From an uncultured Bacillota bacterium (GTDB taxonomy: Bacteria; Bacillota_I; Bacilli_A; Erysipelotrichales; Coprobacillaceae): a stretch of 63,514 nt of DNA. Position 1 is the stretch's first letter. Every line of letters starts with the position of its first letter. A program made the position numbers and the translations under genes. Positions 1 to 63,514 of the stretch are shown piece by piece. The notes under the pieces are model-generated. The model worked only from the letters and a program-made list of their open reading frames with translations. It was not told the DNA's origin and searched no databases. The stretch covers positions 1-63,514 of the forward strand of contig CASETM010000064.1 of NCBI GenBank assembly GCA_949290865.1, written 5' to 3'.

Positions 1-15
1 ACAGTGTTAATCAAA

Positions 16-69
16 TGACGACAGTATCTCAATGAAACTGACGACAACGTATTAAGCAAAATGACGACA
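16..69. repeat. IS21 terminal repeats, istB side
   Basis: Three direct copies of TGACGACA at 16, 39 and 62, each 23 bp apart. In IS21 elements such multiple terminal repeats are IstA binding sites. Confidence 0.8.
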
Positions 70-129
70 CCTTTTTTTTCAAAAGGAAGAGCGTATTATA
101 TTATCAGTTACTCTTCCTTATTCTCTTGT

Positions 130-870
130 TTATTCTTTTTCGTTTTCTCGAGTTCTCATTGATTTTGATCCTTTGATATGAATTTGATAGGCGTTAGCTA
201 TGATTCTGTCCAGTATTGCATCTGCAATAGCTCCACCTCCTAAATTCTGATGCCATCCCTGAGGCAAAAACTGCGAAGCAAATATAGTTGAATGTGTGTC
301 GTATCTCAGTTCCAACAGTTCTAGAAGATCTGCCTGCTGTTCTGGTGTTGTTGGTGTCAATAAAAACTCATCAATGATCAGCAGTTCTATTCTGGATAAT
401 GCCCTTAATTTCTTTTTATAGGTATCCTTGTTTTTTGCCTGCTGCAGATCATACAGCAGATCTGGCAGTCTTATATATCTGACATTGATGGCTTTTTTAC
501 ATGCCTCATTTCCCAGTGCGGAAACATAGAATGATTTTCCCGCACCTGTTGCTCCAACTACAATTATATTAAGATGATCTTTCACATAGTCACAGGTTGC
601 TAATTTTGCTGTTAATGTTCTGTCAATTTCCCTGTCTGGGTAAAATCTGATATCACTTACTGCAGCGTTCTTCATTTTTATGTTAGATCTTTTTTGAATG
701 CCCGAAACAAGTCTGTTAAATTTGTCATCGGTTTCTCCATCTATCAGCAGTGCCAGTCTTTCATCAAATGTCATTTCCAAATAAAGATTGTTTGACAGCT
801 GATCTCGATACAGTTCTGCCATTTTGTTCAGGTTGAGTTTTATCAGTTTTTCATAGTTTTGATTGATCAT
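130..870 (-). CDS. istB: IstB-like ATPase, IS21 transposition helper
   Basis: AAA+ ATPase that in IS21 elements assists the IstA transposase in target capture. The 246-aa protein has a Walker A motif (GATGAGKSF, about residue 106) and a Walker B motif (LLIIDEF, about residue 163). The start at 870 is chosen because GGAGGA lies 7 nt upstream; a longer reading would need a TTG codon overlapping istA. It begins one base after the istA stop codon, so translation is probably coupled. Length fits the family. Confidence 0.93.
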   Translation of the reverse strand: MINQNYEKLIKLNLNKMAELYRDQLSNNLYLEMTFDERLALLIDGETDDKFNRLVSGIQKRSNIKMKNAAVSDIRFYPDREIDRTLTAKLATCDYVKDHLNIIVVGATGAGKSFYVSALGNEACKKAINVRYIRLPDLLYDLQQAKNKDTYKKKLRALSRIELLIIDEFLLTPTTPEQQADLLELLELRYDTHSTIFASQFLPQGWHQNLGGGAIADAILDRIIANAYQIHIKGSKSMRTRENEKE

Positions 871-871
871 T

Positions 872-2401
872 TTATTGTCCTCCAAAGTATTCTCCGCCTC
901 TTACCAGGGCGTAATTGTTCTTTTCATTTTTGAGTTTGTTTCGCTCTTGAATATCATCAAGTACTGCTTTAAAATTTTTGTGTATGGGAGTAATATGTTT
1001 AGACAGAACAGTTTCCGAAGCTGCTTCCAACATACCTTCAGAATACCTGTCTTTCAGTTTCAGGATCGTTAGGCACTGGTTATAGACCTGCTGTTCAATT
1101 CTTGCGTTCATAAAGATACTGCATATTACCTCATGCGTATTGGGTCCGATGCTTTTTGCCCAGTCGGTGATTCTTTGCCTGTTCCAGTCACCATATGCTT
1201 TATGACTGTCAGGCATATGTTCTCTTTTGGTAACATATTTGTTGATTCCAGACAGGATGCGAGGATGACTGGCAATTCTGATGCTGTCACAGTATATTTC
1301 AATCATCCTTTTGGTTATGCGCAACTGCACCTTCTGCTTTGCATACTGATAAGGTATGGAATAATAATTACGTTCAAACTGAACATGATAGTTGTATGAA
1401 GGCAAAGCATTTTTCCATACCGCATATTCATATGGCATGTCTGGCAGGTGTTTCAGATATTCCTTTTCTTCGTTTTCAAACACATATGTTCTTGAATATT
1501 CTCTTTTCTGAAATTCTTTGCTGTTTATCTTTTTCAGTTCGATCAGAATCTGCTCATTCAGCTCTCTTAAAGAAGTAAACTTACGGTTTCTGAATCTGCC
1601 AACGATCTGATTTGTCAGATAACCTGCGCTTCCTTCAGCTGAATTCTTGTCACGTGGTGCCCTCACACGTGCTGGTATGATAGCTATGCCGTAATACTCT
1701 GCCATTTCCAGATAGGCTTTGTTAAAAATAATCTGCTCATATTTTTTATGGGATATCACAGCTGTTTTACAGTTGTCACAGACACAGATCAATGGTGCTC
1801 CACCAAAATAATTGAACATGTCAATGTGGTGACTGATCCAGGATTCTTCTTTCATGTCGAGTGTTGCCTGTGCAAATATATACTGACTGAAAGGCAATAC
1901 ACCGACAAAAAGATAAGCCTTGCCGGTAACATTCTGTAATGACAGATCATAGATCGGAACAGTTGTTCCCAGCCAGTCCACCTCACATTTTTCTCCAGGC
2001 TTGTGCTTAATATGCATGGTCAGCTGGTGGTCTTCGACATACTGCCTGTAAACATTACAGAACTGAGTGTATTTTGAATATGTTTCGTTAAGTGCAATGC
2101 TTTCACCAACATACTCCTCCCATAAAAGCATGAGAGTTACACCTTTACGTTTCAGTTCCTTGTGGATATGGGCGCAGTCAGGTGTTCTATGAATACTTTT
2201 TACCTCCTTCCTTTTTTGTTGAAAAAGTGCCAGAAATGATTCATCATCCATATCCTTAACATCATCATAAGTATAGTTTAATTCTGACAGTCTCTTCATT
2301 ACCTGCCTGATCTTGCGGTCAGAAGTTCTGATCATTTTGCAGATTGAACGCTGAGAAATACCCTGATTTGTTAAGCGGATGATTTCCTTTTCTTTAAGCA
2401 T
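872..2401 (-). CDS. istA: IstA transposase of IS21 element
   Basis: Transposase of 509 aa. The N-terminus holds a helix-turn-helix (a GISQRSICKM-type segment, residues about 13-35). The central part has the DDE integrase core, with acidic positions in EVDWLGT, CVCDNCK and the APRDKNSAEG region. The lysine-rich C-terminus follows. A strong AAAGGAGG lies just before the start codon. Full length compared with other IS21 transposases, with no frameshift. Confidence 0.93.
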   Translation of the reverse strand: MLKEKEIIRLTNQGISQRSICKMIRTSDRKIRQVMKRLSELNYTYDDVKDMDDESFLALFQQKRKEVKSIHRTPDCAHIHKELKRKGVTLMLLWEEYVGESIALNETYSKYTQFCNVYRQYVEDHQLTMHIKHKPGEKCEVDWLGTTVPIYDLSLQNVTGKAYLFVGVLPFSQYIFAQATLDMKEESWISHHIDMFNYFGGAPLICVCDNCKTAVISHKKYEQIIFNKAYLEMAEYYGIAIIPARVRAPRDKNSAEGSAGYLTNQIVGRFRNRKFTSLRELNEQILIELKKINSKEFQKREYSRTYVFENEEKEYLKHLPDMPYEYAVWKNALPSYNYHVQFERNYYSIPYQYAKQKVQLRITKRMIEIYCDSIRIASHPRILSGINKYVTKREHMPDSHKAYGDWNRQRITDWAKSIGPNTHEVICSIFMNARIEQQVYNQCLTILKLKDRYSEGMLEAASETVLSKHITPIHKNFKAVLDDIQERNKLKNEKNNYALVRGGEYFGGQ

Positions 2402-2499
2402 AAAAAAAACCTCCTTTCATTAAAATAGATGTAGAACAAGTCTACAAAATAATTCTAACTCTAAAGAGGTCGATTTTTATATATAGCTGGTATCAAAAA

Positions 2500-2552
2500 T
2501 GTCGTCAAATTGATTAACATGATGTCGTCATTTTATTAATAGAGTGTCATCA
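2500..2552. repeat. IS21 terminal repeats, istA side
   Basis: TGTCGTCA at 2500 and 2523 and TGTCATCA at 2545, inverted relative to the repeats at 16-69. The last copy is taken as the element boundary. Confidence 0.8.
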
Positions 2553-2678
2553 TACTAGTGAAATATTCACTTTTGTTTTTAACTCGACAATATTATCTTT
2601 TTTATCATGAGTTAAAAAAGGAAAAAATAACATCATCATAAACAAACATACAGTCATCAATACGCCAAATTTTCTCAT
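2550..2678 (-). pseudogene. Signal-peptide fragment of a secreted protein cut by IS21
   Basis: A reading frame of 42 codons starts at 2678 behind GGAG. It encodes MRKF followed by a strongly hydrophobic stretch (LMTVCLFMMMLFFPF) and a short polar part (HDKKDNIVELKTK). The stop codon at 2550 lies within the IS21 terminal repeat, so the rest of the gene has been lost or displaced beyond the element. The parent gene cannot be identified. Confidence 0.5.
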
Positions 2679-2884
2679 CCATTTCTCCATTCATAACATC
2701 TTAATTTTCTATGATATCTTATCATTTTTTTATAAAGTTTGTTTGCCTTTTCTCTTTGTGTTTCATTATACATATTAGTTTCTTTCCTTGTCTAGCTTTT
2801 TGTCCGCACCCTTTTTTGGTAAAAAAAGATTGATAATATTAGGGAATCGTCAATTCCTTTATCTACATAACTGACAGCAGCAGA

Positions 2885-3028
2885 AATGAAAGAAGGCTGT
2901 CAAACGGGCCTATGGAAGGATATAACAGGATACCCAAGGATTTTAAAAGAAATTAGAGAGGACTGAAAAATTTTGAATATACCAGAAGCAGGCTGATCTG
3001 GACCAACAGAAAAAAGAAGCAGTATTAG
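2885..3028 (+). pseudogene. C-terminal relic of an ISL3-family transposase
   Basis: Translation in the frame of 2894 reads RLSNGPMEGYNRIPKDFKRN, a stop, then RGLKNFEYTRSRLIWTNRK. The SNGPMEGYN...KRN...YTRxRxxW pattern is the end of ISL3-type DDE transposases. An internal TAG and the missing N-terminal four fifths show it is dead. It marks an older insertion next to the IS21 copy. Confidence 0.7.
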
Positions 3029-3077
3029 CTACTCCAAAATCAAAAAATAACATATCAGAAGTATCTGGACAAAATGA

Positions 3078-3109
3078 AAGGAACAACCATTTTTTTGATT
3101 GTTCCTTTA
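3078..3109 (+). terminator. Rho-independent terminator
   Basis: GGAACAACC / GATTGTTCC stem with a T-rich loop, followed by TTTAT. It probably ended the degraded transposase transcript. Confidence 0.6.
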
Positions 3110-3207
3110 TGCCTGAGTGTTCACTGAATTTTCGGGCAGTCCCTAAAGTGCCCCCTAACTTTCAACAGTGTTTTCTCAAGTCCCCTAAATAATTTGGCTA
3201 CCTGGAT

Positions 3208-3224
3208 AACCGTTTCGGTTTTTT
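3208..3224 (+). terminator. Small terminator-like hairpin
   Basis: AACCG-TTT-CGGTT followed by TTTT. There is no gene directly upstream; probably a remnant. Confidence 0.35.
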
Positions 3225-3298
3225 AGTGTAATCATAAAATAGAAATACGTGTCTATGATTAAAATAATAGTGCAAATCATCAATTTGATAAGAGCTAT

Positions 3299-3769
3299 TT
3301 ATTGTATATTGGATCTTTTGGCTTTATCATATTCTTGCGTACTTTTAATAATATCGACAATATAGCTGTCTTCATCTTTATTATAAATAAAATCAATAAT
3401 TTTAGTTGGTAAAACAATAACTGTTGAAACTAAAGAAATTGATGCTGTCAATAGACTCACTAAATCTTTTAGATTAGAAACCTTGGCATGAGAAATATGA
3501 CATAAAATCGTACATGATATCACAGTGACAATAACAAAGCAGCCAACAAATATAACAAATGCTATCCAACGCGTACGTAATTTAAAATTTAAAGTCTTTT
3601 TTAGATAAGTCTGATAATTTTGTATAAGTGTTGTATATTCGGTATTTCTTACTTTTTCTTCTTGGGTTAAGGTATTATCATTAGGGAGATAATTATTGTT
3701 TGACATCAATACATCTACAGTATTAATATTTTGTACTTGCTCTTGAGTAGGCTGAGTATTATTGTCCAT
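3299..3769 (-). CDS. Two-helix membrane protein partnered with metallopeptidase
   Basis: Not recognised as a named family. The 156-aa protein has a polar Asn/Gln-rich N-terminus of about 65 residues. Two hydrophobic segments follow, about residues 68-92 (WIAFVIFVGCFVIVTVISC) and 100-122 (LVSLLTASISLVSTVIVLP), then a charged tail. Its start overlaps the end of the upstream metallopeptidase gene by 11 bp, so the two are co-translated. Pairing with an ImmA/IrrE-type peptidase suggests a membrane-anchored target, sensor or toxin, but nothing in the sequence decides between these. Confidence 0.7.
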   Translation of the reverse strand: MDNNTQPTQEQVQNINTVDVLMSNNNYLPNDNTLTQEEKVRNTEYTTLIQNYQTYLKKTLNFKLRTRWIAFVIFVGCFVIVTVISCTILCHISHAKVSNLKDLVSLLTASISLVSTVIVLPTKIIDFIYNKDEDSYIVDIIKSTQEYDKAKRSNIQ

Positions 3770-4454
3770 CTTGAAGAACTCCTAATTCTTTTAATTCTTT
3801 GATTCTTCTATCAATGGCGGTTGGAGATACTTGAAATTCGTTAGATAAGCGATTTATTGTTTCGTAATAATTGCTTGTATTCTTTATTTTATTGTATCGT
3901 TCTATAAAAGTATTTCTTGGCATAAGCAGTGCAGCAGCGAAGCGGCTGGCTCTTCGTTCGGTAGCATTTATGTATATATTTTCTGTTCTATAAAAGTCAT
4001 AATATTTATAATCTTTGGTTTCATTAAAATCAAAAAGATAATGTCCTAACTCATGGGCAATAGTGAATCTTTGATGTTTAGTCGTATCATTCTTATTAAT
4101 GATCAGTATCTTGTCAGTGTCATATTTTTCTATTAAATCACCATCAATAGCAATCATTCCAGAAGAATTTCTATATGCATCCATGGTCTTGCCCAATAAT
4201 GAAAAATCACTTTCATAGTTTTTAAAACCTAAATGATTAGAAATGGCTATGATAGGCTGAGCATAAGGATAATCTTTGATTCGTTCTATATCCTTATTCT
4301 TATTGATAATTTCTTCAGTAAAATAATCAGCTATGTCTTCAATCTTTAAATTTTTTTCATTTTTTTCTCTAAGAGAATCATTTTCTAAATCAACTAATAG
4401 ATTCGAAAAATCATATTGATATTGATTTTTGATAGTTCTTATTTCTCTGCACAT
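3759..4454 (-). CDS. ImmA/IrrE-family zinc metallopeptidase
   Basis: Cytoplasmic metallopeptidase-like protein of 231 aa from the chosen start. The zinc motif HELGH lies in RFTIAHELGHYLFDF, followed by the family's RRASRFAAALLMP segment, whose Glu/Arg-rich helix completes the site. In ImmA and IrrE relatives such enzymes cleave a partner repressor. A C-terminal helix-turn-helix-like part (SNEFQVSPTAIDRRIKEL) ends the protein. The start at 4454 lies about 10 nt after GGTGAGGAG; longer readings run into the promoter. First gene of a two-gene operon with the membrane protein. Confidence 0.85.
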   Translation of the reverse strand: MCREIRTIKNQYQYDFSNLLVDLENDSLREKNEKNLKIEDIADYFTEEIINKNKDIERIKDYPYAQPIIAISNHLGFKNYESDFSLLGKTMDAYRNSSGMIAIDGDLIEKYDTDKILIINKNDTTKHQRFTIAHELGHYLFDFNETKDYKYYDFYRTENIYINATERRASRFAAALLMPRNTFIERYNKIKNTSNYYETINRLSNEFQVSPTAIDRRIKELKELGVLQDGQ

Positions 4455-4487
4455 CCATATCACACTCCTCACCTCCGCCCAAATTAT

Positions 4488-4516
4488 ATAATATGGGCGT
4501 TTGTAGGTTTTATCAA
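4488..4516 (-). promoter_or_regulatory. Sigma-A promoter of the metallopeptidase/membrane operon
   Basis: On the minus strand TTGATA (4516-4511), a 17-bp spacer, then TATTAT (4493-4488), about 35 bp before the start codon. Confidence 0.65.
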
Positions 4517-4839
4517 AAATTGTAAAAGAATTCCACAAAAAAGTAACAATTTACACCAATTATTTATGAGTATTATTATAATATCATATTTATCGACATG
4601 AGTCCATGTTAATAGATTATGATTTAAAAATGAGCCAAAGAATATGTTATTTATAATTTAAGTTTTGTAATGGTGTATTAATTCCTAATATTGTAAAAAA
4701 TTATCAAATAAATACCGTTAGTGTCAATTATTAACTACTAAAACATTAGACTTATACGAATAATACCTGACTTTGGTATCCGGCATTAAAATATAGTGAT
4801 AGTTAAACAAACAGCAGAAAATCTTGTATATGTTAATTT

Positions 4840-4893
4840 AAAACTGATCCATAAAGATTGAAAAATCAATCGAAAAGTGATCAGTTTTTTTGT
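4840..4893 (+). terminator. Terminator-like nested hairpin
   Basis: Outer arms ACTGATC / GATCAGT enclose an inner GATTG / CAATC hairpin, and the structure ends in seven T. It may be an attenuator in front of the small ORF at 4947. Confidence 0.5.
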
Positions 4894-4946
4894 ACCCTTA
4901 TATCAGGACCTTTGTCCTGGTAAGGAGTTGAAAGGGAAGATAAATA

Positions 4947-5045
4947 ATGAAAAGAAAAGTATTAAGTTTTATATTAGTATTAAGCGTGGCTATTGGAATG
5001 ACTTTTTTGTCTAAGGCAACAGTGTTTGCTGAAGATAATGATTAA
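4947..5045 (+). CDS. Short secreted peptide or truncated secreted-protein start
   Basis: 32 aa: MKRKVLSFILVLSVAIGM followed by TFLSKATVFAEDND. This is a textbook signal peptide with a likely cleavage after VFA, leaving only EDND. AAGGAG and AAAGGGAAG precede the start. Reading on in another frame continues with NADTKIIIEAYNGGNKLG, which suggests a frameshifted, decayed gene rather than a functional peptide. Family unknown. Confidence 0.4.
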   Translation: MKRKVLSFILVLSVAIGMTFLSKATVFAEDND

Positions 5046-5230
5046 ATGCAGATACTAAAATTATTATTGAAGCCTATAATGGGGGAAATAAGCTTGGAGA
5101 AAAAGGGATTGGGAGTTATCTTTGTTAAAACTGATTTTAGCTAAAATGATAGAACGGGAATTTATGGATGTCATGATTTTTTAAATATATTTTGATAAGT
5201 GTTAAATTGAATGATGATCTAAAGAGGATT

Positions 5231-5256
5231 GAGAGATGAAGGTCTCTCTTTTTTTG
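5231..5256 (+). terminator. Rho-independent terminator
   Basis: GAGAGA-TGAAGG-TCTCTC followed by a run of T. Confidence 0.7.
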
Positions 5257-5428
5257 TTTTCTAATAATTGGATTGTTGAGATTGACAAAGTGAGTTAATC
5301 TTTAGTGTATTTTTCAACACCCCCCAAATGTGTCATAAAATACAATTTATATAAGATTGAAAATATGACAAAGGTGTCATATAATATTATTGAACAGGAA
5401 ATCTGTTCTATGGAGGAGAGATGAAAAA

Positions 5429-5764
5429 ATGCCTGGTACGATAAAAAATATACGATTAAAACAGCTTAGAAAAGAAAGTAAGATCACACAGGAACAATTA
5501 TCGAGCTATTTAGATGTAGATCAATCAATGATTACAAAACTAGAAAATGGAACAAGAAATTTAAATGTAACACTCATTGAAAAAATATGTAATTTATTTG
5601 GATGTTCAGAGGCTTATTTGTTAGGGGAAGATGATGTTTATATACCATTAAATTTTGCCTTTCGTTCCAATGGCATCCAGAGTGAAGATTTAGAAAGTAT
5701 TGCGGCAATCAATAAGATTGTCATGGACATTCGTTATATGAATGAAAGGCTGGAGGATGAGTAG
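5429..5764 (+). CDS. Xre-family transcriptional regulator
   Basis: 111-aa DNA-binding protein. A Cro/C1-type helix-turn-helix lies at about residues 7-62 (LRKESKITQEQLSSYLDVDQ ... ITKLENGTRNLNVTLIEKIC). The short C-terminal arm (IAAINKIVMDIRYMNERLEDE) looks like a dimerisation or peptidase-recognition helix. The start at 5429 is preferred because GGAGGA lies 11 nt upstream; an upstream ATG in the same frame lacks a ribosome site. First gene of a tight operon with an ImmA/IrrE-type peptidase and a PIN protein. By analogy with ImmA-ImmR it is the probable repressor and cleavage target; that is inference. Confidence 0.88.
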   Translation: MPGTIKNIRLKQLRKESKITQEQLSSYLDVDQSMITKLENGTRNLNVTLIEKICNLFGCSEAYLLGEDDVYIPLNFAFRSNGIQSEDLESIAAINKIVMDIRYMNERLEDE

Positions 5765-5766
5765 TG

Positions 5767-6519
5767 ATGAAAACAGCACAGGAGTTAAATTCATTAGCAT
5801 TAAGAACACGGAGAATGTGGAATGAAGATGGATATTCACCTATTGATATTTTTGCTATTGTTAATGGCTGGAAAGATAAAAAAATTACAATAGTGAAATA
5901 TCCTCTGTCATCTCGTATTAGCGGGATGTGTACGAAAGAAAATGAAGATATTATTATATGTATCAATTCGACAGCTTCTTATGGCAGGCAAAGGTTTACG
6001 TTGGCTCATGAACTGTACCATGTCTTGTATGAAGAAGATATGCAACGAGTTATTTGTGACATGAGTATGAGTGATGATAAACCAGAATCAGAAAAAGAAG
6101 CAGATCAATTTGCGAGTTATTTATTGATGCCATATGATGCTCTTTTAGAATATGAATATGATAAAACGAAATGGAATCTTGAAAAAGTAATCGATGCACA
6201 GCAGTTTTTTCAGATCAGTCATAGGGCCATGCTTCATCGATTGGTATGCGACAAACTTATCAGTGATGAATCTGCTAATGAGTATAAAACAATCACAGTT
6301 TCCATAGAAGCTGCTAAGCTAGGATATGGTAAAGAATTATATTTTCCAACTGCTAAAAATAAACAATATTTTACAACTGGAGAATTTATCAGAAAGGTTG
6401 AAAAACTGGCGGAAAAAGAACTTATTTCTCAAGGAAAAAAAGAAGAACTTTTGTTAGATGCATATAGAGCGGATATCGTATACAATTTTGATGAGGAGGA
6501 AGTTAATTTGAATGACTGA
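5767..6519 (+). CDS. ImmA/IrrE-family metallopeptidase, second copy
   Basis: 250-aa zinc peptidase-like protein. The HELYH motif sits in RFTLAHELYHVLYEED, and the downstream EKEADQFASYLLMP segment is the family's second signature. The N-terminal part has SPIDIFAIVNGWKDKKITIV, typical of COG2856 proteins. ATG at 5767 is chosen, 9 nt after GGAGGA, over an adjacent GTG. It starts 2 bp after the Xre stop and overlaps the next gene by 8 bp. It resembles the peptidase at 3759-4454 only in motif layout, so the two are not recent duplicates. Confidence 0.88.
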   Translation: MKTAQELNSLALRTRRMWNEDGYSPIDIFAIVNGWKDKKITIVKYPLSSRISGMCTKENEDIIICINSTASYGRQRFTLAHELYHVLYEEDMQRVICDMSMSDDKPESEKEADQFASYLLMPYDALLEYEYDKTKWNLEKVIDAQQFFQISHRAMLHRLVCDKLISDESANEYKTITVSIEAAKLGYGKELYFPTAKNKQYFTTGEFIRKVEKLAEKELISQGKKEELLLDAYRADIVYNFDEEEVNLND

Positions 6520-7051
6520 TGATTTATTTTTCGACACCGACTGTTTATCAGCCTTTCTATGGATTGGTGATACAAATATATTGCATGAACTTTATGGTGG
6601 TAGAATTGTGATACCAGAACCTGTTTATCATGAATTGTCGAATCCAAGTATTCCTCATTTAAAACAACGTGCAGATACCATGATTGACAGTAAGGATGCA
6701 TTTGTAAAAACAATTGAAACAGGTAGTGATGAATATAAATTATATGTAGAATTAATAAGGGACGAAAAAGGAAAAAAGAGTATAGGTCATGGTGAAGCAA
6801 GTGGCATTGCCTTAGCCAAAACCTATAATGGAATTCTGGCTAGTAATAATTATAAAGATGTTGCTTTATATATCGAAAAATATAATTTAAAACATACTGA
6901 TACAGGAGAAATTTTAGTAGAAGCATTGAAAAGAAAGTTAATAACAGAAGCGGAAGGTAATATTATTTGGAACAAAATGTTAGCCAAAAGACGAAAGTTA
7001 CCAGCAAATACTTTTACCGAATATTTGGCAAATCGACGAAAAGATGTATAG
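6512..7051 (+). CDS. PIN-domain protein, possible toxin nuclease
   Basis: 179 aa. An early Asp (FFDTDCLSAF), a central Glu (PEPVYHEL) and the GHGEASGIALAKTYNGILAS-NNYKD block match the acidic active-site layout of PIN-like nucleases of the COG2405 type. PIN proteins in comparable operons are RNases acting as toxins. GAGGAGG lies 9 nt before the start, and the start overlaps the peptidase stop by 8 bp. The presumed control by the Xre/peptidase pair is inferred from the operon. No dedicated short antitoxin gene is visible, which is unusual for a plain VapBC pair. Confidence 0.8.
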   Translation: MTDDLFFDTDCLSAFLWIGDTNILHELYGGRIVIPEPVYHELSNPSIPHLKQRADTMIDSKDAFVKTIETGSDEYKLYVELIRDEKGKKSIGHGEASGIALAKTYNGILASNNYKDVALYIEKYNLKHTDTGEILVEALKRKLITEAEGNIIWNKMLAKRRKLPANTFTEYLANRRKDV

Positions 7052-7072
7052 AGAAAACTCTTTACATAAAAA

Positions 7073-7095
7073 CTGCCAAGCACTCGACTTGGCAG
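7073..7095. terminator. Hairpin after the Xre-peptidase-PIN operon
   Basis: CTGCCAAG-CACTCGA-CTTGGCAG, a perfect 8-bp stem. The T run lies on the minus-strand side (AAAAA precedes it on plus). It either ends the PIN transcript weakly or insulates against minus-strand transcription. Confidence 0.55.
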
Positions 7096-7098
7096 GGT

Positions 7099-7167
7099 GT
7101 CAAAGAAAAAAATCTTTAACGTAATTATTCTCACAAAATAAATATAACAAAAGAAATTTTCTTTGAC
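7099..7167. repeat. Inverted repeat in leader of the 41-aa peptide gene
   Basis: GTCAAAGAAAA (7099-7109) is exactly complementary to TTTTCTTTGAC (7157-7167). The right arm ends 30 bp before the start codon of the small basic peptide gene, so its leader can form a long hairpin. Confidence 0.6.
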
Positions 7168-7196
7168 AAGAATATCTTGCAAAGGAGGTTGAGAAT

Positions 7197-7322
7197 ATGG
7201 CAGTACACCATGGTGGAAAAGTTGGGAAAGCGGGAAAGACTTTAGCCAGTCATACATCAAGTAAAAGTGCAAAAAGCAAAGCCGGGAAAACACTTGCTAA
7301 TCACAAAGCAAAATGTCATTGA
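7197..7322 (+). CDS. 41-aa basic peptide with internal repeat
   Basis: A short gene easily missed. AAAGGAGGTTGAGAAT precedes ATG, a near-perfect ribosome site. The product is Lys/Ser/His/Gly-rich with two related segments: GKVGKAGKTLASHTSSKSAK and SKAGKTLANHKAKCH. The repeated core is KAGKTLAxH. There is no hydrophobic segment, so it is probably a cytoplasmic, nucleic-acid- or protein-binding peptide. Function unknown. It lies between the PIN operon and the ADP-ribose cassette, and its 5' leader can fold into a long hairpin. Confidence 0.7.
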   Translation: MAVHHGGKVGKAGKTLASHTSSKSAKSKAGKTLANHKAKCH

Positions 7323-7732
7323 TATAAGAAAATTTACACGATCTGAATAAGTCGAAAAACTATTGTTTTTTATATGCAGAAAGTATATTGCTGAAAGGAA
7401 TTAGACATTATTTGATTGAGAAAAGTTTAAAGTTTATTAAGATGTCTGGATTTTGGTGTAGAAATATTATATACATCTTTATCATTGTTTAAAGTAACAA
7501 ATGATGATAGCTAAATAAAGGCAAAATAAATGTTATCTTTAAATAAGAGTTTTGATGAGAGATGACATTTTTTTCTAAGAAAAAGTGTATACATCCAAAA
7601 ATTAAAAAGATGTTATAAGATTTTGATAAAATGGATTGCATAACAGCAATCTTTTTTAGTAAATGGTTTATAATGTAGTTGAAAATTGTACGAAATCTAG
7701 TGATTTTTATTGAGTATAAGGAGGATATGAGG
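7323..7732. other. Non-coding leader region before the macro-domain gene
   Basis: About 410 bp, very AT-rich, without a credible ORF. A terminator hairpin at 7634-7658 lies 75 bp before the macro-domain gene. Either a small RNA ends there or the macro gene has an attenuated leader. Confidence 0.45.
7634..7658 (+). terminator. Terminator upstream of the macro-domain gene
   Basis: GATTGC-ATAACA-GCAATC followed by six T. Confidence 0.65.
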
Positions 7733-8770
7733 ATGCCTTTTGAAATAGTACGCAACGATATTGTGAATATGCAGGTAGATGCTATTGTCAATACAGCTAA
7801 TCCACGCCCAGTTATAGGAGCAGGGGTGGATAGTGCCATACATAAAAAAGCTGGTGAGAAATTATTGCAGGCACGCATGAAAATAGGAGATATTGAATTT
7901 GGTAAAGCCGTCATTACACCAGGATTTGATTTAGATGCGCAATATGTCATACATACGGCTGGTCCTTTGTGGAATGGAGGAAATCATGAAGAAAGTAAAA
8001 TTTTAGCTTCGTGTTATCGAGAATCTTTAACTTTAGCGAAAAAGTATCATTGTCAATCGATAGCTTTCCCTTTAATATCTACCGGGAGTTATGGTTTTCC
8101 CAAGTCTTTGGCTTTACAGATTGCCATTCATGAAATAAGTGCTTTTCTTCTAGAAAATGAAATGCTTATTTATCTGGTGGTTTTTGAAAATGAATCTTTT
8201 GTCCTTTCTGAAAAACTATTTCAATCGGTGAGCAGTTATATTGATGAAAACTATATCAGCGATAAAATATTTGATGAATATGGTGTAGCGAATATTGAGC
8301 GAATTCATCTGGATTCTAGACGTTTTAGACAATATGATTATCAAAATATGAAAATGTCATCATCTTTAAATGATGATGATAAAACTGAATTTAACAGTGA
8401 TGTTTTGAGTGATTGGCTAGAAAGTCTTGATGCTGGATTTTCAGAAACGTTGTTACAGCTGATCGATCGTAGTGGGAAAAAGGATGTAGAAATCTATAAA
8501 AAGGCAAATGTAGATAGAAAACTGTTTTCTAAGATTCGTAATAATAAAAATTATAGACCGTCTAAACCAACGGCTATTGCCTTTGCTTTGGCTTTAGAAT
8601 TAAATCTTGAGGAAACCAAAGATTTAATTGGACGTGCGGGTTTTGCTTTGTCTCATAGCAGTAAGTTTGATGTTATCGTGGAATATTTTCTTATCAACAG
8701 AAATTATAATATCTTTGAATTAAATGAGGTGTTATTCGCTTTTGATCAGCCTTTGATTGGTGTATCGTAA
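7733..8770 (+). CDS. Macro-domain ADP-ribose hydrolase with C-terminal helical domain
   Basis: 345 aa in two parts. Residues about 1-150 form a macro domain: AIVNTANPRPVIGAGVDSAI matches the MacroD-type N-A-A-N and G-G-G-V-D-x-A-I-H loops with the Asp kept, and PLISTGSYGFP is the second ligand loop. This predicts binding or removal of ADP-ribose. Residues about 225-345 form an all-helical domain (DVEIYKKANVDRKLFSKIRN ... KPTAIAFALALELNLEETKDL) that resembles a helix-turn-helix. The start at 7733 has AAGGAGGA 8 nt upstream; the longer frame has none. First gene of a cassette with a vWA protein and an ADP-ribosylglycohydrolase. Confidence 0.88.
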   Translation: MPFEIVRNDIVNMQVDAIVNTANPRPVIGAGVDSAIHKKAGEKLLQARMKIGDIEFGKAVITPGFDLDAQYVIHTAGPLWNGGNHEESKILASCYRESLTLAKKYHCQSIAFPLISTGSYGFPKSLALQIAIHEISAFLLENEMLIYLVVFENESFVLSEKLFQSVSSYIDENYISDKIFDEYGVANIERIHLDSRRFRQYDYQNMKMSSSLNDDDKTEFNSDVLSDWLESLDAGFSETLLQLIDRSGKKDVEIYKKANVDRKLFSKIRNNKNYRPSKPTAIAFALALELNLEETKDLIGRAGFALSHSSKFDVIVEYFLINRNYNIFELNEVLFAFDQPLIGVS

Positions 8771-8848
8771 TGTCGCATGCGATGCGACCATTTAAGCTCT
8801 TGCTTTTTCTATAATGAAACCACAATAAAGAAAAGGGAGGAGTTTAAA

Positions 8849-9493
8849 ATGACTGAACTCGTATTTATTTTAGATCGCAGTGGTTCCATGTCAGGATTGG
8901 AACAGGATACAATTGGAGGTTTCAATGCAATGCTGGAAAAACAGCGAAAAGAACCAGGAGATGCTATCATATCTACTGTATTGTTTGATAGCACAATAGA
9001 AGTTATTTATGATCGTATTAATATTAAGGAAGTCAAAAATCTAACGGATAAGGAATACTATCCTCGTGGCTGTACAGCGCTTTTGGATGCCGTTGGTGGA
9101 GCTATCCATCATATTGGAAATGTTCATAAATATGCCCGTAAAGAAGATATACCAAATAAGACACTTTTTATTATTACGACTGATGGAATGGAAAATGCCA
9201 GTTGCCGTTATACCTATGAAAAGGTTCGTTACATGATTGAGCGTCAGAAAAAACGTTATGGCTGGGAATTTCTTTTCCTTGGTGCTCATATTGATGCCGT
9301 CAGTGAAGCTGGAAAGTTTGGGATTCATGAATCGATGGCTGTTAACTTTCATAGTGATGCTGCTGGTACAGCTTTAAATTATGAAGTCATTAGTGAAACT
9401 ATTACCCAAATAAGAACACAAACATCACCTTTATCGGCTGACTGGAAAAGAAGAATTGATGAAGATTATAGAAATAGAGGTGGAAAAAGATGA
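8849..9493 (+). CDS. von Willebrand factor A domain protein
   Basis: 214 aa, essentially a single cytoplasmic vWA domain. The metal-ion-dependent adhesion site is complete: DRSGSMSG near residue 10, the Thr in RGCTALLDAVG and the Asp in ITTDGMEN. No signal peptide or membrane segment. Such proteins assemble complexes through a bound divalent metal. The start at 8849 follows AAAGGGAGGAG; the upstream frame has no ribosome site. Its stop overlaps the next start as ATGA, so it is translationally coupled to the ADP-ribosylglycohydrolase. The partner it binds cannot be told from sequence. Confidence 0.9.
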   Translation: MTELVFILDRSGSMSGLEQDTIGGFNAMLEKQRKEPGDAIISTVLFDSTIEVIYDRINIKEVKNLTDKEYYPRGCTALLDAVGGAIHHIGNVHKYARKEDIPNKTLFIITTDGMENASCRYTYEKVRYMIERQKKRYGWEFLFLGAHIDAVSEAGKFGIHESMAVNFHSDAAGTALNYEVISETITQIRTQTSPLSADWKRRIDEDYRNRGGKR

Positions 9494-10296
9494 TAGGTGC
9501 TATTTTAGGTGATATGATAGGAAGCCCTTACGAATTTGACCGTGGGAATAAGAGTAAAGAATTTCCTTTATTCTCACCAGAATCGACTTATACTGATGAT
9601 ACTGTTATGACGTTGGCAGTAGCAAAAGCTTTTCTTGATATCAATGAGAATACTAAAGATGAAGAAATCTTACAAAATCTTGCTAAATCTATGCGAGAAT
9701 TTGGTTTAATGTATCCTGATGTTGGCTATGGCAGTAGGTTTTATACGTGGTTATTTGATCCAAAGTGTCAGGCTTATCATAGCTATGGAAATGGTGCTGC
9801 GATGCGGGTTTCTGTAGTGGCATGGTTATATAACGATATTGAAGCGGTTAAACATGCTGCTAAGCTTTCTGCTTTGGTGACGCATGATCATCCTGAAGGC
9901 ATCAAAGGTGCTCAAGCTACAGCATGTGCTATTTTTCTGGCGAGAACAGGACATAGTAAAGTAACAATCAAAGAATATATTGAACATGAATTTGGATATG
10001 ATTTAAGTCGTACGTGCGATCAAATCAGAAAACATTATTATCATGTTGAAACTTGTATGGAAACTGTGCCAGAGGCCATTACCGCTTTTCTGGAAGGAGA
10101 TAGTTTTGAAGATGTGATTCGCACAGCGGTATCTTTAGGTGGTGATTGTGATACTTTGACAGCAATCGCTGGCAGTATTGCCGAAGGTTTTTATGGTGTT
10201 CCCTTAGAGTTAAAGGAAGAATGCTATTCCCGTCTTCCACAACCGCTATTAGAGATGTTAGAAAGATTTGAAAAATATTTGCAACAGATTGATTAA
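9490..10296 (+). CDS. ADP-ribosylglycohydrolase (DraG/ARH family)
   Basis: 268-aa dinuclear-metal hydrolase of the DraG/ARH fold. It opens with GAILGDMIGSPYEFDR. The metal-binding TDDTVMT motif is near residue 37, and the second metal motif is GGDCDTLTAIAGSIA near residue 217. These enzymes remove ADP-ribose from modified Arg or other acceptors, or hydrolyse ADP-ribosyl metabolites. Coupled by a 4-bp overlap to the vWA gene. Together with the macro protein the cassette carries two unrelated ADP-ribose-removing folds, but no ADP-ribosyltransferase is visible nearby. Confidence 0.92.
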   Translation: MIGAILGDMIGSPYEFDRGNKSKEFPLFSPESTYTDDTVMTLAVAKAFLDINENTKDEEILQNLAKSMREFGLMYPDVGYGSRFYTWLFDPKCQAYHSYGNGAAMRVSVVAWLYNDIEAVKHAAKLSALVTHDHPEGIKGAQATACAIFLARTGHSKVTIKEYIEHEFGYDLSRTCDQIRKHYYHVETCMETVPEAITAFLEGDSFEDVIRTAVSLGGDCDTLTAIAGSIAEGFYGVPLELKEECYSRLPQPLLEMLERFEKYLQQID

Positions 10297-10543
10297 AATA
10301 TAAGATAAAGAATGAAGTCTATGAATCTGATAAAATTAAAATATATTGTAGAAATAGCAGATAGTGGTTTATAATATATTTAGATAATTTCTTTTTCTTC
10401 AAATTAAGAAATTATTCTCCGTACTTGATGGGCTAATGATTGCATTGATAATTTCTATAACAGAAATTCAGCTTAGAAGGTGACCTTTGATGTCCGCTAT
10501 TATTTGCAACTTTAGTTATGGAATCAGGAGAAAGGAGAAAAAT

Positions 10544-10747
10544 ATGATTAGAGTGAGAAAAGTTTCTGGAAAAACGCATACTCAGCAACAACTTAATGAT
10601 TATGCTAATCAAAACAATCCTAATAATTTAGCATTTCAGGCAAGGAAAGCAAACAAGAAAGCTAAAAAAAAGAAAAATAATCGCTATGATTATTGTGTAG
10701 ATAGCTTAGAATGGTTTTGTTATGGAAACCCATATGATTATGAATAA
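10544..10747 (+). CDS. 67-aa basic hypothetical protein
   Basis: AAAGGAG lies 6 nt before ATG at 10544; a longer reading to 10487 lacks a ribosome site. The protein is hydrophilic: MIRVRKVSGKTHTQQQLNDY, then an Asn-rich part, a Lys-rich helix (RKANKKAKKKKNNR) and an acidic/aromatic tail (SLEWFCYGNPYDYE). No known domain recognised. It lies 250 bp after the ADP-ribosylglycohydrolase and is followed by a terminator, so it could be the last gene of the cassette or an independent unit. Confidence 0.6.
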   Translation: MIRVRKVSGKTHTQQQLNDYANQNNPNNLAFQARKANKKAKKKKNNRYDYCVDSLEWFCYGNPYDYE

Positions 10748-10793
10748 ATCAAATGTTTCCTGCTAGATATGAAAAATATTAAGTCTAGTTTAG

Positions 10794-10827
10794 TCGCTTA
10801 TCCATAATAAATTGGTAAGCGATTTTT
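10794..10827 (+). terminator. Rho-independent terminator
   Basis: TCGCTTAtCC / GGTAAGCGA stem followed by TTTTTG, 50 bp after the 67-aa gene. Confidence 0.7.
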
Positions 10828-10940
10828 GTATACGACTCCATTATTATAGTTACATACATATATTTTAAATTAAGGTCAATGTAATGGTATAACGATAAAA
10901 AAGTGGTTATCTAAAGCAAAAATAATTGTGGGGTCAAGAA

Positions 10941-11458
10941 ATGCTGGAAAATAAATTAGGAATAACAGATGCGATAGCATTAGCCATTGATTCATCAATA
11001 TTTGTTTGCTGAAATTTATGATTTTGCAGGGCAGCAACGTCAAATCGATATTGCTAAAGGTCATTTCAAATTTGCACCAGTGCTTTATTTAAAAACGACG
11101 CTACAAAGTATCGATAATATGTCGCAGTCAACCTTTGATGAAATTATCGAAAAATATGTAGAAATGAATATTGCTCATCCCTTTAGAGAAGGCAATGGCA
11201 GAGGTACAAGAATATGGCTTGATCAGATATTGAAAGGAGAAATTGGTTATGTAGTAGATTGGAGCAAAAATCAAGAAGGAAGATTATCTGTTAGCTATGG
11301 TACGAAGCTCAGTGAATGATATCAATCTTAAATTGTTTTTCAAAAATGTATTTCCTCATCATATTAATGATGAGGAAATTTATAAAAAGGGTATAGCTTA
11401 TAGTTATTATTATGAAGGTTTTGAACTTGATATGATGAGATCATTCATACCAAAATAA
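10941..11458 (+). pseudogene. Fic-domain protein, broken
   Basis: Remains of a Fic/Doc-type AMP-transferase. A start fragment ([15 protein letters not shown]) runs into a stop. The core then resumes in another frame with [17 protein letters not shown] and the full catalytic HPFREGNGR motif. A second frameshift near 11278 moves the C-terminus ([19 protein letters not shown] ... YKKGIAYSYYYEGFEL) to a third frame, ending at 11458. Removing one internal deletion and one shift would restore a normal Fic protein, so this is a recent pseudogene. The longest open piece, 10987-11319, keeps the catalytic motif. Confidence 0.82.
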
Positions 11459-11528
11459 ACTGATGCAGATATGTTTAAATAATTTGATTATCATCATATA
11501 AAAAACATGAGTATATCATTTGAAAAAA

Positions 11529-11555
11529 ATGCTTTATTATCTTAAGCATCTTTTT
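11529..11555 (+). terminator. Terminator of the broken Fic gene
   Basis: ATGCTT-TATTATCTT-AAGCAT followed by CTTTTTG. Confidence 0.65.
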
Positions 11556-11556
11556 G

Positions 11557-12144
11557 TTATTTTACTGGAAACTCAATTTTTCTTCTTTCCTTATGACAGT
11601 GTTTTTCAAATTCTAAAGCTACTTTATTCATCAAAACAAGTTCACTGATATGATATTTGTAGTTTGTTAGTGTGCTTTTACGACAGTTATAATGATAAAG
11701 ATGATTGACGCAGTTTATATAAATATGCTGGTAGAAATGATGATTTAGAGGGTGATGATAAAAATAATCTTTCAGCATTTTCTTTGGCAAATTATGACAA
11801 TGAGAAAAAATGTATAATCCATTGTTTTGATATTGTTCATAGTTTTTGCTTTTTTCCAGTTTTCGCGTAATAGCATTATCAATTTTTTCTATGACAAAAT
11901 GAAGATCATGGGCGTTATGATCAAAAGGATTGATATTTAAAAGGGCATAAAGTGGTTTTTTGATATCAGCAACCGCTTCTTGCGGAGTTAATGCCTGTGT
12001 CACCTCAATGCCGAAGTTCACGCGGGGTATCCTTAAGTCAGGACGATCATCCTGAATGATATCTTCTTCGTTTACATCAAGTATTTTTATAAGCGTTAAG
12101 GCTGCATATTTTTCAAAATAGTTTTTACTGTATGTTTCTTTCAT
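11557..12144 (-). CDS. Hypothetical protein, possible PD-(D/E)XK-like nuclease
   Basis: 195 aa, His/Tyr/Lys-rich, with no membrane segment. The N-terminal part reads EDIIQDDRPDLRI ... NFGIEVTQALTPQEA. This resembles the PD-x(n)-(D/E)x(K/T) core of restriction-endonuclease-like folds, but the usual Lys is replaced by Thr, so the assignment is weak. The C-terminal half is helical and basic. ATG at 12144 is chosen over a GTG at 12153 because a minus-strand TATAAT at 12169-12164 leaves very little leader. Single-gene unit at the edge of the accessory island. Confidence 0.6.
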   Translation of the reverse strand: MKETYSKNYFEKYAALTLIKILDVNEEDIIQDDRPDLRIPRVNFGIEVTQALTPQEAVADIKKPLYALLNINPFDHNAHDLHFVIEKIDNAITRKLEKSKNYEQYQNNGLYIFSHCHNLPKKMLKDYFYHHPLNHHFYQHIYINCVNHLYHYNCRKSTLTNYKYHISELVLMNKVALEFEKHCHKERRKIEFPVK

Positions 12145-12173
12145 CTTAATCACCGTTTTTCATATTATAACAT

Positions 12174-12203
12174 AAAAAAGACAGTTCCTGTAGAAACTGT
12201 CTT
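12174..12203 (-). terminator. Terminator of the GH4 gene
   Basis: On the minus strand AAGACAGTT-TCTACAGG-AACTGTCTT followed by TTTT, just after the GH4 stop codon. Confidence 0.75.
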
Positions 12204-12211
12204 CATGGTTA

Positions 12212-13540
12212 TTATTTTTTAAATTGTGGTAAATAGTCTTTATGAGCTTCAATCAGTTCATCAACAACGATATTTGCCAGAGCATCACTTGGACATAGTG
12301 GGTTCATATTTAAAGCTGTAACCGCTAAGTTACGATCTCCAGTTACAGCAGCTTCACAAACCAGTCTTTCAAATGCTTTCATCATATGAACATAGCCGCT
12401 AATTGGCAGTTTTAATGGACCTGTAGCTACTGGTTTTGGACCATCAGCAGTGATACGGCATGCCACTTCAACCGCACTGTCGTATGGTAAATCAGCAATC
12501 GCACCATTATTTTTAACGTCAACATATTGAATATCGCCAGTATTATTATAAATTGACTGAATCAGATTGCAGGCAGCATCAGAGTATTTTGCGCCACCAC
12601 GCATTTCTAACTGTTTTGGTTTAACAGCTAATTCTTCATGACTGTATAATTCGAATAATTCTTCTTCAGTTTTGCTGACAACTTCACCACGAACGGTTCC
12701 GGTTTTAAATTGTTCCTGTTCTTCTTCTAACTGTTCTTTAGTATAGAAGTAATAGTTATGGTATGGACATGGAATTGCTTTTAAACCTGTGATAAATGAA
12801 GGAGAATAAGGTAATGAAACGAAATTTTTCATTTGAATTGTATCTTCTTCTTTTAAGTTTGCATATTTATTTAACAGTTGATCAAAATATGATTTACCAT
12901 TAACATAGACGTCAGTTGCGAAAATGAAATGATTGACACCTTGAATTTCCATAGTAACATCTTTTTCTTCAACACCTAACATTTTCGCAAATCCACTGAC
13001 CATATTAACTGGAACATTACATAATCCAATAGCACGTTTAAAATCAGTATAACGATAAATCGCTTCTGTAACCATGCCAGCAGGATTTGTAAAGTTGATT
13101 AGCCATGCATCAGGACAGATTTCCTGAATATCTTTTACGATATCTAAAATAACGGGAATTGTTCTGAAAGCTTTGAACATTCCTCCAGCACCATTTGTTT
13201 CCTGTCCAATCATACCATGAGAAATAGGGATACGTTCGTCTAAGATTCTGGCTGGTAAACGTCCAATTCTCATTTGAGTTGTTACGAAATCGGCACCTTG
13301 TAAGGCTTCGCGACGATTATATGATAATGTGACTTTCATTGGTAAACCAGCTTTTTTTACCATTCTTTGAGCTAAAGCTCCAACTGTTTCCAGTTTTTCT
13401 CTTCCTTCAGGAATATCAACTAAACATAGTTCTTTAATAGGTAATGTTTCGTAGCGGTTGATGAATCCTTCGACTAATTCAGGAGTATAACTGCTTCCTC
13501 CACCAATTGTGACAATTTTAACAGCTTTTTTGTTTTCCAT
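12212..13540 (-). CDS. GH4 6-phospho-beta-glucosidase
   Basis: 442-aa glycoside hydrolase family 4 enzyme, cytoplasmic, which uses NAD and a divalent metal. It cleaves 6-phospho-beta-glucosides such as cellobiose-6-phosphate after PTS uptake. The Rossmann start VTIGGGSSYTPELVEG binds NAD, INFTNPAG is the substrate loop, and Cys/His of GLCNVPVN and GVNHFIF are metal ligands. Full length. AGGAGG precedes the start. No PTS genes lie next to it. Divergent from a MocR-type regulator with a shared palindrome, so probably controlled by it. Confidence 0.93.
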   Translation of the reverse strand: MENKKAVKIVTIGGGSSYTPELVEGFINRYETLPIKELCLVDIPEGREKLETVGALAQRMVKKAGLPMKVTLSYNRREALQGADFVTTQMRIGRLPARILDERIPISHGMIGQETNGAGGMFKAFRTIPVILDIVKDIQEICPDAWLINFTNPAGMVTEAIYRYTDFKRAIGLCNVPVNMVSGFAKMLGVEEKDVTMEIQGVNHFIFATDVYVNGKSYFDQLLNKYANLKEEDTIQMKNFVSLPYSPSFITGLKAIPCPYHNYYFYTKEQLEEEQEQFKTGTVRGEVVSKTEEELFELYSHEELAVKPKQLEMRGGAKYSDAACNLIQSIYNNTGDIQYVDVKNNGAIADLPYDSAVEVACRITADGPKPVATGPLKLPISGYVHMMKAFERLVCEAAVTGDRNLAVTALNMNPLCPSDALANIVVDELIEAHKDYLPQFKK

Positions 13541-13578
13541 ATGAATCCTCCTTAATGTTGTTATCTTTTACAGTTTCT

Positions 13579-13648
13579 ATTATACGATACAAAAAAAAGA
13601 AAGCAATTTCATTAACTGTTAACTGTACTAGTACAGTTATGGTATAAT
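13579..13648. promoter_or_regulatory. Divergent promoters with perfect 18-bp palindrome
   Basis: The palindrome AACTGTACTAGTACAGTT lies at 13621-13638. For the plus-strand regulator, TTAACT (13619-13624) and TATAAT (13643-13648) place it between -35 and -10. For the minus-strand GH4 gene, TTGCTT (13606-13601) and TATAAT (13584-13579) place it just upstream. One operator could thus repress the regulator and activate or repress GH4. Confidence 0.7.
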
Positions 13649-13667
13649 GGCTATAGAGGTGGGGAAA

Positions 13668-15014
13668 ATGAAACGTTATGAACAGATTGTCAATGATATA
13701 AAAAAAGATATCGAACTGCAAAAAAGAAAACCGGGCAGTAAACTTCCATCTTTGTTAACTATGGCTAAAAAATATCAGGTAAGTAAAGGAACGGTTTTAA
13801 AAGCTTATGAAATACTGGAAAAACAGTGTCTGATTTTTGCTAAGGCACAAAGTGGCTATTACATTGCAGGTGGTTTAATTAGTGATGATGAAAAAAATGA
13901 AGGCTATCATTTAGAAACAGGTAATCCTATGGTTAACACTTATCTTTTTCAGGAAATGAAACAATGTTTTCAAACGGCTGCTCAGCTTTATTCTTTTAAA
14001 ACATTAGATTTAACGATTCGAGGAGTTGACAGTTTAAATGAAATTTTGCCGTCATATTTAAGTGAAGATGGTATTTATACATCTTCCCAGAATATTTATC
14101 TGATACAAGGCATTATGCAAATGCTGACAATATTTTCTAATTCATCTTTCCCTAATCATAAACAAACCATTCTCATTGAAGAGCCAAGTTATAATTTTTA
14201 TATTAAATATCTAAAAAAAATGAATTTGCCTGTTAAAGTCATTAAACGGGATCAAAATGGAATCAACCTTAAAGAACTGGAACATATTTTTAAAAATGAC
14301 GATATAAAATTTTTCTATACGATTCCTCGGCATCATAATCCTTTAGGAACATATTATGATCATCAGAGTCGAAAAAAAATCATGGAACTGGCTATTCAGT
14401 ATGATGTTTATATTATTGAAGATGACTATTTCAGTCATTACTATAAAATTCCAAAATATCTGCCATTGTATTATTTTTCTAATGGCAATCATTGCATTTA
14501 TTTACGTTCCTATACCAAAACTATACCTTTTATCAGGATTGGTATTGCAGTTGTTCCTGATGATTTTATCGAAACTATGAATCAAATGACAGAAATATCT
14601 TACTATTATTCTTATCATATGCCTTCTCTTGTTTCTCAGGCAACCTTAGAAGCATATATTCGAACGGGTCTTTATCGCTATCAAACTGAGATCATTAATA
14701 AAGGATTAAAACGGAAAATAAGCATTATAAAAAAGGTTTCAGCAGCCTGGGATCAAGAAATGGTACATCTTGCCAGTCAGATAACAGGATGCTATTTTAG
14801 CCTTGAACTTAATGATAAGATAGATAGTCAGCGTTTGGTTTACTTGCTTAAAAAAGAAAAAATATACGTTTCAGGTAATCAAAACAGCTATTATCTAGGT
14901 TATAGGCATAGTATTCGCTTAAGTTTGTCCAGAGTAAATGAACAAGAATTAAAATATGTGCTAGAGCAGATATATACAATCATTGAAAATTTATACCAGC
15001 AAAAAAAGATATGA
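13668..15014 (+). CDS. MocR/PdxR-type GntR regulator with aminotransferase domain
   Basis: 448 aa. Residues about 1-70 are a GntR winged helix (YEQIVNDIKKDIELQKRKPG ... YQVSKGTVLKAYEILEKQC). The rest is a fold-type I aminotransferase domain with DDYFSHYY and the PLP-lysine region SYTKTIPFIRIG. GAGGTGGGG precedes ATG at 13668. MocR proteins sense PLP-linked or amino ligands. Divergent to GH4 with a palindromic operator between them, so the probable target is GH4 and itself. The effector is unknown. Confidence 0.9.
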   Translation: MKRYEQIVNDIKKDIELQKRKPGSKLPSLLTMAKKYQVSKGTVLKAYEILEKQCLIFAKAQSGYYIAGGLISDDEKNEGYHLETGNPMVNTYLFQEMKQCFQTAAQLYSFKTLDLTIRGVDSLNEILPSYLSEDGIYTSSQNIYLIQGIMQMLTIFSNSSFPNHKQTILIEEPSYNFYIKYLKKMNLPVKVIKRDQNGINLKELEHIFKNDDIKFFYTIPRHHNPLGTYYDHQSRKKIMELAIQYDVYIIEDDYFSHYYKIPKYLPLYYFSNGNHCIYLRSYTKTIPFIRIGIAVVPDDFIETMNQMTEISYYYSYHMPSLVSQATLEAYIRTGLYRYQTEIINKGLKRKISIIKKVSAAWDQEMVHLASQITGCYFSLELNDKIDSQRLVYLLKKEKIYVSGNQNSYYLGYRHSIRLSLSRVNEQELKYVLEQIYTIIENLYQQKKI

Positions 15015-15046
15015 AATGAAGTGAACCTTTCATTTCATATCTTTTT
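15003..15046. terminator. Bidirectional terminator between convergent genes
   Basis: AAAGATATGAAATGAA / TTTCATTTCATATCTTT stem with A and T runs on both sides. It overlaps the ends of both convergent genes. Confidence 0.85.
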
Positions 15047-15721
15047 ATATGCATGTAACTGAGAAACGGTTACAAACTGAAATCCTTTTGCTTTGAGCTT
15101 TGGAATGAGCTTTTTCAAAGCGGAAATGGTTTGCTGGTTATCATCATGAAAAACAATGATATCCTGATCTTTGATTTGATGGAGTACAGTATGATATATA
15201 TTTTCCGCTTGCGGAGACGACCAGTCACCACTATCCAGGCTCCAGAGAACTAATGGCTGGTTAATATTTTTTTTAACATCATCATTTACATGGCCATAGG
15301 GAGGACGGACATATTTTAGTTTATAATCTGGGATTATTTTTTGTATTGCTGATTCGGTTTTATAAATTTGCTGTTTGATTTGTCTGGAGGACAATTTCGT
15401 GAGATCCTGATGAGAAAAAGTATGATTTGCTAGCTCATGCCCTGTGTGAGCCATTTTTTTGATCAGCAGTGGATAACGCCGAATATTTTCACCAGTGACA
15501 AAAAATGTTGCCAAAACTTGCTGATTATCTAACAGTTTTAACAGTTGAGGGGTATAATGGCTGTTAGGTCCATCGTCAAATGTTAAAGCAATCATTGGCT
15601 TATCACGATCAATGGTATAAATAATTGGTTTTTGTATGAAGTATGATTTTAAAAAGAAGAAACTCAGACAAAAAATCAAGAAAAAGATAAATACAGGAAA
15701 TATCATATTTTTTAATTTCAT
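15035..15721 (-). CDS. Membrane-anchored polysaccharide deacetylase (NodB/CE4)
   Basis: 228 aa with one N-terminal membrane anchor (about residues 6-26) and an outward-facing NodB domain. TFDDGP (near residue 48) holds the catalytic base Asp and metal Asp, HTFSH the two metal His, and RPPYG and the WSLDSGDW region complete the site. It removes acetyl groups from GlcNAc polymers or peptidoglycan. The ATG at 15721 has AAGGAG 7 nt upstream and overlaps the stop of the glycosyltransferase. It probably modifies the polymer made by that enzyme. Confidence 0.9.
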   Translation of the reverse strand: MKLKNMIFPVFIFFLIFCLSFFFLKSYFIQKPIIYTIDRDKPMIALTFDDGPNSHYTPQLLKLLDNQQVLATFFVTGENIRRYPLLIKKMAHTGHELANHTFSHQDLTKLSSRQIKQQIYKTESAIQKIIPDYKLKYVRPPYGHVNDDVKKNINQPLVLWSLDSGDWSSPQAENIYHTVLHQIKDQDIIVFHDDNQQTISALKKLIPKLKAKGFQFVTVSQLHAYKKI

Positions 15722-16986
15722 GACCATTCTCCTTTTTTATGCATTAGACGTGTGATATAGCCATGAATAGCGGCTGTACTTTGAATGAGCTGGAAGCTAA
15801 ATAGAAAAGCAACAAAGCCTATGAAACTGTTAACAAAAGGAATATTAAGTTTTCTTTGATACTGATACATGTTGAAATAAAGCAAGGTACAAATAAGGAT
15901 TGTCCACAAAGTTAAACATCCAACAAAATAATTGAAACCTAGAAATGCCCAAATAACACCAGGTATCAAACCAAAGAGAAAAGCTAAATCAAGGTCAATG
16001 ATGAAAAGATTGACAGTTGTGAAATATCGGGAAAAACCGTTACCCTGTTTCCATGGGGGAACGGTAATGAGACCTTCAATCATACCGATAGCCCAGCGTT
16101 TACGCTGCTGATATAATGTGTTTAAACTTTCAGGAACAACCGTATAGGCGACGGCTTGTGGTTCATAATCAGAAAGCAGATTTTGCTGAAGCAGCTGATA
16201 GGTTAAAACAATATCTTCACCTAAAACATCTTTCCAGCCGCCAATTCGACACACTGCTTCTGTTTCATAAGCGCTAAAAGCACCTTGAGCAACTAATGTT
16301 GAGTGATAGCTTCCCTGGAAACGTTTGATGGCACAAATACTTAAAAGATAATCGTAATTTTGCATCTTAGTTATAATTGAATGATTGCTATTTGCAACGT
16401 AGATATTACCAGCAACACAGGCGCATTTTTCACTCATAATGTGGTTCATGATTTTTTGCACAGCACTTTTTTCTAAGCATGTATCACCATCTACAGTAAT
16501 GAAATAGGGTGTACATACCAGTTTTAATCCTGCGTTTAATGCATGATGTTTGCCAGCTCGGGAACAAAAAACATATTCGATCTGTCGATTTGGAGTTGAT
16601 TGACACATTTTTTGTTTGATAATTTTTTTTGTATGATCAGATGAACAATTATCAATCACTAGCAAACGAATGCATCCTTGATAATTTTGATCGATAACTG
16701 CCTGTATAGCTTTAGCGATGTTTTTTTCTTCATTATGAGTGCACATGATAACTGTAGTTGCATCCTTGACATTAGGATAGTTTTTGGTTTTCCAGTTCAG
16801 CAGATTTGAAAAAAACATGGTACTCATCAGCAAACCAGGCAGTAATGCAATGCTAATAATGACCCACCAGATATAAAAATCAGGAAATATTCCGTATAAC
16901 TCTTGAGCCCAGTAAAAAGCAAAATAACTGGAAATGGTTAACCATAGGCCACCTAAACTTAAGGACAGTAAAAATTTTTTTAGCAA
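15718..16986 (-). CDS. Processive family-2 glycosyltransferase (PgaC/IcaA-like)
   Basis: 422-aa integral membrane enzyme. It has two N-terminal helices (about 5-25 and 38-62), then a cytoplasmic GT2 domain with CTHNEE, DXD as VDGD (165-168), GED (256-258) and the processive-synthase motif QQRKRW (293-298), then about three C-terminal helices. This is the architecture of poly-GlcNAc and hyaluronan-type synthases that polymerise and export a polysaccharide. Paired with a deacetylase as in PNAG systems. No PilZ domain or PgaD-like partner is seen. Confidence 0.88.
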   Translation of the reverse strand: MLKKFLLSLSLGGLWLTISSYFAFYWAQELYGIFPDFYIWWVIISIALLPGLLMSTMFFSNLLNWKTKNYPNVKDATTVIMCTHNEEKNIAKAIQAVIDQNYQGCIRLLVIDNCSSDHTKKIIKQKMCQSTPNRQIEYVFCSRAGKHHALNAGLKLVCTPYFITVDGDTCLEKSAVQKIMNHIMSEKCACVAGNIYVANSNHSIITKMQNYDYLLSICAIKRFQGSYHSTLVAQGAFSAYETEAVCRIGGWKDVLGEDIVLTYQLLQQNLLSDYEPQAVAYTVVPESLNTLYQQRKRWAIGMIEGLITVPPWKQGNGFSRYFTTVNLFIIDLDLAFLFGLIPGVIWAFLGFNYFVGCLTLWTILICTLLYFNMYQYQRKLNIPFVNSFIGFVAFLFSFQLIQSTAAIHGYITRLMHKKGEWS

Positions 16987-17082
16987 ATTATCACCTCCAT
17001 GGCAATGTATGAATGTTTTTCATGCTTTGAAGAGGTGTTTATCATAGGATTTTAAAATTTCACAAAAACAAGTGTGTTTTCT

Positions 17083-17111
17083 TTGACAATTGTTTTGATA
17101 TTGGGTATTAT
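17083..17111 (+). promoter_or_regulatory. Promoter of the c-di-GMP riboswitch/surface protein unit
   Basis: TTGACA (17083-17088), 17-bp spacer, TATTAT (17106-17111), directly before the aptamer. Confidence 0.85.
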
Positions 17112-17127
17112 CATCATGCTACTATAC

Positions 17128-17249
17128 AAATTAAATAGGCAAACCTGTTGAAAAGCAGAGTACGCAAAGCTATAGGGTCTAAATCATAGAGATATGATAA
17201 GACAGCCAGTTGCATTTTTTCTTAGCGTACTTTTTGTGCGTTTTTTTTG
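17128..17249 (+). promoter_or_regulatory. c-di-GMP-I (GEMM-I) riboswitch with terminator
   Basis: The conserved aptamer blocks are present in order: AGGCAAACC, a GAAA tetraloop region, TACGCAAAGC, AGGGTCTAAA and CAGCCAGTTGC. A terminator follows: AGCGTAC (17224-17230), loop TTTTT, GTGCGTT and eight T. The aptamer segment AGTACGCAAAG (17159-17169) can instead pair with CTTAGCGTACT (17221-17231), which would open the terminator. Folding with c-di-GMP would block that pairing, so an OFF switch is predicted. The switch direction is inference; the aptamer identity is strong. Confidence 0.88.
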
Positions 17250-17279
17250 TTAAAAAAATATGTTAAGGAGGATTAGGAT

Positions 17280-20200
17280 TTGAAAAACAAATTATTTAAT
17301 TACTTAGTAGTAGGTATGGTCACAGTATCTGCTTTAGCCAATCCATTTGGGATTTTTGCTGAGAGTAGTCAAGAAGCTGTTCAAAATATTGATTTAGAAG
17401 ATGTTTTGGATGCGACACATCAAGATGTGACAGTTGAACAGGCTCAAAAAGATTTCGAGTCCGTAGTATCTGATGATGTGGAGATTGCTGAAAATGAAAT
17501 TGCTGCATATTCACTAGATCAGAAACAAACAAGTCAGTATATTTATTTATCTGATTTGAATTATTTATCTCAGTCAGCTGCTGGCTGGGGAAATATTCAA
17601 AAAGATAAAAATGTTGATGGAGGAACCATTACTTTACTTATAGATGGTGAAAAAACTTTTTTCTATAAAGGTTTAGGAGCACATGCAACATCTCATCTGA
17701 TTTATGATTTAAGTCAGGTCGATAAGGAATATTCACGTTTTAGTTCATATGTTGGTGTGGATCATTCTAAAGTTGGTAAAAGTGATGGAGTTAGGTTTGC
17801 TGTTTATGTTTCTAATTATGAAAACAAAGAATGGCAATTAGTGGGATCAACAGAAGTTTTAAGACCACAAGATAACGCTTATAAATTTGATATTGATTTA
17901 AGTCAATATGAATATAAATATTTAAAATTAACATCTACCGTATATGGAAGTACTTCTAGTGATCATTCTGTATATGGAAACTGCCGTTTGCTAAAAGCTG
18001 GATATGATGAAAATGATGAAATCTATACTGGATTAAAAACGGTATCAGAATATGATAAGGAAATTTCATCTCGTTCGATTGAAGATAACTATGAAAATCA
18101 TCGTGATGATATTTTAAAAAGAGAATTTGTTAATAGAATTGGATATCAGAATATCCAAAGTTTGATGCGACAGGATATATCTTTAAAAGATACGTTAGAC
18201 TGGCTGTTAGAAGATGACAATGCCTTACAGCTGTTTATTGAAGCGGGAGGATACTTCAGCGGTAATGGTTATAATGCCTTAAATGCTTTACATTGTTTAT
18301 ATCAGGAATTCAAAGATGATATGGGAAGCAGTGGTGATAAGCTGATGTATAAAAAGATGCTGTTAGCGACTGCTGCGGGATATTCAAAAACGATTAGAAC
18401 TTTTTTAGTGAATTATGGCGGAAAAGCCTATAATTCTGATCCAGTGGTTAAGTTTAAAGAATTCAAAGAGTTATATGATAATGATGGATTTATTCGCAAA
18501 GATGAATTTAAATCTTATCCTATGGAATTAATAAGAACAGTTATGGATTCACGTATTAATGATGTGGAAATTGACTGGTTAAGAGATTATATTGATATCA
18601 AGTATCCACCTGAAACGCATCTTAATAACTGGGTGAGATATAATGGTTATGGATATGCTCGTTATGTGAATACAGGATATAATAAACCTGAATTCTATAG
18701 TGAAGAAAATAAAACCAAATGGGATAACAAATATGGTTTCTTAAAATATGGTATTAGCTATGGTGAAAGCAGTTTATATCGTATTTGGATGTTTATGGAA
18801 GCTGGAGCTATCTGCTGGGGATTATCAGGACTGGGAATGACTGTTAATGAAGTTCAAGGTATTCCTGCTGTCGGAACTTATCAGCCTGGACACGAAGCTT
18901 ATCTGTTATATAGTGTTAATGCAAAAGGTGAAGGAGTTTGGTCGATTTCGGATAATATCGGTGGCTGGAAATCGTCTTATACAAGATGGGGAAGTACAAC
19001 AGCAACTGAACATCGATTATTATTAGAATGGGGACAAAAGGATTACAATGTTTTAAATAGTGGCAATAATACATCATATATGTTATTGGCTCAAGATGCT
19101 TTAAATCACTATGATGATTATTTAGATTCAATGTTCTATTATCTGCTGTCTAACAGTTATAAACAAGGTAGTCAAAAACGTGAAGAGGCATTAACAAAAT
19201 CATTAGAATGTTATAGTAAAAACTTAGATTCATTGTATGGATTATACCAGTCTTATCAAAGTGATGAGACAACAAGTGATCAAAAATGGCTAGAGCTGGC
19301 AAGAACTGTTGTCGATGAGTATACATATTTTCCAGCGCCAATGGTTGATTTATTAAAGCTGATCAAACCACATATTAAAGATGAAGTTTTACAGATTGAA
19401 GTCGATATGTTACAGACAGAAGCCTTGCATTTAGCAAGCGTTGCAACAGAAAAAGAAAGCTTACAGTTTAATGCCTGCCGTGAAGTAGCAAAAGCATTAT
19501 TAGGTCAATCAGCCAAAGAACTGGCAACTTTCTCTTTTGATGGAGAACATGCCAATACGATCATGATCAATGAAAGTTATAATGATACGATGATTCAAGT
19601 CAGAGTTTCATTAGATGGTGGAAAAAACTGGGAAAAATTCGCTAATGATGAAACCTACACTTTTGATCATCAGATTCAGTTATCTAAAGAACAGGTTGCA
19701 AGAATTAATGCCGATGATGATATTACAATTGGTTTAATGGGAACAGATAAAAATTATATCATTGATATTAAAGACGGATTAAGTTTAGGTAATGATGTTT
19801 ATAAAAATGATGATGAAAATTTACTGATTGGTAATACCAAAAGTTTACAGTATAGTATTGATGCAGGACAAACCTGGCATGATTATGATGGCAGTCTAAC
19901 GAGTCAGACACGTATTGAAGGTGATACAACGGCACTGTTTAGATATAAGCCAACGGGAATCTATTTGCAGGGTCCTGAAAAATCATATCAGTTTACAGCT
20001 AATAGCACAGATGAAAAAAATCAGTATGTGCAGTTAAAAAATGTATATTTAAAAGATTTTTCATCACAACAGGATAATACCAAAGACCGTGCTGCACTGA
20101 ATTTAATTGATGGTAATCAATATACAGCATGGCATACCAAATATAATGATAGTAGCGATCAAAGATTTTATACTGTAGGATTTAATAAAGTACGTTATAT

Positions 20201-21836
20201 TTCTCAACTGTCTTTCTTGCCAGGAACAGGGAATAATGGACGTCCTAAAACATTAGAAATTTATACAAGTATCGATGGCCAAGATTGGATATTAGTCAAA
20301 ACAGAAAGTCTGGCCAACAATGCTCAATTAAAAAACATTCAATTAGATGAAGCTACAGCGGCTAAATATATTAAGTTACATGCGAAAGAATCATATGGTA
20401 ACAGTACTGGTGAAAACAACATGTATTTCAGTGGTAGAATGTTATGGTTCTATGAAGATACAACACAGCAGTATGTATCTCAGCCAACAATTGAATATTC
20501 AACAACAGAAATGACAAATCAAAACGTCACAGCAACTTTACATTTGCCTGCGGGATGCCAAAGTGATATTACAGAATATACTTTTGAAACGAATGGAACT
20601 TATCAGTTTGTTTATCAGGATGAAAATGGTGATGAACAGACAATAGAAGCCCATGTAAGCTGGATCGATAAAGAAATCCCAACGGCTCAAATCGTATATA
20701 GTACGGAAAAATTAACGAATGGTTCTGTTGTCGCGACATTAACTGATTTTTCAAAAGAAGATATGACGATTACTTCACAAGGTGGAGCAACACATGTCTT
20801 TGATGATAATGGGGAATTTACCTTTGAATTTAAAGATCGTGCGGGAAATACAGGCAGTGCGGTCGCAACAGTGACATGGATTGACAAAGATGCCCCAGTC
20901 TTTACTGTCAGCTGGAATACAACAAAACCAACAAATCAGCCTGTAATCGCAACAGTGACAGGATTAGATGAAGGAGATACTGTTATTGGAGAAGCCACAC
21001 ATACGTTTACCGAAAATGGATCATGGACATTTAGAGTTCAAGATGCAGCAGGAAATATCAGTGAACAGACAGTGACGGTTTCATGGATCGATACAGAGAA
21101 ACCAACCGGACAATTAAAATATTCATCCAACAGCTGGACCAATGAAGCAGTCACTGTTTCATTAGAGCAGTTAAGTGAAAATGTAACTTTCTTAGATGGT
21201 TCAAATGGGTCATATACTTTTAAAGAAAATGGCAAATATACATTTAAGATTCAGGATGAAGCAGGGAATATTTCACAGTACACAGCCAAAGTGACTTGGA
21301 TCGATCATTCAAAAGTCAATGATGATGAAATGATCGTTTATGATCAGCAGGGACAACAGGCACAATTAAATATAGATCCGGCATTTGTAGAAATTTTAAG
21401 TGTTAATGGACAAAAAGCAGATCATACTTTCAAAATGACAGAAAATGGCACATATACATTTAAGTTAAGATTGAAAGATAGTGATTATGAATTTGAATAT
21501 ACGGTTGTTGTTGATACTATTCAAAATCTCCAAAAAGAAGAAAATAAAGTGACTGTTACAACATCAGATGAAATTCAAACCAATGATTTATCGGTTGCGG
21601 TTAGCGGAAATATGAGACAGGAAGAACAACAAAAAACTTATACAACCGATGATGATCGTGATGAGTTAGATTCATCGACCGATACAGGTCAACAAGTAAC
21701 AAAAGATCACTCTAATCCATTAACTACGCAAAAAGAGAGTCCAAAATCAGCGAAGAAAAATTATATTATTCCAATATCTGTTGGTGGTGGATTAGGATTA
21801 GGAGCACTGTATTTCTTCTTTAAAAAATATATATAA
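17280..21836 (+). CDS. Large c-di-GMP-controlled surface protein
   Basis: 1518 aa with a TTG start 8 nt after AAGGAGG. Signal peptide residues 1-27 (cleavage after GIFA). An NPCBM-type carbohydrate-binding domain lies at about 84-240. A central domain at about 270-760 contains AICWGLSGLGM near 510 and GHEAYLLY near 536, a Cys/His pattern like papain/transglutaminase folds. An F5/8-type discoidin domain lies at about 925-1050. Four Ig-like repeats ending in (V/T)WIDK span 1070-1345. The C-terminus has NPLTTQ, a short spacer, a hydrophobic segment and KKYI, a sortase-like tail without LPXTG. Probably a cell-wall adhesin or glycan-binding enzyme. Confidence 0.85.
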   Translation: MKNKLFNYLVVGMVTVSALANPFGIFAESSQEAVQNIDLEDVLDATHQDVTVEQAQKDFESVVSDDVEIAENEIAAYSLDQKQTSQYIYLSDLNYLSQSAAGWGNIQKDKNVDGGTITLLIDGEKTFFYKGLGAHATSHLIYDLSQVDKEYSRFSSYVGVDHSKVGKSDGVRFAVYVSNYENKEWQLVGSTEVLRPQDNAYKFDIDLSQYEYKYLKLTSTVYGSTSSDHSVYGNCRLLKAGYDENDEIYTGLKTVSEYDKEISSRSIEDNYENHRDDILKREFVNRIGYQNIQSLMRQDISLKDTLDWLLEDDNALQLFIEAGGYFSGNGYNALNALHCLYQEFKDDMGSSGDKLMYKKMLLATAAGYSKTIRTFLVNYGGKAYNSDPVVKFKEFKELYDNDGFIRKDEFKSYPMELIRTVMDSRINDVEIDWLRDYIDIKYPPETHLNNWVRYNGYGYARYVNTGYNKPEFYSEENKTKWDNKYGFLKYGISYGESSLYRIWMFMEAGAICWGLSGLGMTVNEVQGIPAVGTYQPGHEAYLLYSVNAKGEGVWSISDNIGGWKSSYTRWGSTTATEHRLLLEWGQKDYNVLNSGNNTSYMLLAQDALNHYDDYLDSMFYYLLSNSYKQGSQKREEALTKSLECYSKNLDSLYGLYQSYQSDETTSDQKWLELARTVVDEYTYFPAPMVDLLKLIKPHIKDEVLQIEVDMLQTEALHLASVATEKESLQFNACREVAKALLGQSAKELATFSFDGEHANTIMINESYNDTMIQVRVSLDGGKNWEKFANDETYTFDHQIQLSKEQVARINADDDITIGLMGTDKNYIIDIKDGLSLGNDVYKNDDENLLIGNTKSLQYSIDAGQTWHDYDGSLTSQTRIEGDTTALFRYKPTGIYLQGPEKSYQFTANSTDEKNQYVQLKNVYLKDFSSQQDNTKDRAALNLIDGNQYTAWHTKYNDSSDQRFYTVGFNKVRYISQLSFLPGTGNNGRPKTLEIYTSIDGQDWILVKTESLANNAQLKNIQLDEATAAKYIKLHAKESYGNSTGENNMYFSGRMLWFYEDTTQQYVSQPTIEYSTTEMTNQNVTATLHLPAGCQSDITEYTFETNGTYQFVYQDENGDEQTIEAHVSWIDKEIPTAQIVYSTEKLTNGSVVATLTDFSKEDMTITSQGGATHVFDDNGEFTFEFKDRAGNTGSAVATVTWIDKDAPVFTVSWNTTKPTNQPVIATVTGLDEGDTVIGEATHTFTENGSWTFRVQDAAGNISEQTVTVSWIDTEKPTGQLKYSSNSWTNEAVTVSLEQLSENVTFLDGSNGSYTFKENGKYTFKIQDEAGNISQYTAKVTWIDHSKVNDDEMIVYDQQGQQAQLNIDPAFVEILSVNGQKADHTFKMTENGTYTFKLRLKDSDYEFEYTVVVDTIQNLQKEENKVTVTTSDEIQTNDLSVAVSGNMRQEEQQKTYTTDDDRDELDSSTDTGQQVTKDHSNPLTTQKESPKSAKKNYIIPISVGGGLGLGALYFFFKKYI

Positions 21837-21842
21837 TGATTA

Positions 21843-21874
21843 AAAACATGCAATGAATTCATTGTATGTTTTTA
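21843..21874 (+). terminator. Terminator of the surface-protein gene
   Basis: AACATGCAATG-AATT-CATTGTATGTT followed by TTTATTT. Confidence 0.85.
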
Positions 21875-21933
21875 TTTAATGTTCATACTTGTATGAATAT
21901 ATTGACTTAAGTCAGTTGAGCACACAAAAGTAT

Positions 21934-22015
21934 GCAAAAAAAAACACGTCCTATTGTAGAGGAGCTCCATCAGTTTTAGTATAACTTTTGGAGTTCAGGT
22001 CATTTAGACGTGGTT
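21934..22015 (-). terminator. Terminator-like structure after the PAS gene
   Basis: On the minus strand the arms AACCACGTC and GACGTGTTT enclose a long loop and end in a run of about ten T. The loop is longer than usual. Confidence 0.45.
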
Positions 22016-22019
22016 TTTA

Positions 22020-22403
22020 TTAGCTTTTATGTTTCCAGTATTCTTTAACCGAGATTTCGGGATGATCAAGTGACCAGTTTGCTTCATGTCTTTCAAAATA
22101 GCCAATAACTTGACCATTGTCGTCTTTGACCGGAACAAAAAATTCACGTTCGTGAGTTTTCTGATTAAAAACCTCAAACATTTCATCTTCCCCTGCGTCA
22201 GCTCTTTTCAAAAACTGTTCAATTTTTGTTTTAGAATTTTCATTGTGACAGTTAAAAAGACTTTGCCCAATTTCTAAACGTCCCTGATATCGCTTTTTTG
22301 CGGTTTTGTTCATGTATTGAACGATATGATCACGATCAACAAAGACAATCTCATAAGCGTAGGCATCTAAGATAGCTGCTAATAATTCTTTTGTAATTTC
22401 CAT
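22020..22403 (-). CDS. Single-domain PAS protein
   Basis: 127 aa with one PAS domain over nearly its whole length. EIVFVDRDHIVQYMNKTAKK is the first strand/helix block; FEVFNQKTHEREFFVPVKDD and GQVIGYFERHEANW form the last strands. No output domain is attached. The family resembles the PAS part of DUF438 proteins, which may bind haem or a small ligand. It stands alone, so its signalling partner is unknown. Confidence 0.8.
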   Translation of the reverse strand: MEITKELLAAILDAYAYEIVFVDRDHIVQYMNKTAKKRYQGRLEIGQSLFNCHNENSKTKIEQFLKRADAGEDEMFEVFNQKTHEREFFVPVKDDNGQVIGYFERHEANWSLDHPEISVKEYWKHKS

Positions 22404-22448
22404 TGTTTCACCTCTTCTCCATTTTATCAGTAAAAACTGATTTTTGAT

Positions 22449-22470
22449 AGACGATTTATTGAAATCGTCT
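22449..22470. other. Perfect hairpin between divergent PAS and MBL genes
   Basis: AGACGATTT-ATTG-AAATCGTCT, a 9-bp perfect stem with no T run on either side. It could be an operator for one of the divergent genes. A promoter TTGTCA (22500) / TATGAT (22522) for the plus-strand operon lies just downstream. Confidence 0.4.
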
Positions 22471-22551
22471 ATATATTGACTTTATGTAAAAGTCGTCAAT
22501 TGTCAATTGAAATAAATGAGATATGATAAAAGCAGAAAAGGTGGGATAAAC

Positions 22552-23370
22552 ATGAACATAATGAAAAATGAAAAAGGACAAGCTATTGCTCCTAAAACAA
22601 AAATTATTACTAAGGCTGCTTTTCAGCCTCTTGGACATACGGAAATTAGATGGTTAGGTGGCGGTGGTATTATGATTAACAGCCGAGGAACAAACCTTAT
22701 GATTGATCCGGTATTAGAAGGATTTGATATGCCTTTATTGATTGAAATGCCAATTCTTCCTCATGATATTCCTAAACTTGATGGTATTTTGATTACTCAC
22801 ATAGATAATGATCATATGAGTGTTCAGACCTGTCAGGATGTCAAAGATGTGTGTTCAGCTTATCATGCTCCTCATTATGTTGCTCAATACATGAGCAGTC
22901 ATGGTATTGTCACACAAGGGCATGACATTGCTGATCAGTTTAATATTGGAACAGTAGGTATCACATTGACTCCAGCCAGGCATAACTGGCAAAATGGTTC
23001 TCAAAAGTATCAGTATCGTTTTTGGGAAGAAAAAGATTATTGTGGATATTGGCTAGATACGGAAGATGGTACGATTTGGCTGCCGGGCGATTCTAAATTA
23101 CTGAAAGGTCATTTACAGATGCCTTCTCCCGATGTGATTTTATTTGATTTTGCGGATAATGAATGGCATATCACTTTGGATGGTGCCATTAAACTGGCTA
23201 ATACGTATCCAGAAGCAACACTGATCTGTATTCATTGGGGCAGTGTTGATGCACCAGATATGACACCGTTTAATGGTAATCCTGAAGTTTTATTTGATAA
23301 AATTATTCATCCTGAGCGTATTCAGGTTCTGGCACCAGGAGAAGCATGGCTTTTAGGAAGGAATGAATAA
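22552..23370 (+). CDS. MBL-fold metal-dependent hydrolase (UlaG-like)
   Basis: 272-aa metallo-beta-lactamase-fold protein. GGGGIMINSRGTNLMIDPVL is the opening beta-sandwich. THIDNDHMS is the metal-binding HxDxDH variant, and PGDSKLL and CIHWGS supply later ligands. UlaG-type relatives open lactones or cleave phospho-compounds; the substrate here is unknown. AAAGGTGGG precedes the ATG at 22552. Its stop overlaps the next start (TAATG), so it is coupled to the histidine phosphatase. Confidence 0.85.
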   Translation: MNIMKNEKGQAIAPKTKIITKAAFQPLGHTEIRWLGGGGIMINSRGTNLMIDPVLEGFDMPLLIEMPILPHDIPKLDGILITHIDNDHMSVQTCQDVKDVCSAYHAPHYVAQYMSSHGIVTQGHDIADQFNIGTVGITLTPARHNWQNGSQKYQYRFWEEKDYCGYWLDTEDGTIWLPGDSKLLKGHLQMPSPDVILFDFADNEWHITLDGAIKLANTYPEATLICIHWGSVDAPDMTPFNGNPEVLFDKIIHPERIQVLAPGEAWLLGRNE

Positions 23371-23936
23371 TGATGAAAACACTATATCTAATGCGTCACG
23401 GAGAGACGCAATTTAACGTGTTGCATAAAATCCAGGGCTGGTGTGATTCACCTTTAACAGAAAATGGGAAACAGCAGGCTATCAAGGCCAGACAATGGTT
23501 TGCTGATCATGATATAACATTTGATCATCTTTACTGTTCTACTGCAGAAAGATGCAGCGATACCTTGGAACTGATATCTTCTCAACCTTATCAGCGTTTA
23601 AAAGGACTGAAAGAAAATTATTATGGTTTACTGGAAAGTGAAAATGATTTTTTGGCGGAAAATGATCCGAAAAAATGTGAAACTTATTATTTGCAGTTTG
23701 GTGGAGAATCATCGAATACGGTTAGAGACCGAATGGTGAAAACATTAACAGCGATCATGGAACAGGATGATCATCAAAATGTTCTAGCAGTCAGTCATGG
23801 CGGTGCCTGTTTTAATTTTTTAAGAGCCTGGCAGGATCCCAGTGAAGAATTGCAGAAAGGATTTGGCAATTGCTGTATTTTTATTTACGAATATGAAAAT
23901 AAAAAATTTGAATTGAAAGAGGTCATTAGACAATAG
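23370..23936 (+). CDS. Histidine phosphatase (phosphoglycerate-mutase-like)
   Basis: 188 aa. The RHG motif in LMRHGET contains the catalytic His. CSTAERCSDTLE and VSHGGACFNF supply the rest of the phosphate pocket. Probably a small-molecule phosphatase rather than a glycolytic mutase. Coupled to the MBL-fold gene, with the aldo-keto reductase 10 bp downstream. A paralogue with the same QGWCDSPLTENG block lies at 61863-62456 inside the lysS-flanked cassette. Confidence 0.88.
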   Translation: MMKTLYLMRHGETQFNVLHKIQGWCDSPLTENGKQQAIKARQWFADHDITFDHLYCSTAERCSDTLELISSQPYQRLKGLKENYYGLLESENDFLAENDPKKCETYYLQFGGESSNTVRDRMVKTLTAIMEQDDHQNVLAVSHGGACFNFLRAWQDPSEELQKGFGNCCIFIYEYENKKFELKEVIRQ

Positions 23937-23945
23937 GAGGTCAAG

Positions 23946-24932
23946 ATGAAATATATACAATTAGGGAAAAGTGATTTAATGGTTTCTAAAATATGTTTAG
24001 GATGTATGGGGTTTGGCAATTCAGCGCAAGGAATGCATTCCTGGACTTTACCAGAAAAAGAATCACGTGAAATTATTCAATATGCTTTAGGTCAGGGCAT
24101 TAACTTCTTTGATACAGCAATGGCATATCAGGGAGGAACAAGTGAGGAGTTTCTTGGCCGTGCTATCAAAGACTATGCTAAACGCGAGGATGTTGTGATA
24201 GCAACAAAATTTTCACCACGTACTCAAGAAGAAATTGATCAGGGCATTGATGGCTGTCAGCACGTCAAAAACTGTCTGGAAGCCAGTTTGAAACGATTAC
24301 AGATGGATTATGTTGATCTGTATATCTGTCATATGTGGGATTATCATACACCGATTGCAGAAATCATGCGGGGCCTGCATGAAGTTATAGCAGCGGGGAA
24401 GGTCAGATATATTGGTATATCTAACTGTTTTGCCTGGCAGCTGGCAGAAGCCAATATGATTGCCAGAAATCATGGCTGGGAAGAGTTTATCAGTGTTCAG
24501 AATCATTATAATCTTCTTTTCCGAGAAGAAGAACGAGAAATGAAAGGATATTGTCAAAAAGAAAATATTGCAATGACACCGTATAGTGCTTTGGCTTCTG
24601 GAAGATTGTCAAGACATCCGGGAGAAACATCAAAACGTATGCAGGAAGACAGCTATGCCAAAGGAAAATATGATGCAACGCAAGATATTGATCTCAAAAT
24701 CATAGAACGGGTAGAAAATATGGCCAAAGAAAAAAATGTATCAATGACAGAAGTATCATTGGCCTGGCTGATGACCAAAGTAACCGCACCAGTCGTAGGT
24801 GCAACCAAACGTCATCATATTGATGGAGCTGTCAAAGCGGTTGAACTGACCTTGTCAAAACAGGATCAGGAGGTTCTGGAAGAACTTTATCAGCCTCATG
24901 CCCTTGTTGGCGTGATGGCAGAAAATCATTAA
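23946..24932 (+). CDS. Aldo/keto reductase
   Basis: 328-aa NADPH-dependent oxidoreductase of the TIM-barrel aldo-keto reductase family. The catalytic tetrad residues are visible: Asp and Tyr in FFDTAMAYQGG, Lys in IATKFSP and His in YICHMWDYHTP. A C-terminal NADPH-binding part (PVVGATKRHHIDGAVKAVEL) follows. GGAGG lies before the start. Third gene of the MBL/phosphatase operon, ended by a clear terminator. Confidence 0.92.
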   Translation: MKYIQLGKSDLMVSKICLGCMGFGNSAQGMHSWTLPEKESREIIQYALGQGINFFDTAMAYQGGTSEEFLGRAIKDYAKREDVVIATKFSPRTQEEIDQGIDGCQHVKNCLEASLKRLQMDYVDLYICHMWDYHTPIAEIMRGLHEVIAAGKVRYIGISNCFAWQLAEANMIARNHGWEEFISVQNHYNLLFREEEREMKGYCQKENIAMTPYSALASGRLSRHPGETSKRMQEDSYAKGKYDATQDIDLKIIERVENMAKEKNVSMTEVSLAWLMTKVTAPVVGATKRHHIDGAVKAVELTLSKQDQEVLEELYQPHALVGVMAENH

Positions 24933-24936
24933 ATTG

Positions 24937-24965
24937 AAAGAGCAGCAATGCTCTTTTTCTTTTTT
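24937..24965 (+). terminator. Terminator after the aldo/keto reductase
   Basis: AAAGAGCA-GCAA-TGCTCTTT followed by a T-rich tail. Confidence 0.85.
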
Positions 24966-25001
24966 GTGTTAAAATAAAGATAGTAAGGCAGGATGATAAC
25001 A

Positions 25002-25565
25002 ATGAATATTAAAGAACTACTTGCAGATGGATTATTAGAACTTGTTAACAGACAGAAACTGGAAAGCATCTCAATCAAACAGCTGATTGAATATACGCAT
25101 ATTTCTAAACAGACTTTTTATAATCATTTTTTAGATAAAAATGATTTGATTCAGTACATATATCTTACCAGAATTATTCCTGATTTCAATGATCCGCAAA
25201 AACAGATCAGTTTTGTTCAGGCAATGGAAAATGTTTTTGATAGAATGAAACAGTATCATGTTTTTATGAAACAGGCTTTGATGATGGAAGGACAGAACTG
25301 TCTCAAAGATTTTATCTTTCAGCATTGTCAGGAATTTGATCTGCAGTTTCATCAGCAGCGCTATGGAGCTAAACCGATGCCTGATACACTGCGCTTTGCG
25401 ACAGAATATCATGCGATTGCATCAAGTTCGATGTCGATTTCATGGGTTCTTTCAGATATGCCAGTGAGTTCGCGGGAAATGGCTACGCTGATCACACAGT
25501 TAAGAAGTGTAGGAATGGAACAGCTGTTTGCTGAAGGAGAAACCAAAGGGAATCCATACCAGTAA
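25002..25565 (+). CDS. TetR-family regulator
   Basis: 187 aa. The N-terminal helix-turn-helix (about residues 5-47) has SIKQLIEYTHISKQTFYNHF, a standard TetR recognition helix. The C-terminal part is an all-helical ligand domain (FVQAMENVFDRMKQYHVFMK) like the TetR_C_8 group. The ATG at 25002 is chosen over one 9 nt earlier on ribosome-site spacing. Followed 16 bp later by an RpiR regulator and an amidohydrolase, so all three probably form one operon. Confidence 0.83.
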   Translation: MNIKELLADGLLELVNRQKLESISIKQLIEYTHISKQTFYNHFLDKNDLIQYIYLTRIIPDFNDPQKQISFVQAMENVFDRMKQYHVFMKQALMMEGQNCLKDFIFQHCQEFDLQFHQQRYGAKPMPDTLRFATEYHAIASSSMSISWVLSDMPVSSREMATLITQLRSVGMEQLFAEGETKGNPYQ

Positions 25566-25581
25566 AAGGAGAAAAGAAAAA

Positions 25582-26349
25582 ATGATATACAGTAAATTAC
25601 CAGTTGTCTTTTTAAGTACGCTGGCCAGTGAAAAAAAGGGGTCAACCAATGGCATGATTGCAACTTATATTTTAGATCATTTAGAAAATATGCATGATAT
25701 TGGTATTAAAGAACTGGCTGGGCAATGTCATGTGGCGGTCAGTTCGATTTCTCGCTTTTGTAAGGAAATCGGATTAAGGGATTTTGCAGAGTTAAAAGAA
25801 CTGTTGAACAGTCCAGATTTATTCTTTGAAAGACAGTCACATCTTAATTCGTTTTCACAACGTGTCGGTGAATATCAGCAAAAAGTATATGAAAGCATCA
25901 GGATGGTTGAACAAAGCATTTCTGAAAATCAGCTCATGCATCTTTGTGATGATATCAGACATTATCAGCGCGTTGCTGTTTTTGGACTGCTGAAAGCTGG
26001 TTCTGTGGCGATGAATCTACAGAGCGATTTGTTGATGCTGGGTAAACAGGTTTATACCAATATTTCCTACCAGGAACAGATGAACTATATTTTTAATGCC
26101 CAGAGAGACGATCTGATTATTATTTTTTCTTATACTGGATCGTATTTTGACTATCAGGAAATAAGGGCTGAAAAAAAGAAACTGTCCACACCAAAAATAT
26201 GGATGGTTTCTGGGGAAAGAGATCATTATCCGGAATTTGTTGATGAAGTTCTTCATTTTCGCTCATTACAGGATCAGGGCAGCCATCCTTATCAGCTGCA
26301 GTTTACAGCCAGCCTGATTGCACAGGAATATGCTAGAAAATATTGCTAA
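25582..26349 (+). CDS. RpiR-family regulator with SIS domain
   Basis: 255 aa. The N-terminal RpiR helix-turn-helix covers about residues 20-75 (IGIKELAGQCHVAVSSISRF). A C-terminal SIS sugar-phosphate-binding domain follows (VAVFGLLKAGSVAMNLQSDL and IIIFSYTGSYFDY). This family responds to phosphosugars, for example amino sugars. AAAGGAG precedes the ATG at 25582. It lies directly upstream of an M20 amidohydrolase and may regulate it. Confidence 0.88.
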   Translation: MIYSKLPVVFLSTLASEKKGSTNGMIATYILDHLENMHDIGIKELAGQCHVAVSSISRFCKEIGLRDFAELKELLNSPDLFFERQSHLNSFSQRVGEYQQKVYESIRMVEQSISENQLMHLCDDIRHYQRVAVFGLLKAGSVAMNLQSDLLMLGKQVYTNISYQEQMNYIFNAQRDDLIIIFSYTGSYFDYQEIRAEKKKLSTPKIWMVSGERDHYPEFVDEVLHFRSLQDQGSHPYQLQFTASLIAQEYARKYC

Positions 26350-26369
26350 TAGAAAGAGGGAAAAAGCAC

Positions 26370-27671
26370 ATGTATGATAAAATCAGAGAATTAGCACAAA
26401 CATATCATCAAGAAACAATTGATTATCGAAGAATAATACATCGTTATGCTGAAACTGGATGGCTGGAAATGAAAACAGCGTGTCTTGTAGCTGACAGACT
26501 AGAACAGCTGGGTTATGACGTTTTGGCTGGAGAGGAAATCATGAATAAAGATGATCGTATGGGTGTTCCATCAGCCGATATTCTCAACTTGAATTATCGT
26601 CGGGTTCAACAGGAAGGGGTAAACAGTCCTTACCTGGAAAAAGTTAAAGATGGTATGACAGCAGTAGCTGGAATTTTAAAAAATGGAACTGGACCAACCG
26701 TTGCCATTCGTTTTGATATTGATGCCTTGGGGCTAGTTGAAGATAAAAGTTATGATCATTTTCCAGTTCAGGAAAACTTTGATTCGTGTCATGTGGGTAT
26801 GATGCATGCCTGTGGTCATGATGGTCATACTGCTATCGGCTTAACAACAGCAAGAATCATGATGGAATTAAAAGAACAGTGGCACGGGACGCTGAAACTG
26901 ATCTTTCAGCCGGCGGAAGAAGGGGTCCGTGGGGCTAAATCAATCTGTACAAGCGGTTTTTTAGATGATGTTGATTATATTTTTGCGGCGCATATTCTTC
27001 CTCGAGATGGTGATTATGATCTTTATTTTGGGATGGATGAATCATTTGCGACGACCAAATTGGATGTGACCTATCATGGTGTTTCTACTCATGCTGCTGA
27101 ATCGCCGCAGTTTGGTAAAAATGCTTTGCTTTCTGCCGCAAACTGTATTATTAATCTTCATTCCATTCCTCGTCATGCTGATGGACAGACAAGAGTGAAT
27201 GTTGGAACGATTCGTGCTGGTACAGGGAGAAATGTTGTTCCCGAAACAGCAAAACTGGAAATTGAAGTTAGAGGTGTAACCAGTGAATTGAATCGTTATA
27301 TGGAACTGTATGCTAGAGATATTATTCAAGGCTGTGCCTTGATGCATGATACCGTTGTGGAAATCAAGGAAATGGGTAAGGCCTATGCCTTAGAGTGTGA
27401 TGAAGATCTGATGCAAGAAATTCGTCAGCTTTGTCTGGATAGTCTTTCTGATTTGAAAGTTCCAGAAAAGCTTTTAAGCCCATTAGGTGGCAGTGATGAT
27501 TTTTCATATATGATGACTTATGTTCAAGCTCATGGCGGTAAGGCTACTTATTTGAAACTGTTGACGGAAATTAAGGCATCACCACATAATAGTCTGTTTG
27601 ATTTTGATGAAGAGGTATTAAATAAAGGACCAAGGATCATGGCATCGATTGCCTGGTATTTATTACAGTAA
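26370..27671 (+). CDS. M20-family amidohydrolase (AbgA-like)
   Basis: 433-aa metal-dependent amidohydrolase or carboxypeptidase. HACGHDGHTA, FQPAEEGVRGAKS and AAHILP are the M20D metal and catalytic motifs, and a dimerisation insert (HAAESPQFGKNALLSAANCI) lies between. Its extended N-terminus (HRYAETGWLEMKTA) matches AbgA, which with AbgB cleaves p-aminobenzoyl-glutamate. No abgB or abgT is present here, so the substrate is open. RpiR control suggests an N-acyl amino-sugar or amino-acid conjugate. Confidence 0.88.
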   Translation: MYDKIRELAQTYHQETIDYRRIIHRYAETGWLEMKTACLVADRLEQLGYDVLAGEEIMNKDDRMGVPSADILNLNYRRVQQEGVNSPYLEKVKDGMTAVAGILKNGTGPTVAIRFDIDALGLVEDKSYDHFPVQENFDSCHVGMMHACGHDGHTAIGLTTARIMMELKEQWHGTLKLIFQPAEEGVRGAKSICTSGFLDDVDYIFAAHILPRDGDYDLYFGMDESFATTKLDVTYHGVSTHAAESPQFGKNALLSAANCIINLHSIPRHADGQTRVNVGTIRAGTGRNVVPETAKLEIEVRGVTSELNRYMELYARDIIQGCALMHDTVVEIKEMGKAYALECDEDLMQEIRQLCLDSLSDLKVPEKLLSPLGGSDDFSYMMTYVQAHGGKATYLKLLTEIKASPHNSLFDFDEEVLNKGPRIMASIAWYLLQ

Positions 27672-27697
27672 AGGAACACGGGTGTGTTCCTTTTTAA
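27670..27697. terminator. Terminator between convergent amidohydrolase and LysR
   Basis: AAAGGAACAC-GGGT-GTGTTCCTTT followed by TT; it overlaps the LysR stop. Confidence 0.8.
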
Positions 27698-28581
27698 GAT
27701 GATGTACTATCAAGCATTTGCTGCAGGGTTTCCAGAAAATACTGTGCAGATGGATTAAAGTGCTGATATTTTTTCCAGATAAACAGGATATCTGCTTTCA
27801 CTGCTGGAGATAATGGGCGAAAACACAATTCACTGCTAGCATCGGTACTGATGAGTTTGTCTAGACCGATTGCCACACCAATACCATTTTTCACCATTAA
27901 GGAGGCGTTGAAGATCAGATTATAGGTAGCTGTAATATGGTATTTTTTATGATCGTTGATAAATGCTGGCAGGAGACCGTTTTTAAGATCCTGACTAGAT
28001 ACGATCAATGGAAGATCACAGAGATCGTTTTCGCTGATGACATCTTTTTTCGCTAATGGATGATCTTTTTTCATCAAAACACCACAGATATCCTGACATG
28101 GCAATCTTAGATGCTGATATGAAGAGGTGTGATTGATGCCGATGACAACGCCAAAATCAATCAGCCCTTTTTCTAGACGTTCCATAATATCCTGAGCATT
28201 GCCGCTATGCAGGTGAAAGCGCACATTTGGATGAATATCTTGAACAGCTTTGATGGCGTTGGCAATATAAGACATCCCTTCTGTTTCGCCACAGCCAATA
28301 TAAATATCACCATTTAACATGATTTTTCCTGATGTGATATCTGTTTCTGTTTTATGCACCAGATCAATAATTTCTTCTGCTCGTTTTCTTAGTAAAAGAC
28401 CATCTTCAGTCAGGGTAATGCGACGACTGCCTCTTTCAAACAGAACGGTTCCTAATTCTTCTTCCAAATCTTTGATCTGACGGGAAAGTGTTGGTTGGGA
28501 AATATGTAAAAATTCCGCTGCGCCAGAAATTGATTCTTCTCTGGCGATTGCCAGAAAATACTGTAAAACTCTCAGTTCCAT
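27694..28581 (-). CDS. LysR-family transcriptional regulator
   Basis: 295 aa. The N-terminal winged helix covers about residues 1-60 (LQYFLAIAREESISGAAEFL and ISQPTLSRQIKDLEEELG), and a two-lobed effector-binding domain fills the rest. The ATG at 28581 has GGAGGTG 6 nt upstream. It sits 5 bp after the EamA transporter in the same direction, so it probably controls that exporter or its own operon. Effector unknown. Confidence 0.9.
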   Translation of the reverse strand: MELRVLQYFLAIAREESISGAAEFLHISQPTLSRQIKDLEEELGTVLFERGSRRITLTEDGLLLRKRAEEIIDLVHKTETDITSGKIMLNGDIYIGCGETEGMSYIANAIKAVQDIHPNVRFHLHSGNAQDIMERLEKGLIDFGVVIGINHTSSYQHLRLPCQDICGVLMKKDHPLAKKDVISENDLCDLPLIVSSQDLKNGLLPAFINDHKKYHITATYNLIFNASLMVKNGIGVAIGLDKLISTDASSELCFRPLSPAVKADILFIWKKYQHFNPSAQYFLETLQQMLDSTSS

Positions 28582-28586
28582 TTTTA

Positions 28587-29450
28587 TCACCTCCTGATTT
28601 TATGATTATGGAAAAACTGTGAGAAGATCACGGTGAAAACAATGATTGCTGCACCTGCTGTTTCTTTGAGGGAAGGAATTTCATGCAGCAGGATTGCTGC
28701 AAAAAGCATACTGTATACCGCTTCCAGAGCTGATATTATACCTGCCAAATAAGCTGGTACGGTTTTCAAACTGGCGATAAATAAAGTATGTGCAAAAGCG
28801 GTGGTGATGATTCCTAGAAACAGCAAAGCGCCAATATCGCTGATTGTTGGCATATCATGGATCAAAATGACAGCAGGACATAGCAGGATTGCAGCACTGC
28901 TTTGTTCGTAGACAGAAATTGTGATACTGTGATAATATCTGGCAAAATAACGATTGATCAGCGTTAGCAGGGCATAGGTCAAAGCAGAAAAAAGACCAAT
29001 GATTGCACCTTGAAACTGTTGACTAGTGATAGAAAATGATGGAATCATCACGAAGACGCCACATGATATAATGATACAGAAAATGATATTAATCATCTGC
29101 CATTTTTCATGAAAAAGCAGCGGTTCCAGTAAAGTGACAAATAATGGGAATGCGGAAAAAGCAATGGTTCCAATAGCTACCGAAGAAATCTGGATGGCGT
29201 ATAAAAAAGAACACCAGTGCATCGCCAGGATACCACCGGCCGCGATAAAAAAGAACAGATGCTGTCTTTTTGCTGGCTTGAGACTGATCTTCAGGCAATA
29301 GGCCATAATCAGTAGAGCAATCGAAGAAAAGAAAACTCTGCCAAAAGTTATTGTTATTGCTGGCAGATCGATGAATTTAGCAAACAGTCCTGCGAGTCCA
29401 AATAGGATGACAGCCAGATTGGTTTTTAATAATGCCAGATTGTTATTCAT
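28587..29450 (-). CDS. EamA/DMT-family transporter
   Basis: 287-aa inner-membrane protein with about ten hydrophobic helices in two repeated EamA halves, each of about five helices. It opens with LAVILFGLAGLFAKFIDLPA, and the second half has LFSALTYALLTLINRYFARY. Such proteins export amino acids or metabolites. The ATG at 29450 follows GAGGTC at 6 nt. Co-transcribed with the LysR regulator. Confidence 0.88.
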   Translation of the reverse strand: MNNNLALLKTNLAVILFGLAGLFAKFIDLPAITITFGRVFFSSIALLIMAYCLKISLKPAKRQHLFFFIAAGGILAMHWCSFLYAIQISSVAIGTIAFSAFPLFVTLLEPLLFHEKWQMINIIFCIIISCGVFVMIPSFSITSQQFQGAIIGLFSALTYALLTLINRYFARYYHSITISVYEQSSAAILLCPAVILIHDMPTISDIGALLFLGIITTAFAHTLFIASLKTVPAYLAGIISALEAVYSMLFAAILLHEIPSLKETAGAAIIVFTVIFSQFFHNHKIRR

Positions 29451-29547
29451 AAAAGACCTCATATAATTAAAATGTATAGTAAACTATTGAATATAAGTAT
29501 TTGTTATTGATAACTGATAATTATATAATATACTCGAGGTGAGAAAG

Positions 29548-29799
29548 ATGCAATATGATCAATGTATGGCAGCATCTTTAAAAGAAGATTTAAAACAAAT
29601 CGGCTGTTCACAAAAGATAATCGATGAAATTATTATCAGCAATCATCCAGATAGAATTATGCAGCTTTTGTATCAGTATCGCTTGCAATTGTTAAATAAG
29701 CTTCATGAAGAGCAAAAACAGCTCGATATGCTGGACGAATTGTTGTATAGATTGAAAACAAGTAAAGGAGGAAGCTACCATGGAAAATATCATATATAA
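29548..29799 (+). CDS. Small helical protein upstream of DUF3737
   Basis: 83 aa, predicted all helical and charged, with a coiled-coil-like C-terminal half (YRLQLLNKLHEEQKQLDMLD). GAGGTGAG precedes the ATG at 29548. It overlaps the following DUF3737 gene by 20 bp, so the two are translated together. The fold is like small regulators or adaptor subunits, but no family is recognised. Confidence 0.75.
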   Translation: MQYDQCMAASLKEDLKQIGCSQKIIDEIIISNHPDRIMQLLYQYRLQLLNKLHEEQKQLDMLDELLYRLKTSKGGSYHGKYHI

Positions 29800-30628
29800 T
29801 CAGCATTTTGATGAGGAAAGGGCATTATATCATCTAACTGATACGGTTGTGAAAAACTGTGTTTTTGCAGGAAGTCAGGATGGCGAATCAGTTTTGAAGG
29901 AAACAAGACGTATTACAGTTGAAAACTGTCAGTTTTCATTGCGTTATCCACTATGGCATGCCCAGAACTTTCAGTTATTAAATTCCCATCTAGATGAACT
30001 GACTAGAGCGCCAATCTGGTACAGTCATCATGGCAAGATCGATCATTGTCAAATTGAAGGGATTAAGATATTAAGAGAGTGCAGCGATATTGATGTGACA
30101 AACTGTACGATCAATTCTCCTGAATTTGCCTGGTATAGCCGCGATATTCGTGTTAAAGACTGCGAAATTGATTCTGAATATATTTTCTTGAATACTGATC
30201 AGGTGAAGATTGATCATCTGAAGTTTAAAGGGAAATATTCTTTTCAGTATATGCATGATGTTGAAATCAGTAATTCTGATTTCGATACGAAGGATGCCTT
30301 TTGGCATAGTGAAAATATCGTTGTTAAAGATACGGTTTTAAAGGGCGAGTATCTAGCCTGGTTTTCTAAAAATTTGACGTTAATCAACTGTAAGATTATA
30401 GGAACTCAGCCTTTCTGTTATTGTGAAAATTTGAAGCTTGTTAATTGTGAAATGATTGATACTGATCTGGCTTTTGAATACAGTGATGTTGAAGCGGATA
30501 TCAAAGGGCATGTTATATCAATTAAAAATCCTAAAAGCGGGAAGATTACAGTTGATAGTGTCGATGATATTATTTTTGAGGATGCTATCATGCCAGTTTG
30601 TGGTCAAGTAAATATTAGAACAAAGTAA
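29780..30628 (+). CDS. DUF3737 right-handed beta-helix protein
   Basis: 282 aa made of short repeats of the form (I/V)xNCxFxxxxxxWxSxxI, e.g. VKNCVFAGSQDG, VENCQFSLRYPLWHA, VTNCTINSPEFAWYSRDI and VKDTVLKGEYLAWFSKNL. These are coils of a right-handed beta-helix as in DUF3737 proteins. No signal peptide, so cytoplasmic. AAAGGAGGAAG precedes the start. Function unknown for the family; the partner gene overlapping its start is probably functionally linked. Confidence 0.85.
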   Translation: MENIIYNQHFDEERALYHLTDTVVKNCVFAGSQDGESVLKETRRITVENCQFSLRYPLWHAQNFQLLNSHLDELTRAPIWYSHHGKIDHCQIEGIKILRECSDIDVTNCTINSPEFAWYSRDIRVKDCEIDSEYIFLNTDQVKIDHLKFKGKYSFQYMHDVEISNSDFDTKDAFWHSENIVVKDTVLKGEYLAWFSKNLTLINCKIIGTQPFCYCENLKLVNCEMIDTDLAFEYSDVEADIKGHVISIKNPKSGKITVDSVDDIIFEDAIMPVCGQVNIRTK

Positions 30629-30659
30629 AAAACAGCCTCGTTCAGGAGGCTGTTTTTGT
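30627..30659. terminator. Terminator between convergent DUF3737 and AI-2E genes
   Basis: AAAACAGCCTC-GTTCAG-GAGGCTGTTTT; it runs into the last codons of the minus-strand gene. Confidence 0.85.
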
Positions 30660-31751
30660 ACGAATATATTGTCTACATAAGGTATAAAGGATTGATGTAA
30701 TGGGAATAAACAGGAACATACCAAAGACACCCATAAGATTGCCGCCAATAATAACTGCAGCAAATACCCAGATCGATGGCAGTCCCACGGAGTTGCCCAC
30801 AACATGAGGATAAATGAAATTGCCCTCAATCTGCTGTAAAACCAGAAATAGAATGACAAACCAGATGGCCTGCATCGGATTGCTGATGCCAATCAGCAAG
30901 ATGCCGATAAAGCAGCCGATAAAAGCACCAAAGACAGGAATCAAAGCGGTTATTGCGATAATTACACCAAGCAACAAGGCATAGGGCATCTGCAAAATAG
31001 TCATTGAAATAAAAAACATCATACCTAAGATACAGGCTTCTAGACATTGACAGGTTATAAAATTAGCAAAAGTTGTTTTGGCCAGGGTAATAAACCCACT
31101 GATTTGTTTAGTTCTTTTTTCACCAATCGTGATTGTTGCTAAAGTACGAACCTGACGCGTCAGTTTATCTTTTGATAACAGCAGATAAATGGAAAAGACA
31201 AAGCTGATAAAGAAGGTATAAATCCCGCTGATCGTAGCGGTAATTAGAGTATAACCAGAGTTAAAAATTGGCTGCCAGTTTGCTTTGAGATTAGTGAACA
31301 TAGTCGTGACATCTTTGTTAGATTGAATCAGATTATTGATTGTGTCTTCAAAAACGCCACCAAAGATATGTTGGTTTTCTTTCAGTAAATTTATCCAGCT
31401 TTGATAGGAAGCGGGTAGCTGTTTTGCAATTCTTTGAAAAGAAGCGACCAGTTCTGGACCAACGATGAATAATATCAGAATAATGATACTGATAACAAGA
31501 ATAAAACTGAAAATGAATGAATAAAGTCTTCTGTTTTTGTGAACGTTTTTAAATAAAGTTTTTTCAAACTGTTCAATAATAATATTTAAGATAAAGGCAA
31601 TAGCAAAGCCAACTAAAAAAGGTAAAAGAATTTTCCAGATATAGGCAATAAAACTGATAATATCATTAAGATGCAGGATAGCTGTTAAAACCACACCGGC
31701 CAGTATGATCAGATAAGCAATCCTTTTTGTTGTTGTTTTGGATAGTTCCAT
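30642..31751 (-). CDS. AI-2E-family (PerM-like) transporter
   Basis: 369-aa integral membrane protein with about eight helices. Features typical of the family are the paired N-terminal helices, a central soluble stretch (residues about 105-165), and the C-terminal block IAITALIPVFGAFIGC with the later SVGLPSIWVFAAVIIGG. Members are linked to autoinducer-2 export or sodium/proton antiport; which applies here is unclear. GAGGTGATGAC precedes the start. Single-gene unit. Confidence 0.88.
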   Translation of the reverse strand: MELSKTTTKRIAYLIILAGVVLTAILHLNDIISFIAYIWKILLPFLVGFAIAFILNIIIEQFEKTLFKNVHKNRRLYSFIFSFILVISIIILILFIVGPELVASFQRIAKQLPASYQSWINLLKENQHIFGGVFEDTINNLIQSNKDVTTMFTNLKANWQPIFNSGYTLITATISGIYTFFISFVFSIYLLLSKDKLTRQVRTLATITIGEKRTKQISGFITLAKTTFANFITCQCLEACILGMMFFISMTILQMPYALLLGVIIAITALIPVFGAFIGCFIGILLIGISNPMQAIWFVILFLVLQQIEGNFIYPHVVGNSVGLPSIWVFAAVIIGGNLMGVFGMFLFIPITSILYTLCRQYIRTKTAS

Positions 31752-31869
31752 GTCATCACCTCATAAGCTATTATACCGCAATATATGAACTTTTGATAAA
31801 CAATGCAGAGTTATTTATAATGAAATCAATTCATTTTGTGATATACTCAAAGAAAAAGAGGGTAGAAAT

Positions 31870-32424
31870 ATGAATTATGCAGAAATAAAAAATTGTGATA
31901 TTGCTAATGGCTTAGGTGTCAGGGTTTCACTGTTTGTTTCAGGATGCACGCATCACTGTAAAAACTGCTTTAACCAGATGACATGGGATTTTGATTATGG
32001 GCAGGTTTTTGATGAAAGCGTTGAACAGCAGATCATTGATTATCTCAAACCCAACCATATAACGGGATTGACTTTGCTGGGTGGCGAACCGATGGAACCA
32101 GAAAATCAAAGAGCTTTGCTGCCGTTTGTCAAAAGAGTAAAAGCTTTATATCCACAGAAAGATATCTGGGTGTACAGTGGCTATATATTTGATAAAGAAC
32201 TGCTGCAGGACAGTCGCGCACGCTGTGAGGTGACTGATGAATTGTTAAGCTATATTGATGTTCTGGTAGATGGGAGATTTGTGGAAGCATTAAAAGATAT
32301 CAGTCTGAAGTTTCGAGGTTCATCTAATCAGCGAATCATTGATGTACCACAAAGTCTGAAAGAAAAAAAGGTTGTCTTGTATAAGGATCTTAATGAAAAT
32401 AGGAAGTTTCAAAAACAACAGTAA
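31870..32424 (+). CDS. nrdG: Anaerobic ribonucleotide reductase activase
   Basis: 184-aa radical-SAM enzyme that generates the glycyl radical of class III ribonucleotide reductase. The [4Fe-4S] motif CTHHCKNC appears in SLFVSGCTHHCKNCFNQMTW, and GLTLLGGEPMEP is the SAM-binding GGE motif. The N-terminal IKNCDIANGLGVRVSL is diagnostic for NrdG. nrdD, its usual partner, is not in the window, so it is unlinked. TATACT at about 31842 may be its -10 box. Confidence 0.93.
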   Translation: MNYAEIKNCDIANGLGVRVSLFVSGCTHHCKNCFNQMTWDFDYGQVFDESVEQQIIDYLKPNHITGLTLLGGEPMEPENQRALLPFVKRVKALYPQKDIWVYSGYIFDKELLQDSRARCEVTDELLSYIDVLVDGRFVEALKDISLKFRGSSNQRIIDVPQSLKEKKVVLYKDLNENRKFQKQQ

Positions 32425-32562
32425 AAAAATATTGAATTTTATGTTATTGATATGTATAGTAGTAAAAAAATGGGATATATCGTTACTTTTTGACAATTAT
32501 GAAATAACTATGTAAAAAGAAAAAAGTATGATATAATGTGGTCTATATAGAGGGAGTTAATT

Positions 32563-33177
32563 ATGATAGGATATTACAACTATACCGTTATATTAACGTA
32601 CATATCATTAGCGTTCGCCATGATAGGGATTCATCTTTCATTTCATGGCCTGTATCAGTGGGCTTTTATATGTCTCATTATGTGTGGGATTTGTGATACA
32701 TTTGATGGTATGGTCGCAAGAAGCAAAAAAGACCGCAGTGAAGAAGAAAAGAAGTTTGGGATACAGATCGATTCATTATGCGATTTGATTTCTTTTGGCG
32801 TCTTTCCTGCGATTTTAGGATACAATGTCGGTTTATCATCAGTCGGATGGCTTATTATTGAAATCTGTTATGTATTGGCAGCAGTTATCAGACTGGCTTA
32901 TTTTAATGTAACGGAAGAAATCAGACAATCACAGACAGAAGAAAAAAGAAAGTATTACCAGGGATTACCGGTAACAACATCAGCTTTTATTTTACCTTGT
33001 GCTTTTGCCCTTCGCTATGTTATTTTTGGATTAGATTATTTATATGGAACTTTGATGTTGATTACAGGTGTTTTGTTTATTGTGGATTTTAAGGTTCCAA
33101 AGATCAAGGGAAAGGGACTGGCAGCATTAGCAATCCTGGTTGTTGTTGAGCTGATCCAGATCATATGGTTTTCATGA
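32563..33177 (+). CDS. pssA: CDP-diacylglycerol--serine O-phosphatidyltransferase
   Basis: 204-aa membrane enzyme making phosphatidylserine. The CDP-alcohol phosphotransferase motif is complete: D-T-F-D-G-M-V-A-R ... G-I-Q-I-D-S-L-C-D, about residues 46-76. About six hydrophobic helices. The last codon overlaps the phosphatidylserine decarboxylase start as ATGA, giving a two-step phosphatidylethanolamine operon. GAGGGAG precedes the start. Confidence 0.93.
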   Translation: MIGYYNYTVILTYISLAFAMIGIHLSFHGLYQWAFICLIMCGICDTFDGMVARSKKDRSEEEKKFGIQIDSLCDLISFGVFPAILGYNVGLSSVGWLIIEICYVLAAVIRLAYFNVTEEIRQSQTEEKRKYYQGLPVTTSAFILPCAFALRYVIFGLDYLYGTLMLITGVLFIVDFKVPKIKGKGLAALAILVVVELIQIIWFS

Positions 33178-34037
33178 TTAAGGATCGTCAAGGCAATATT
33201 GTCAAAGGAATTGAAGGGCAGGATCAATTATTAAAGAAACTTTATGGCACATCGATGGGAAGATGTGCTTTAAAAATCTTAGTTTCACCATTTGTCAGCA
33301 AGCTTGGTGGCCTTTACATGTCATCACCGCTGTCAAAAAGACATATTCGTTCGTTTATTGTCAATAATGATATCGATATGTCACAGTATGAAGAAAAGAA
33401 GTATAGAAGCTATAACGATTTTTTTACTAGAAGGATCAAAGAAGGACAAAGACCTTTTGCTGATGATAAGAATTTATTAATGGCACCAGCTGACAGCAAG
33501 CTGACCTGTTATCATATTACACCGGATGCGCTTTTCCATATTAAAGGAACAGCATATCGCCTGAAAGATCTGCTTGCTGATGAAAAAATGGCAGCAGAAT
33601 ATGATCAGGGAACATGCCTGATTTTCCGACTGGCGGTTGATGATTATCATCGTTACAGCTATATCGATGATGGTCAAATCGTTGCCAGAAAATATATTCC
33701 GGGTGTATTTCATACTGTTAATCCACTGGCAAATGATTATTATCCGATTTATAAGACCAATTCAAGGGAATATACAGTTATCGATACGGTGAATTTTGGA
33801 AAAGTCATTCAGATGGAAGTAGGCGCCATGATGGTGGGAAAAATTGTCAATTATGATCATCAGATGGCTTATAAAGGTCGTGAAAAAGGCTATTTTGAAT
33901 TTGGTGGATCGACCGTTGTTTTATTTTTTAAAGAAAGAACTGTTGAAATTGATCAGGATATATTAGATAATTCTATGCAGGATATAGAAACCAGGGTAAA
34001 ACTTGGTGAAACGATAGGACATAAGTTAGGGGTGTAA
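33174..34037 (+). CDS. psd: Phosphatidylserine decarboxylase
   Basis: 287 aa. It converts phosphatidylserine to phosphatidylethanolamine. The self-cleavage site appears as GGST near the C-terminus (FEFGGSTVVLFF), where Ser becomes the pyruvoyl cofactor; the usual first residue Leu is replaced by Gly. The catalytic-loop His lies in LAVDDYHRYSYIDDG. The start at 33174 overlaps the pssA stop (ATGA); an ATG 9 nt earlier is possible. Followed 3 bp later by parA. Confidence 0.92.
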   Translation: MIKDRQGNIVKGIEGQDQLLKKLYGTSMGRCALKILVSPFVSKLGGLYMSSPLSKRHIRSFIVNNDIDMSQYEEKKYRSYNDFFTRRIKEGQRPFADDKNLLMAPADSKLTCYHITPDALFHIKGTAYRLKDLLADEKMAAEYDQGTCLIFRLAVDDYHRYSYIDDGQIVARKYIPGVFHTVNPLANDYYPIYKTNSREYTVIDTVNFGKVIQMEVGAMMVGKIVNYDHQMAYKGREKGYFEFGGSTVVLFFKERTVEIDQDILDNSMQDIETRVKLGETIGHKLGV

Positions 34038-34040
34038 GAA

Positions 34041-34808
34041 ATGACAAAGATTATAGCGATTACAAATCAAAAAGGTGGCGTTGGAAAAACCACGACGAGT
34101 GTCAATTTGGCTGCAGCTCTGGCAAAGATGAATTATAAAGTTTTATTGATTGATATCGATCCACAGGCCAATGCTACACAGGGAATCGGCATTGACCGGG
34201 ACTATATCGAATATTCAACTTATCATGTTTTAACTGAAGAAGCGGGAATGGATCAGGTCATTGTTCATTCCTATATTGAAAATCTTGATGTGGCTCCAGG
34301 AGAAATCGATCTGGCGGGTATTGATCTGGAACTGGCTCATGTTAAGCAGGGAAGAGAAACCAGACTGCGTAATGCCTTGGAGAAAGTTAAAGACCGTTAT
34401 GATTTTATCTTTATTGACTGTCCACCGGCTTTGGGACTGTTAAATACCAATGCCCTGACTTCATGTGATGCTGTACTGATCCCAGTGCAATGTGAATATT
34501 ATGCATTGGAAGGATTGACTCAGCTGTTAAATACGATCAAGCTGACGCAAAGTCATTTTAACCGTAAACTCTCTATTGAAGGCTTATTGCTGACAATGCT
34601 GGATCAAAGGACCAATCTGGGACTGGAAGTTTCGCAGGAAGTTAGAAAATATTTTGGTGAAAAGGTTTATAAAACGGTTATCCCTAGAAATATCAAACTG
34701 TCAGAAGCACCTAGTGCAGGAATCTGTATTTTCGATTATGACAAAAATTCAGTAGGCGCTGTTGCCTATCAGGAACTGGCTAAGGAAGTGTTAAGTAGAA
34801 ATGGCTGA
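34041..34808 (+). CDS. parA: ParA/Soj chromosome-partitioning ATPase
   Basis: 255-aa Walker ATPase. The deviant Walker A is KGGVGKTTT near residue 11, Walker A' is DIDPQANATQG and Walker B is FIDCPPALG. The conserved tail has VIPRNIKLSEAPS. Chromosomal ParA acts with ParB and parS for origin segregation and in spore formers links to Spo0A control. GGGGTG lies 8 nt before the start. It overlaps parB by 8 bp. No parS-like TGTTNCACGTGAAACA site was spotted in this window. Confidence 0.95.
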   Translation: MTKIIAITNQKGGVGKTTTSVNLAAALAKMNYKVLLIDIDPQANATQGIGIDRDYIEYSTYHVLTEEAGMDQVIVHSYIENLDVAPGEIDLAGIDLELAHVKQGRETRLRNALEKVKDRYDFIFIDCPPALGLLNTNALTSCDAVLIPVQCEYYALEGLTQLLNTIKLTQSHFNRKLSIEGLLLTMLDQRTNLGLEVSQEVRKYFGEKVYKTVIPRNIKLSEAPSAGICIFDYDKNSVGAVAYQELAKEVLSRNG

Positions 34809-35673
34809 AAAAAAGAAAAAATTAGGAAAAGGACTTGATGCGATTTTTGGTGGTGATATTACCACTTTGATCAGTGATATTGAAAACAATACTCCGGCTT
34901 TCACACAGGAAAAAATACTATTGGCTGAAATCAGGCCTAATCCATATCAACCACGTAAGGTCTTTAATGAAGAAGCGATGAATGAACTGGCTTCATCGAT
35001 TAAGGAACATGGTATTTTTCAGCCGGTTATTTTAAAACGTGCGATTCAAGGCTATGAAATCGTTGCTGGAGAACGTCGCTGTCGTGCTGCCAAAATGGCT
35101 GGACTGGAAGAAGTGCCGGCAATCATCGTTGATTTTACTGATCAGCAGATGATGGAAATTGCTTTGCTGGAAAATATTCAAAGAGAAGATCTTAATGCTA
35201 TTGAAGAAGCGCAGGCTTATGCTATGATGATGGAAAAACTGCAGCTGACTCAGGCTGAACTGGCCAAAAGAATTGGTAAGTCAAGAACTTATATTACTAA
35301 TACCTTGCGTCTTTTGAATCTGCCTGAAAAGATCCAACAGTATGTGTTGTCAGGACAGCTAACAATGGGTCATGCTCGACCACTGATCACACTGGACAAG
35401 GAAAAAGCTTTAACGCTGGCTAAAAGAATTATTGACGAAAATCTGACTGTGCGTGATGTAGAAAACATTGTCAAAGGTTTTGAACTTCAGCAGGCCAGAA
35501 AAAATAAACCAAAACCAGAAAAAAACAAAGAGTTTGTTTATGTCGAAGGACTGCTTCGTAAAAAATATCGTACGAGAGTCAAAGTTGATGAAAAGACAAT
35601 CACGATCAAATATACTGATACTAAAGATTTAAATCGACTGCTGGAACTGATGGGAGTTATTGAAGAAAGCTAA
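34801..35673 (+). CDS. parB: ParB/Spo0J CTPase partition protein
   Basis: 290 aa. The N-terminal CTP-binding domain has the GERR motif (VAGERRCRAAKMAG) and ENIQREDLNAIEEA. The central helix-turn-helix is ELAKRIGKSRTYITNTLRLL, and the C-terminal dimerisation domain closes the protein. It loads at parS as a CTP-gated clamp and stimulates ParA. Ends with a clear terminator. Confidence 0.95.
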   Translation: MAEKKKKLGKGLDAIFGGDITTLISDIENNTPAFTQEKILLAEIRPNPYQPRKVFNEEAMNELASSIKEHGIFQPVILKRAIQGYEIVAGERRCRAAKMAGLEEVPAIIVDFTDQQMMEIALLENIQREDLNAIEEAQAYAMMMEKLQLTQAELAKRIGKSRTYITNTLRLLNLPEKIQQYVLSGQLTMGHARPLITLDKEKALTLAKRIIDENLTVRDVENIVKGFELQQARKNKPKPEKNKEFVYVEGLLRKKYRTRVKVDEKTITIKYTDTKDLNRLLELMGVIEES

Positions 35674-35697
35674 AAAGAAGTGAAAACTTCTTTTTTT
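35673..35697 (+). terminator. Terminator after parB
   Basis: AAAGAAGT-GAAA-ACTTC followed by seven T. Confidence 0.85.
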
Positions 35698-35714
35698 ACA
35701 TTGGAGGTGAGATC

Positions 35715-36248
35715 ATGGAATATTTGGATATTGTTGATGAAGAAGGAAATCCTACTGGGGAGATCATTGAAAGAACGGTTGCACATCAAAAAGGAATCAG
35801 ACATCGCACCAGTCATGTTTGGATCTTAAGAAAAAACAAGGACACTATTGAAGTATTGATGCAAAAAAGAAGCCTGAATAAGGATTCTTATCCAGGATGC
35901 TATGATATTTCCAGTGCTGGACATATTCCTGCTGGGTGTTCATATAAAGATTCTGCTTTACGGGAATTGAAAGAAGAACTGGGAGTTCAGGCAAAAAAGG
36001 AAGATCTTCATTTTATTGGTATAAGTTATAGCGACAGTTATCATATTTTTCATGGGCAGCCTTTTCATAATGTACAGGTTTCCCGTGTCTATGCCTTGTG
36101 GTATGATGGTGATTTTGTCTTACAGGAAGAAGAATTGAGCGAAGTTTGCTGGATTGGCTTAGATGAATGTATTGAAAAGGTCAAGAATAATGGATTTAAG
36201 CATTGTATCAAGTTATCAGAGCTGCAAATGATCAAAGATTATCTGTAG
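35715..36248 (+). CDS. NUDIX hydrolase with altered Nudix box
   Basis: 177 aa, similar in layout to Idi/YfcD-type NUDIX proteins (EYLDIVDEEGNPTG at the start). The Nudix box reads GHIPAGCSYKDSALRELKEELGV. The REL-KEELG metal part is intact, but Cys stands where the first Glu of Gx5E is usual. Substrate unknown; the change may alter metal binding or specificity. GGAGGTGAG precedes the start, right after the parB terminator. A single gene. Confidence 0.87.
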   Translation: MEYLDIVDEEGNPTGEIIERTVAHQKGIRHRTSHVWILRKNKDTIEVLMQKRSLNKDSYPGCYDISSAGHIPAGCSYKDSALRELKEELGVQAKKEDLHFIGISYSDSYHIFHGQPFHNVQVSRVYALWYDGDFVLQEEELSEVCWIGLDECIEKVKNNGFKHCIKLSELQMIKDYL

Positions 36249-36314
36249 CTGTTTTTTTTGTATTTCAAAAAATGAAAATGACTGGGAAATGTATTAAAAT
36301 AAGAATATAAATAA

Positions 36315-37833
<1,519 letters not shown>

Positions 37834-37942
37834 AGATAAATAAGTTGAATGAATATGAAAAATGTTTATACTTAAGAATTAAGAAAAAAGGTGTCTAAAG
37901 ATTTGAATTCATGTATAATGTATTTATTAGAGGTGAAAGAAC

Positions 37943-39907
37943 ATGATTAAAAAACTGGTTCAGGTACGGAAAAGTGTTTACGTGCTGCTTACAATTGAAA
38001 TTCTGATCATTATGTTTGTCGCATTGCTGACGAAAAATGTGATCGCTATGATCCTGACAGGTTATGTTCTGTTAAAAAACATCATCTGTGTTGGTGTTAT
38101 GTTTTATATGACCAGAATTATTGAAAATAATAATTACAGTGTTGCTGAAGCCTTGAATGCAGATTCTAAAAATGCCCTGATCTTCGGGGGCATTGGTTTG
38201 ATCAAATATGATGAAAACAGAAATGTTTTATGGGTCAGTGATCTGTTTTATGAACAGGGGTTGCGTATTGCAGGAGAAAAGCTGCTGGAATGGCAGCCTT
38301 TGCTGGCGCCGATCTTTGATGATGAAGATATCAATGTTGTTGATATTAATTCACGAAGATATGAAGTCTATAATTCCCGTGATAATCGTCTGCTGTTTTT
38401 AAAAGATGTGACAGATCTTTATGATCTCTCTAAAGAATGTGAAGATCAGCAGTTATGTGTTGCCTATATTACGATTGATAATTATAATGATACGATTGAA
38501 TATGCAGAAGAACAGAAAGCCGCAATGATTCAGTCACTGGTGAGACAGACGTTGTTTGACTGGGCTCATGATAATGGTATGATTTTAAAAAAATACAAGG
38601 AAGATGGATATCTAGCTGTTTTTAATGAAAGAATTTATCGTAAACAGGTAGAAGACAAGTTTAAAATTCTGGATATCTTTAAGCAGAAAATTGAAGAGAA
38701 AGGTGAAGTCATGGCCTTGTCAGTGGGAATTGGACGTGGTTCTAAATTGTTTAGGGAACTTGATGAGATGGCTTTTAACGCCCTGTCGCTTTCTTATTCG
38801 CGTGGTGGCGACCAGGTAGCAGTGAAAACGCTGGATGAAAGTACCAGATATTTTGGTGGAAACAGTCAAAGCAGTGAAAAATCCAGTCGTGTTCGTGCCC
38901 GTGTTATTTCGCAGACACTGATCGGTCTGCTCAAACAAAGCCCTCATGTTTATGTCATGGGCCATAAACAGTCGGATTTTGATTCTTTTGGAGCCAGTAT
39001 AGCAATAGCGGCCCTGGCCAAAGCTTATGAAACAGATGTTCATATTGTGTTGGATTTTAATTCATTGGAAGAAAAAACGGCATTGGTTGCTAACAGGCTA
39101 AGAAATCAGGATAAGTATAAAAATCTGTTTATTTCGCCGGTGAGAGCACTGGAAATAGCGAAGGAAGACAGTCTGCTGGTCGTTGTTGACAATCATAAGC
39201 CATCACTGGCAATCAACAATATCCTGCTGGATGTTATTGACAGGAAAGTTGTTATCGATCATCATCGTCGAGGTGAAGAATTTATTGATATGCCGATTTT
39301 GACATATCTGGAACCAGGTGCGTCTTCAACGGTGGAACTTATCGTTGAACTGTTTGAATATTCTAAGATTGATGTGCAAATTTCTGCTGAAGAAGCAACA
39401 ATCATGTATGCTGGTATGCTGATTGATACGAATAATTTCAGGACCCGTGTCGGTTCCAGAACATTTCAGGCGGCAGCCAAACTGAAAGAGATGAACGCAG
39501 ATGTATGTGAAGCCTATGAATATTTGCAGAATGATTATAAAACAACACAGGATATTCTTTCGATTTCATCGAGCGCCTATCCATTTGGCCAGAATATCCT
39601 GATTGCCTATGGCAAAGAAGATGAGATCTATGATCGCACTTTACTGGCTAAAGCAGGAAATGAACTGCTGGATATTACTGATATCAAAGCAGTCTTTGTT
39701 GTTGGGAAAACTTCAAAGGAACAGATTTCGATATCAGCCAGATCAAAAACTGATGTGAATGTGCAGATAATCATGGAAGAATTGGGTGGAGGTGGTCATT
39801 TTTCAATGGCTGCGACCCAGATTAAAGAAACTGACATAAAAAGTGTATTGAATCGTTTGGAAGAAGCGATCAATCATTATTTAGATGGAAGGAATGGTGA
39901 ATCATGA
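37943..39907 (+). CDS. gdpP: Cyclic-di-AMP phosphodiesterase GdpP
   Basis: 654 aa. Two membrane helices (about 12-60), a PAS-like part, a degenerate GGDEF domain (SRGGDQ in place of GGDEF, near 290), then DHH/DHHA1. The catalytic Asp residues lie in DFDSFGAS and VIDHHRRGEEF, and GGGGHFSMAA ends the DHHA1 part. It hydrolyses c-di-AMP and so affects cell-wall and potassium homeostasis. The stop overlaps the rplI start (ATGA), the usual gdpP-rplI-dnaB order. Confidence 0.95.
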   Translation: MIKKLVQVRKSVYVLLTIEILIIMFVALLTKNVIAMILTGYVLLKNIICVGVMFYMTRIIENNNYSVAEALNADSKNALIFGGIGLIKYDENRNVLWVSDLFYEQGLRIAGEKLLEWQPLLAPIFDDEDINVVDINSRRYEVYNSRDNRLLFLKDVTDLYDLSKECEDQQLCVAYITIDNYNDTIEYAEEQKAAMIQSLVRQTLFDWAHDNGMILKKYKEDGYLAVFNERIYRKQVEDKFKILDIFKQKIEEKGEVMALSVGIGRGSKLFRELDEMAFNALSLSYSRGGDQVAVKTLDESTRYFGGNSQSSEKSSRVRARVISQTLIGLLKQSPHVYVMGHKQSDFDSFGASIAIAALAKAYETDVHIVLDFNSLEEKTALVANRLRNQDKYKNLFISPVRALEIAKEDSLLVVVDNHKPSLAINNILLDVIDRKVVIDHHRRGEEFIDMPILTYLEPGASSTVELIVELFEYSKIDVQISAEEATIMYAGMLIDTNNFRTRVGSRTFQAAAKLKEMNADVCEAYEYLQNDYKTTQDILSISSSAYPFGQNILIAYGKEDEIYDRTLLAKAGNELLDITDIKAVFVVGKTSKEQISISARSKTDVNVQIIMEELGGGGHFSMAATQIKETDIKSVLNRLEEAINHYLDGRNGES

Positions 39908-40350
39908 AAGTCGTATTATTACAGGATGTAAAAAAAGTGGGGAAAAAAGGAGATATCGTTAAGGTAGCGGATGGTTATGGACAAAACTATCTGATCAAAA
40001 ATAAACTGGCTGTTAAAGAAACAGCAACAGCGAAAAAAATCGTTGAAGAACAGAAAGAACAAGAAAGACTGCAGGATATTGAAAATAAAAATAAAGCTCT
40101 GGAACTGAAAAAAGTCATTGAAGGACTAACTTTAGAATTTGTTTTAAAATCAGGAAAAGATGGAAAGACATTTGGCAGTGTATCAACGAAAATGATCGTT
40201 GAACAGTTAAGAGAAAAGTATGATATTAAAATTGATAAAAGAAAAATCATTGATGCCAGACCAATTGGGGCATTAGGATATACAAATATCAAGGTTGAAT
40301 TATACAAAGGAGTCATTGCGACTGTAAAAGTGCATCTTAAAGAAAAATAG
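39904..40350 (+). CDS. rplI: Ribosomal protein bL9
   Basis: 148 aa. The N-terminal RNA-binding domain carries the family signature (MKVVLLQDVKKVGKKGDIVK, then GYGQNYLIKNKLA). A long connecting helix and a C-terminal domain follow. Full length. Translationally coupled to gdpP and 11 bp upstream of dnaB. Confidence 0.97.
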   Translation: MKVVLLQDVKKVGKKGDIVKVADGYGQNYLIKNKLAVKETATAKKIVEEQKEQERLQDIENKNKALELKKVIEGLTLEFVLKSGKDGKTFGSVSTKMIVEQLREKYDIKIDKRKIIDARPIGALGYTNIKVELYKGVIATVKVHLKEK

Positions 40351-40361
40351 GAGGGGAAACA

Positions 40362-41738
40362 ATGGCAAGAGAATTACCACATGATATTGATGCGGAAAGA
40401 TCGCTGTTAGGTGCGATGCTTATTTCCCGGGAAATGAGCCAAAACTTTGTCGATAAAGCAAATGCTGATGATTTTTATGAAAATGCGCATCATCTTCTGT
40501 TTCTTGCTATGTCTGATCTGATTCAGAAAAACGTCCCTGTTGATGTCACGACAGTGACATCGTATTTAAAAGATCATGGCCAGTTAGACAAGATTGGTGG
40601 TGTTGAATATCTTGTTACCCTGGGAGAATCAGTGCCAACATTGGCTCACAGTGATCATTATTACAGAATTTTGCGCGATAAAGCGATTTTACGAAAGATC
40701 ATCAAAGAAACAACAAGAATTGCTGAAGAAGCTTTTGATGATGTTGAGAATATTGATGATTTTATTGACAGCACTGAAAAAACAGTTTTAGCTATTGCTC
40801 AGGACAGAACGGCAGGAGAATTTGTTGACGTTAAAAGTGTATTAAAATCAGTTACCAAAAGGTTAAATCTGCTGCAGAAAAATGATGGGAATATTTCAGG
40901 AGTTAAAACTAATTTTTATGATCTTGATAAAATCACTTCGGGGTTTCAAAAAGGTGATCTAATTATTTTGGCTGCTCGACCAGCTATGGGGAAAACAGCG
41001 TTTGCCTTGAATATTGCGCATAATGCGGCCGAAAAATCAGAAACACCAGTGGCTATTTTTTCTTTAGAAATGCCTAAAGAACAGCTGGTACAAAGAATCA
41101 TCTGTTCGATGGGAGGGATCGAAGGATCGACCATGCGAACTGGAGAAGTCTTAAGAAATAATGCCAATAAATACTATGCGGCAGTTGAACGCGTCAGTCA
41201 CTGTAATCTTTTTATCGATGATACACCGGGTGTCAAGATCAATGAAGTGATTGCTAAATGCCGTAAGCTCAAACAGGAACAAAAGGGGCTTAAACTTGTT
41301 ATCATTGACTATCTGCAGCTGATTTCAGGAAGTTCAAATAATCGTGAATCCAGACAGCAGGAAGTTTCTGATATTTCAAGACAGCTGAAAATGCTGGCCA
41401 GAGAACTGGATGTTCCAGTCATTGCACTATCCCAGCTGTCGCGTTCGGTAGAACAGAGACCGAATAAAAAACCAATGATGTCTGATTTAAGAGAATCGGG
41501 AGCCATCGAACAGGATGCGGATATCGTGACCTTCCTGTATCGAGAAGATTATTATGCTCAAAACAATGCAAAAAGTTCTGGAGAAGAAATCAAGGAAACA
41601 GGACTGACGGAAGTTATTATTGCAAAGCACAGAAATGGGGCAACGGGAACGGTTAATTTGAGTTTTCAGAAAGATTTCAGCCGTTTTACCAATATTTCTA
41701 ATCGTGCGGAAATAGGAACCAAAGATGTAAGAAGTTAG
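40362..41738 (+). CDS. dnaB: Replicative DNA helicase
   Basis: 458-aa hexameric helicase (DnaC in Bacillus naming). The N-terminal domain has DIDAERSLLGAML. RecA-like motifs: Walker A in ARPAMGKTAF near residue 205, Walker B VIIDYLQLI and the HRNGATG element near the end. Acts at the replication fork with DnaG and the loader. GGAGGGG precedes the start. Confidence 0.97.
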   Translation: MARELPHDIDAERSLLGAMLISREMSQNFVDKANADDFYENAHHLLFLAMSDLIQKNVPVDVTTVTSYLKDHGQLDKIGGVEYLVTLGESVPTLAHSDHYYRILRDKAILRKIIKETTRIAEEAFDDVENIDDFIDSTEKTVLAIAQDRTAGEFVDVKSVLKSVTKRLNLLQKNDGNISGVKTNFYDLDKITSGFQKGDLIILAARPAMGKTAFALNIAHNAAEKSETPVAIFSLEMPKEQLVQRIICSMGGIEGSTMRTGEVLRNNANKYYAAVERVSHCNLFIDDTPGVKINEVIAKCRKLKQEQKGLKLVIIDYLQLISGSSNNRESRQQEVSDISRQLKMLARELDVPVIALSQLSRSVEQRPNKKPMMSDLRESGAIEQDADIVTFLYREDYYAQNNAKSSGEEIKETGLTEVIIAKHRNGATGTVNLSFQKDFSRFTNISNRAEIGTKDVRS

Positions 41739-41749
41739 GGGGAATAAAA

Positions 41750-42364
41750 ATGTATCATCAGTATAGAGCCGGATACATTGAAGTCATCTGTGGCTGCATG
41801 TTTGCTGGAAAGACTGAAGAGTTAATTCGTCGTGTCAATGTTTTAAGTTATGCTAAGCAGAAAATCATGGTTTTTAAACCGAAAATTGATGATCGCTATT
41901 CAGATACGGAAATTGTTTCGCATTCAGGACGAAAAATTCCTTGCTATGTGGTTGACGATCCAGAAGATATTCTAGAAAAGGTTGATAGTGACGTTCAGGT
42001 TGTGGCGATTGATGAAACACAGTTTTTTGATGAAAAAATTGTTGATGTCTGTGAATATCTGGCAGATAAAGGTGTTCGTGTCATGGCAGCTGGACTGGAC
42101 AAGGATTTCCGCGGTGAACCATTTGGAGTCATGCCTATTTTATTGACAAAAGGGGAATTTGTAACGAAATTAACAGCAGTGTGTGCTAAGTGTGGTTCGC
42201 CAGCAACCCGTACGCAAAGACTGGTTGATGGCAAACCAGCATCATTTGATGATCCTGTTGTCATGGTTGGGGCCATGGAACATTATGAACCAAGATGCCG
42301 TCACTGTCATGAAGTTGTCAATAAACCGGTAAAAATTCATAAAAAGAGGAAAAGTTCACAATAA
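41750..42364 (+). CDS. tdk: Thymidine kinase
   Basis: 204-aa type II thymidine kinase. The P-loop GCMFAGKTEEL is near residue 11, the catalytic Glu lies in IDETQFFD and the lid in KLTAVCAKCG. Zinc Cys pairs are CAKC and CRHC. Phosphorylates thymidine in the salvage pathway. Closely follows dnaB (11 bp) and ends with a terminator about 70 bp later. Confidence 0.95.
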   Translation: MYHQYRAGYIEVICGCMFAGKTEELIRRVNVLSYAKQKIMVFKPKIDDRYSDTEIVSHSGRKIPCYVVDDPEDILEKVDSDVQVVAIDETQFFDEKIVDVCEYLADKGVRVMAAGLDKDFRGEPFGVMPILLTKGEFVTKLTAVCAKCGSPATRTQRLVDGKPASFDDPVVMVGAMEHYEPRCRHCHEVVNKPVKIHKKRKSSQ

Positions 42365-42434
42365 ATTAACATTATTATATTAGTATAATAGTGTAATAGA
42401 AAACCTCCCCTTAATAAATATAAAAAATGTATTA

Positions 42435-42467
42435 AAAAAGCACAAGGGAAAACTTGTGTTTTTTTCT
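42435..42467 (+). terminator. Terminator after tdk
   Basis: AAAGCACAAG-GGAAAA-CTTGTGTTT followed by TTTT. Confidence 0.85.
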
Positions 42468-42510
42468 TTATGTATTTTTTTGTTATAATAGACATGAAAG
42501 GTGTGAGAAA

Positions 42511-42936
42511 ATGATAGTGGAAGCATGTGATCACGATATAGATGATGTTTTCGATTTAATGAATGAACTGGAAGATGGGACTTTAGATCGACAGAAATTT
42601 GAAAAGCTGTATAAAATGTGTATGGAAAATAAGAATGTTTATATTTATTTATATAAAGATGTAGAAATTATGGGATGTCTTACGTTATATATTCATCATT
42701 ATCTGCATCATTGTGATTTAACGGGAGAGATTGGAGAATTGATTGTCAAGGAAAAATATCGCAATCTTCATATTGGTGAACAGCTTTTAAATTATGCAGA
42801 ACATAAAGGAAAGGAACTGCAGTTAGAAGAAATCAGTCTTTCTTCAGGAATGAAAAGGAAAGATGCACATCGTTTTTATGAAAGACATGGTTATATCAAG
42901 GATCATTTCTGTTTTGAAAAAAAACTGAATAAGTGA
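42511..42936 (+). CDS. GNAT-family N-acetyltransferase
   Basis: 141 aa. The acetyl-CoA-binding motif appears as IGELIVKEKYRNLHIGEQLL (R/Q-x-x-G-x-G/A variant), followed by ISLSSGMKRKDAHRFYERHG, the typical C-terminal motif B. Substrate unknown. TATAAT at about 42484 lies 20 bp before GAAAGGTG and the ATG at 42511, so it has its own promoter. Confidence 0.87.
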   Translation: MIVEACDHDIDDVFDLMNELEDGTLDRQKFEKLYKMCMENKNVYIYLYKDVEIMGCLTLYIHHYLHHCDLTGEIGELIVKEKYRNLHIGEQLLNYAEHKGKELQLEEISLSSGMKRKDAHRFYERHGYIKDHFCFEKKLNK

Positions 42937-42938
42937 CA

Positions 42939-42967
42939 TTGCAAACGTTGTTTCATCGTACTATAAT
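42939..42967 (+). promoter_or_regulatory. Promoter of the DUF1275-like gene
   Basis: TTGCAA (42939-42944), 17-bp spacer, TATAAT (42962-42967), 17 bp before the start codon. Confidence 0.75.
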
Positions 42968-42984
42968 AGCCTCGGTGAAAAAAT

Positions 42985-43695
42985 ATGAACGATGAACAAT
43001 ATCTTAAATGTGAAAAATGGTACATATTCTTACTGCTGATTACCATTGGTGGTTTCTATGGGGGTTATACCTATGCACAAAAAGGTGGTATTTTCTGTAA
43101 TGCGCAGACAGCCAATATCGTTCTTTTTGGAATGGCCATTGGCAATCAAAACTGGCATCAGGTGCTTTATCTGCTGATTCCGATCAGTGCTTATTTTCTA
43201 GGAACAATGGTTTCTGAGTATACGGCTTTACAGATCAAGAAATTTCATCTGCTAAGATGGGATACGGTTCTGGTAGGTATCGAGATGATTGCTGTTTTGA
43301 TCATGGGTTGTTTGCCATCATCGGTTCCTGATCAGGTGTTTCAGGTTATGATTAATTTTATATGTGCGATGCAGTTTAATACATTCCGTCAGGCTGAACA
43401 TATTCCTATGGCAACGACATTTGTGACGAATCATGTCAGACAGACAGGTAGCTATCTAGTGCGCTGGCTAAGAAAGAAGGAAGAAAGGAAATATCTGTTT
43501 ATTTCATTAAGACATTTCTGTATGATCTTTATGTTTGTGATTGGTGCCGTTGTTTCTACGGTGTTATGCCATTATTTTCATGATCAGGCAGTTCTGTTTG
43601 CTTTGATCATTCTAGGTGTGTTATTTGTCGATCTGGTTCGAGCTGATCTGATTGAAGAAAAAGAACTGTTAAATAAAGTACCAAGTGGGCATTAA
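42985..43695 (+). CDS. DUF1275/YoaK-family membrane protein
   Basis: 236 aa with about six hydrophobic helices. The N-terminal block GGFYGGYTYAQKGGIFCNAQTANIVLFG matches the YoaK/DUF1275 signature (a Gly-rich first helix followed by a QTGN-like motif, here QTAN). Function unknown; transport is suspected for the family. A weak ribosome site (CGGTGAAAAAAT) and its own promoter precede it. Confidence 0.82.
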   Translation: MNDEQYLKCEKWYIFLLLITIGGFYGGYTYAQKGGIFCNAQTANIVLFGMAIGNQNWHQVLYLLIPISAYFLGTMVSEYTALQIKKFHLLRWDTVLVGIEMIAVLIMGCLPSSVPDQVFQVMINFICAMQFNTFRQAEHIPMATTFVTNHVRQTGSYLVRWLRKKEERKYLFISLRHFCMIFMFVIGAVVSTVLCHYFHDQAVLFALIILGVLFVDLVRADLIEEKELLNKVPSGH

Positions 43696-43708
43696 TTGCC
43701 CCTTTTTT
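43684..43708 (+). terminator. Terminator after the DUF1275-like gene
   Basis: GGGCA-TTAAT-TGCCC followed by CTTTTTTC; it overlaps the stop codon. Confidence 0.75.
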
Positions 43709-43766
43709 CTTGTTTAAATCAGATAAATCGTGTATCATTATTGCTGATGATGAAGGAGGTTTTTAT

Positions 43767-44843
43767 ATGAATGAAAGTATGTTAGATAGACTGATGTCTA
43801 TGGAAAATAGATTTGAAGAATTAGGTCATATGCTGATGGATCCCGATATTGGCAGTGATATCAAAAAAATGACGGAAGTAACAAAGGAACAGGCCTCTTT
43901 ACAGACTGCTTTTGATTTGTTCCAAGAATATAAAGCTATTCAGTCAGGTATTGAAGATGCTAAGGAGCTGATGAAGGAAAATGATCCGGAAATCAAAGAA
44001 ATGGCGAAGATGGAACTGGAAGAACTTGAAGAAAAACTGCCAGAAATCATTAAAAAACTAGAAGTTGAACTGATTCCAAAGGACCCTAATGATAATAAAA
44101 ATGTCATCATGGAAATTAGAGGTGCAGCTGGTGGCGATGAAGGAAATATCTTTGCTGGAGATCTTTACCGTATGTATGTCAAATACAGCGAAAGTCAGGG
44201 ATGGAAGATTGAAGTCATGGAAGCTGAAGAATCAGAAGCCGGAGGTTTTTCACTGATTTCCTTTAACGTGATTGGTGATGGTGTTTATGGCAAGCTGAAA
44301 TATGAATCAGGATCTCACCGTGTTCAGCGTGTTCCTAAGACGGAAACACAAGGCAGAGTTCACACTTCAACGGCAACAGTTCTGGTCATGCCAGAAGTTG
44401 AAGAAGTTGATGTCGAAATTAATAAAAATGATTTAAGAATTGATACTTACCGTGCCAGTGGTGCTGGTGGTCAGCATATCAATAAGACCGATTCAGCGGT
44501 GCGTATTACCCATTTGCCTACTGGTATCGTTGCAACCAGTCAGGATGGACGTTCACAGCATGACAACCGTGATAAGGCAATGAAAGCGCTGGTTGCTCGT
44601 GTTTATGACTATTTCCAGTCTCAACAGACAGAGGCTTTAGATAATGAACGTAAATCAAAGATTGGAACTGGGGATCGTGCGGAAAAGATCAGAACATACA
44701 ACTATCCACAGAATCGTGTAACTGATCATCGTATTGGATTAAGTATTCAGCAGCTGGATCGTATCATGGATGGGAAACTGGATGATATTATTACCGCTTT
44801 GATCAATGAAGATCAGCGTTTGAAATTAGAAGGTCAGAAATAA
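43767..44843 (+). CDS. prfA: Peptide chain release factor 1
   Basis: 358 aa. The catalytic GGQ loop is in GAGGQHINKTDSAVRITH, and the stop-codon-reading domain precedes it. Releases peptides at UAA and UAG codons. GGAGGT lies 8 nt before the ATG at 43767; an in-frame ATG at 43710 is too far upstream. Its stop overlaps the prmC start (TAATG); PrmC methylates the GGQ glutamine. Confidence 0.96.
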   Translation: MNESMLDRLMSMENRFEELGHMLMDPDIGSDIKKMTEVTKEQASLQTAFDLFQEYKAIQSGIEDAKELMKENDPEIKEMAKMELEELEEKLPEIIKKLEVELIPKDPNDNKNVIMEIRGAAGGDEGNIFAGDLYRMYVKYSESQGWKIEVMEAEESEAGGFSLISFNVIGDGVYGKLKYESGSHRVQRVPKTETQGRVHTSTATVLVMPEVEEVDVEINKNDLRIDTYRASGAGGQHINKTDSAVRITHLPTGIVATSQDGRSQHDNRDKAMKALVARVYDYFQSQQTEALDNERKSKIGTGDRAEKIRTYNYPQNRVTDHRIGLSIQQLDRIMDGKLDDIITALINEDQRLKLEGQK

Positions 44844-45700
44844 TGAAAACAGTAAGAGAACTGATTAAAGAAGCAGAAAGCCGTCTTGATGATGAACATA
44901 AAGATGTCAATGTGGCTAAAGTACTGTTTTATCATTTGGCACATAAAGAACCCCATGAGTTATATTTGATGATGAATGAAGAAGTTGACCCGGAACTGGA
45001 AGCAGCATTTCTGAAGGGGATGGATCAATATTATCAGGGAACACCGATCCAGTATATCAAAGGATATGAAACTTTTTTTGGCAGAGATTTTATTGTCAAT
45101 GAAGATGTGCTTATTCCCCGTTATGAAACTGAGGAACTGGTTGAAAATATTCTTTATCGCATTGATGATTATTTTTCTGATGACAGAGAAATTCATCTGT
45201 GTGATGTTGGTACTGGTAGTGGAGCTATTGCTATTACTTTGGCTTTGGAAGAACCACGTTTAAAGGTCATTGCTACTGATATTTCCGAAAAAGCTTTAGC
45301 GGTGGCAAAGGAAAATGCCAGTCGCTTATCAGCAAGCGTGGAATTTCGTGCAGGTGATCTATTAGAACCCTTATTAAAGACAAATGAAAAAGTCGATATC
45401 TTTGTCTCTAATCCACCTTATATTCCTGATGATCAGGAAATCGAAGCTATGGTCAAAGACAATGAACCTCATGTTGCTTTGTTTGGTGGTAATGATGGTC
45501 TGTATTTCTATCGTAGGATATTTCAGGAAGTTAAACCTTTACTGAAAGAAAAAGCTTTGCTGGCTTTTGAAATGGGATTTGATCAAAGAGAACTGATGGA
45601 AGAAGCAATTCATCAGTTTTTTGGTGACCATCCTTTTGAAATCATTAAGGACATGAACGGCAAAGACAGGATGCTGTTTATTTACTATCATTTAAAATAA
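44843..45700 (+). CDS. prmC: Release factor glutamine methyltransferase
   Basis: 285-aa SAM-dependent methyltransferase that methylates the GGQ glutamine of release factors. The SAM motif DVGTGSGAIAITLA and the catalytic NPPY (ISNPPYIPDD) are present. The N-terminal helical domain recognises the release factor. Overlaps prfA by one base and is followed 2 bp later by a GNAT gene. Confidence 0.95.
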   Translation: MKTVRELIKEAESRLDDEHKDVNVAKVLFYHLAHKEPHELYLMMNEEVDPELEAAFLKGMDQYYQGTPIQYIKGYETFFGRDFIVNEDVLIPRYETEELVENILYRIDDYFSDDREIHLCDVGTGSGAIAITLALEEPRLKVIATDISEKALAVAKENASRLSASVEFRAGDLLEPLLKTNEKVDIFVSNPPYIPDDQEIEAMVKDNEPHVALFGGNDGLYFYRRIFQEVKPLLKEKALLAFEMGFDQRELMEEAIHQFFGDHPFEIIKDMNGKDRMLFIYYHLK

Positions 45701-45702
45701 CG

Positions 45703-46212
45703 ATGGAAATTGAAACTTTACGGTTAGTAATCAAAGATCTTTCATTGGATGACGTTTGTCGTTTCAGTGAATATCGCAATAAAAAAGAAGTGGCAAAGTA
45801 TCAGTCATGGAAAGATTATCCAATAAAAAAAGCCCAAAAGCGAATTGCCTATTGTCTGAAACATCCTTTTCATGGTCAAGTAGGCAATTATCAGTTAGGG
45901 ATTTATTTAAAAGACAACGATTATCTCATTGGTGATTTATTTATTGAAATTGAAGGGAAAACCTCGTTTACCATTGGTTATACCCTGGATAGTCTGTACT
46001 GGTCAAAGGGTTATGCCAGTGAAGCTTTGACGGCAATCTGTCGCTATATGGCACGGCAGTATCATTTTAAGATCTGTCTGGCCCATGTTTATGAAGACAA
46101 TGAGAAATCTATACGGCTGTTGCAGAAACATGGCTTTGAATTTGTTCATAAATCGTGGTTTTATCAGGATATTTTGTATCGAAAAAGAATTAATGAAGAA
46201 GGAAGCGATTAA
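45703..46212 (+). CDS. GNAT acetyltransferase (RimJ/RimL-like)
   Basis: 169 aa. It starts METLRL-like (EIETLRLVIKDLSLDDVCRF), as in RimJ/RimL-type N-acetyltransferases. TIGYTLDSLYWSKGYASEAL is the acetyl-CoA pocket, and HVYEDNEKSIRLLQKHGFEF is the C-terminal motif. Targets may be protein N-termini or small molecules. It begins 2 bp after prmC and ends with a terminator. Confidence 0.9.
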   Translation: MEIETLRLVIKDLSLDDVCRFSEYRNKKEVAKYQSWKDYPIKKAQKRIAYCLKHPFHGQVGNYQLGIYLKDNDYLIGDLFIEIEGKTSFTIGYTLDSLYWSKGYASEALTAICRYMARQYHFKICLAHVYEDNEKSIRLLQKHGFEFVHKSWFYQDILYRKRINEEGSD

Positions 46213-46228
46213 TCGTCCTTCTTTTTTT
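46197..46228 (+). terminator. Terminator closing the prfA-prmC-GNAT operon
   Basis: GAAGGA / TCCTTC with an inner AGCGATTAATCG part, followed by seven T. Confidence 0.85.
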
Positions 46229-46306
46229 GTGCTGTTTCATGGAAACCTATTTTAATGACAAAATATTTATCTGACGGTCTATATAATGTAGGCGAGGTGG
46301 AAAAAT

Positions 46307-48478
46307 ATGGAGTTAGTCATATCAAAAAAAGTAAATTATTTTATTCCGTTAAGTTTATTTACAGGAACATTTATTTTAGCTTTTATGCAGATCAAGGGGA
46401 CGTCTTTACCTTTTGTTGTACCACTGCTGATTATTTCCTTTTGCAGCAGTTATGCTCATTTGGGACTTTATCTGCTGGCGGTGACGATCGCCCTGATACT
46501 TTCACAGCAGGGCTTTACCCTTATTGTTGTTTATACTTTGTTGTGTGTTCTTTTTGTTTTGAATATTTTTAAGGTGATGAAAACCAGACAGCTGCCGCTG
46601 CTGTTTTCCTTTTTGTCCATACCGTTTCTCTATATGAATGAGTATGGCATTTTTGACATTGTTTTTCTGGTTATGTGCAGTCTGATCAACAGTTATTTTT
46701 ATCTGCAGCTTTTGCCTTTGCTGATTCATCAGACCAGTGATCTTTATAATAGAAAAAGGCTGATGATCATTGCCATGGTAATAGAAACCATGATTGCTAC
46801 GTTGGCATTTTTCAATGTTGCCTATTGTATGGTCATTATGCGTTATTTTCTGCTGCTGGCCGTTTTCTATCTTTCGATAGAAAATGTTATGCCGACAATT
46901 TTGTATATTTCTTTGATCATGATCGTGATGATGCCATCATTAAAGAATGAGATGCTGGCAATGATTTTAACGATGAGTTTTTTCTTTATTCGCCAGCCCA
47001 AAAATAAAATGCTGTTTATCAGTGTTTATTTGCTGGCACATATGATCTTGCCGATTTTTATTGTCTATGACTATCAGTATTATGCACTGATGGTCATTAT
47101 TTCAGCTGTTCTGTTTCTGTTTTCACCACAGCTGAAAAACAAGACATTACAGATTCGCGAAGATTTTCAGGAAATCACATATCAGAATCAGCTGAAGAAT
47201 AAGGCTGAGGCCTTTGCTTCTTTATATCAGCAGCTTGTTGATATTTTTAAAGAAGAAACGAAAAAAACGAATATTTCTGAATATATTGGCTATGTTTATG
47301 AAGAGGTCTGCAGTGGCTGTGCTTCAAGAGATTACTGTTTCTACAGTCAGGATGGATTAAGCAGGCTTGGCAAGCTGATCAGTAAAGGAATGACCAGTGA
47401 ACTGGATATCAAGGATATTGATTATGTTCAGCGGCATTGTCTGAATCCTGATGATTATTTGGAAAGTATTGATCATCAGCAGAAAAGTTTCTATAAAATG
47501 ATGAAAGTGAATCATGTTAATGACAGTATGAAAAAGGAGCTGTTTCAAGAATTTTCAGTAATGGGGCATGTTTTTGAAAATTTTTCTAAAAATATTAAAG
47601 ATAATGATGAAGAATTTCATATCGCTGAACAGTTAAAAGCCTATAAATTTGATGTAGTGTTTGTCAAAAAAAACAGCTTTAATCAAAATTATACGCTGGA
47701 AATAGGTTTGGCTGATATAGATAAAGGTGTTATTGAAGAAGAACTGGTGCCAATTCTGGAAAATTTTCTGGGGGAAACCTTAGATATCGTCAGTGTAGAA
47801 CGGCAAAGAAAATATCTAGGTTACTGCTCTGTGATTTTGAAACATGAACTGAAATATACAGTTTTATTTTCCAGACAGCAGTATTCCCTGGATTCAGCAC
47901 AATGTGGAGACAGCTATATTTCTTTTGATCATGATCATCATCATTATATTGCTTTATCGGATGGGATGGGTCAAGGCTATGTGGCTCATAAAGAAAGTCA
48001 GCTGACATTGAATGTTCTATATCAGCTGATCAAAAATGATATAGGGTTGAAAGATACTTTGAATTCTGTCAATGCTTTACTGAAAATCAAAAATCAGGGA
48101 GATATGTATACAACGCTTGATCTGCTTGATTTTAATCTGATCAATGCCATGGTCAAAGTTATCAAATATGGAGCCAATGACAGCTATCTGCTAAGAAATA
48201 ATCGTATTGATGTTATTACTTCGCATTCCTTGCCGGTAGGAATGTCAGGACGGTTGAAGATTCTGTCATATGATATCAAAGTGCAGGAAGGCGATATTTT
48301 TATTATGGCCAGTGACGGTGTTGGCGATCATTTTTTACGTCTGCTGGAAACACATAAAGAAAAGCTGGCACAGATGGAAGTTTATGAAATGTCATCGTTC
48401 TTGTTCAATCAGGCTTTTGATGACAAGAAACTGGATGATATGACGATTCTGGTCGTAAAAGTGATCAGTCGAAAATAA
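46307..48478 (+). CDS. spoIIE: Stage II sporulation protein E phosphatase
   Basis: 723 aa. About ten N-terminal membrane helices (residues about 10-280). A middle region carries the SpoIIE Cys cluster CSGCASRDYC near 340. A C-terminal PP2C phosphatase domain has ALSDGMGQGYVA and ASDGVGDHF metal motifs. It dephosphorylates SpoIIAA to activate sigma-F in the forespore and localises to the polar septum. GAGGTGG precedes the start. TATAAT at about 46281 is the probable -10 box. This is the main sign of sporulation capacity in the window. Confidence 0.95.
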   Translation: MELVISKKVNYFIPLSLFTGTFILAFMQIKGTSLPFVVPLLIISFCSSYAHLGLYLLAVTIALILSQQGFTLIVVYTLLCVLFVLNIFKVMKTRQLPLLFSFLSIPFLYMNEYGIFDIVFLVMCSLINSYFYLQLLPLLIHQTSDLYNRKRLMIIAMVIETMIATLAFFNVAYCMVIMRYFLLLAVFYLSIENVMPTILYISLIMIVMMPSLKNEMLAMILTMSFFFIRQPKNKMLFISVYLLAHMILPIFIVYDYQYYALMVIISAVLFLFSPQLKNKTLQIREDFQEITYQNQLKNKAEAFASLYQQLVDIFKEETKKTNISEYIGYVYEEVCSGCASRDYCFYSQDGLSRLGKLISKGMTSELDIKDIDYVQRHCLNPDDYLESIDHQQKSFYKMMKVNHVNDSMKKELFQEFSVMGHVFENFSKNIKDNDEEFHIAEQLKAYKFDVVFVKKNSFNQNYTLEIGLADIDKGVIEEELVPILENFLGETLDIVSVERQRKYLGYCSVILKHELKYTVLFSRQQYSLDSAQCGDSYISFDHDHHHYIALSDGMGQGYVAHKESQLTLNVLYQLIKNDIGLKDTLNSVNALLKIKNQGDMYTTLDLLDFNLINAMVKVIKYGANDSYLLRNNRIDVITSHSLPVGMSGRLKILSYDIKVQEGDIFIMASDGVGDHFLRLLETHKEKLAQMEVYEMSSFLFNQAFDDKKLDDMTILVVKVISRK

Positions 48479-48479
48479 A

Positions 48480-48508
48480 TTGTCAACCGGGAAGAATTCC
48501 CTTATAAT
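48480..48508 (+). promoter_or_regulatory. Promoter of the tilS-hpt-ftsH operon
   Basis: TTGTCA (48480-48485), 17-bp spacer, TATAAT (48503-48508), right after the spoIIE stop. Confidence 0.8.
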
Positions 48509-48525
48509 AGCCCTGGTGATGAAAA

Positions 48526-49770
48526 ATGCTTGATGAAACGTTATTAAATCAAAATCAGAAATATATCGTTGGGGTTTCTGGCGGGGTCGATTCGATGGCT
48601 TTGCTGGATATGATGGTCAAACATAATTACCAGCTCGTGGTCGTCCATGTCAATTATCATTTCCGCAGCGACAGTGATATCGATGAAAAGCTGGTGCGTG
48701 ATTATTGTGCTTCACATCATCTTGAATGCTATGTCAGACAGGGGGATAAATCTGACTATGCCAACGGGAATTTTGAAATGATGGCCAGAGAGATGAGATA
48801 TGCTTTTTATGAAGAGACAGGGGAAAAACTGCATATCGATCATGTTATTCTTGCACATCATTTTGATGATGTCGTAGAAACAATCATCATGCAGCTGCAA
48901 AGACACAATAATCATGGCTATCTGGGTATAAAAGAGGTGTCTTTTGTGCACAATATGCATGTTATCAGACCACTGCTGCATGTCAGAAAGGAAGATCTAA
49001 AACAGTATTGTCAGCAAAACCGGGTTGTCTATCATGATGATTATACAAATGCTGATACGAGCTACACCCGCAACCGTATTAGACATGAAGAGATTGTTCA
49101 CTATGATATTGACAGACTGTATCAGCAGGCTCAGGAACATAATCAGCGCTATCTGCAAAAACTGGACAGACTGGCACCTGTTTTCAGCCAGTATGACCAG
49201 CTAGGCTTTTTGAAACTCAGTGACATTGATTCTGATGATTTACAGGATGTAATTTACCATATGCTCAAAAAAGCAGTTTATCCGCCATATATATCTCAAA
49301 ATCTGATTGATGAAGTGATGCGACAGCTTTCTTCAAAAAAACCAAATATCGAAATGAATCTGCCAGTTAATGCTGTGTTCATAAAAGAATATGATAATAT
49401 ACGTGTTGGTAAAAAAAGTGCCGATGATCATTACTGTGATGTGTATGATCATCCGGTTTTGGTGAAAACACCTTATTACGAAGTGAAAGATGATGGGCAT
49501 ATTCATGATGGGGTGTTTTTAAAAACTGAGGATTTCCCTGTTACGATTAGAAACTCTCTACCCGGAGATACGATAAAGACATCAGGAGGAACGAAAAAGG
49601 TGGCTCGTCTGTTTATCGATCGAAAGGTTTCCAAAGCGGAAAGGAAATACTGGCCGATTTTATTAAACAGTAAAAATGAAATTATTTTAATTCCGCATAT
49701 TGCGAAAAATATCGAGTATTTATATACAAAACCTAATATATTTGTGGTAAAATTAGACACGTCTAAGTGA
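48526..49770 (+). CDS. tilS: tRNA(Ile)-lysidine synthetase
   Basis: 414 aa. The PP-loop SGGVDSMALL (residues 18-27) binds ATP. HVNYHFRSDSDIDE and ILAHHFDDVVET are TilS-specific, and a C-terminal tRNA-binding domain follows. It converts C34 of tRNA-Ile(CAU) to lysidine, so the anticodon reads AUA. Essential in most bacteria. CTGGTGATG precedes the start. Followed by hpt 9 bp later, the classic tilS-hpt-ftsH order. Confidence 0.95.
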   Translation: MLDETLLNQNQKYIVGVSGGVDSMALLDMMVKHNYQLVVVHVNYHFRSDSDIDEKLVRDYCASHHLECYVRQGDKSDYANGNFEMMAREMRYAFYEETGEKLHIDHVILAHHFDDVVETIIMQLQRHNNHGYLGIKEVSFVHNMHVIRPLLHVRKEDLKQYCQQNRVVYHDDYTNADTSYTRNRIRHEEIVHYDIDRLYQQAQEHNQRYLQKLDRLAPVFSQYDQLGFLKLSDIDSDDLQDVIYHMLKKAVYPPYISQNLIDEVMRQLSSKKPNIEMNLPVNAVFIKEYDNIRVGKKSADDHYCDVYDHPVLVKTPYYEVKDDGHIHDGVFLKTEDFPVTIRNSLPGDTIKTSGGTKKVARLFIDRKVSKAERKYWPILLNSKNEIILIPHIAKNIEYLYTKPNIFVVKLDTSK

Positions 49771-49779
49771 GGTGTGTAT

Positions 49780-50313
49780 ATGCATAATGATATTAAAGAA
49801 ATTTTGTTTACTGAAGATCAAATCAGAAACAGATGTATAGAACTAGCAAAACAGATTGATGAAGATTACAAGGGTCAGGATTTGATCCTGGTGGGACTGT
49901 TAAAAGGTTCAGTACCTTTTATGGTAGAACTGGCTAAACATCTGCAAAGTGATGTTAAATTTGATTTTATGTCAGTCAGCAGCTATGATGGTGTACAGTC
50001 TAAAACTCTTGTTGTCAGACAGGATCTGAAAGAGGATATTCGTGGGAAAAACGTACTGATCGTGGAAGATATTCTTGATACCGGAAAAACACTTTACAAT
50101 GTAAAAGAAATGCTGGAAAAAAGAAACGCCCGCAGTGTCAAAATTGTGACGATGCTGGATAAAGAGGAAGGTCGTGTTTTTGATATGAAAGCCGATTATT
50201 CTTTATTCAAGATTCCTAATGCCTTTGTTGTTGGATTTGGACTTGATTTTAATGAACGTTATCGTCAGTTGCCATATGTCGGTATTTTAAAAGAAGAATG
50301 TTATAAAAAATAG
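49780..50313 (+). CDS. hpt: Hypoxanthine phosphoribosyltransferase
   Basis: 177 aa. The PRPP-binding motif VLIVEDILDTGKTL is clear. LLKGSVPFMVELAKH and FVVGFGLDFNERYRQLPYVG are further HGPRT signatures. Salvages hypoxanthine and guanine. The ATG at 49780 follows GAGGTG; a GTG two codons earlier is possible. Confidence 0.95.
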   Translation: MHNDIKEILFTEDQIRNRCIELAKQIDEDYKGQDLILVGLLKGSVPFMVELAKHLQSDVKFDFMSVSSYDGVQSKTLVVRQDLKEDIRGKNVLIVEDILDTGKTLYNVKEMLEKRNARSVKIVTMLDKEEGRVFDMKADYSLFKIPNAFVVGFGLDFNERYRQLPYVGILKEECYKK

Positions 50314-50325
50314 TAAGGAGAAAAT

Positions 50326-52281
50326 ATGGGTAAGAGAAAAGGATTAATCAAATCTTTATTGCCTTGGCTTGTCGTACTGGTTGTTTTAAGTGTCGCAATT
50401 CCTTTTTTTAATCAAGGAACGAGCACAGAAATCACATATGATGAGTTTACAAGGATCGTACAGGAAGATAAGATCACAGAAGTGGAGATTGTACCGTCTT
50501 CACTGGTTATCGATGTTAGTGGGAAATACAAAAAATCAGGAAGCAAGGAAGAAACAAGCTTTTCAGTTGTTATTCCAAAAACGGAAACTGAATTAGATTC
50601 ATTAGTAGGTCTTCTTGATGAAAATAAAGCAGAAGTCGTTATTGTTGATGCTAATGAAAGAGGATTGTTTTTAGATATCATTCTTTCGATTCTGCCATAT
50701 GTCCTGCTGATCGGGGCAATGTTCTTCTTTGTAAGAATGATGTCAAATACAGCTGGAGGAAACAATAAAGCCTTTGAATTTGGCAATTCTAGAGCAAAAC
50801 TGGAAAAGAATTCCAAAACAAGATTCAGCGATGTTGCAGGAATGGATGAAGAAAAAGAGGAAGTCAAAGAACTTGTTGATTTCTTGAAGACACCTAAGAA
50901 ATTCGTTTCTATGGGAGCGAAAATTCCTAGAGGGGTCTTACTGGTTGGGCCTCCAGGTACAGGGAAAACATTATTGGCTAGAGCTGTTGCTGGTGAAGCT
51001 AACGTTCCTTTCTATTCGATTTCAGGTTCTGAATTCGTGGAAATGTTTGTTGGGGTTGGAGCAGGACGTGTCAGAGACATGTTTAAAAAAGCCAAACAGA
51101 CAGCACCATGTATCATTTTCATTGATGAAATTGACGCCGTTGGGCGACAAAGAGGAACTGGTATGGGTGGTGGACACGATGAACGTGAACAGACACTGAA
51201 CCAGCTGCTTGTTGAAATGGATGGTTTCTCAGGAAATGAAGGAATTATCGTTTTGGCAGCAACCAACCGAGCAGACGTTTTGGATCCGGCGTTATTAAGA
51301 CCAGGACGTTTTGACAGACAGATTCAGGTTTCAAATCCTGATAAACGTGCACGAAGCGAAATTTTAAAGGTTCATGCTCGTAATAAGCATTTTGCTCCTG
51401 ATGTTAACTTTGACAACATTGCACAAAGAACACCAGGATTCTCGGGAGCAGAATTATCTAATGTTTTAAATGAAGCAGCGCTTTTAGCGGTCAGACAGAA
51501 TCATGATCTGATCACGATGGCGGACATTGATGAAGCGGTTGACCGTGTTATGGGTGGACCTGCGAAGAAATCACGTAAATATACAGAAAAAGAAAGACGT
51601 TTGGTGGCTTATCATGAAGCTGGACACGCTTTGATCGGTTTAACTTTGGAAGATGCCAATAAGGTTCAGAAAGTGACGATCGTACCACGTGGACAGGCTG
51701 GTGGCTATAACCTGATGACGCCTAAAGAAGAAACTTATTTCCAGACCAAGAGTCAGTTAAAGGCCATGATTGCTGGATATATGGGTGGACGTGTTTCAGA
51801 AGAAGTGTTCTTTGGAGATGTTTCTTCAGGAGCGCATAATGATATTGAACAGGCGACACGTATTGCCAGAATGATGGTTACAGAATTGGGAATGTCTGAT
51901 TTAGGACCAATCAAATACGATTCTGAAAACGGACAGGTTTTCCTGGGACGTGACTATACACAAAGAAGCAATACGCACTCTGGACAGATTGCCTACGAAA
52001 TTGATGTGCAGATTCGTAAGATCATTGATGCATGTTATGGCAAGGCAACAGAAATTATTCAAAACAACAAAGATAAATTAATTACTATAGCAGAAGCGCT
52101 ATTAGAACATGAAACATTATCTGGTGAAGATATTCAGTCTCTGTATGAAACAGGACATATGCTGGAAAAACATAATGGTTCAATTCATGATGATCATTTT
52201 GATGATAACAATAATGAATCACAGGCTCCACAGACACCTTCAATAGATGATGCTGATGATTTATTAGATGAAATGAAATAA
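50326..52281 (+). CDS. ftsH: ATP-dependent membrane zinc protease FtsH
   Basis: 651 aa. Two membrane helices (about 10-30 and 115-138) enclose an external domain. The AAA part has Walker A GPPGTGKT near 208, Walker B and the SRH region [10 protein letters not shown]. The zinc site HEAGH is near 430. Degrades membrane and regulatory proteins. The acidic tail ([11 protein letters not shown]) is usual. AAGGAG precedes the start. Confidence 0.97.
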
Positions 52282-52301
52282 AAGCGTTTAGCGCTTTTTT
52301 T
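52281..52301 (+). terminator. Terminator after ftsH
   Basis: AAAGCG-TTTAG-CGCTTT followed by TTTT. The small gene starting at 52322 lies just downstream and must be read through or from its own start. Confidence 0.7.
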
Positions 52302-52321
52302 CATTTGGGAAAGGAGAAAGT

Positions 52322-52411
52322 ATGAGTACAAGAGCAAAAAGAATTTTTATCATTTTCATGGTGATGTGTATGATCATTCCGATTTTTTCTTCAGTACTCT
52401 ATTGGTGGTAA
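52322..52411 (+). CDS. 29-aa single-helix membrane peptide
   Basis: A small gene wedged between ftsH and hslO. GGGAAAGGAGAAAG precedes ATG, a strong ribosome site. The product is MSTRAKRIF followed by a hydrophobic stretch of about 18 residues (IIFMVMCMIIPIFSSVLY) and WW. The positive N-terminus predicts an N-in orientation. The stop is directly abutted by the hslO start at 52412, so they are coupled. Possibly related to DUF4044-type micro-proteins; function unknown. Confidence 0.75.
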   Translation: MSTRAKRIFIIFMVMCMIIPIFSSVLYWW

Positions 52412-53284
52412 ATGATGAAAGATTATTTGATTAGAGGATTGGTTGAAAGCAGAAACTGTCGTGTTTTTGCCTGTTCAACGACGCATCTGTTAGAAGAAGC
52501 AAGAGTAAAACATGGATTATGGCCAACAGCATCGGCAGCGCTGGGCAGAATGATGTCAGCAACACTGATGATGGCGGCAATGAATAAAAATAATGAAAAA
52601 ATGACCGTCACGATCAATGGTGGCGGTCCAATTGGAACGATGATGGCTGTGACCAATGGCGATGGCAATATCAAAGGATTTGTCGGTAATCCTCAGGTTC
52701 ATTATACCTATAATTCAAATGGTCATCTGGCAGTCGGTGTCGCAGTTGGCAATCAGGGAACATTGCAGGTTATCAAGGATATGGGATTAAAGGAACCGTT
52801 CTGTGGGACTGTGCCTTTACAGACTGGAGAAATTGGCGATGATTTTTCGTATTATTTTATGTTGAGTGAACAGACACCTTCTGTTGTTTCGGTAGGAGTA
52901 CTGGTCAATGATACGAATGAGATCCTTGCTTCGGGTGGCTTTATCATTCAGCTGCTGCCAGAAGCTACAGAAGAGGATATTACCTATATTGAAAGCAGGA
53001 TCAAGGATTTTCCAGCAGTTTCTTCATTGATCAATGATGGCAAAACACCAGAAGATATTTTGGCGATGCTGTTTGATGATGTGGAAATCACTGATCATCA
53101 GGATCTGCATTATCACTGTGACTGTTCTCGTGAAAAAATGCTGTCAGCTTTGGCCACTATAGGAAAAGCAGAACTGCAGGAAATGATTGATCAGGATCAT
53201 GGATGTGAAATGTCATGTCAGTTCTGTAATCAGAAATATACGTTTACTGAAGAAGAATTGAAGTCACTGTTATTGAATAACTGA
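52412..53284 (+). CDS. hslO: Redox-regulated chaperone Hsp33
   Basis: 290 aa. The N-terminal domain has DYLIRGLVESRNCRVFACST and GNPQVHYTYNSNG. The C-terminal zinc/redox switch has CxC (HCDCS) and CxxC (CQFC). Disulfide formation under oxidative stress activates holdase function. ATG at 52412 directly follows the stop of the small membrane peptide gene. Confidence 0.95.
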   Translation: MMKDYLIRGLVESRNCRVFACSTTHLLEEARVKHGLWPTASAALGRMMSATLMMAAMNKNNEKMTVTINGGGPIGTMMAVTNGDGNIKGFVGNPQVHYTYNSNGHLAVGVAVGNQGTLQVIKDMGLKEPFCGTVPLQTGEIGDDFSYYFMLSEQTPSVVSVGVLVNDTNEILASGGFIIQLLPEATEEDITYIESRIKDFPAVSSLINDGKTPEDILAMLFDDVEITDHQDLHYHCDCSREKMLSALATIGKAELQEMIDQDHGCEMSCQFCNQKYTFTEEELKSLLLNN

Positions 53285-53296
53285 TTCTTATGTAAA

Positions 53297-53328
53297 AATA
53301 AAGACAGGCAAATGTCTTTATTTTTTTT
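53297..53328 (+). terminator. Terminator after hslO
   Basis: AATAAAGACA-GGCAAA-TGTCTTTATT followed by six T. Confidence 0.85.
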
Positions 53329-53349
53329 GGAAAACAACTTGTATGATAT

Positions 53350-53405
53350 AGATAACTTACATCTATTTTGGGGGAGGAAAATAGAGGGGATAAAGTAAGC
53401 TATCT
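53350..53405 (+). other. Structured leader RNA candidate before dusB
   Basis: Two nested stems. Outer AGATAACTTAC (53350-53360) pairs with GTAAGCTATCT (53395-53405) with one mismatch. Inner TCTATTTT (53362-53369) pairs with AAAATAGA (53378-53385). The loop GGGGGAGG and the bulge GGGGATAAA are purine-rich. It ends in GTTTTTATT and lies about 80 bp before dusB. It matches no riboswitch class I recognise. Confidence 0.45.
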
Positions 53406-53483
53406 GTTTTTATTATGGTTTTGTAAGTCTTTTTTATTCATTTTTTTTGTAAATAATGATAGTATATCAAAGAGGTCGAGAAA

Positions 53484-54467
53484 ATGTTGAAAATAGGAAA
53501 TGTAGAAATTAAAAATCAGGTTGTCATGGCACCGATGGCTGGAATTACTAATCTGGCCTTTCGTCAGATCATCAAGGAGTTTGGTGCGGGACTGGTCTAT
53601 TCAGAAATGGTCAGTGACAAGGCAATCTGTTATGGGAATAAAAAGACACTGGATATGCTGAAAGTTGATGACGCTGAACATCCGGTTTCTATCCAGCTTT
53701 TTGGCGGAGAAGTGGAAACGATGGTCAAAGCAGCGAAATATATTGATGAACACAGTGACTGTGATATTATCGATATTAACTGTGGCTGTCCGGTTAATAA
53801 GGTCTTAAAAGCAAATGCGGGCAGTCAGCTGTTAAAAGATCCGCAGCTGATTTATGAAATCGTGGCGAATATTGTTAAGAATGTCAAGAAACCTGTCACT
53901 GTGAAGATTCGCAGTGGGTTTGATAAGGAGCATATCAATGCGGTTGAAGTAGCACAGCTGATCGAAAAAGCGGGAGCCAGTGCCATCGCTGTTCATGGCC
54001 GTACCCGTTCACAGATGTATGAAGGAAAGGCCGACTGGCAGATCATCAGACAGGTCAAAGAAGCTGTCAGTATTCCCGTTATCGGTAACGGTGATATCCG
54101 CAGTGTTGATGATGCTAAAAGAATGCTTCAGGAAACAGGCTGTGATGCTGTTATGATTGGACGAGCAGCGTTAGGAAATCCCTGGCTGATCAAACAGATC
54201 TGTGAAGGACTTAACAGTGACGAGCCAGTGAGTGAAGTCAGCTATCATGACAAGATCAGCTGGTGTTTGAATCATGCACAAAGACTGATGACAATCGAAC
54301 CAGAAAGAGTGGCGATGTCACAGATGCGAGGGCATGCACCGTGGTATATCAAAGGTCTGAAAAATTCGGCGAAAGTCAAGAATGAACTGGCAAAAGTCAA
54401 TACATATAAAGAGCTTGAAAAAATACTGTTAGACTATGAACAGACATTAAATGAAATTTATAAATAG
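53484..54467 (+). CDS. dusB: tRNA-dihydrouridine synthase DusB
   Basis: 327-aa FMN enzyme that reduces uridine to dihydrouridine in tRNA D-loops. [15 protein letters not shown] is the N-terminal FMN-barrel signature. [20 protein letters not shown] contains the catalytic Cys, and [15 protein letters not shown] with GNGDIRS follow. AGAGGTCGAG precedes the start. Full length. Confidence 0.95.
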
Positions 54468-54492
54468 AGCAGCTTTTTCCTGGCTGCTTTTC
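54468..54492 (+). terminator. Terminator after dusB
   Basis: GAGCAGC-TTTTTCCTG-GCTGCTT followed by TTC. Confidence 0.75.
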
Positions 54493-54559
54493 TTATATGG
54501 ATTTTTTTGAAAAATGGCGAAAATTATATTTTGAAGTTCAAATGAAAAAAAAGAAGAAT

Positions 54560-54573
54560 TTTAAGCGCTTACA
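54560..54573. promoter_or_regulatory. Possible cre (CcpA) site
   Basis: TTTAAGCGCTTACA differs at one position from the consensus TGWAAGCGYTTWCW. It lies upstream of a -35/-10 pair (TTTACT 54618, TAGAAT 54640) of the DUF6465 gene. Confidence 0.4.
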
Positions 54574-54691
54574 TATAAAAAAATATTGATTTAATGGTGA
54601 TTTTTTAATGAAAAAGCTTTACTTTTTCTTAAAATAGTATAGAATACTGCTAGGAGGAAGTAGAAACAAAGGTTTTGAATTCAAAGTAAAA

Positions 54692-55069
54692 ATGAAAACA
54701 ATGATTGAAGTACAATACAATGGAAACAATGTCACTGATAAAGATTTAGATAAATATGTGAAAGAAACTTTAAAATCAGAAGGTGTGAAAACAACTGATG
54801 TGGATACATTAAATATTTATTATGTACCAGAATCAGAAAAATTGTTCTATGTTGCTAACAAAAAAGATGGAGAAAATGTAAATGGTGAATTAAACATCGC
54901 TGATATGCCAGATTACAGCGTTGCTGCAACTAAAGCACCAGCTAAAAAAGCTGCACCAAAAGCTGCTGCAAAACCAGCTGCTGAAAAGAAAGCTCCAGCA
55001 AAAACTGCTGCTAAAGAAACAAAAACTACAGCAAAAAAAGCAACTGCTAAAAAAACAACAAAGAAATAG
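54692..55069 (+). CDS. DUF6465-family protein with Lys/Ala-rich tail
   Basis: 125 aa. Residues 1-75 form a compact alpha/beta domain (MIEVQYNGNNVTDKDLDKYV ... LNIYYVPESEKLFYV). Residues 76-125 are an Ala/Lys/Pro/Thr tail of repeated KAAPKAA/KKA units, like histone-H1-type DNA-binding tails. The nearest strong Shine-Dalgarno (AGGAGGAA) is 32 nt before the ATG. TTTGAATTCAAA between them could form a hairpin that shortens the gap. Probably a nucleic-acid-associated protein. Confidence 0.8.
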   Translation: MKTMIEVQYNGNNVTDKDLDKYVKETLKSEGVKTTDVDTLNIYYVPESEKLFYVANKKDGENVNGELNIADMPDYSVAATKAPAKKAAPKAAAKPAAEKKAPAKTAAKETKTTAKKATAKKTTKK

Positions 55070-55078
55070 TTGGGAGAG

Positions 55079-55107
55079 GGTCGATGCTTTCATCGATCTT
55101 TTTTTAT
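55079..55107 (+). terminator. Terminator after the DUF6465 gene
   Basis: TCGATG-CTTT-CATCGA followed by TCTTTTTTT. Confidence 0.8.
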
Positions 55108-55115
55108 GACTTATA

Positions 55116-55144
55116 TTGACAATAAAAATGAATTGGGTTAAGAT
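55116..55144 (+). promoter_or_regulatory. lysS promoter
   Basis: TTGACA (55116-55121), 17-bp spacer, TAAGAT (55139-55144), directly before the T-box leader. Confidence 0.8.
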
Positions 55145-55154
55145 ATCAACGAAT

Positions 55155-56915
<1,761 letters not shown>

Positions 56916-56963
56916 TGATGAAATCAAGATAATTTGAATTATCAACGAATTAACAATATAAAT

Positions 56964-57035
56964 ATAAGCATAAATTTATGATAGGATAATACGAAGCAAT
57001 TCATGGCTATTGATCATAAAGTTATGCTTTTTTTA
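56964..57035 (+). terminator. Possible long-loop terminator after lysS
   Basis: AAGCATAA and TTATGCTT arms with a loop of about 50 bases, followed by TTTTTA. Confidence 0.45.
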
Positions 57036-57225
57036 TTCCATAAAAGAGGTAGATAATTTATAGAAGATATGTAAGTGGATGCAAAATGGATGCATTTTTA
57101 AAAAATATGTTAAATTTTTATGTGTTTTTATATGTTTTCATACATTATCATGAGACACGGACGCATTTTTTTGTAAGTGGCTGCATCTGGTTAAAATGTA
57201 TAAATATGAATCATTTGTTATATAC

Positions 57226-57254
57226 TTGAAATAGAGTCAGGCTAATGTTATAAT
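57226..57254 (+). promoter_or_regulatory. Promoter of the antitoxin RNA
   Basis: TTGAAA (57226-57231), 17-bp spacer, TATAAT (57249-57254). Transcription should start near 57261. Confidence 0.8.
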
Positions 57255-57261
57255 TGACTCG

Positions 57262-57283
57262 TAAGTTAAACAGCATTGTATCA
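57262..57283 (+). repeat. Direct repeat A of the type I TA locus
   Basis: A TAAGTTAAACAGCATTG-type 22-mer, repeated at 57425-57446 with a single G/A difference. Confidence 0.85.
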
Positions 57284-57287
57284 ATGC

Positions 57288-57319
57288 AAAAAGGTAAGGA
57301 ACGCTACTCCTTACCTTTT
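57288..57319. terminator. Shared bidirectional terminator of toxin and antitoxin
   Basis: AAAAGGTAAGGA-ACGCTAC-TCCTTACCTTTT, a 12-bp stem flanked by A and T on either side. It can end both convergent transcripts. Confidence 0.85.
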
Positions 57320-57352
57320 CTAGTTTTTATAGTGAACTTAACACTAGGATAG

Positions 57353-57439
57353 TTATCGCTTTATATTTCTGTCTATCCATTTACAAATATAATATGCAAT
57401 TATACCTGCCACGACAGATAAAACTAAGTTAAACAACAT
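57353..57439 (-). CDS. 28-aa membrane toxin, Fst-like
   Basis: Product MLFNLVLSVVAGIIAYYICK followed by WIDRNIKR. One hydrophobic helix (about residues 2-19) ends in Cys-Lys-Trp and a charged tail, the architecture of Fst/holin-like type I toxins. GGGGGTGA lies 5 nt before ATG. The promoter is TTGAGA (57507-57502), 17 bp, TATAAT (57484-57479). In the mRNA, CCTCC can pair with GGGGG (57463-57447) and hide the ribosome site, as in fst. Convergent with the antisense RNA at 57261. Confidence 0.78.
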   Translation of the reverse strand: MLFNLVLSVVAGIIAYYICKWIDRNIKR

Positions 57440-57446
57440 TGTATCA
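57425..57446 (+). repeat. Direct repeat B of the type I TA locus
   Basis: Covers the toxin start codon and the end of its ribosome site; 21 of 22 bases equal to 57262-57283. Confidence 0.85.
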
Positions 57447-57589
57447 CCCCCTTTCAAAGGAGGAACGATAACGATAATATTATACCAAACAATAAATTCC
57501 CTCTCAATTTAAATAATAAATAATACAAAAAAAGAACACCGAAGGTAAGCGCCAAATAAAATAGTGGATAAAAATATAGAACTCAACGA

Positions 57590-57637
57590 ACTATAATATA
57601 GAATATGGAGACTGCCAAAACTATATTATAGTTTTTA
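57590..57637 (+). terminator. Terminator-like hairpin in the IS66 left end
   Basis: ACTATAATATAG and CTATATTATAGT, a perfect 12-bp stem with a 19-base loop, followed by TTTT. It lies between the left terminus and tnpA and could stop outside transcription entering the element. Confidence 0.6.
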
Positions 57638-57675
57638 TATTCTCTAAAAATTATAAAGAAAGGAAGAGTGACTAT

Positions 57676-58011
57676 ATGACTATCCAAGAATTAACTCAGA
57701 ATGAAAAATACAAGTTCTGGTATCTGAAAATCAAAGAATGTAAAGAGAGTGATTTATCTGTTCAGGATTTCTGTGAAAGAAATAACATTAAGGCATCAAC
57801 TTATTATAGGTATCAACAAAAGATTAAAGCTATTTTGTACAATCATATGAACAATGAAACTGAACTTAAAAATGAGGTCGCTTTTATACCTGTTGACAAA
57901 CAAGCATATCATAATGAAAGAATACTCATTATCAAAGGTAGTATTAAAATAGAACTTGATTCCAGTACACCCTATTCATCTATTGAGCCTCTCTTGAAAT
58001 CACTGCTATGA
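57676..58011 (+). CDS. tnpA: IS66 TnpA-like protein
   Basis: 111 aa. The N-terminal helix-turn-helix block YWYLKIKECKESDLSVQDFC-type (DLSVQDFCERNNIKASTYYR) matches IS66 OrfA proteins, which bind DNA ends. AAAGGAAGAG precedes the start. Overlaps tnpB by 4 bp. Confidence 0.9.
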   Translation: MTIQELTQNEKYKFWYLKIKECKESDLSVQDFCERNNIKASTYYRYQQKIKAILYNHMNNETELKNEVAFIPVDKQAYHNERILIIKGSIKIELDSSTPYSSIEPLLKSLL

Positions 58012-58364
58012 TTGGAGATATTTCAAAAGCAGAACATATCTACATAGCTGCTGGCTATACAGATATGCGCAAACAGATTGATGGACTATCAGCTATTGTC
58101 CAGCATCATTTTAATCTTGATCCTTTTTCTAATTCTGTGTTTCTTTTTTGCGGAAGAAATTCAAGAATCATGAAGGTGCTGTATTGGGAGGGAGATGGAT
58201 TTGTCCTGCTTTATAAGAGACTTGAAAACGGTAAGTTCAGATGGCCTAGAAATGAATATGAAGCTCGGGAAATCACACCTCAACAATTCAGATGGCTACT
58301 TGAAGGACTGTCCATTGAACAGTCTAAAACCATTAAAAAAAGTTATCCACAAGTTGTATTGTAA
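58008..58364 (+). CDS. tnpB: IS66 TnpB-like protein
   Basis: 118 aa. YIAAGYTDMRKQIDGLSAIV and VFLFCGRNSRIMKVLYWEGD are the standard IS66 OrfB signatures. Its exact role is unknown, but it is needed for transposition in studied elements. Coupled to tnpA through ATGA overlap. Confidence 0.95.
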   Translation: MIGDISKAEHIYIAAGYTDMRKQIDGLSAIVQHHFNLDPFSNSVFLFCGRNSRIMKVLYWEGDGFVLLYKRLENGKFRWPRNEYEAREITPQQFRWLLEGLSIEQSKTIKKSYPQVVL

Positions 58365-58432
58365 ACCCTTGATTTCATAGGAAAATAGTCTTGTTTATGA
58401 TATAATATGTATATGAAATGGAGGTGCTTTTA

Positions 58433-59737
58433 ATGGCTGATTCTACTACTGGTACAGTTGAAAATTTATCTTTAGTCATCGCTAATCTGTCACAGTCTAT
58501 TGAGGAATTAAAAGCTACGATTGCATCTCAGGATACTACGATTGCATCTTTAAATGGTACCATTGACAGTTTGAAATCTGACAATGAATATTTAAAGAAC
58601 AACAATGACCTTTTACGTGAAGAAAATGCATATCTGAAGAGAAAGCTGTTTGGTACCAGAAGTGAAAAAATGTCATATTCTCAAGATCAGCTTTCTCTTT
58701 TTGATGAAGCAGAAAATGAATGTGAACCAGAGCTGCTTGAAGATATTTCATATACCAGAGCCAAGAAGAAACAAAAAGGTACACTCGACATTAAATTGGC
58801 CAATCTTAAACATGTCAAAAAAGTTTATGATATCGATGCAAAGGAAAGAATATGCGATGAATGTGGTTCTCAATTGTCCTATGCAGGTGAGGAATTTGTA
58901 AGACATGAAGTCGTTTATGAACCAGCTAAATTATATGTAAAAGATATATATAGAAAAACATATGAATGTCGCAACTGCAGAAAAAACGGTAAAAGTGTCA
59001 TGTTTAAATCAGGGACACCCAAGCCAGTTATTCCACACTCATTTGCATCACCAAGTGTACTGTCACAAGTCATCATTGATAAATATGTTAATCATATGCC
59101 ATTATATAGACAGGAATCAGAATGGAAACGACTAGGACTCCAATTATCAAGAACAACAATGGCTAACTGGATCATCATTGCCGCTAAGGAATATTTCATT
59201 CCCATAGTGGACAGAATGCACGAATTGATGATACAGGAATCACATATACATTGTGATGAAACACCGGTTCAAGTATTGAATGAACCAGGCAAGAAAGCAA
59301 CATCTCAATCATATATGTGGGTATATTCAAGCATCAAAGAAAGTCAACGACCTATTAAGATATTTGAATATAAGCCTGACAGAAAATCCACGAATCCACA
59401 ACAGTTCCTGAAAGGGTTTAAAGGTACTATCATCACGGATGGCTATTATGGATATAACCACATAGAAGGTATAACTAATGCATACTGCTGGGCACATGCC
59501 AGAAGGAAATTCTATGAGACATTGCCTGTAGACATGAAGAAAGCATCTGGAACTCTCGCAAATACAGCTCTTGAAAAAATGGCTAAACTATTTGCGCTAG
59601 AAAAAGAGATGGAAACATTATCATCTGACGAAAAGGTGAAAATGCGTCAGGAAAGATCCAAGCCTGTTGAACCGCAAAATATCACCTACATTAAATTGCA
59701 TTATAATTCAACATTACGAGAAGAAAACTACAAATAA
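58433..59737 (+). pseudogene. tnpC: IS66 TnpC transposase, C-terminally truncated
   Basis: 434 codons against about 510-540 usual. The N-terminal coiled coil (LREENAYLKRKLFGTRSEKM), the zinc-finger Cys (CDECGSQL ... CRNCRK) and the first DDE acids (HCDETPVQV, TDGYYGYNH) are present. The final Glu motif near the C-terminus is missing. After RQERSKPVE the sequence turns into unrelated codons. ATG at 58433 follows GGAGGTG. Confidence 0.88.
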
Positions 59738-59771
59738 CTAGATTTGATTATTAAATATTTATTGATGTATC

Positions 59772-59812
59772 AAAAAAGCAGTCATTTTTAAGACAGACTG
59801 CTTTTTCTTTTG
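59772..59812 (+). terminator. Terminator downstream of truncated tnpC
   Basis: AAAGCAGTC / GACTGCTTT stem followed by TTC and TTTT. Confidence 0.75.
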
Positions 59813-59903
59813 ACACATCAATATCAAGAAATATTGATATTAATAAATGAGCTTTATTATTGTTTAAATTTAGTATTGGTATATGTGATAGAAAAAATTT
59901 ACT

Positions 59904-60539
59904 TTAGTTATTAAAAAAAATTATATGTATGAAGTGGGAAAGATGTCCTACAAAATCAATATTTTCTATTTCAAGATTAGCAAGTTCCATTGCTTTTACA
60001 TAATTCTTATTATAGGCAACACGATCATATAGATACACACAATGATATAATATCGTTAGGTATAAATCGAAAATTTGTATTCTATTTTTTTGTAATACTC
60101 TTTCTAATATATTAAATAAATTGGTCATTTGTTTGTGAGATTTTAATTTGAATTCAGCAAGTTTTTCAACAGTCACATTTGTTTCGATTATAGCGTTTAA
60201 TATTTGATGATACTTAATAAAGTCTAAATGTTGATATATTGTTTGACTTATTACTTTTGATAATGAATCAGGATTTATTTTATCACGACTTAAATTATTT
60301 ACAATATCTTGCAACATTATATCTTGTTTTTGCAAATATATCATCAAAAAAATTTCTTCTTTTGAAGTCACATATTTATAGAGTCCACCTCTTGCAAGAT
60401 TCATTTCTTTGGCAATCATTGTTAGCGTTATTTCATGGTAAGTTTTTTCATAAAATAATTTATCTGTAGTATCCATGATTTGTTGTATTCGTATATTTTT
60501 ATTCTCTTGACTTTTTGCTCTAATAAAGTTTTTTTTCAT
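59904..60539 (-). CDS. TetR-family regulator of the alcohol dehydrogenase unit
   Basis: 211 aa. The N-terminal helix-turn-helix (about residues 12-58) has EITLTMIAKEMNLARGGLYK, a typical TetR recognition region. The C-terminal helical domain resembles TetR_C_5/33 types. AAGAGTG lies 9 nt before the ATG at 60539. Divergent from the alcohol dehydrogenase, with two matching palindromes between them, so it is probably the repressor of that gene. Confidence 0.88.
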   Translation of the reverse strand: MKKNFIRAKSQENKNIRIQQIMDTTDKLFYEKTYHEITLTMIAKEMNLARGGLYKYVTSKEEIFLMIYLQKQDIMLQDIVNNLSRDKINPDSLSKVISQTIYQHLDFIKYHQILNAIIETNVTVEKLAEFKLKSHKQMTNLFNILERVLQKNRIQIFDLYLTILYHCVYLYDRVAYNKNYVKAMELANLEIENIDFVGHLSHFIHIIFFNN

Positions 60540-60560
60540 TATCATCACTCTTTCTTTTAG

Positions 60561-60646
60561 ATTATAGCAAACAAATAAAAAAAATTCAATTGACAAGAGA
60601 CACGATGTCACTTATTATATCTTATATAAGAGACGATATGTCCCTT
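60561..60646. promoter_or_regulatory. Divergent promoters with two TetR operators
   Basis: Operator 1 (60595-60613) and operator 2 (60628-60646) share AAGAGAC-N5-GTCnCTT, 19 bp each, with centres 33 bp apart (three turns). The alcohol dehydrogenase promoter is TTGACA (60590-60595), 17 bp, TATTAT (60613-60618), so operator 1 fills its spacer. The minus-strand promoter is TTGAAT (60589-60584), 17 bp, TATAAT (60566-60561). Confidence 0.8.
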
Positions 60647-60664
60647 ATAGAGAGGAGAGATATT

Positions 60665-61819
60665 GTGAAAGATTTTGTATATCAAATGCCTGTAAAGGTA
60701 TATTTTGGTGAAAACAGTGTCAAGAGATATCTTAAAGACGAATTAAAGCATTATGGCAAGAATATAATGCTCGCCTATGGTCAAGAATCAATCAAAAGAA
60801 ATGGTATCTATGACGAAGTTATCGAAGTCTTGGGGGAATGCGGAAAGAATATTATTGATTTTCCAGGAATATCAGCAAATCCTACTTATGAAAAAGTTTT
60901 GGATGGAATTAGGCTATATAAAGAAAATAATGTTGATTTAATCCTTGCTATCGGTGGAGGATCTGTCATCGATTGTTGTAAAGTCATTTGCTCAGGTACT
61001 GAAATTAATGAGGACATTTGGGAAGTTCAATTAGAAAAAGGATTAATTCCAGAAAATATGGGAAATTTTGCTGTCATTTTAACTTTATCCGGAGCAGGAG
61101 CGGAGATGGATTGTTTAGGAGCAGTAACATATGAAAAAAGACATGAAAAGAAAACGTTAACTGGTCCGTATGCTAAATTTGTAATCGAAGATCCAAATTA
61201 TATTATGACAGTTCCTCTTAAAGTATTTATGCCTGGAGTATTTGACAGTTTGACACATTGTATGGAAACTTATTTTGGAAAAACCACTAATGTATCAGAC
61301 TTATTGAATGAAGGTTTAATGAAAGATATTATTTACAATATGAGAGAATTGATTCATGGAAATGATAGCTTAGAAGTTCGATCTAATTTAATGTGGGATT
61401 CATCATTAGTACAAACATTTTTGTTTAATGTTGGTAAGCCTGGTGACTTTCAAGCACATAAAATTGAAAATGCATTAGGAGCTTATTCTCATGGTACACA
61501 TGGACAACAACTTGCAGTTATTCAACCGGCGTACTATAGAGCCGTTTATAATGGAGATATATCTAAGTTTGCTAGATTTTCACGTGTTATTATGGAAATT
61601 CATGATAAAGATTCAGAAGAAAATATAGCATTAAAAGGAATAGAGGCATTAGAGAAATTAATCAAGGAGGCTCAACTGTCAACTACATTTACAGAATTGG
61701 GGTATGAGCTAACGGAAGATATAGCAAGAACTGTGTCTCAGACATGTGAGATTTCTAAGACAGGTCCTAGAGAATTAACAAGAGAAGAGATATATGAATT
61801 ATTATTGCGTTGCAAATAG
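60665..61819 (+). CDS. Iron-containing alcohol dehydrogenase
   Basis: 384 aa, group III Fe-dependent dehydrogenase (butanol dehydrogenase-like). DFVYQMPVKVYFGENSV is the N-terminal signature, AIGGGSVIDCCKVI the NAD(P)-binding GGGS, and DSLTHCMETYF plus SHGTHGQQLAV hold the iron-binding His residues. A GTG start at 60665 is chosen: GAGAGGAGAG lies just upstream and alignment with the family begins there. Probably reduces aldehydes or ketones. Followed 43 bp later by the histidine phosphatase. Confidence 0.93.
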   Translation: MKDFVYQMPVKVYFGENSVKRYLKDELKHYGKNIMLAYGQESIKRNGIYDEVIEVLGECGKNIIDFPGISANPTYEKVLDGIRLYKENNVDLILAIGGGSVIDCCKVICSGTEINEDIWEVQLEKGLIPENMGNFAVILTLSGAGAEMDCLGAVTYEKRHEKKTLTGPYAKFVIEDPNYIMTVPLKVFMPGVFDSLTHCMETYFGKTTNVSDLLNEGLMKDIIYNMRELIHGNDSLEVRSNLMWDSSLVQTFLFNVGKPGDFQAHKIENALGAYSHGTHGQQLAVIQPAYYRAVYNGDISKFARFSRVIMEIHDKDSEENIALKGIEALEKLIKEAQLSTTFTELGYELTEDIARTVSQTCEISKTGPRELTREEIYELLLRCK

Positions 61820-61862
61820 CGATATTGTATTGGTTTGATTAGAGAGAAAGGAAGGCATTATT

Positions 61863-62456
61863 ATGGTCAAACATCTATATTTAATGAGACATGGAGAAAC
61901 AATGTTTAATGTAAGAAGAAAAATTCAAGGATGGTGCGATTCTCCATTAACGGAAAACGGAGTAAAACAAGCTAAGGCAGCTCGAGAAATTTTAAAAGAT
62001 ATTCAATTTGATCATTATTATAGTTCTACAGCTGAAAGATGTTGTGATACGCTAGAAATAGTCACTGATTATAAGGTTGAATATAAACGATTAAAACAGC
62101 TAAAAGAAAGAAACTTTGGTATTTTTGAGGGTGAAAGTGAAGATTTAAATCCTAAAAAGGATTGGTCATTCAATTATGATGATTTATTCCCGCATTATGG
62201 TGGAGAGTATTTTCAAGATGTAGTTGATAGGGTGGCTGGTATCTTAAAAGAAATTATGGATAAGAAGGATCATCAATGTGTACTTGCTGTTTCGCATGGA
62301 GGAGCGTGTTATTCTTTTTTAAGTAGTGTAACGGATCCTAGTGTTGTAAATAATCAAGGTGGATTAACTAATTGTTGTATTTTGCATTTTGAATATGAAA
62401 ATGATACATTTAGATATATTGACAGTATAAGACCAGCCTTTGAAAGTTGCAAATAG
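61863..62456 (+). CDS. Histidine phosphatase, cassette copy
   Basis: 197 aa. LYLMRHGETMFN carries the catalytic His, SSTAERCCDTLE the phosphate pocket and VSHGGACYSF the second His. It is a clear paralogue of the protein at 23370-23936 (shared KIQGWCDSPLTENG), though too diverged to be a recent duplication. AGAAAGGAAG precedes the start. Same direction as the alcohol dehydrogenase, so probably in the same TetR-controlled unit. Confidence 0.9.
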   Translation: MVKHLYLMRHGETMFNVRRKIQGWCDSPLTENGVKQAKAAREILKDIQFDHYYSSTAERCCDTLEIVTDYKVEYKRLKQLKERNFGIFEGESEDLNPKKDWSFNYDDLFPHYGGEYFQDVVDRVAGILKEIMDKKDHQCVLAVSHGGACYSFLSSVTDPSVVNNQGGLTNCCILHFEYENDTFRYIDSIRPAFESCK

Positions 62457-62841
<385 letters not shown>

Positions 62842-63149
62842 CAATAAAATAACATGTGCAAAATTTAAAATAAACATTGCACAAATGGATGCATAGAAAT
62901 ATTTTTGTATAAAATTGCTCAATATGAAATTAGACTGGTTACAGGTTATAATCTGCTTGTAAATCAGATAGAATTGTACCAAATACCAAAAGACAAGGGA
63001 CATCATTCCTTGTCTTTACTTGTTTTTGTTTTTTTCTATAAACAGATGAATTCTTTTGTTATAAATAAATTCAGAAAAAATAATATTCATGCAATTTTTA
63101 CTAGATTAAATAGAAAGAATGTGTTATACTTCTTTGTGTGATAAATTTT
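62842..63149. other. Intergenic region between displaced lysS end and tRNA-Leu
   Basis: Contains the terminator at 62988-63026. TATACT at 63125 may be the tRNA -10 box. No gene recognised. Confidence 0.5.
62988..63026 (+). terminator. Terminator, presumably the original lysS terminator
   Basis: AAAGACAAGG-GACATCATT-CCTTGTCTTT followed by ACTTGTTTTTG. Confidence 0.8.
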
Positions 63150-63234
63150 GGGGAATTGGTGGAACTGGTAGACACGACAGGTTCAGGGTCTGTTGCTTCA
63201 CGGCGTGAGAGTTCGAATCTCTTATTCCCCACCA
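63150..63234 (+). tRNA. tRNA-Leu (anticodon CAG)
   Basis: Acceptor arms GGGGAAT and ATTCCCC with encoded ACCA. The D-arm contains TGGTGGAACTGGTAGACAC. The anticodon stem ACAGG/TCTGT holds loop TTCAGGG, so the anticodon is CAG and reads CUG. A long class II variable arm fits Leu. T-arm GAGAGTTCGAATCTC. Length 85 with CCA. Confidence 0.95.
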
Positions 63235-63246
63235 TATTTATCTTGA

Positions 63247-63273
63247 AAGCTCTATTTAAGAGTTTTTATTTTT
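63247..63273 (+). terminator. Weak terminator after tRNA-Leu
   Basis: CTCT-ATTTA-AGAG followed by TTTTTATTTTT; short stem but a strong T run. Confidence 0.5.
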
Positions 63274-63341
63274 GTGGTTTAAATGGATATGAATATGAAA
63301 ATAGCTTGTCAAAGGACTTGCAGTCATGAGATTGTTGAAGT

Positions 63342-63375
63342 GGGATAAGACCTAATGGGTTTTATCCCTTTATTT
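63342..63375 (+). terminator. Terminator hairpin used as group II intron target
   Basis: GGGATAAGACC-TAAT-GGGTTTTATCCC followed by TTTATTT; the intron starts at the next base. Confidence 0.8.
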
Positions 63376-63514
63376 GTGTGCCGGGCATGGCACTAATTCA
63401 GTTGGAGATAAACCAACCACAGGTAGTTACCGCCAAGTGTAGTGACCCACAAGTCGTCAACAGTAATGTTGAGGATGAAGGAAGTGGTGTAGCGACTCTT
63501 TTGAGCGCACGAAC
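63376..63514 (+). mobile_element. Group II intron, 5' end (probably class C)
   Basis: Begins GTGTGCCGGGCATGGCAC, the conserved GUGYG 5' end and first stems of bacterial group II introns. The later AAGTCGTCAACAGTAATG and GATGAAGGAAGTGG resemble domain I segments. Insertion directly behind a terminator hairpin is the habit of class C introns. The reverse transcriptase would lie beyond the window, so completeness cannot be judged. Confidence 0.75.

Follow-up and report, generated by a model that had tools for sequence, protein, structure and literature searches.

We analysed a window of 63,514 nucleotides, a contig stretch from an uncultured Bacillota bacterium of the Coprobacillaceae, order Erysipelotrichales, in which a c-di-GMP-I (GEMM-I) riboswitch precedes the gene for a large surface protein. 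The original prediction read this leader as an OFF switch and presented that direction as surprising, because adhesins are more often switched on by c-di-GMP. The locus raises two questions: is the gene turned off by c-di-GMP, and is its product an adhesin at all?

The aptamer spans 17128–17217 on the plus strand, as do all features described below, and matches Rfam family RF01051 over the full model length with 66.6 bits (gathering score 35, E-value 7.7e-11, covariance-model search), which bears out the claim that it is complete. A search of the whole genome with RF01051 gives this site as the sole match. The conserved core is present in the alignment (GGCAAA, ACGCAAA(G/A)C and the GAAA loop), and the P2 internal loop carries one inserted nucleotide, which the Rfam model tolerates. 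This insertion lies near the ligand site and could weaken ligand binding. A sigma-70-like promoter, TTGACA-17-TATTAT (17083–17111), agrees with the consensus at 11 of 12 positions, a match that is weak taken alone since the scan's chance count is similar. It is followed by the aptamer, a terminator, a ribosome-binding site (AAGGAGG, 17265–17271) and a TTG start codon at 17280. Judged from its sequence, the leader is genuine: a predicted class I OFF riboswitch that is ordinary apart from the unusual variant of its platform.

The terminator hairpin occupies 17224–17242, with 7 bp, a 5-nt loop and a U tract that extends to 17248. The scan finds this one site where 0.2 are expected, and only 1 in 1000 shuffled versions of the 33-nt region reaches an equally good fold, so the terminator that had been proposed stands well above chance. 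The rival pairing proposed along with it, between 17159–17169 (AGTACGCAAAG) and 17221–17231 (CTTAGCGTACT), is also present, with 10 of 11 positions paired. Its continuous form is a 9-bp helix with one G.U pair between 17157–17165 (AGAGUACGC, the 3′ strand of the P2 base) and 17225–17233 (GCGUACUUU), and 17225–17230 doubles as most of the terminator 5′ arm. Two partners compete for this arm, GCGUAC: the terminator 3′ arm and GUACGC of the aptamer. By a simple pairing score, the rival helix does not exceed chance in the window sequence alone (364 of 2000 shuffles equal it), and support for it is therefore comparative.

The terminator lies entirely outside the aptamer, and the antiterminator that excludes it is built on an aptamer strand through pairing with the 5′ arm, which is the layout of an OFF switch. 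In the predicted ligand-free ensemble of the window leader, the antiterminator pairs have a probability of about 0.86 and the terminator pairs one of 0.14. Since the terminator-blocking helix dominates the predicted ligand-free fold, the ligand should terminate transcription. Banning pairing between the aptamer and the downstream sequence costs 2.2 kcal/mol in the folding model, a cost that ligand binding could pay. The OFF logic of the original prediction is thus supported by covariance search, by folding and by the comparison of five leaders described below.

The open reading frame (17280–21836) encodes, as had been stated, a surface protein of 1518 aa that starts with TTG behind AAGGAGG. 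It has a signal peptide and a C-terminal membrane segment (residues 1496–1514, 21765–21821; hydropathy and motif scan). The motif scan finds no canonical LPXTG in this protein, only NPLTT at residue 1479, and the genome has one sortase match. A strong terminator hairpin 3′ of the gene (21841–21874) indicates that the transcript probably carries a single gene. Towards the N-terminus lies an NPCBM domain (residues 87–237, 17538–17990; PF08305, E-value 5e-25), for which the protein shares similarity with chain 7js4. The C-terminal half contains a CBM32 or F5/F8 type C domain (residues 928–1041, 20061–20402; PF00754, E-value 1.6e-19) and putative Ig-like repeats (residues about 1070–1345, 20487–21314), in which the motif V[ST]WID recurs at 1126, 1198, 1267 and 1338. 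The large region in the middle belongs to no Pfam family.

This middle region defines a family of its own. In named genomes, an alignment scan identified at least 135 relatives, of which many come from gut Bacillota and 80 were kept; a genome scan with the single protein as query returned none. Residues C512, Q535 and H538 are invariant in all 65 aligned family members. The third residue of the triad is not strictly fixed, being D or N at one of two adjacent columns in most of the 65 (558–559 in the window protein). A model of residues 245–925 has a mean pLDDT of 91.9, and the core alone (residues 366–625, 18375–19154) was modelled with a pLDDT of 88.0. C512 is located at the start of a helix and H538 on a strand, the arrangement of transglutaminase-like enzymes.

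A fold search with the whole model gives scattered weak matches only, but the core folded alone yields a coherent list that is nearly all transglutaminase-like. The best match is factor XIIIa (Z 6.7), and the others include TG2, TG3, the Cytophaga cysteine protease 3isr, Streptococcus pyogenes TglA, TgpA, PNGase and XPC, together with the pseudomurein endoisopeptidase PeiP. All Z scores are below 8, and Foldseek gives E-values of about 0.1, with no match under 0.001; we therefore take the result as an indication of fold and not as proof of activity. Sequence profiles add little: a profile search of the region against solved structures returns TPR repeats only, and none of the 65 members matches a known transglutaminase family at an E-value of 0.05. 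For this reason, we speak of a transglutaminase-like fold and assign the protein to no named family. The core resembles FXIIIa, TG2, TG3, TglA and PNGase in predicted fold and in the placement of Cys and His, and differs from members of the superfamily in its low structural Z and in having no Pfam match. We found nothing in the literature on proteins that combine NPCBM with a transglutaminase-like domain. The domain make-up, the invariant Cys and His and the predicted fold make it more likely that the 1518-aa product is a surface enzyme than an adhesin.

To place the direction of the switch in context, we compared 72 c-di-GMP-I aptamers from 32 Erysipelotrichales genomes; a literature search on c-di-GMP riboswitches of Erysipelotrichia returned nothing. 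Leaders were coarsely classed as ON if the terminator includes the 3′ strand of the aptamer and as OFF if it does not, with three set by eye. In 13 of 14 cases, an ON leader precedes a gene for an adhesin, a pilin, a sortase, or an LPXTG or other surface protein, whereas only 4 of 30 OFF targets fall into this class (Fisher 6e-7, a value that overstates independence because several targets are homologous and the classing was done by hand). Among the OFF targets, GGDEF proteins, histidine kinases, solute-binding proteins and peptidases predominate. From this order-wide pattern in leader sequences, OFF is the direction to be expected for the window gene. The premise of the original prediction, an adhesin for which OFF would be surprising, is not supported: OFF leaders of the order mostly serve enzymes and sensors, and the product has a predicted enzyme-like core.

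An OFF switch could still control a true adhesin, or an inactive relative of the enzymes that only binds, for instance in first attachment to mucus. The NPCBM, CBM32 and Ig-like modules are of kinds that bind or act as spacers, and a few OFF leaders of the order (L167, L168 and L138) do precede surface proteins. In Clostridium difficile, moreover, a class I OFF switch lies 5′ of a putative calcium-binding adhesin (PMC6200980), so that OFF regulation does not exclude an adhesin. Against this stand the Cys and His, kept in every aligned member and placed as in transglutaminase-like enzymes, and the mostly ON leaders of the recognised adhesins of the order. We consider an adhesin or a binding-only protein unlikely, and because of the invariant Cys/His core we rejected adhesin as the first-choice name for the product.

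Comparison of the aptamers reveals that the platform of the window is shared. GUACGC occurs in 5 of the 72 aptamers, which are one nucleotide longer at this place than the rest of the alignment; in the alignment, the inserted nucleotide common to the five is U at 17161 of the window, inside GUACGC. In all five, pairing with the downstream terminator arm is possible. A model built from these leaders and run over 315 genomes of the order scores its members at 127–140 bits and the next leader at 77. The original prediction had named non-conservation of the antiterminator pairing as its refutation; we found this pairing conserved, since the terminator and the antiterminator helix are each paired in 30 of 30 cells, and pairing drops to 0–83% in slid controls. 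In the terminator helix, both bases have changed at one pair and a single base at each of four others. The aptamer side of the antiterminator is invariant, and this helix thus shows no compensatory change. Substitutions in the shared arm are restricted to A/G and C/U, which are compatible with both pairings. In the leader of G121, the predicted ensemble prefers the terminator even without ligand, and set points may therefore differ between leaders.

What lies behind these leaders falls into two classes. The leader recurs in G041, a Thomasclavelia MAG, where it stands 5′ of a protein 54% identical to that of the window. The genes behind it in G037 and G105 encode large proteins that resemble M60 metallopeptidases and carry the HEIGH motif; these are 39% identical to each other, share only a weak CBM32-like stretch with the window protein and are otherwise unrelated to it. 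The contig of G121 stops before the gene. Among 81 loci of the transglutaminase-like family, the leader is present only in the window and in G041, and such regulation is therefore not general in the family. Wider sampling, including 392 genomes of the phylum, produced no further leaders of this type, and neither a pattern scan of viral contigs nor a phage search gave a match. G371 has a bare GUACGC aptamer that was rejected as a further member; by eye its layout looks like that of an ON switch with another platform.

The insertion might also mean that the aptamer has become insensitive to c-di-GMP, or senses another dinucleotide, leaving the leader as a relic or as a constitutive attenuator. 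The insertion is indeed rare among the 72 aptamers and is located close to the ligand site, in the internal loop of P2, and the G105 leader has an A where GEMM-I RNAs of the cGAMP type have A20 (PMC6456294). In the window, however, the alignment places a G at the equivalent of position 20, and the five leaders, from two families, retain the remaining core positions as well as both switching helices, which makes a loss of c-di-GMP sensing quite improbable. That the switch is ON, or acts on translation instead of termination, appears highly improbable: both signs exist among class I switches, Bacillus thuringiensis Bc2 being ON (PMC4933901), but the window terminator contains no aptamer strand, in contrast to the terminators of ON leaders in this order, the antiterminator forms between the aptamer and the terminator arm, and the hairpin with its U tract is well above chance.

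Returning to the OFF switch by termination, we note that its closest counterparts include two switches of C. difficile. Cd1, the OFF switch of the flgB operon, likewise consists of a class I aptamer and a separate terminator, and its antiterminator likewise pairs an aptamer strand with the terminator 5′ arm (PMC9262584). Cd1 captures the closing 3′ strand of the aptamer (PMC9262584), whereas the window leader would capture the 3′ strand of the P2 base with the inserted nucleotide; capture of the P2 base thus seems to be a different design. The functional class I switches of C. difficile are all OFF, including that of the protease ZmpI/PPEP-1, whose adhesin substrates are controlled by class II ON switches (PMC6200980, PMC6366702, PMC11477304). 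In the case of ppep-1/zmpI (CD2830), as predicted here for the window gene, an OFF switch governs an extracellular enzyme, and high c-di-GMP turns adhesins on (PMC6200980, PMC11477304). The zinc protease PPEP-1 is secreted, whereas the window product is large and cell-attached, with a predicted cysteine transglutaminase-like core. Bc2 shares with the window a class I riboswitch and terminator 5′ of a large surface protein, but it is an ON switch and its target is the collagen adhesin cap (PMC4933901). The M60 proteins behind the sister leaders in G037 and G105 recall the Clostridium perfringens glycopeptidases ZmpA, ZmpB and ZmpC, and the G037 protein matches solved structures of these enzymes; the window protein differs from them, as a Pfam search detects no M60 domain in it.

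The genome also encodes the means to make and degrade the ligand. It has two EAL proteins and eight GGDEF matches. An in-frame TGA divides one gene in two, which accounts for two of the eight matches, and at least two of the eight carry an intact GGDEF signature. A search for PilZ in the same genome, with positive controls, found none. A search for class II riboswitches also gave no match, which is no proof of absence because the control gave none either. With no PilZ and no second c-di-GMP riboswitch among the receptors searched (PilZ, class I and class II riboswitches), the leader may rank among a small number of direct outputs of c-di-GMP in this genome.

We consider it probable that this is a class I OFF switch that acts by termination on one gene, whose product is a surface-attached enzyme of the low c-di-GMP state with a transglutaminase- or cysteine-peptidase-like core. 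At low c-di-GMP, the nascent RNA would form the helix between the P2 base and the terminator arm, the terminator would be blocked and the gene would be read. With c-di-GMP bound, the P2 base would be held in the aptamer, so that the terminator could form and transcription would stop. The putative enzyme would be carried on glycan-binding NPCBM and CBM32 modules and Ig-like spacers and would probably act on host or bacterial glycoproteins. This would parallel PPEP-1 (ZmpI) of C. difficile, with a surface-acting enzyme off and adhesins on at high c-di-GMP.

A broader proposal, which we put forward tentatively and hold to be possible though somewhat less than probable, is that the five leaders represent a distinct c-di-GMP-I subtype of the Erysipelotrichales. 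Its fixed insertion would make the ligand-adjacent P2 strand the switch, and it would serve as a cassette on two unrelated families of surface enzymes, M60 and an undescribed transglutaminase-like family, forming a glycoprotein-acting set of the low c-di-GMP state in gut commensals.

For gut Erysipelotrichales, these results suggest a testable rule, by which class I ON leaders serve adhesins and pili and OFF leaders serve enzymes and signalling proteins. Such a rule would resolve the apparent contradiction of an adhesin shut off by c-di-GMP, and the window gene points to a widespread, uncharacterised family of predicted surface enzymes in gut Bacillota.

The alignment of 72 c-di-GMP-I aptamers from the order reveals that 14 carry A instead of G directly before GCAAA, for example those of G105 (the genome with a sister leader before an M60 peptidase-like protein) and of two further genomes (G004:C3 and G002:C51:9598). 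This base appears to be the equivalent of position 20. The A in these 14 aptamers looks, by sequence, like A20, a feature of cGAMP-type GEMM-I RNAs (PMC6456294).

Divergent from the riboswitch gene, a PgaC/IcaA-like glycosyltransferase and a polysaccharide deacetylase are encoded on the minus strand (15035-16986) and possibly represent an exopolysaccharide pair; at 145 bits, the glycosyltransferase match falls short of the curated cut-off (422 bits). Elsewhere in the window, a gene for a macrodomain protein lies near one for an ADP-ribosyl hydrolase-like protein (7679-10296), and a T-box leader is present at 55158-55389 (110.4 bits).

The homologue of the 1518-aa surface protein in the Thomasclavelia genome G041 (locus L040) seems to have its reading frame slightly disrupted near the start, within a run rich in A/T (about 270-330), probably an assembly or indel effect. 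In the window's own genome, one GGDEF gene is split by an in-frame TGA (G000:C74:24244-24704). Another c-di-GMP-I leader in G041 (L014, G041:C248:282-364) lies upstream of a glycosyltransferase that ends in a PilZ domain, so c-di-GMP might act on this target at two points.
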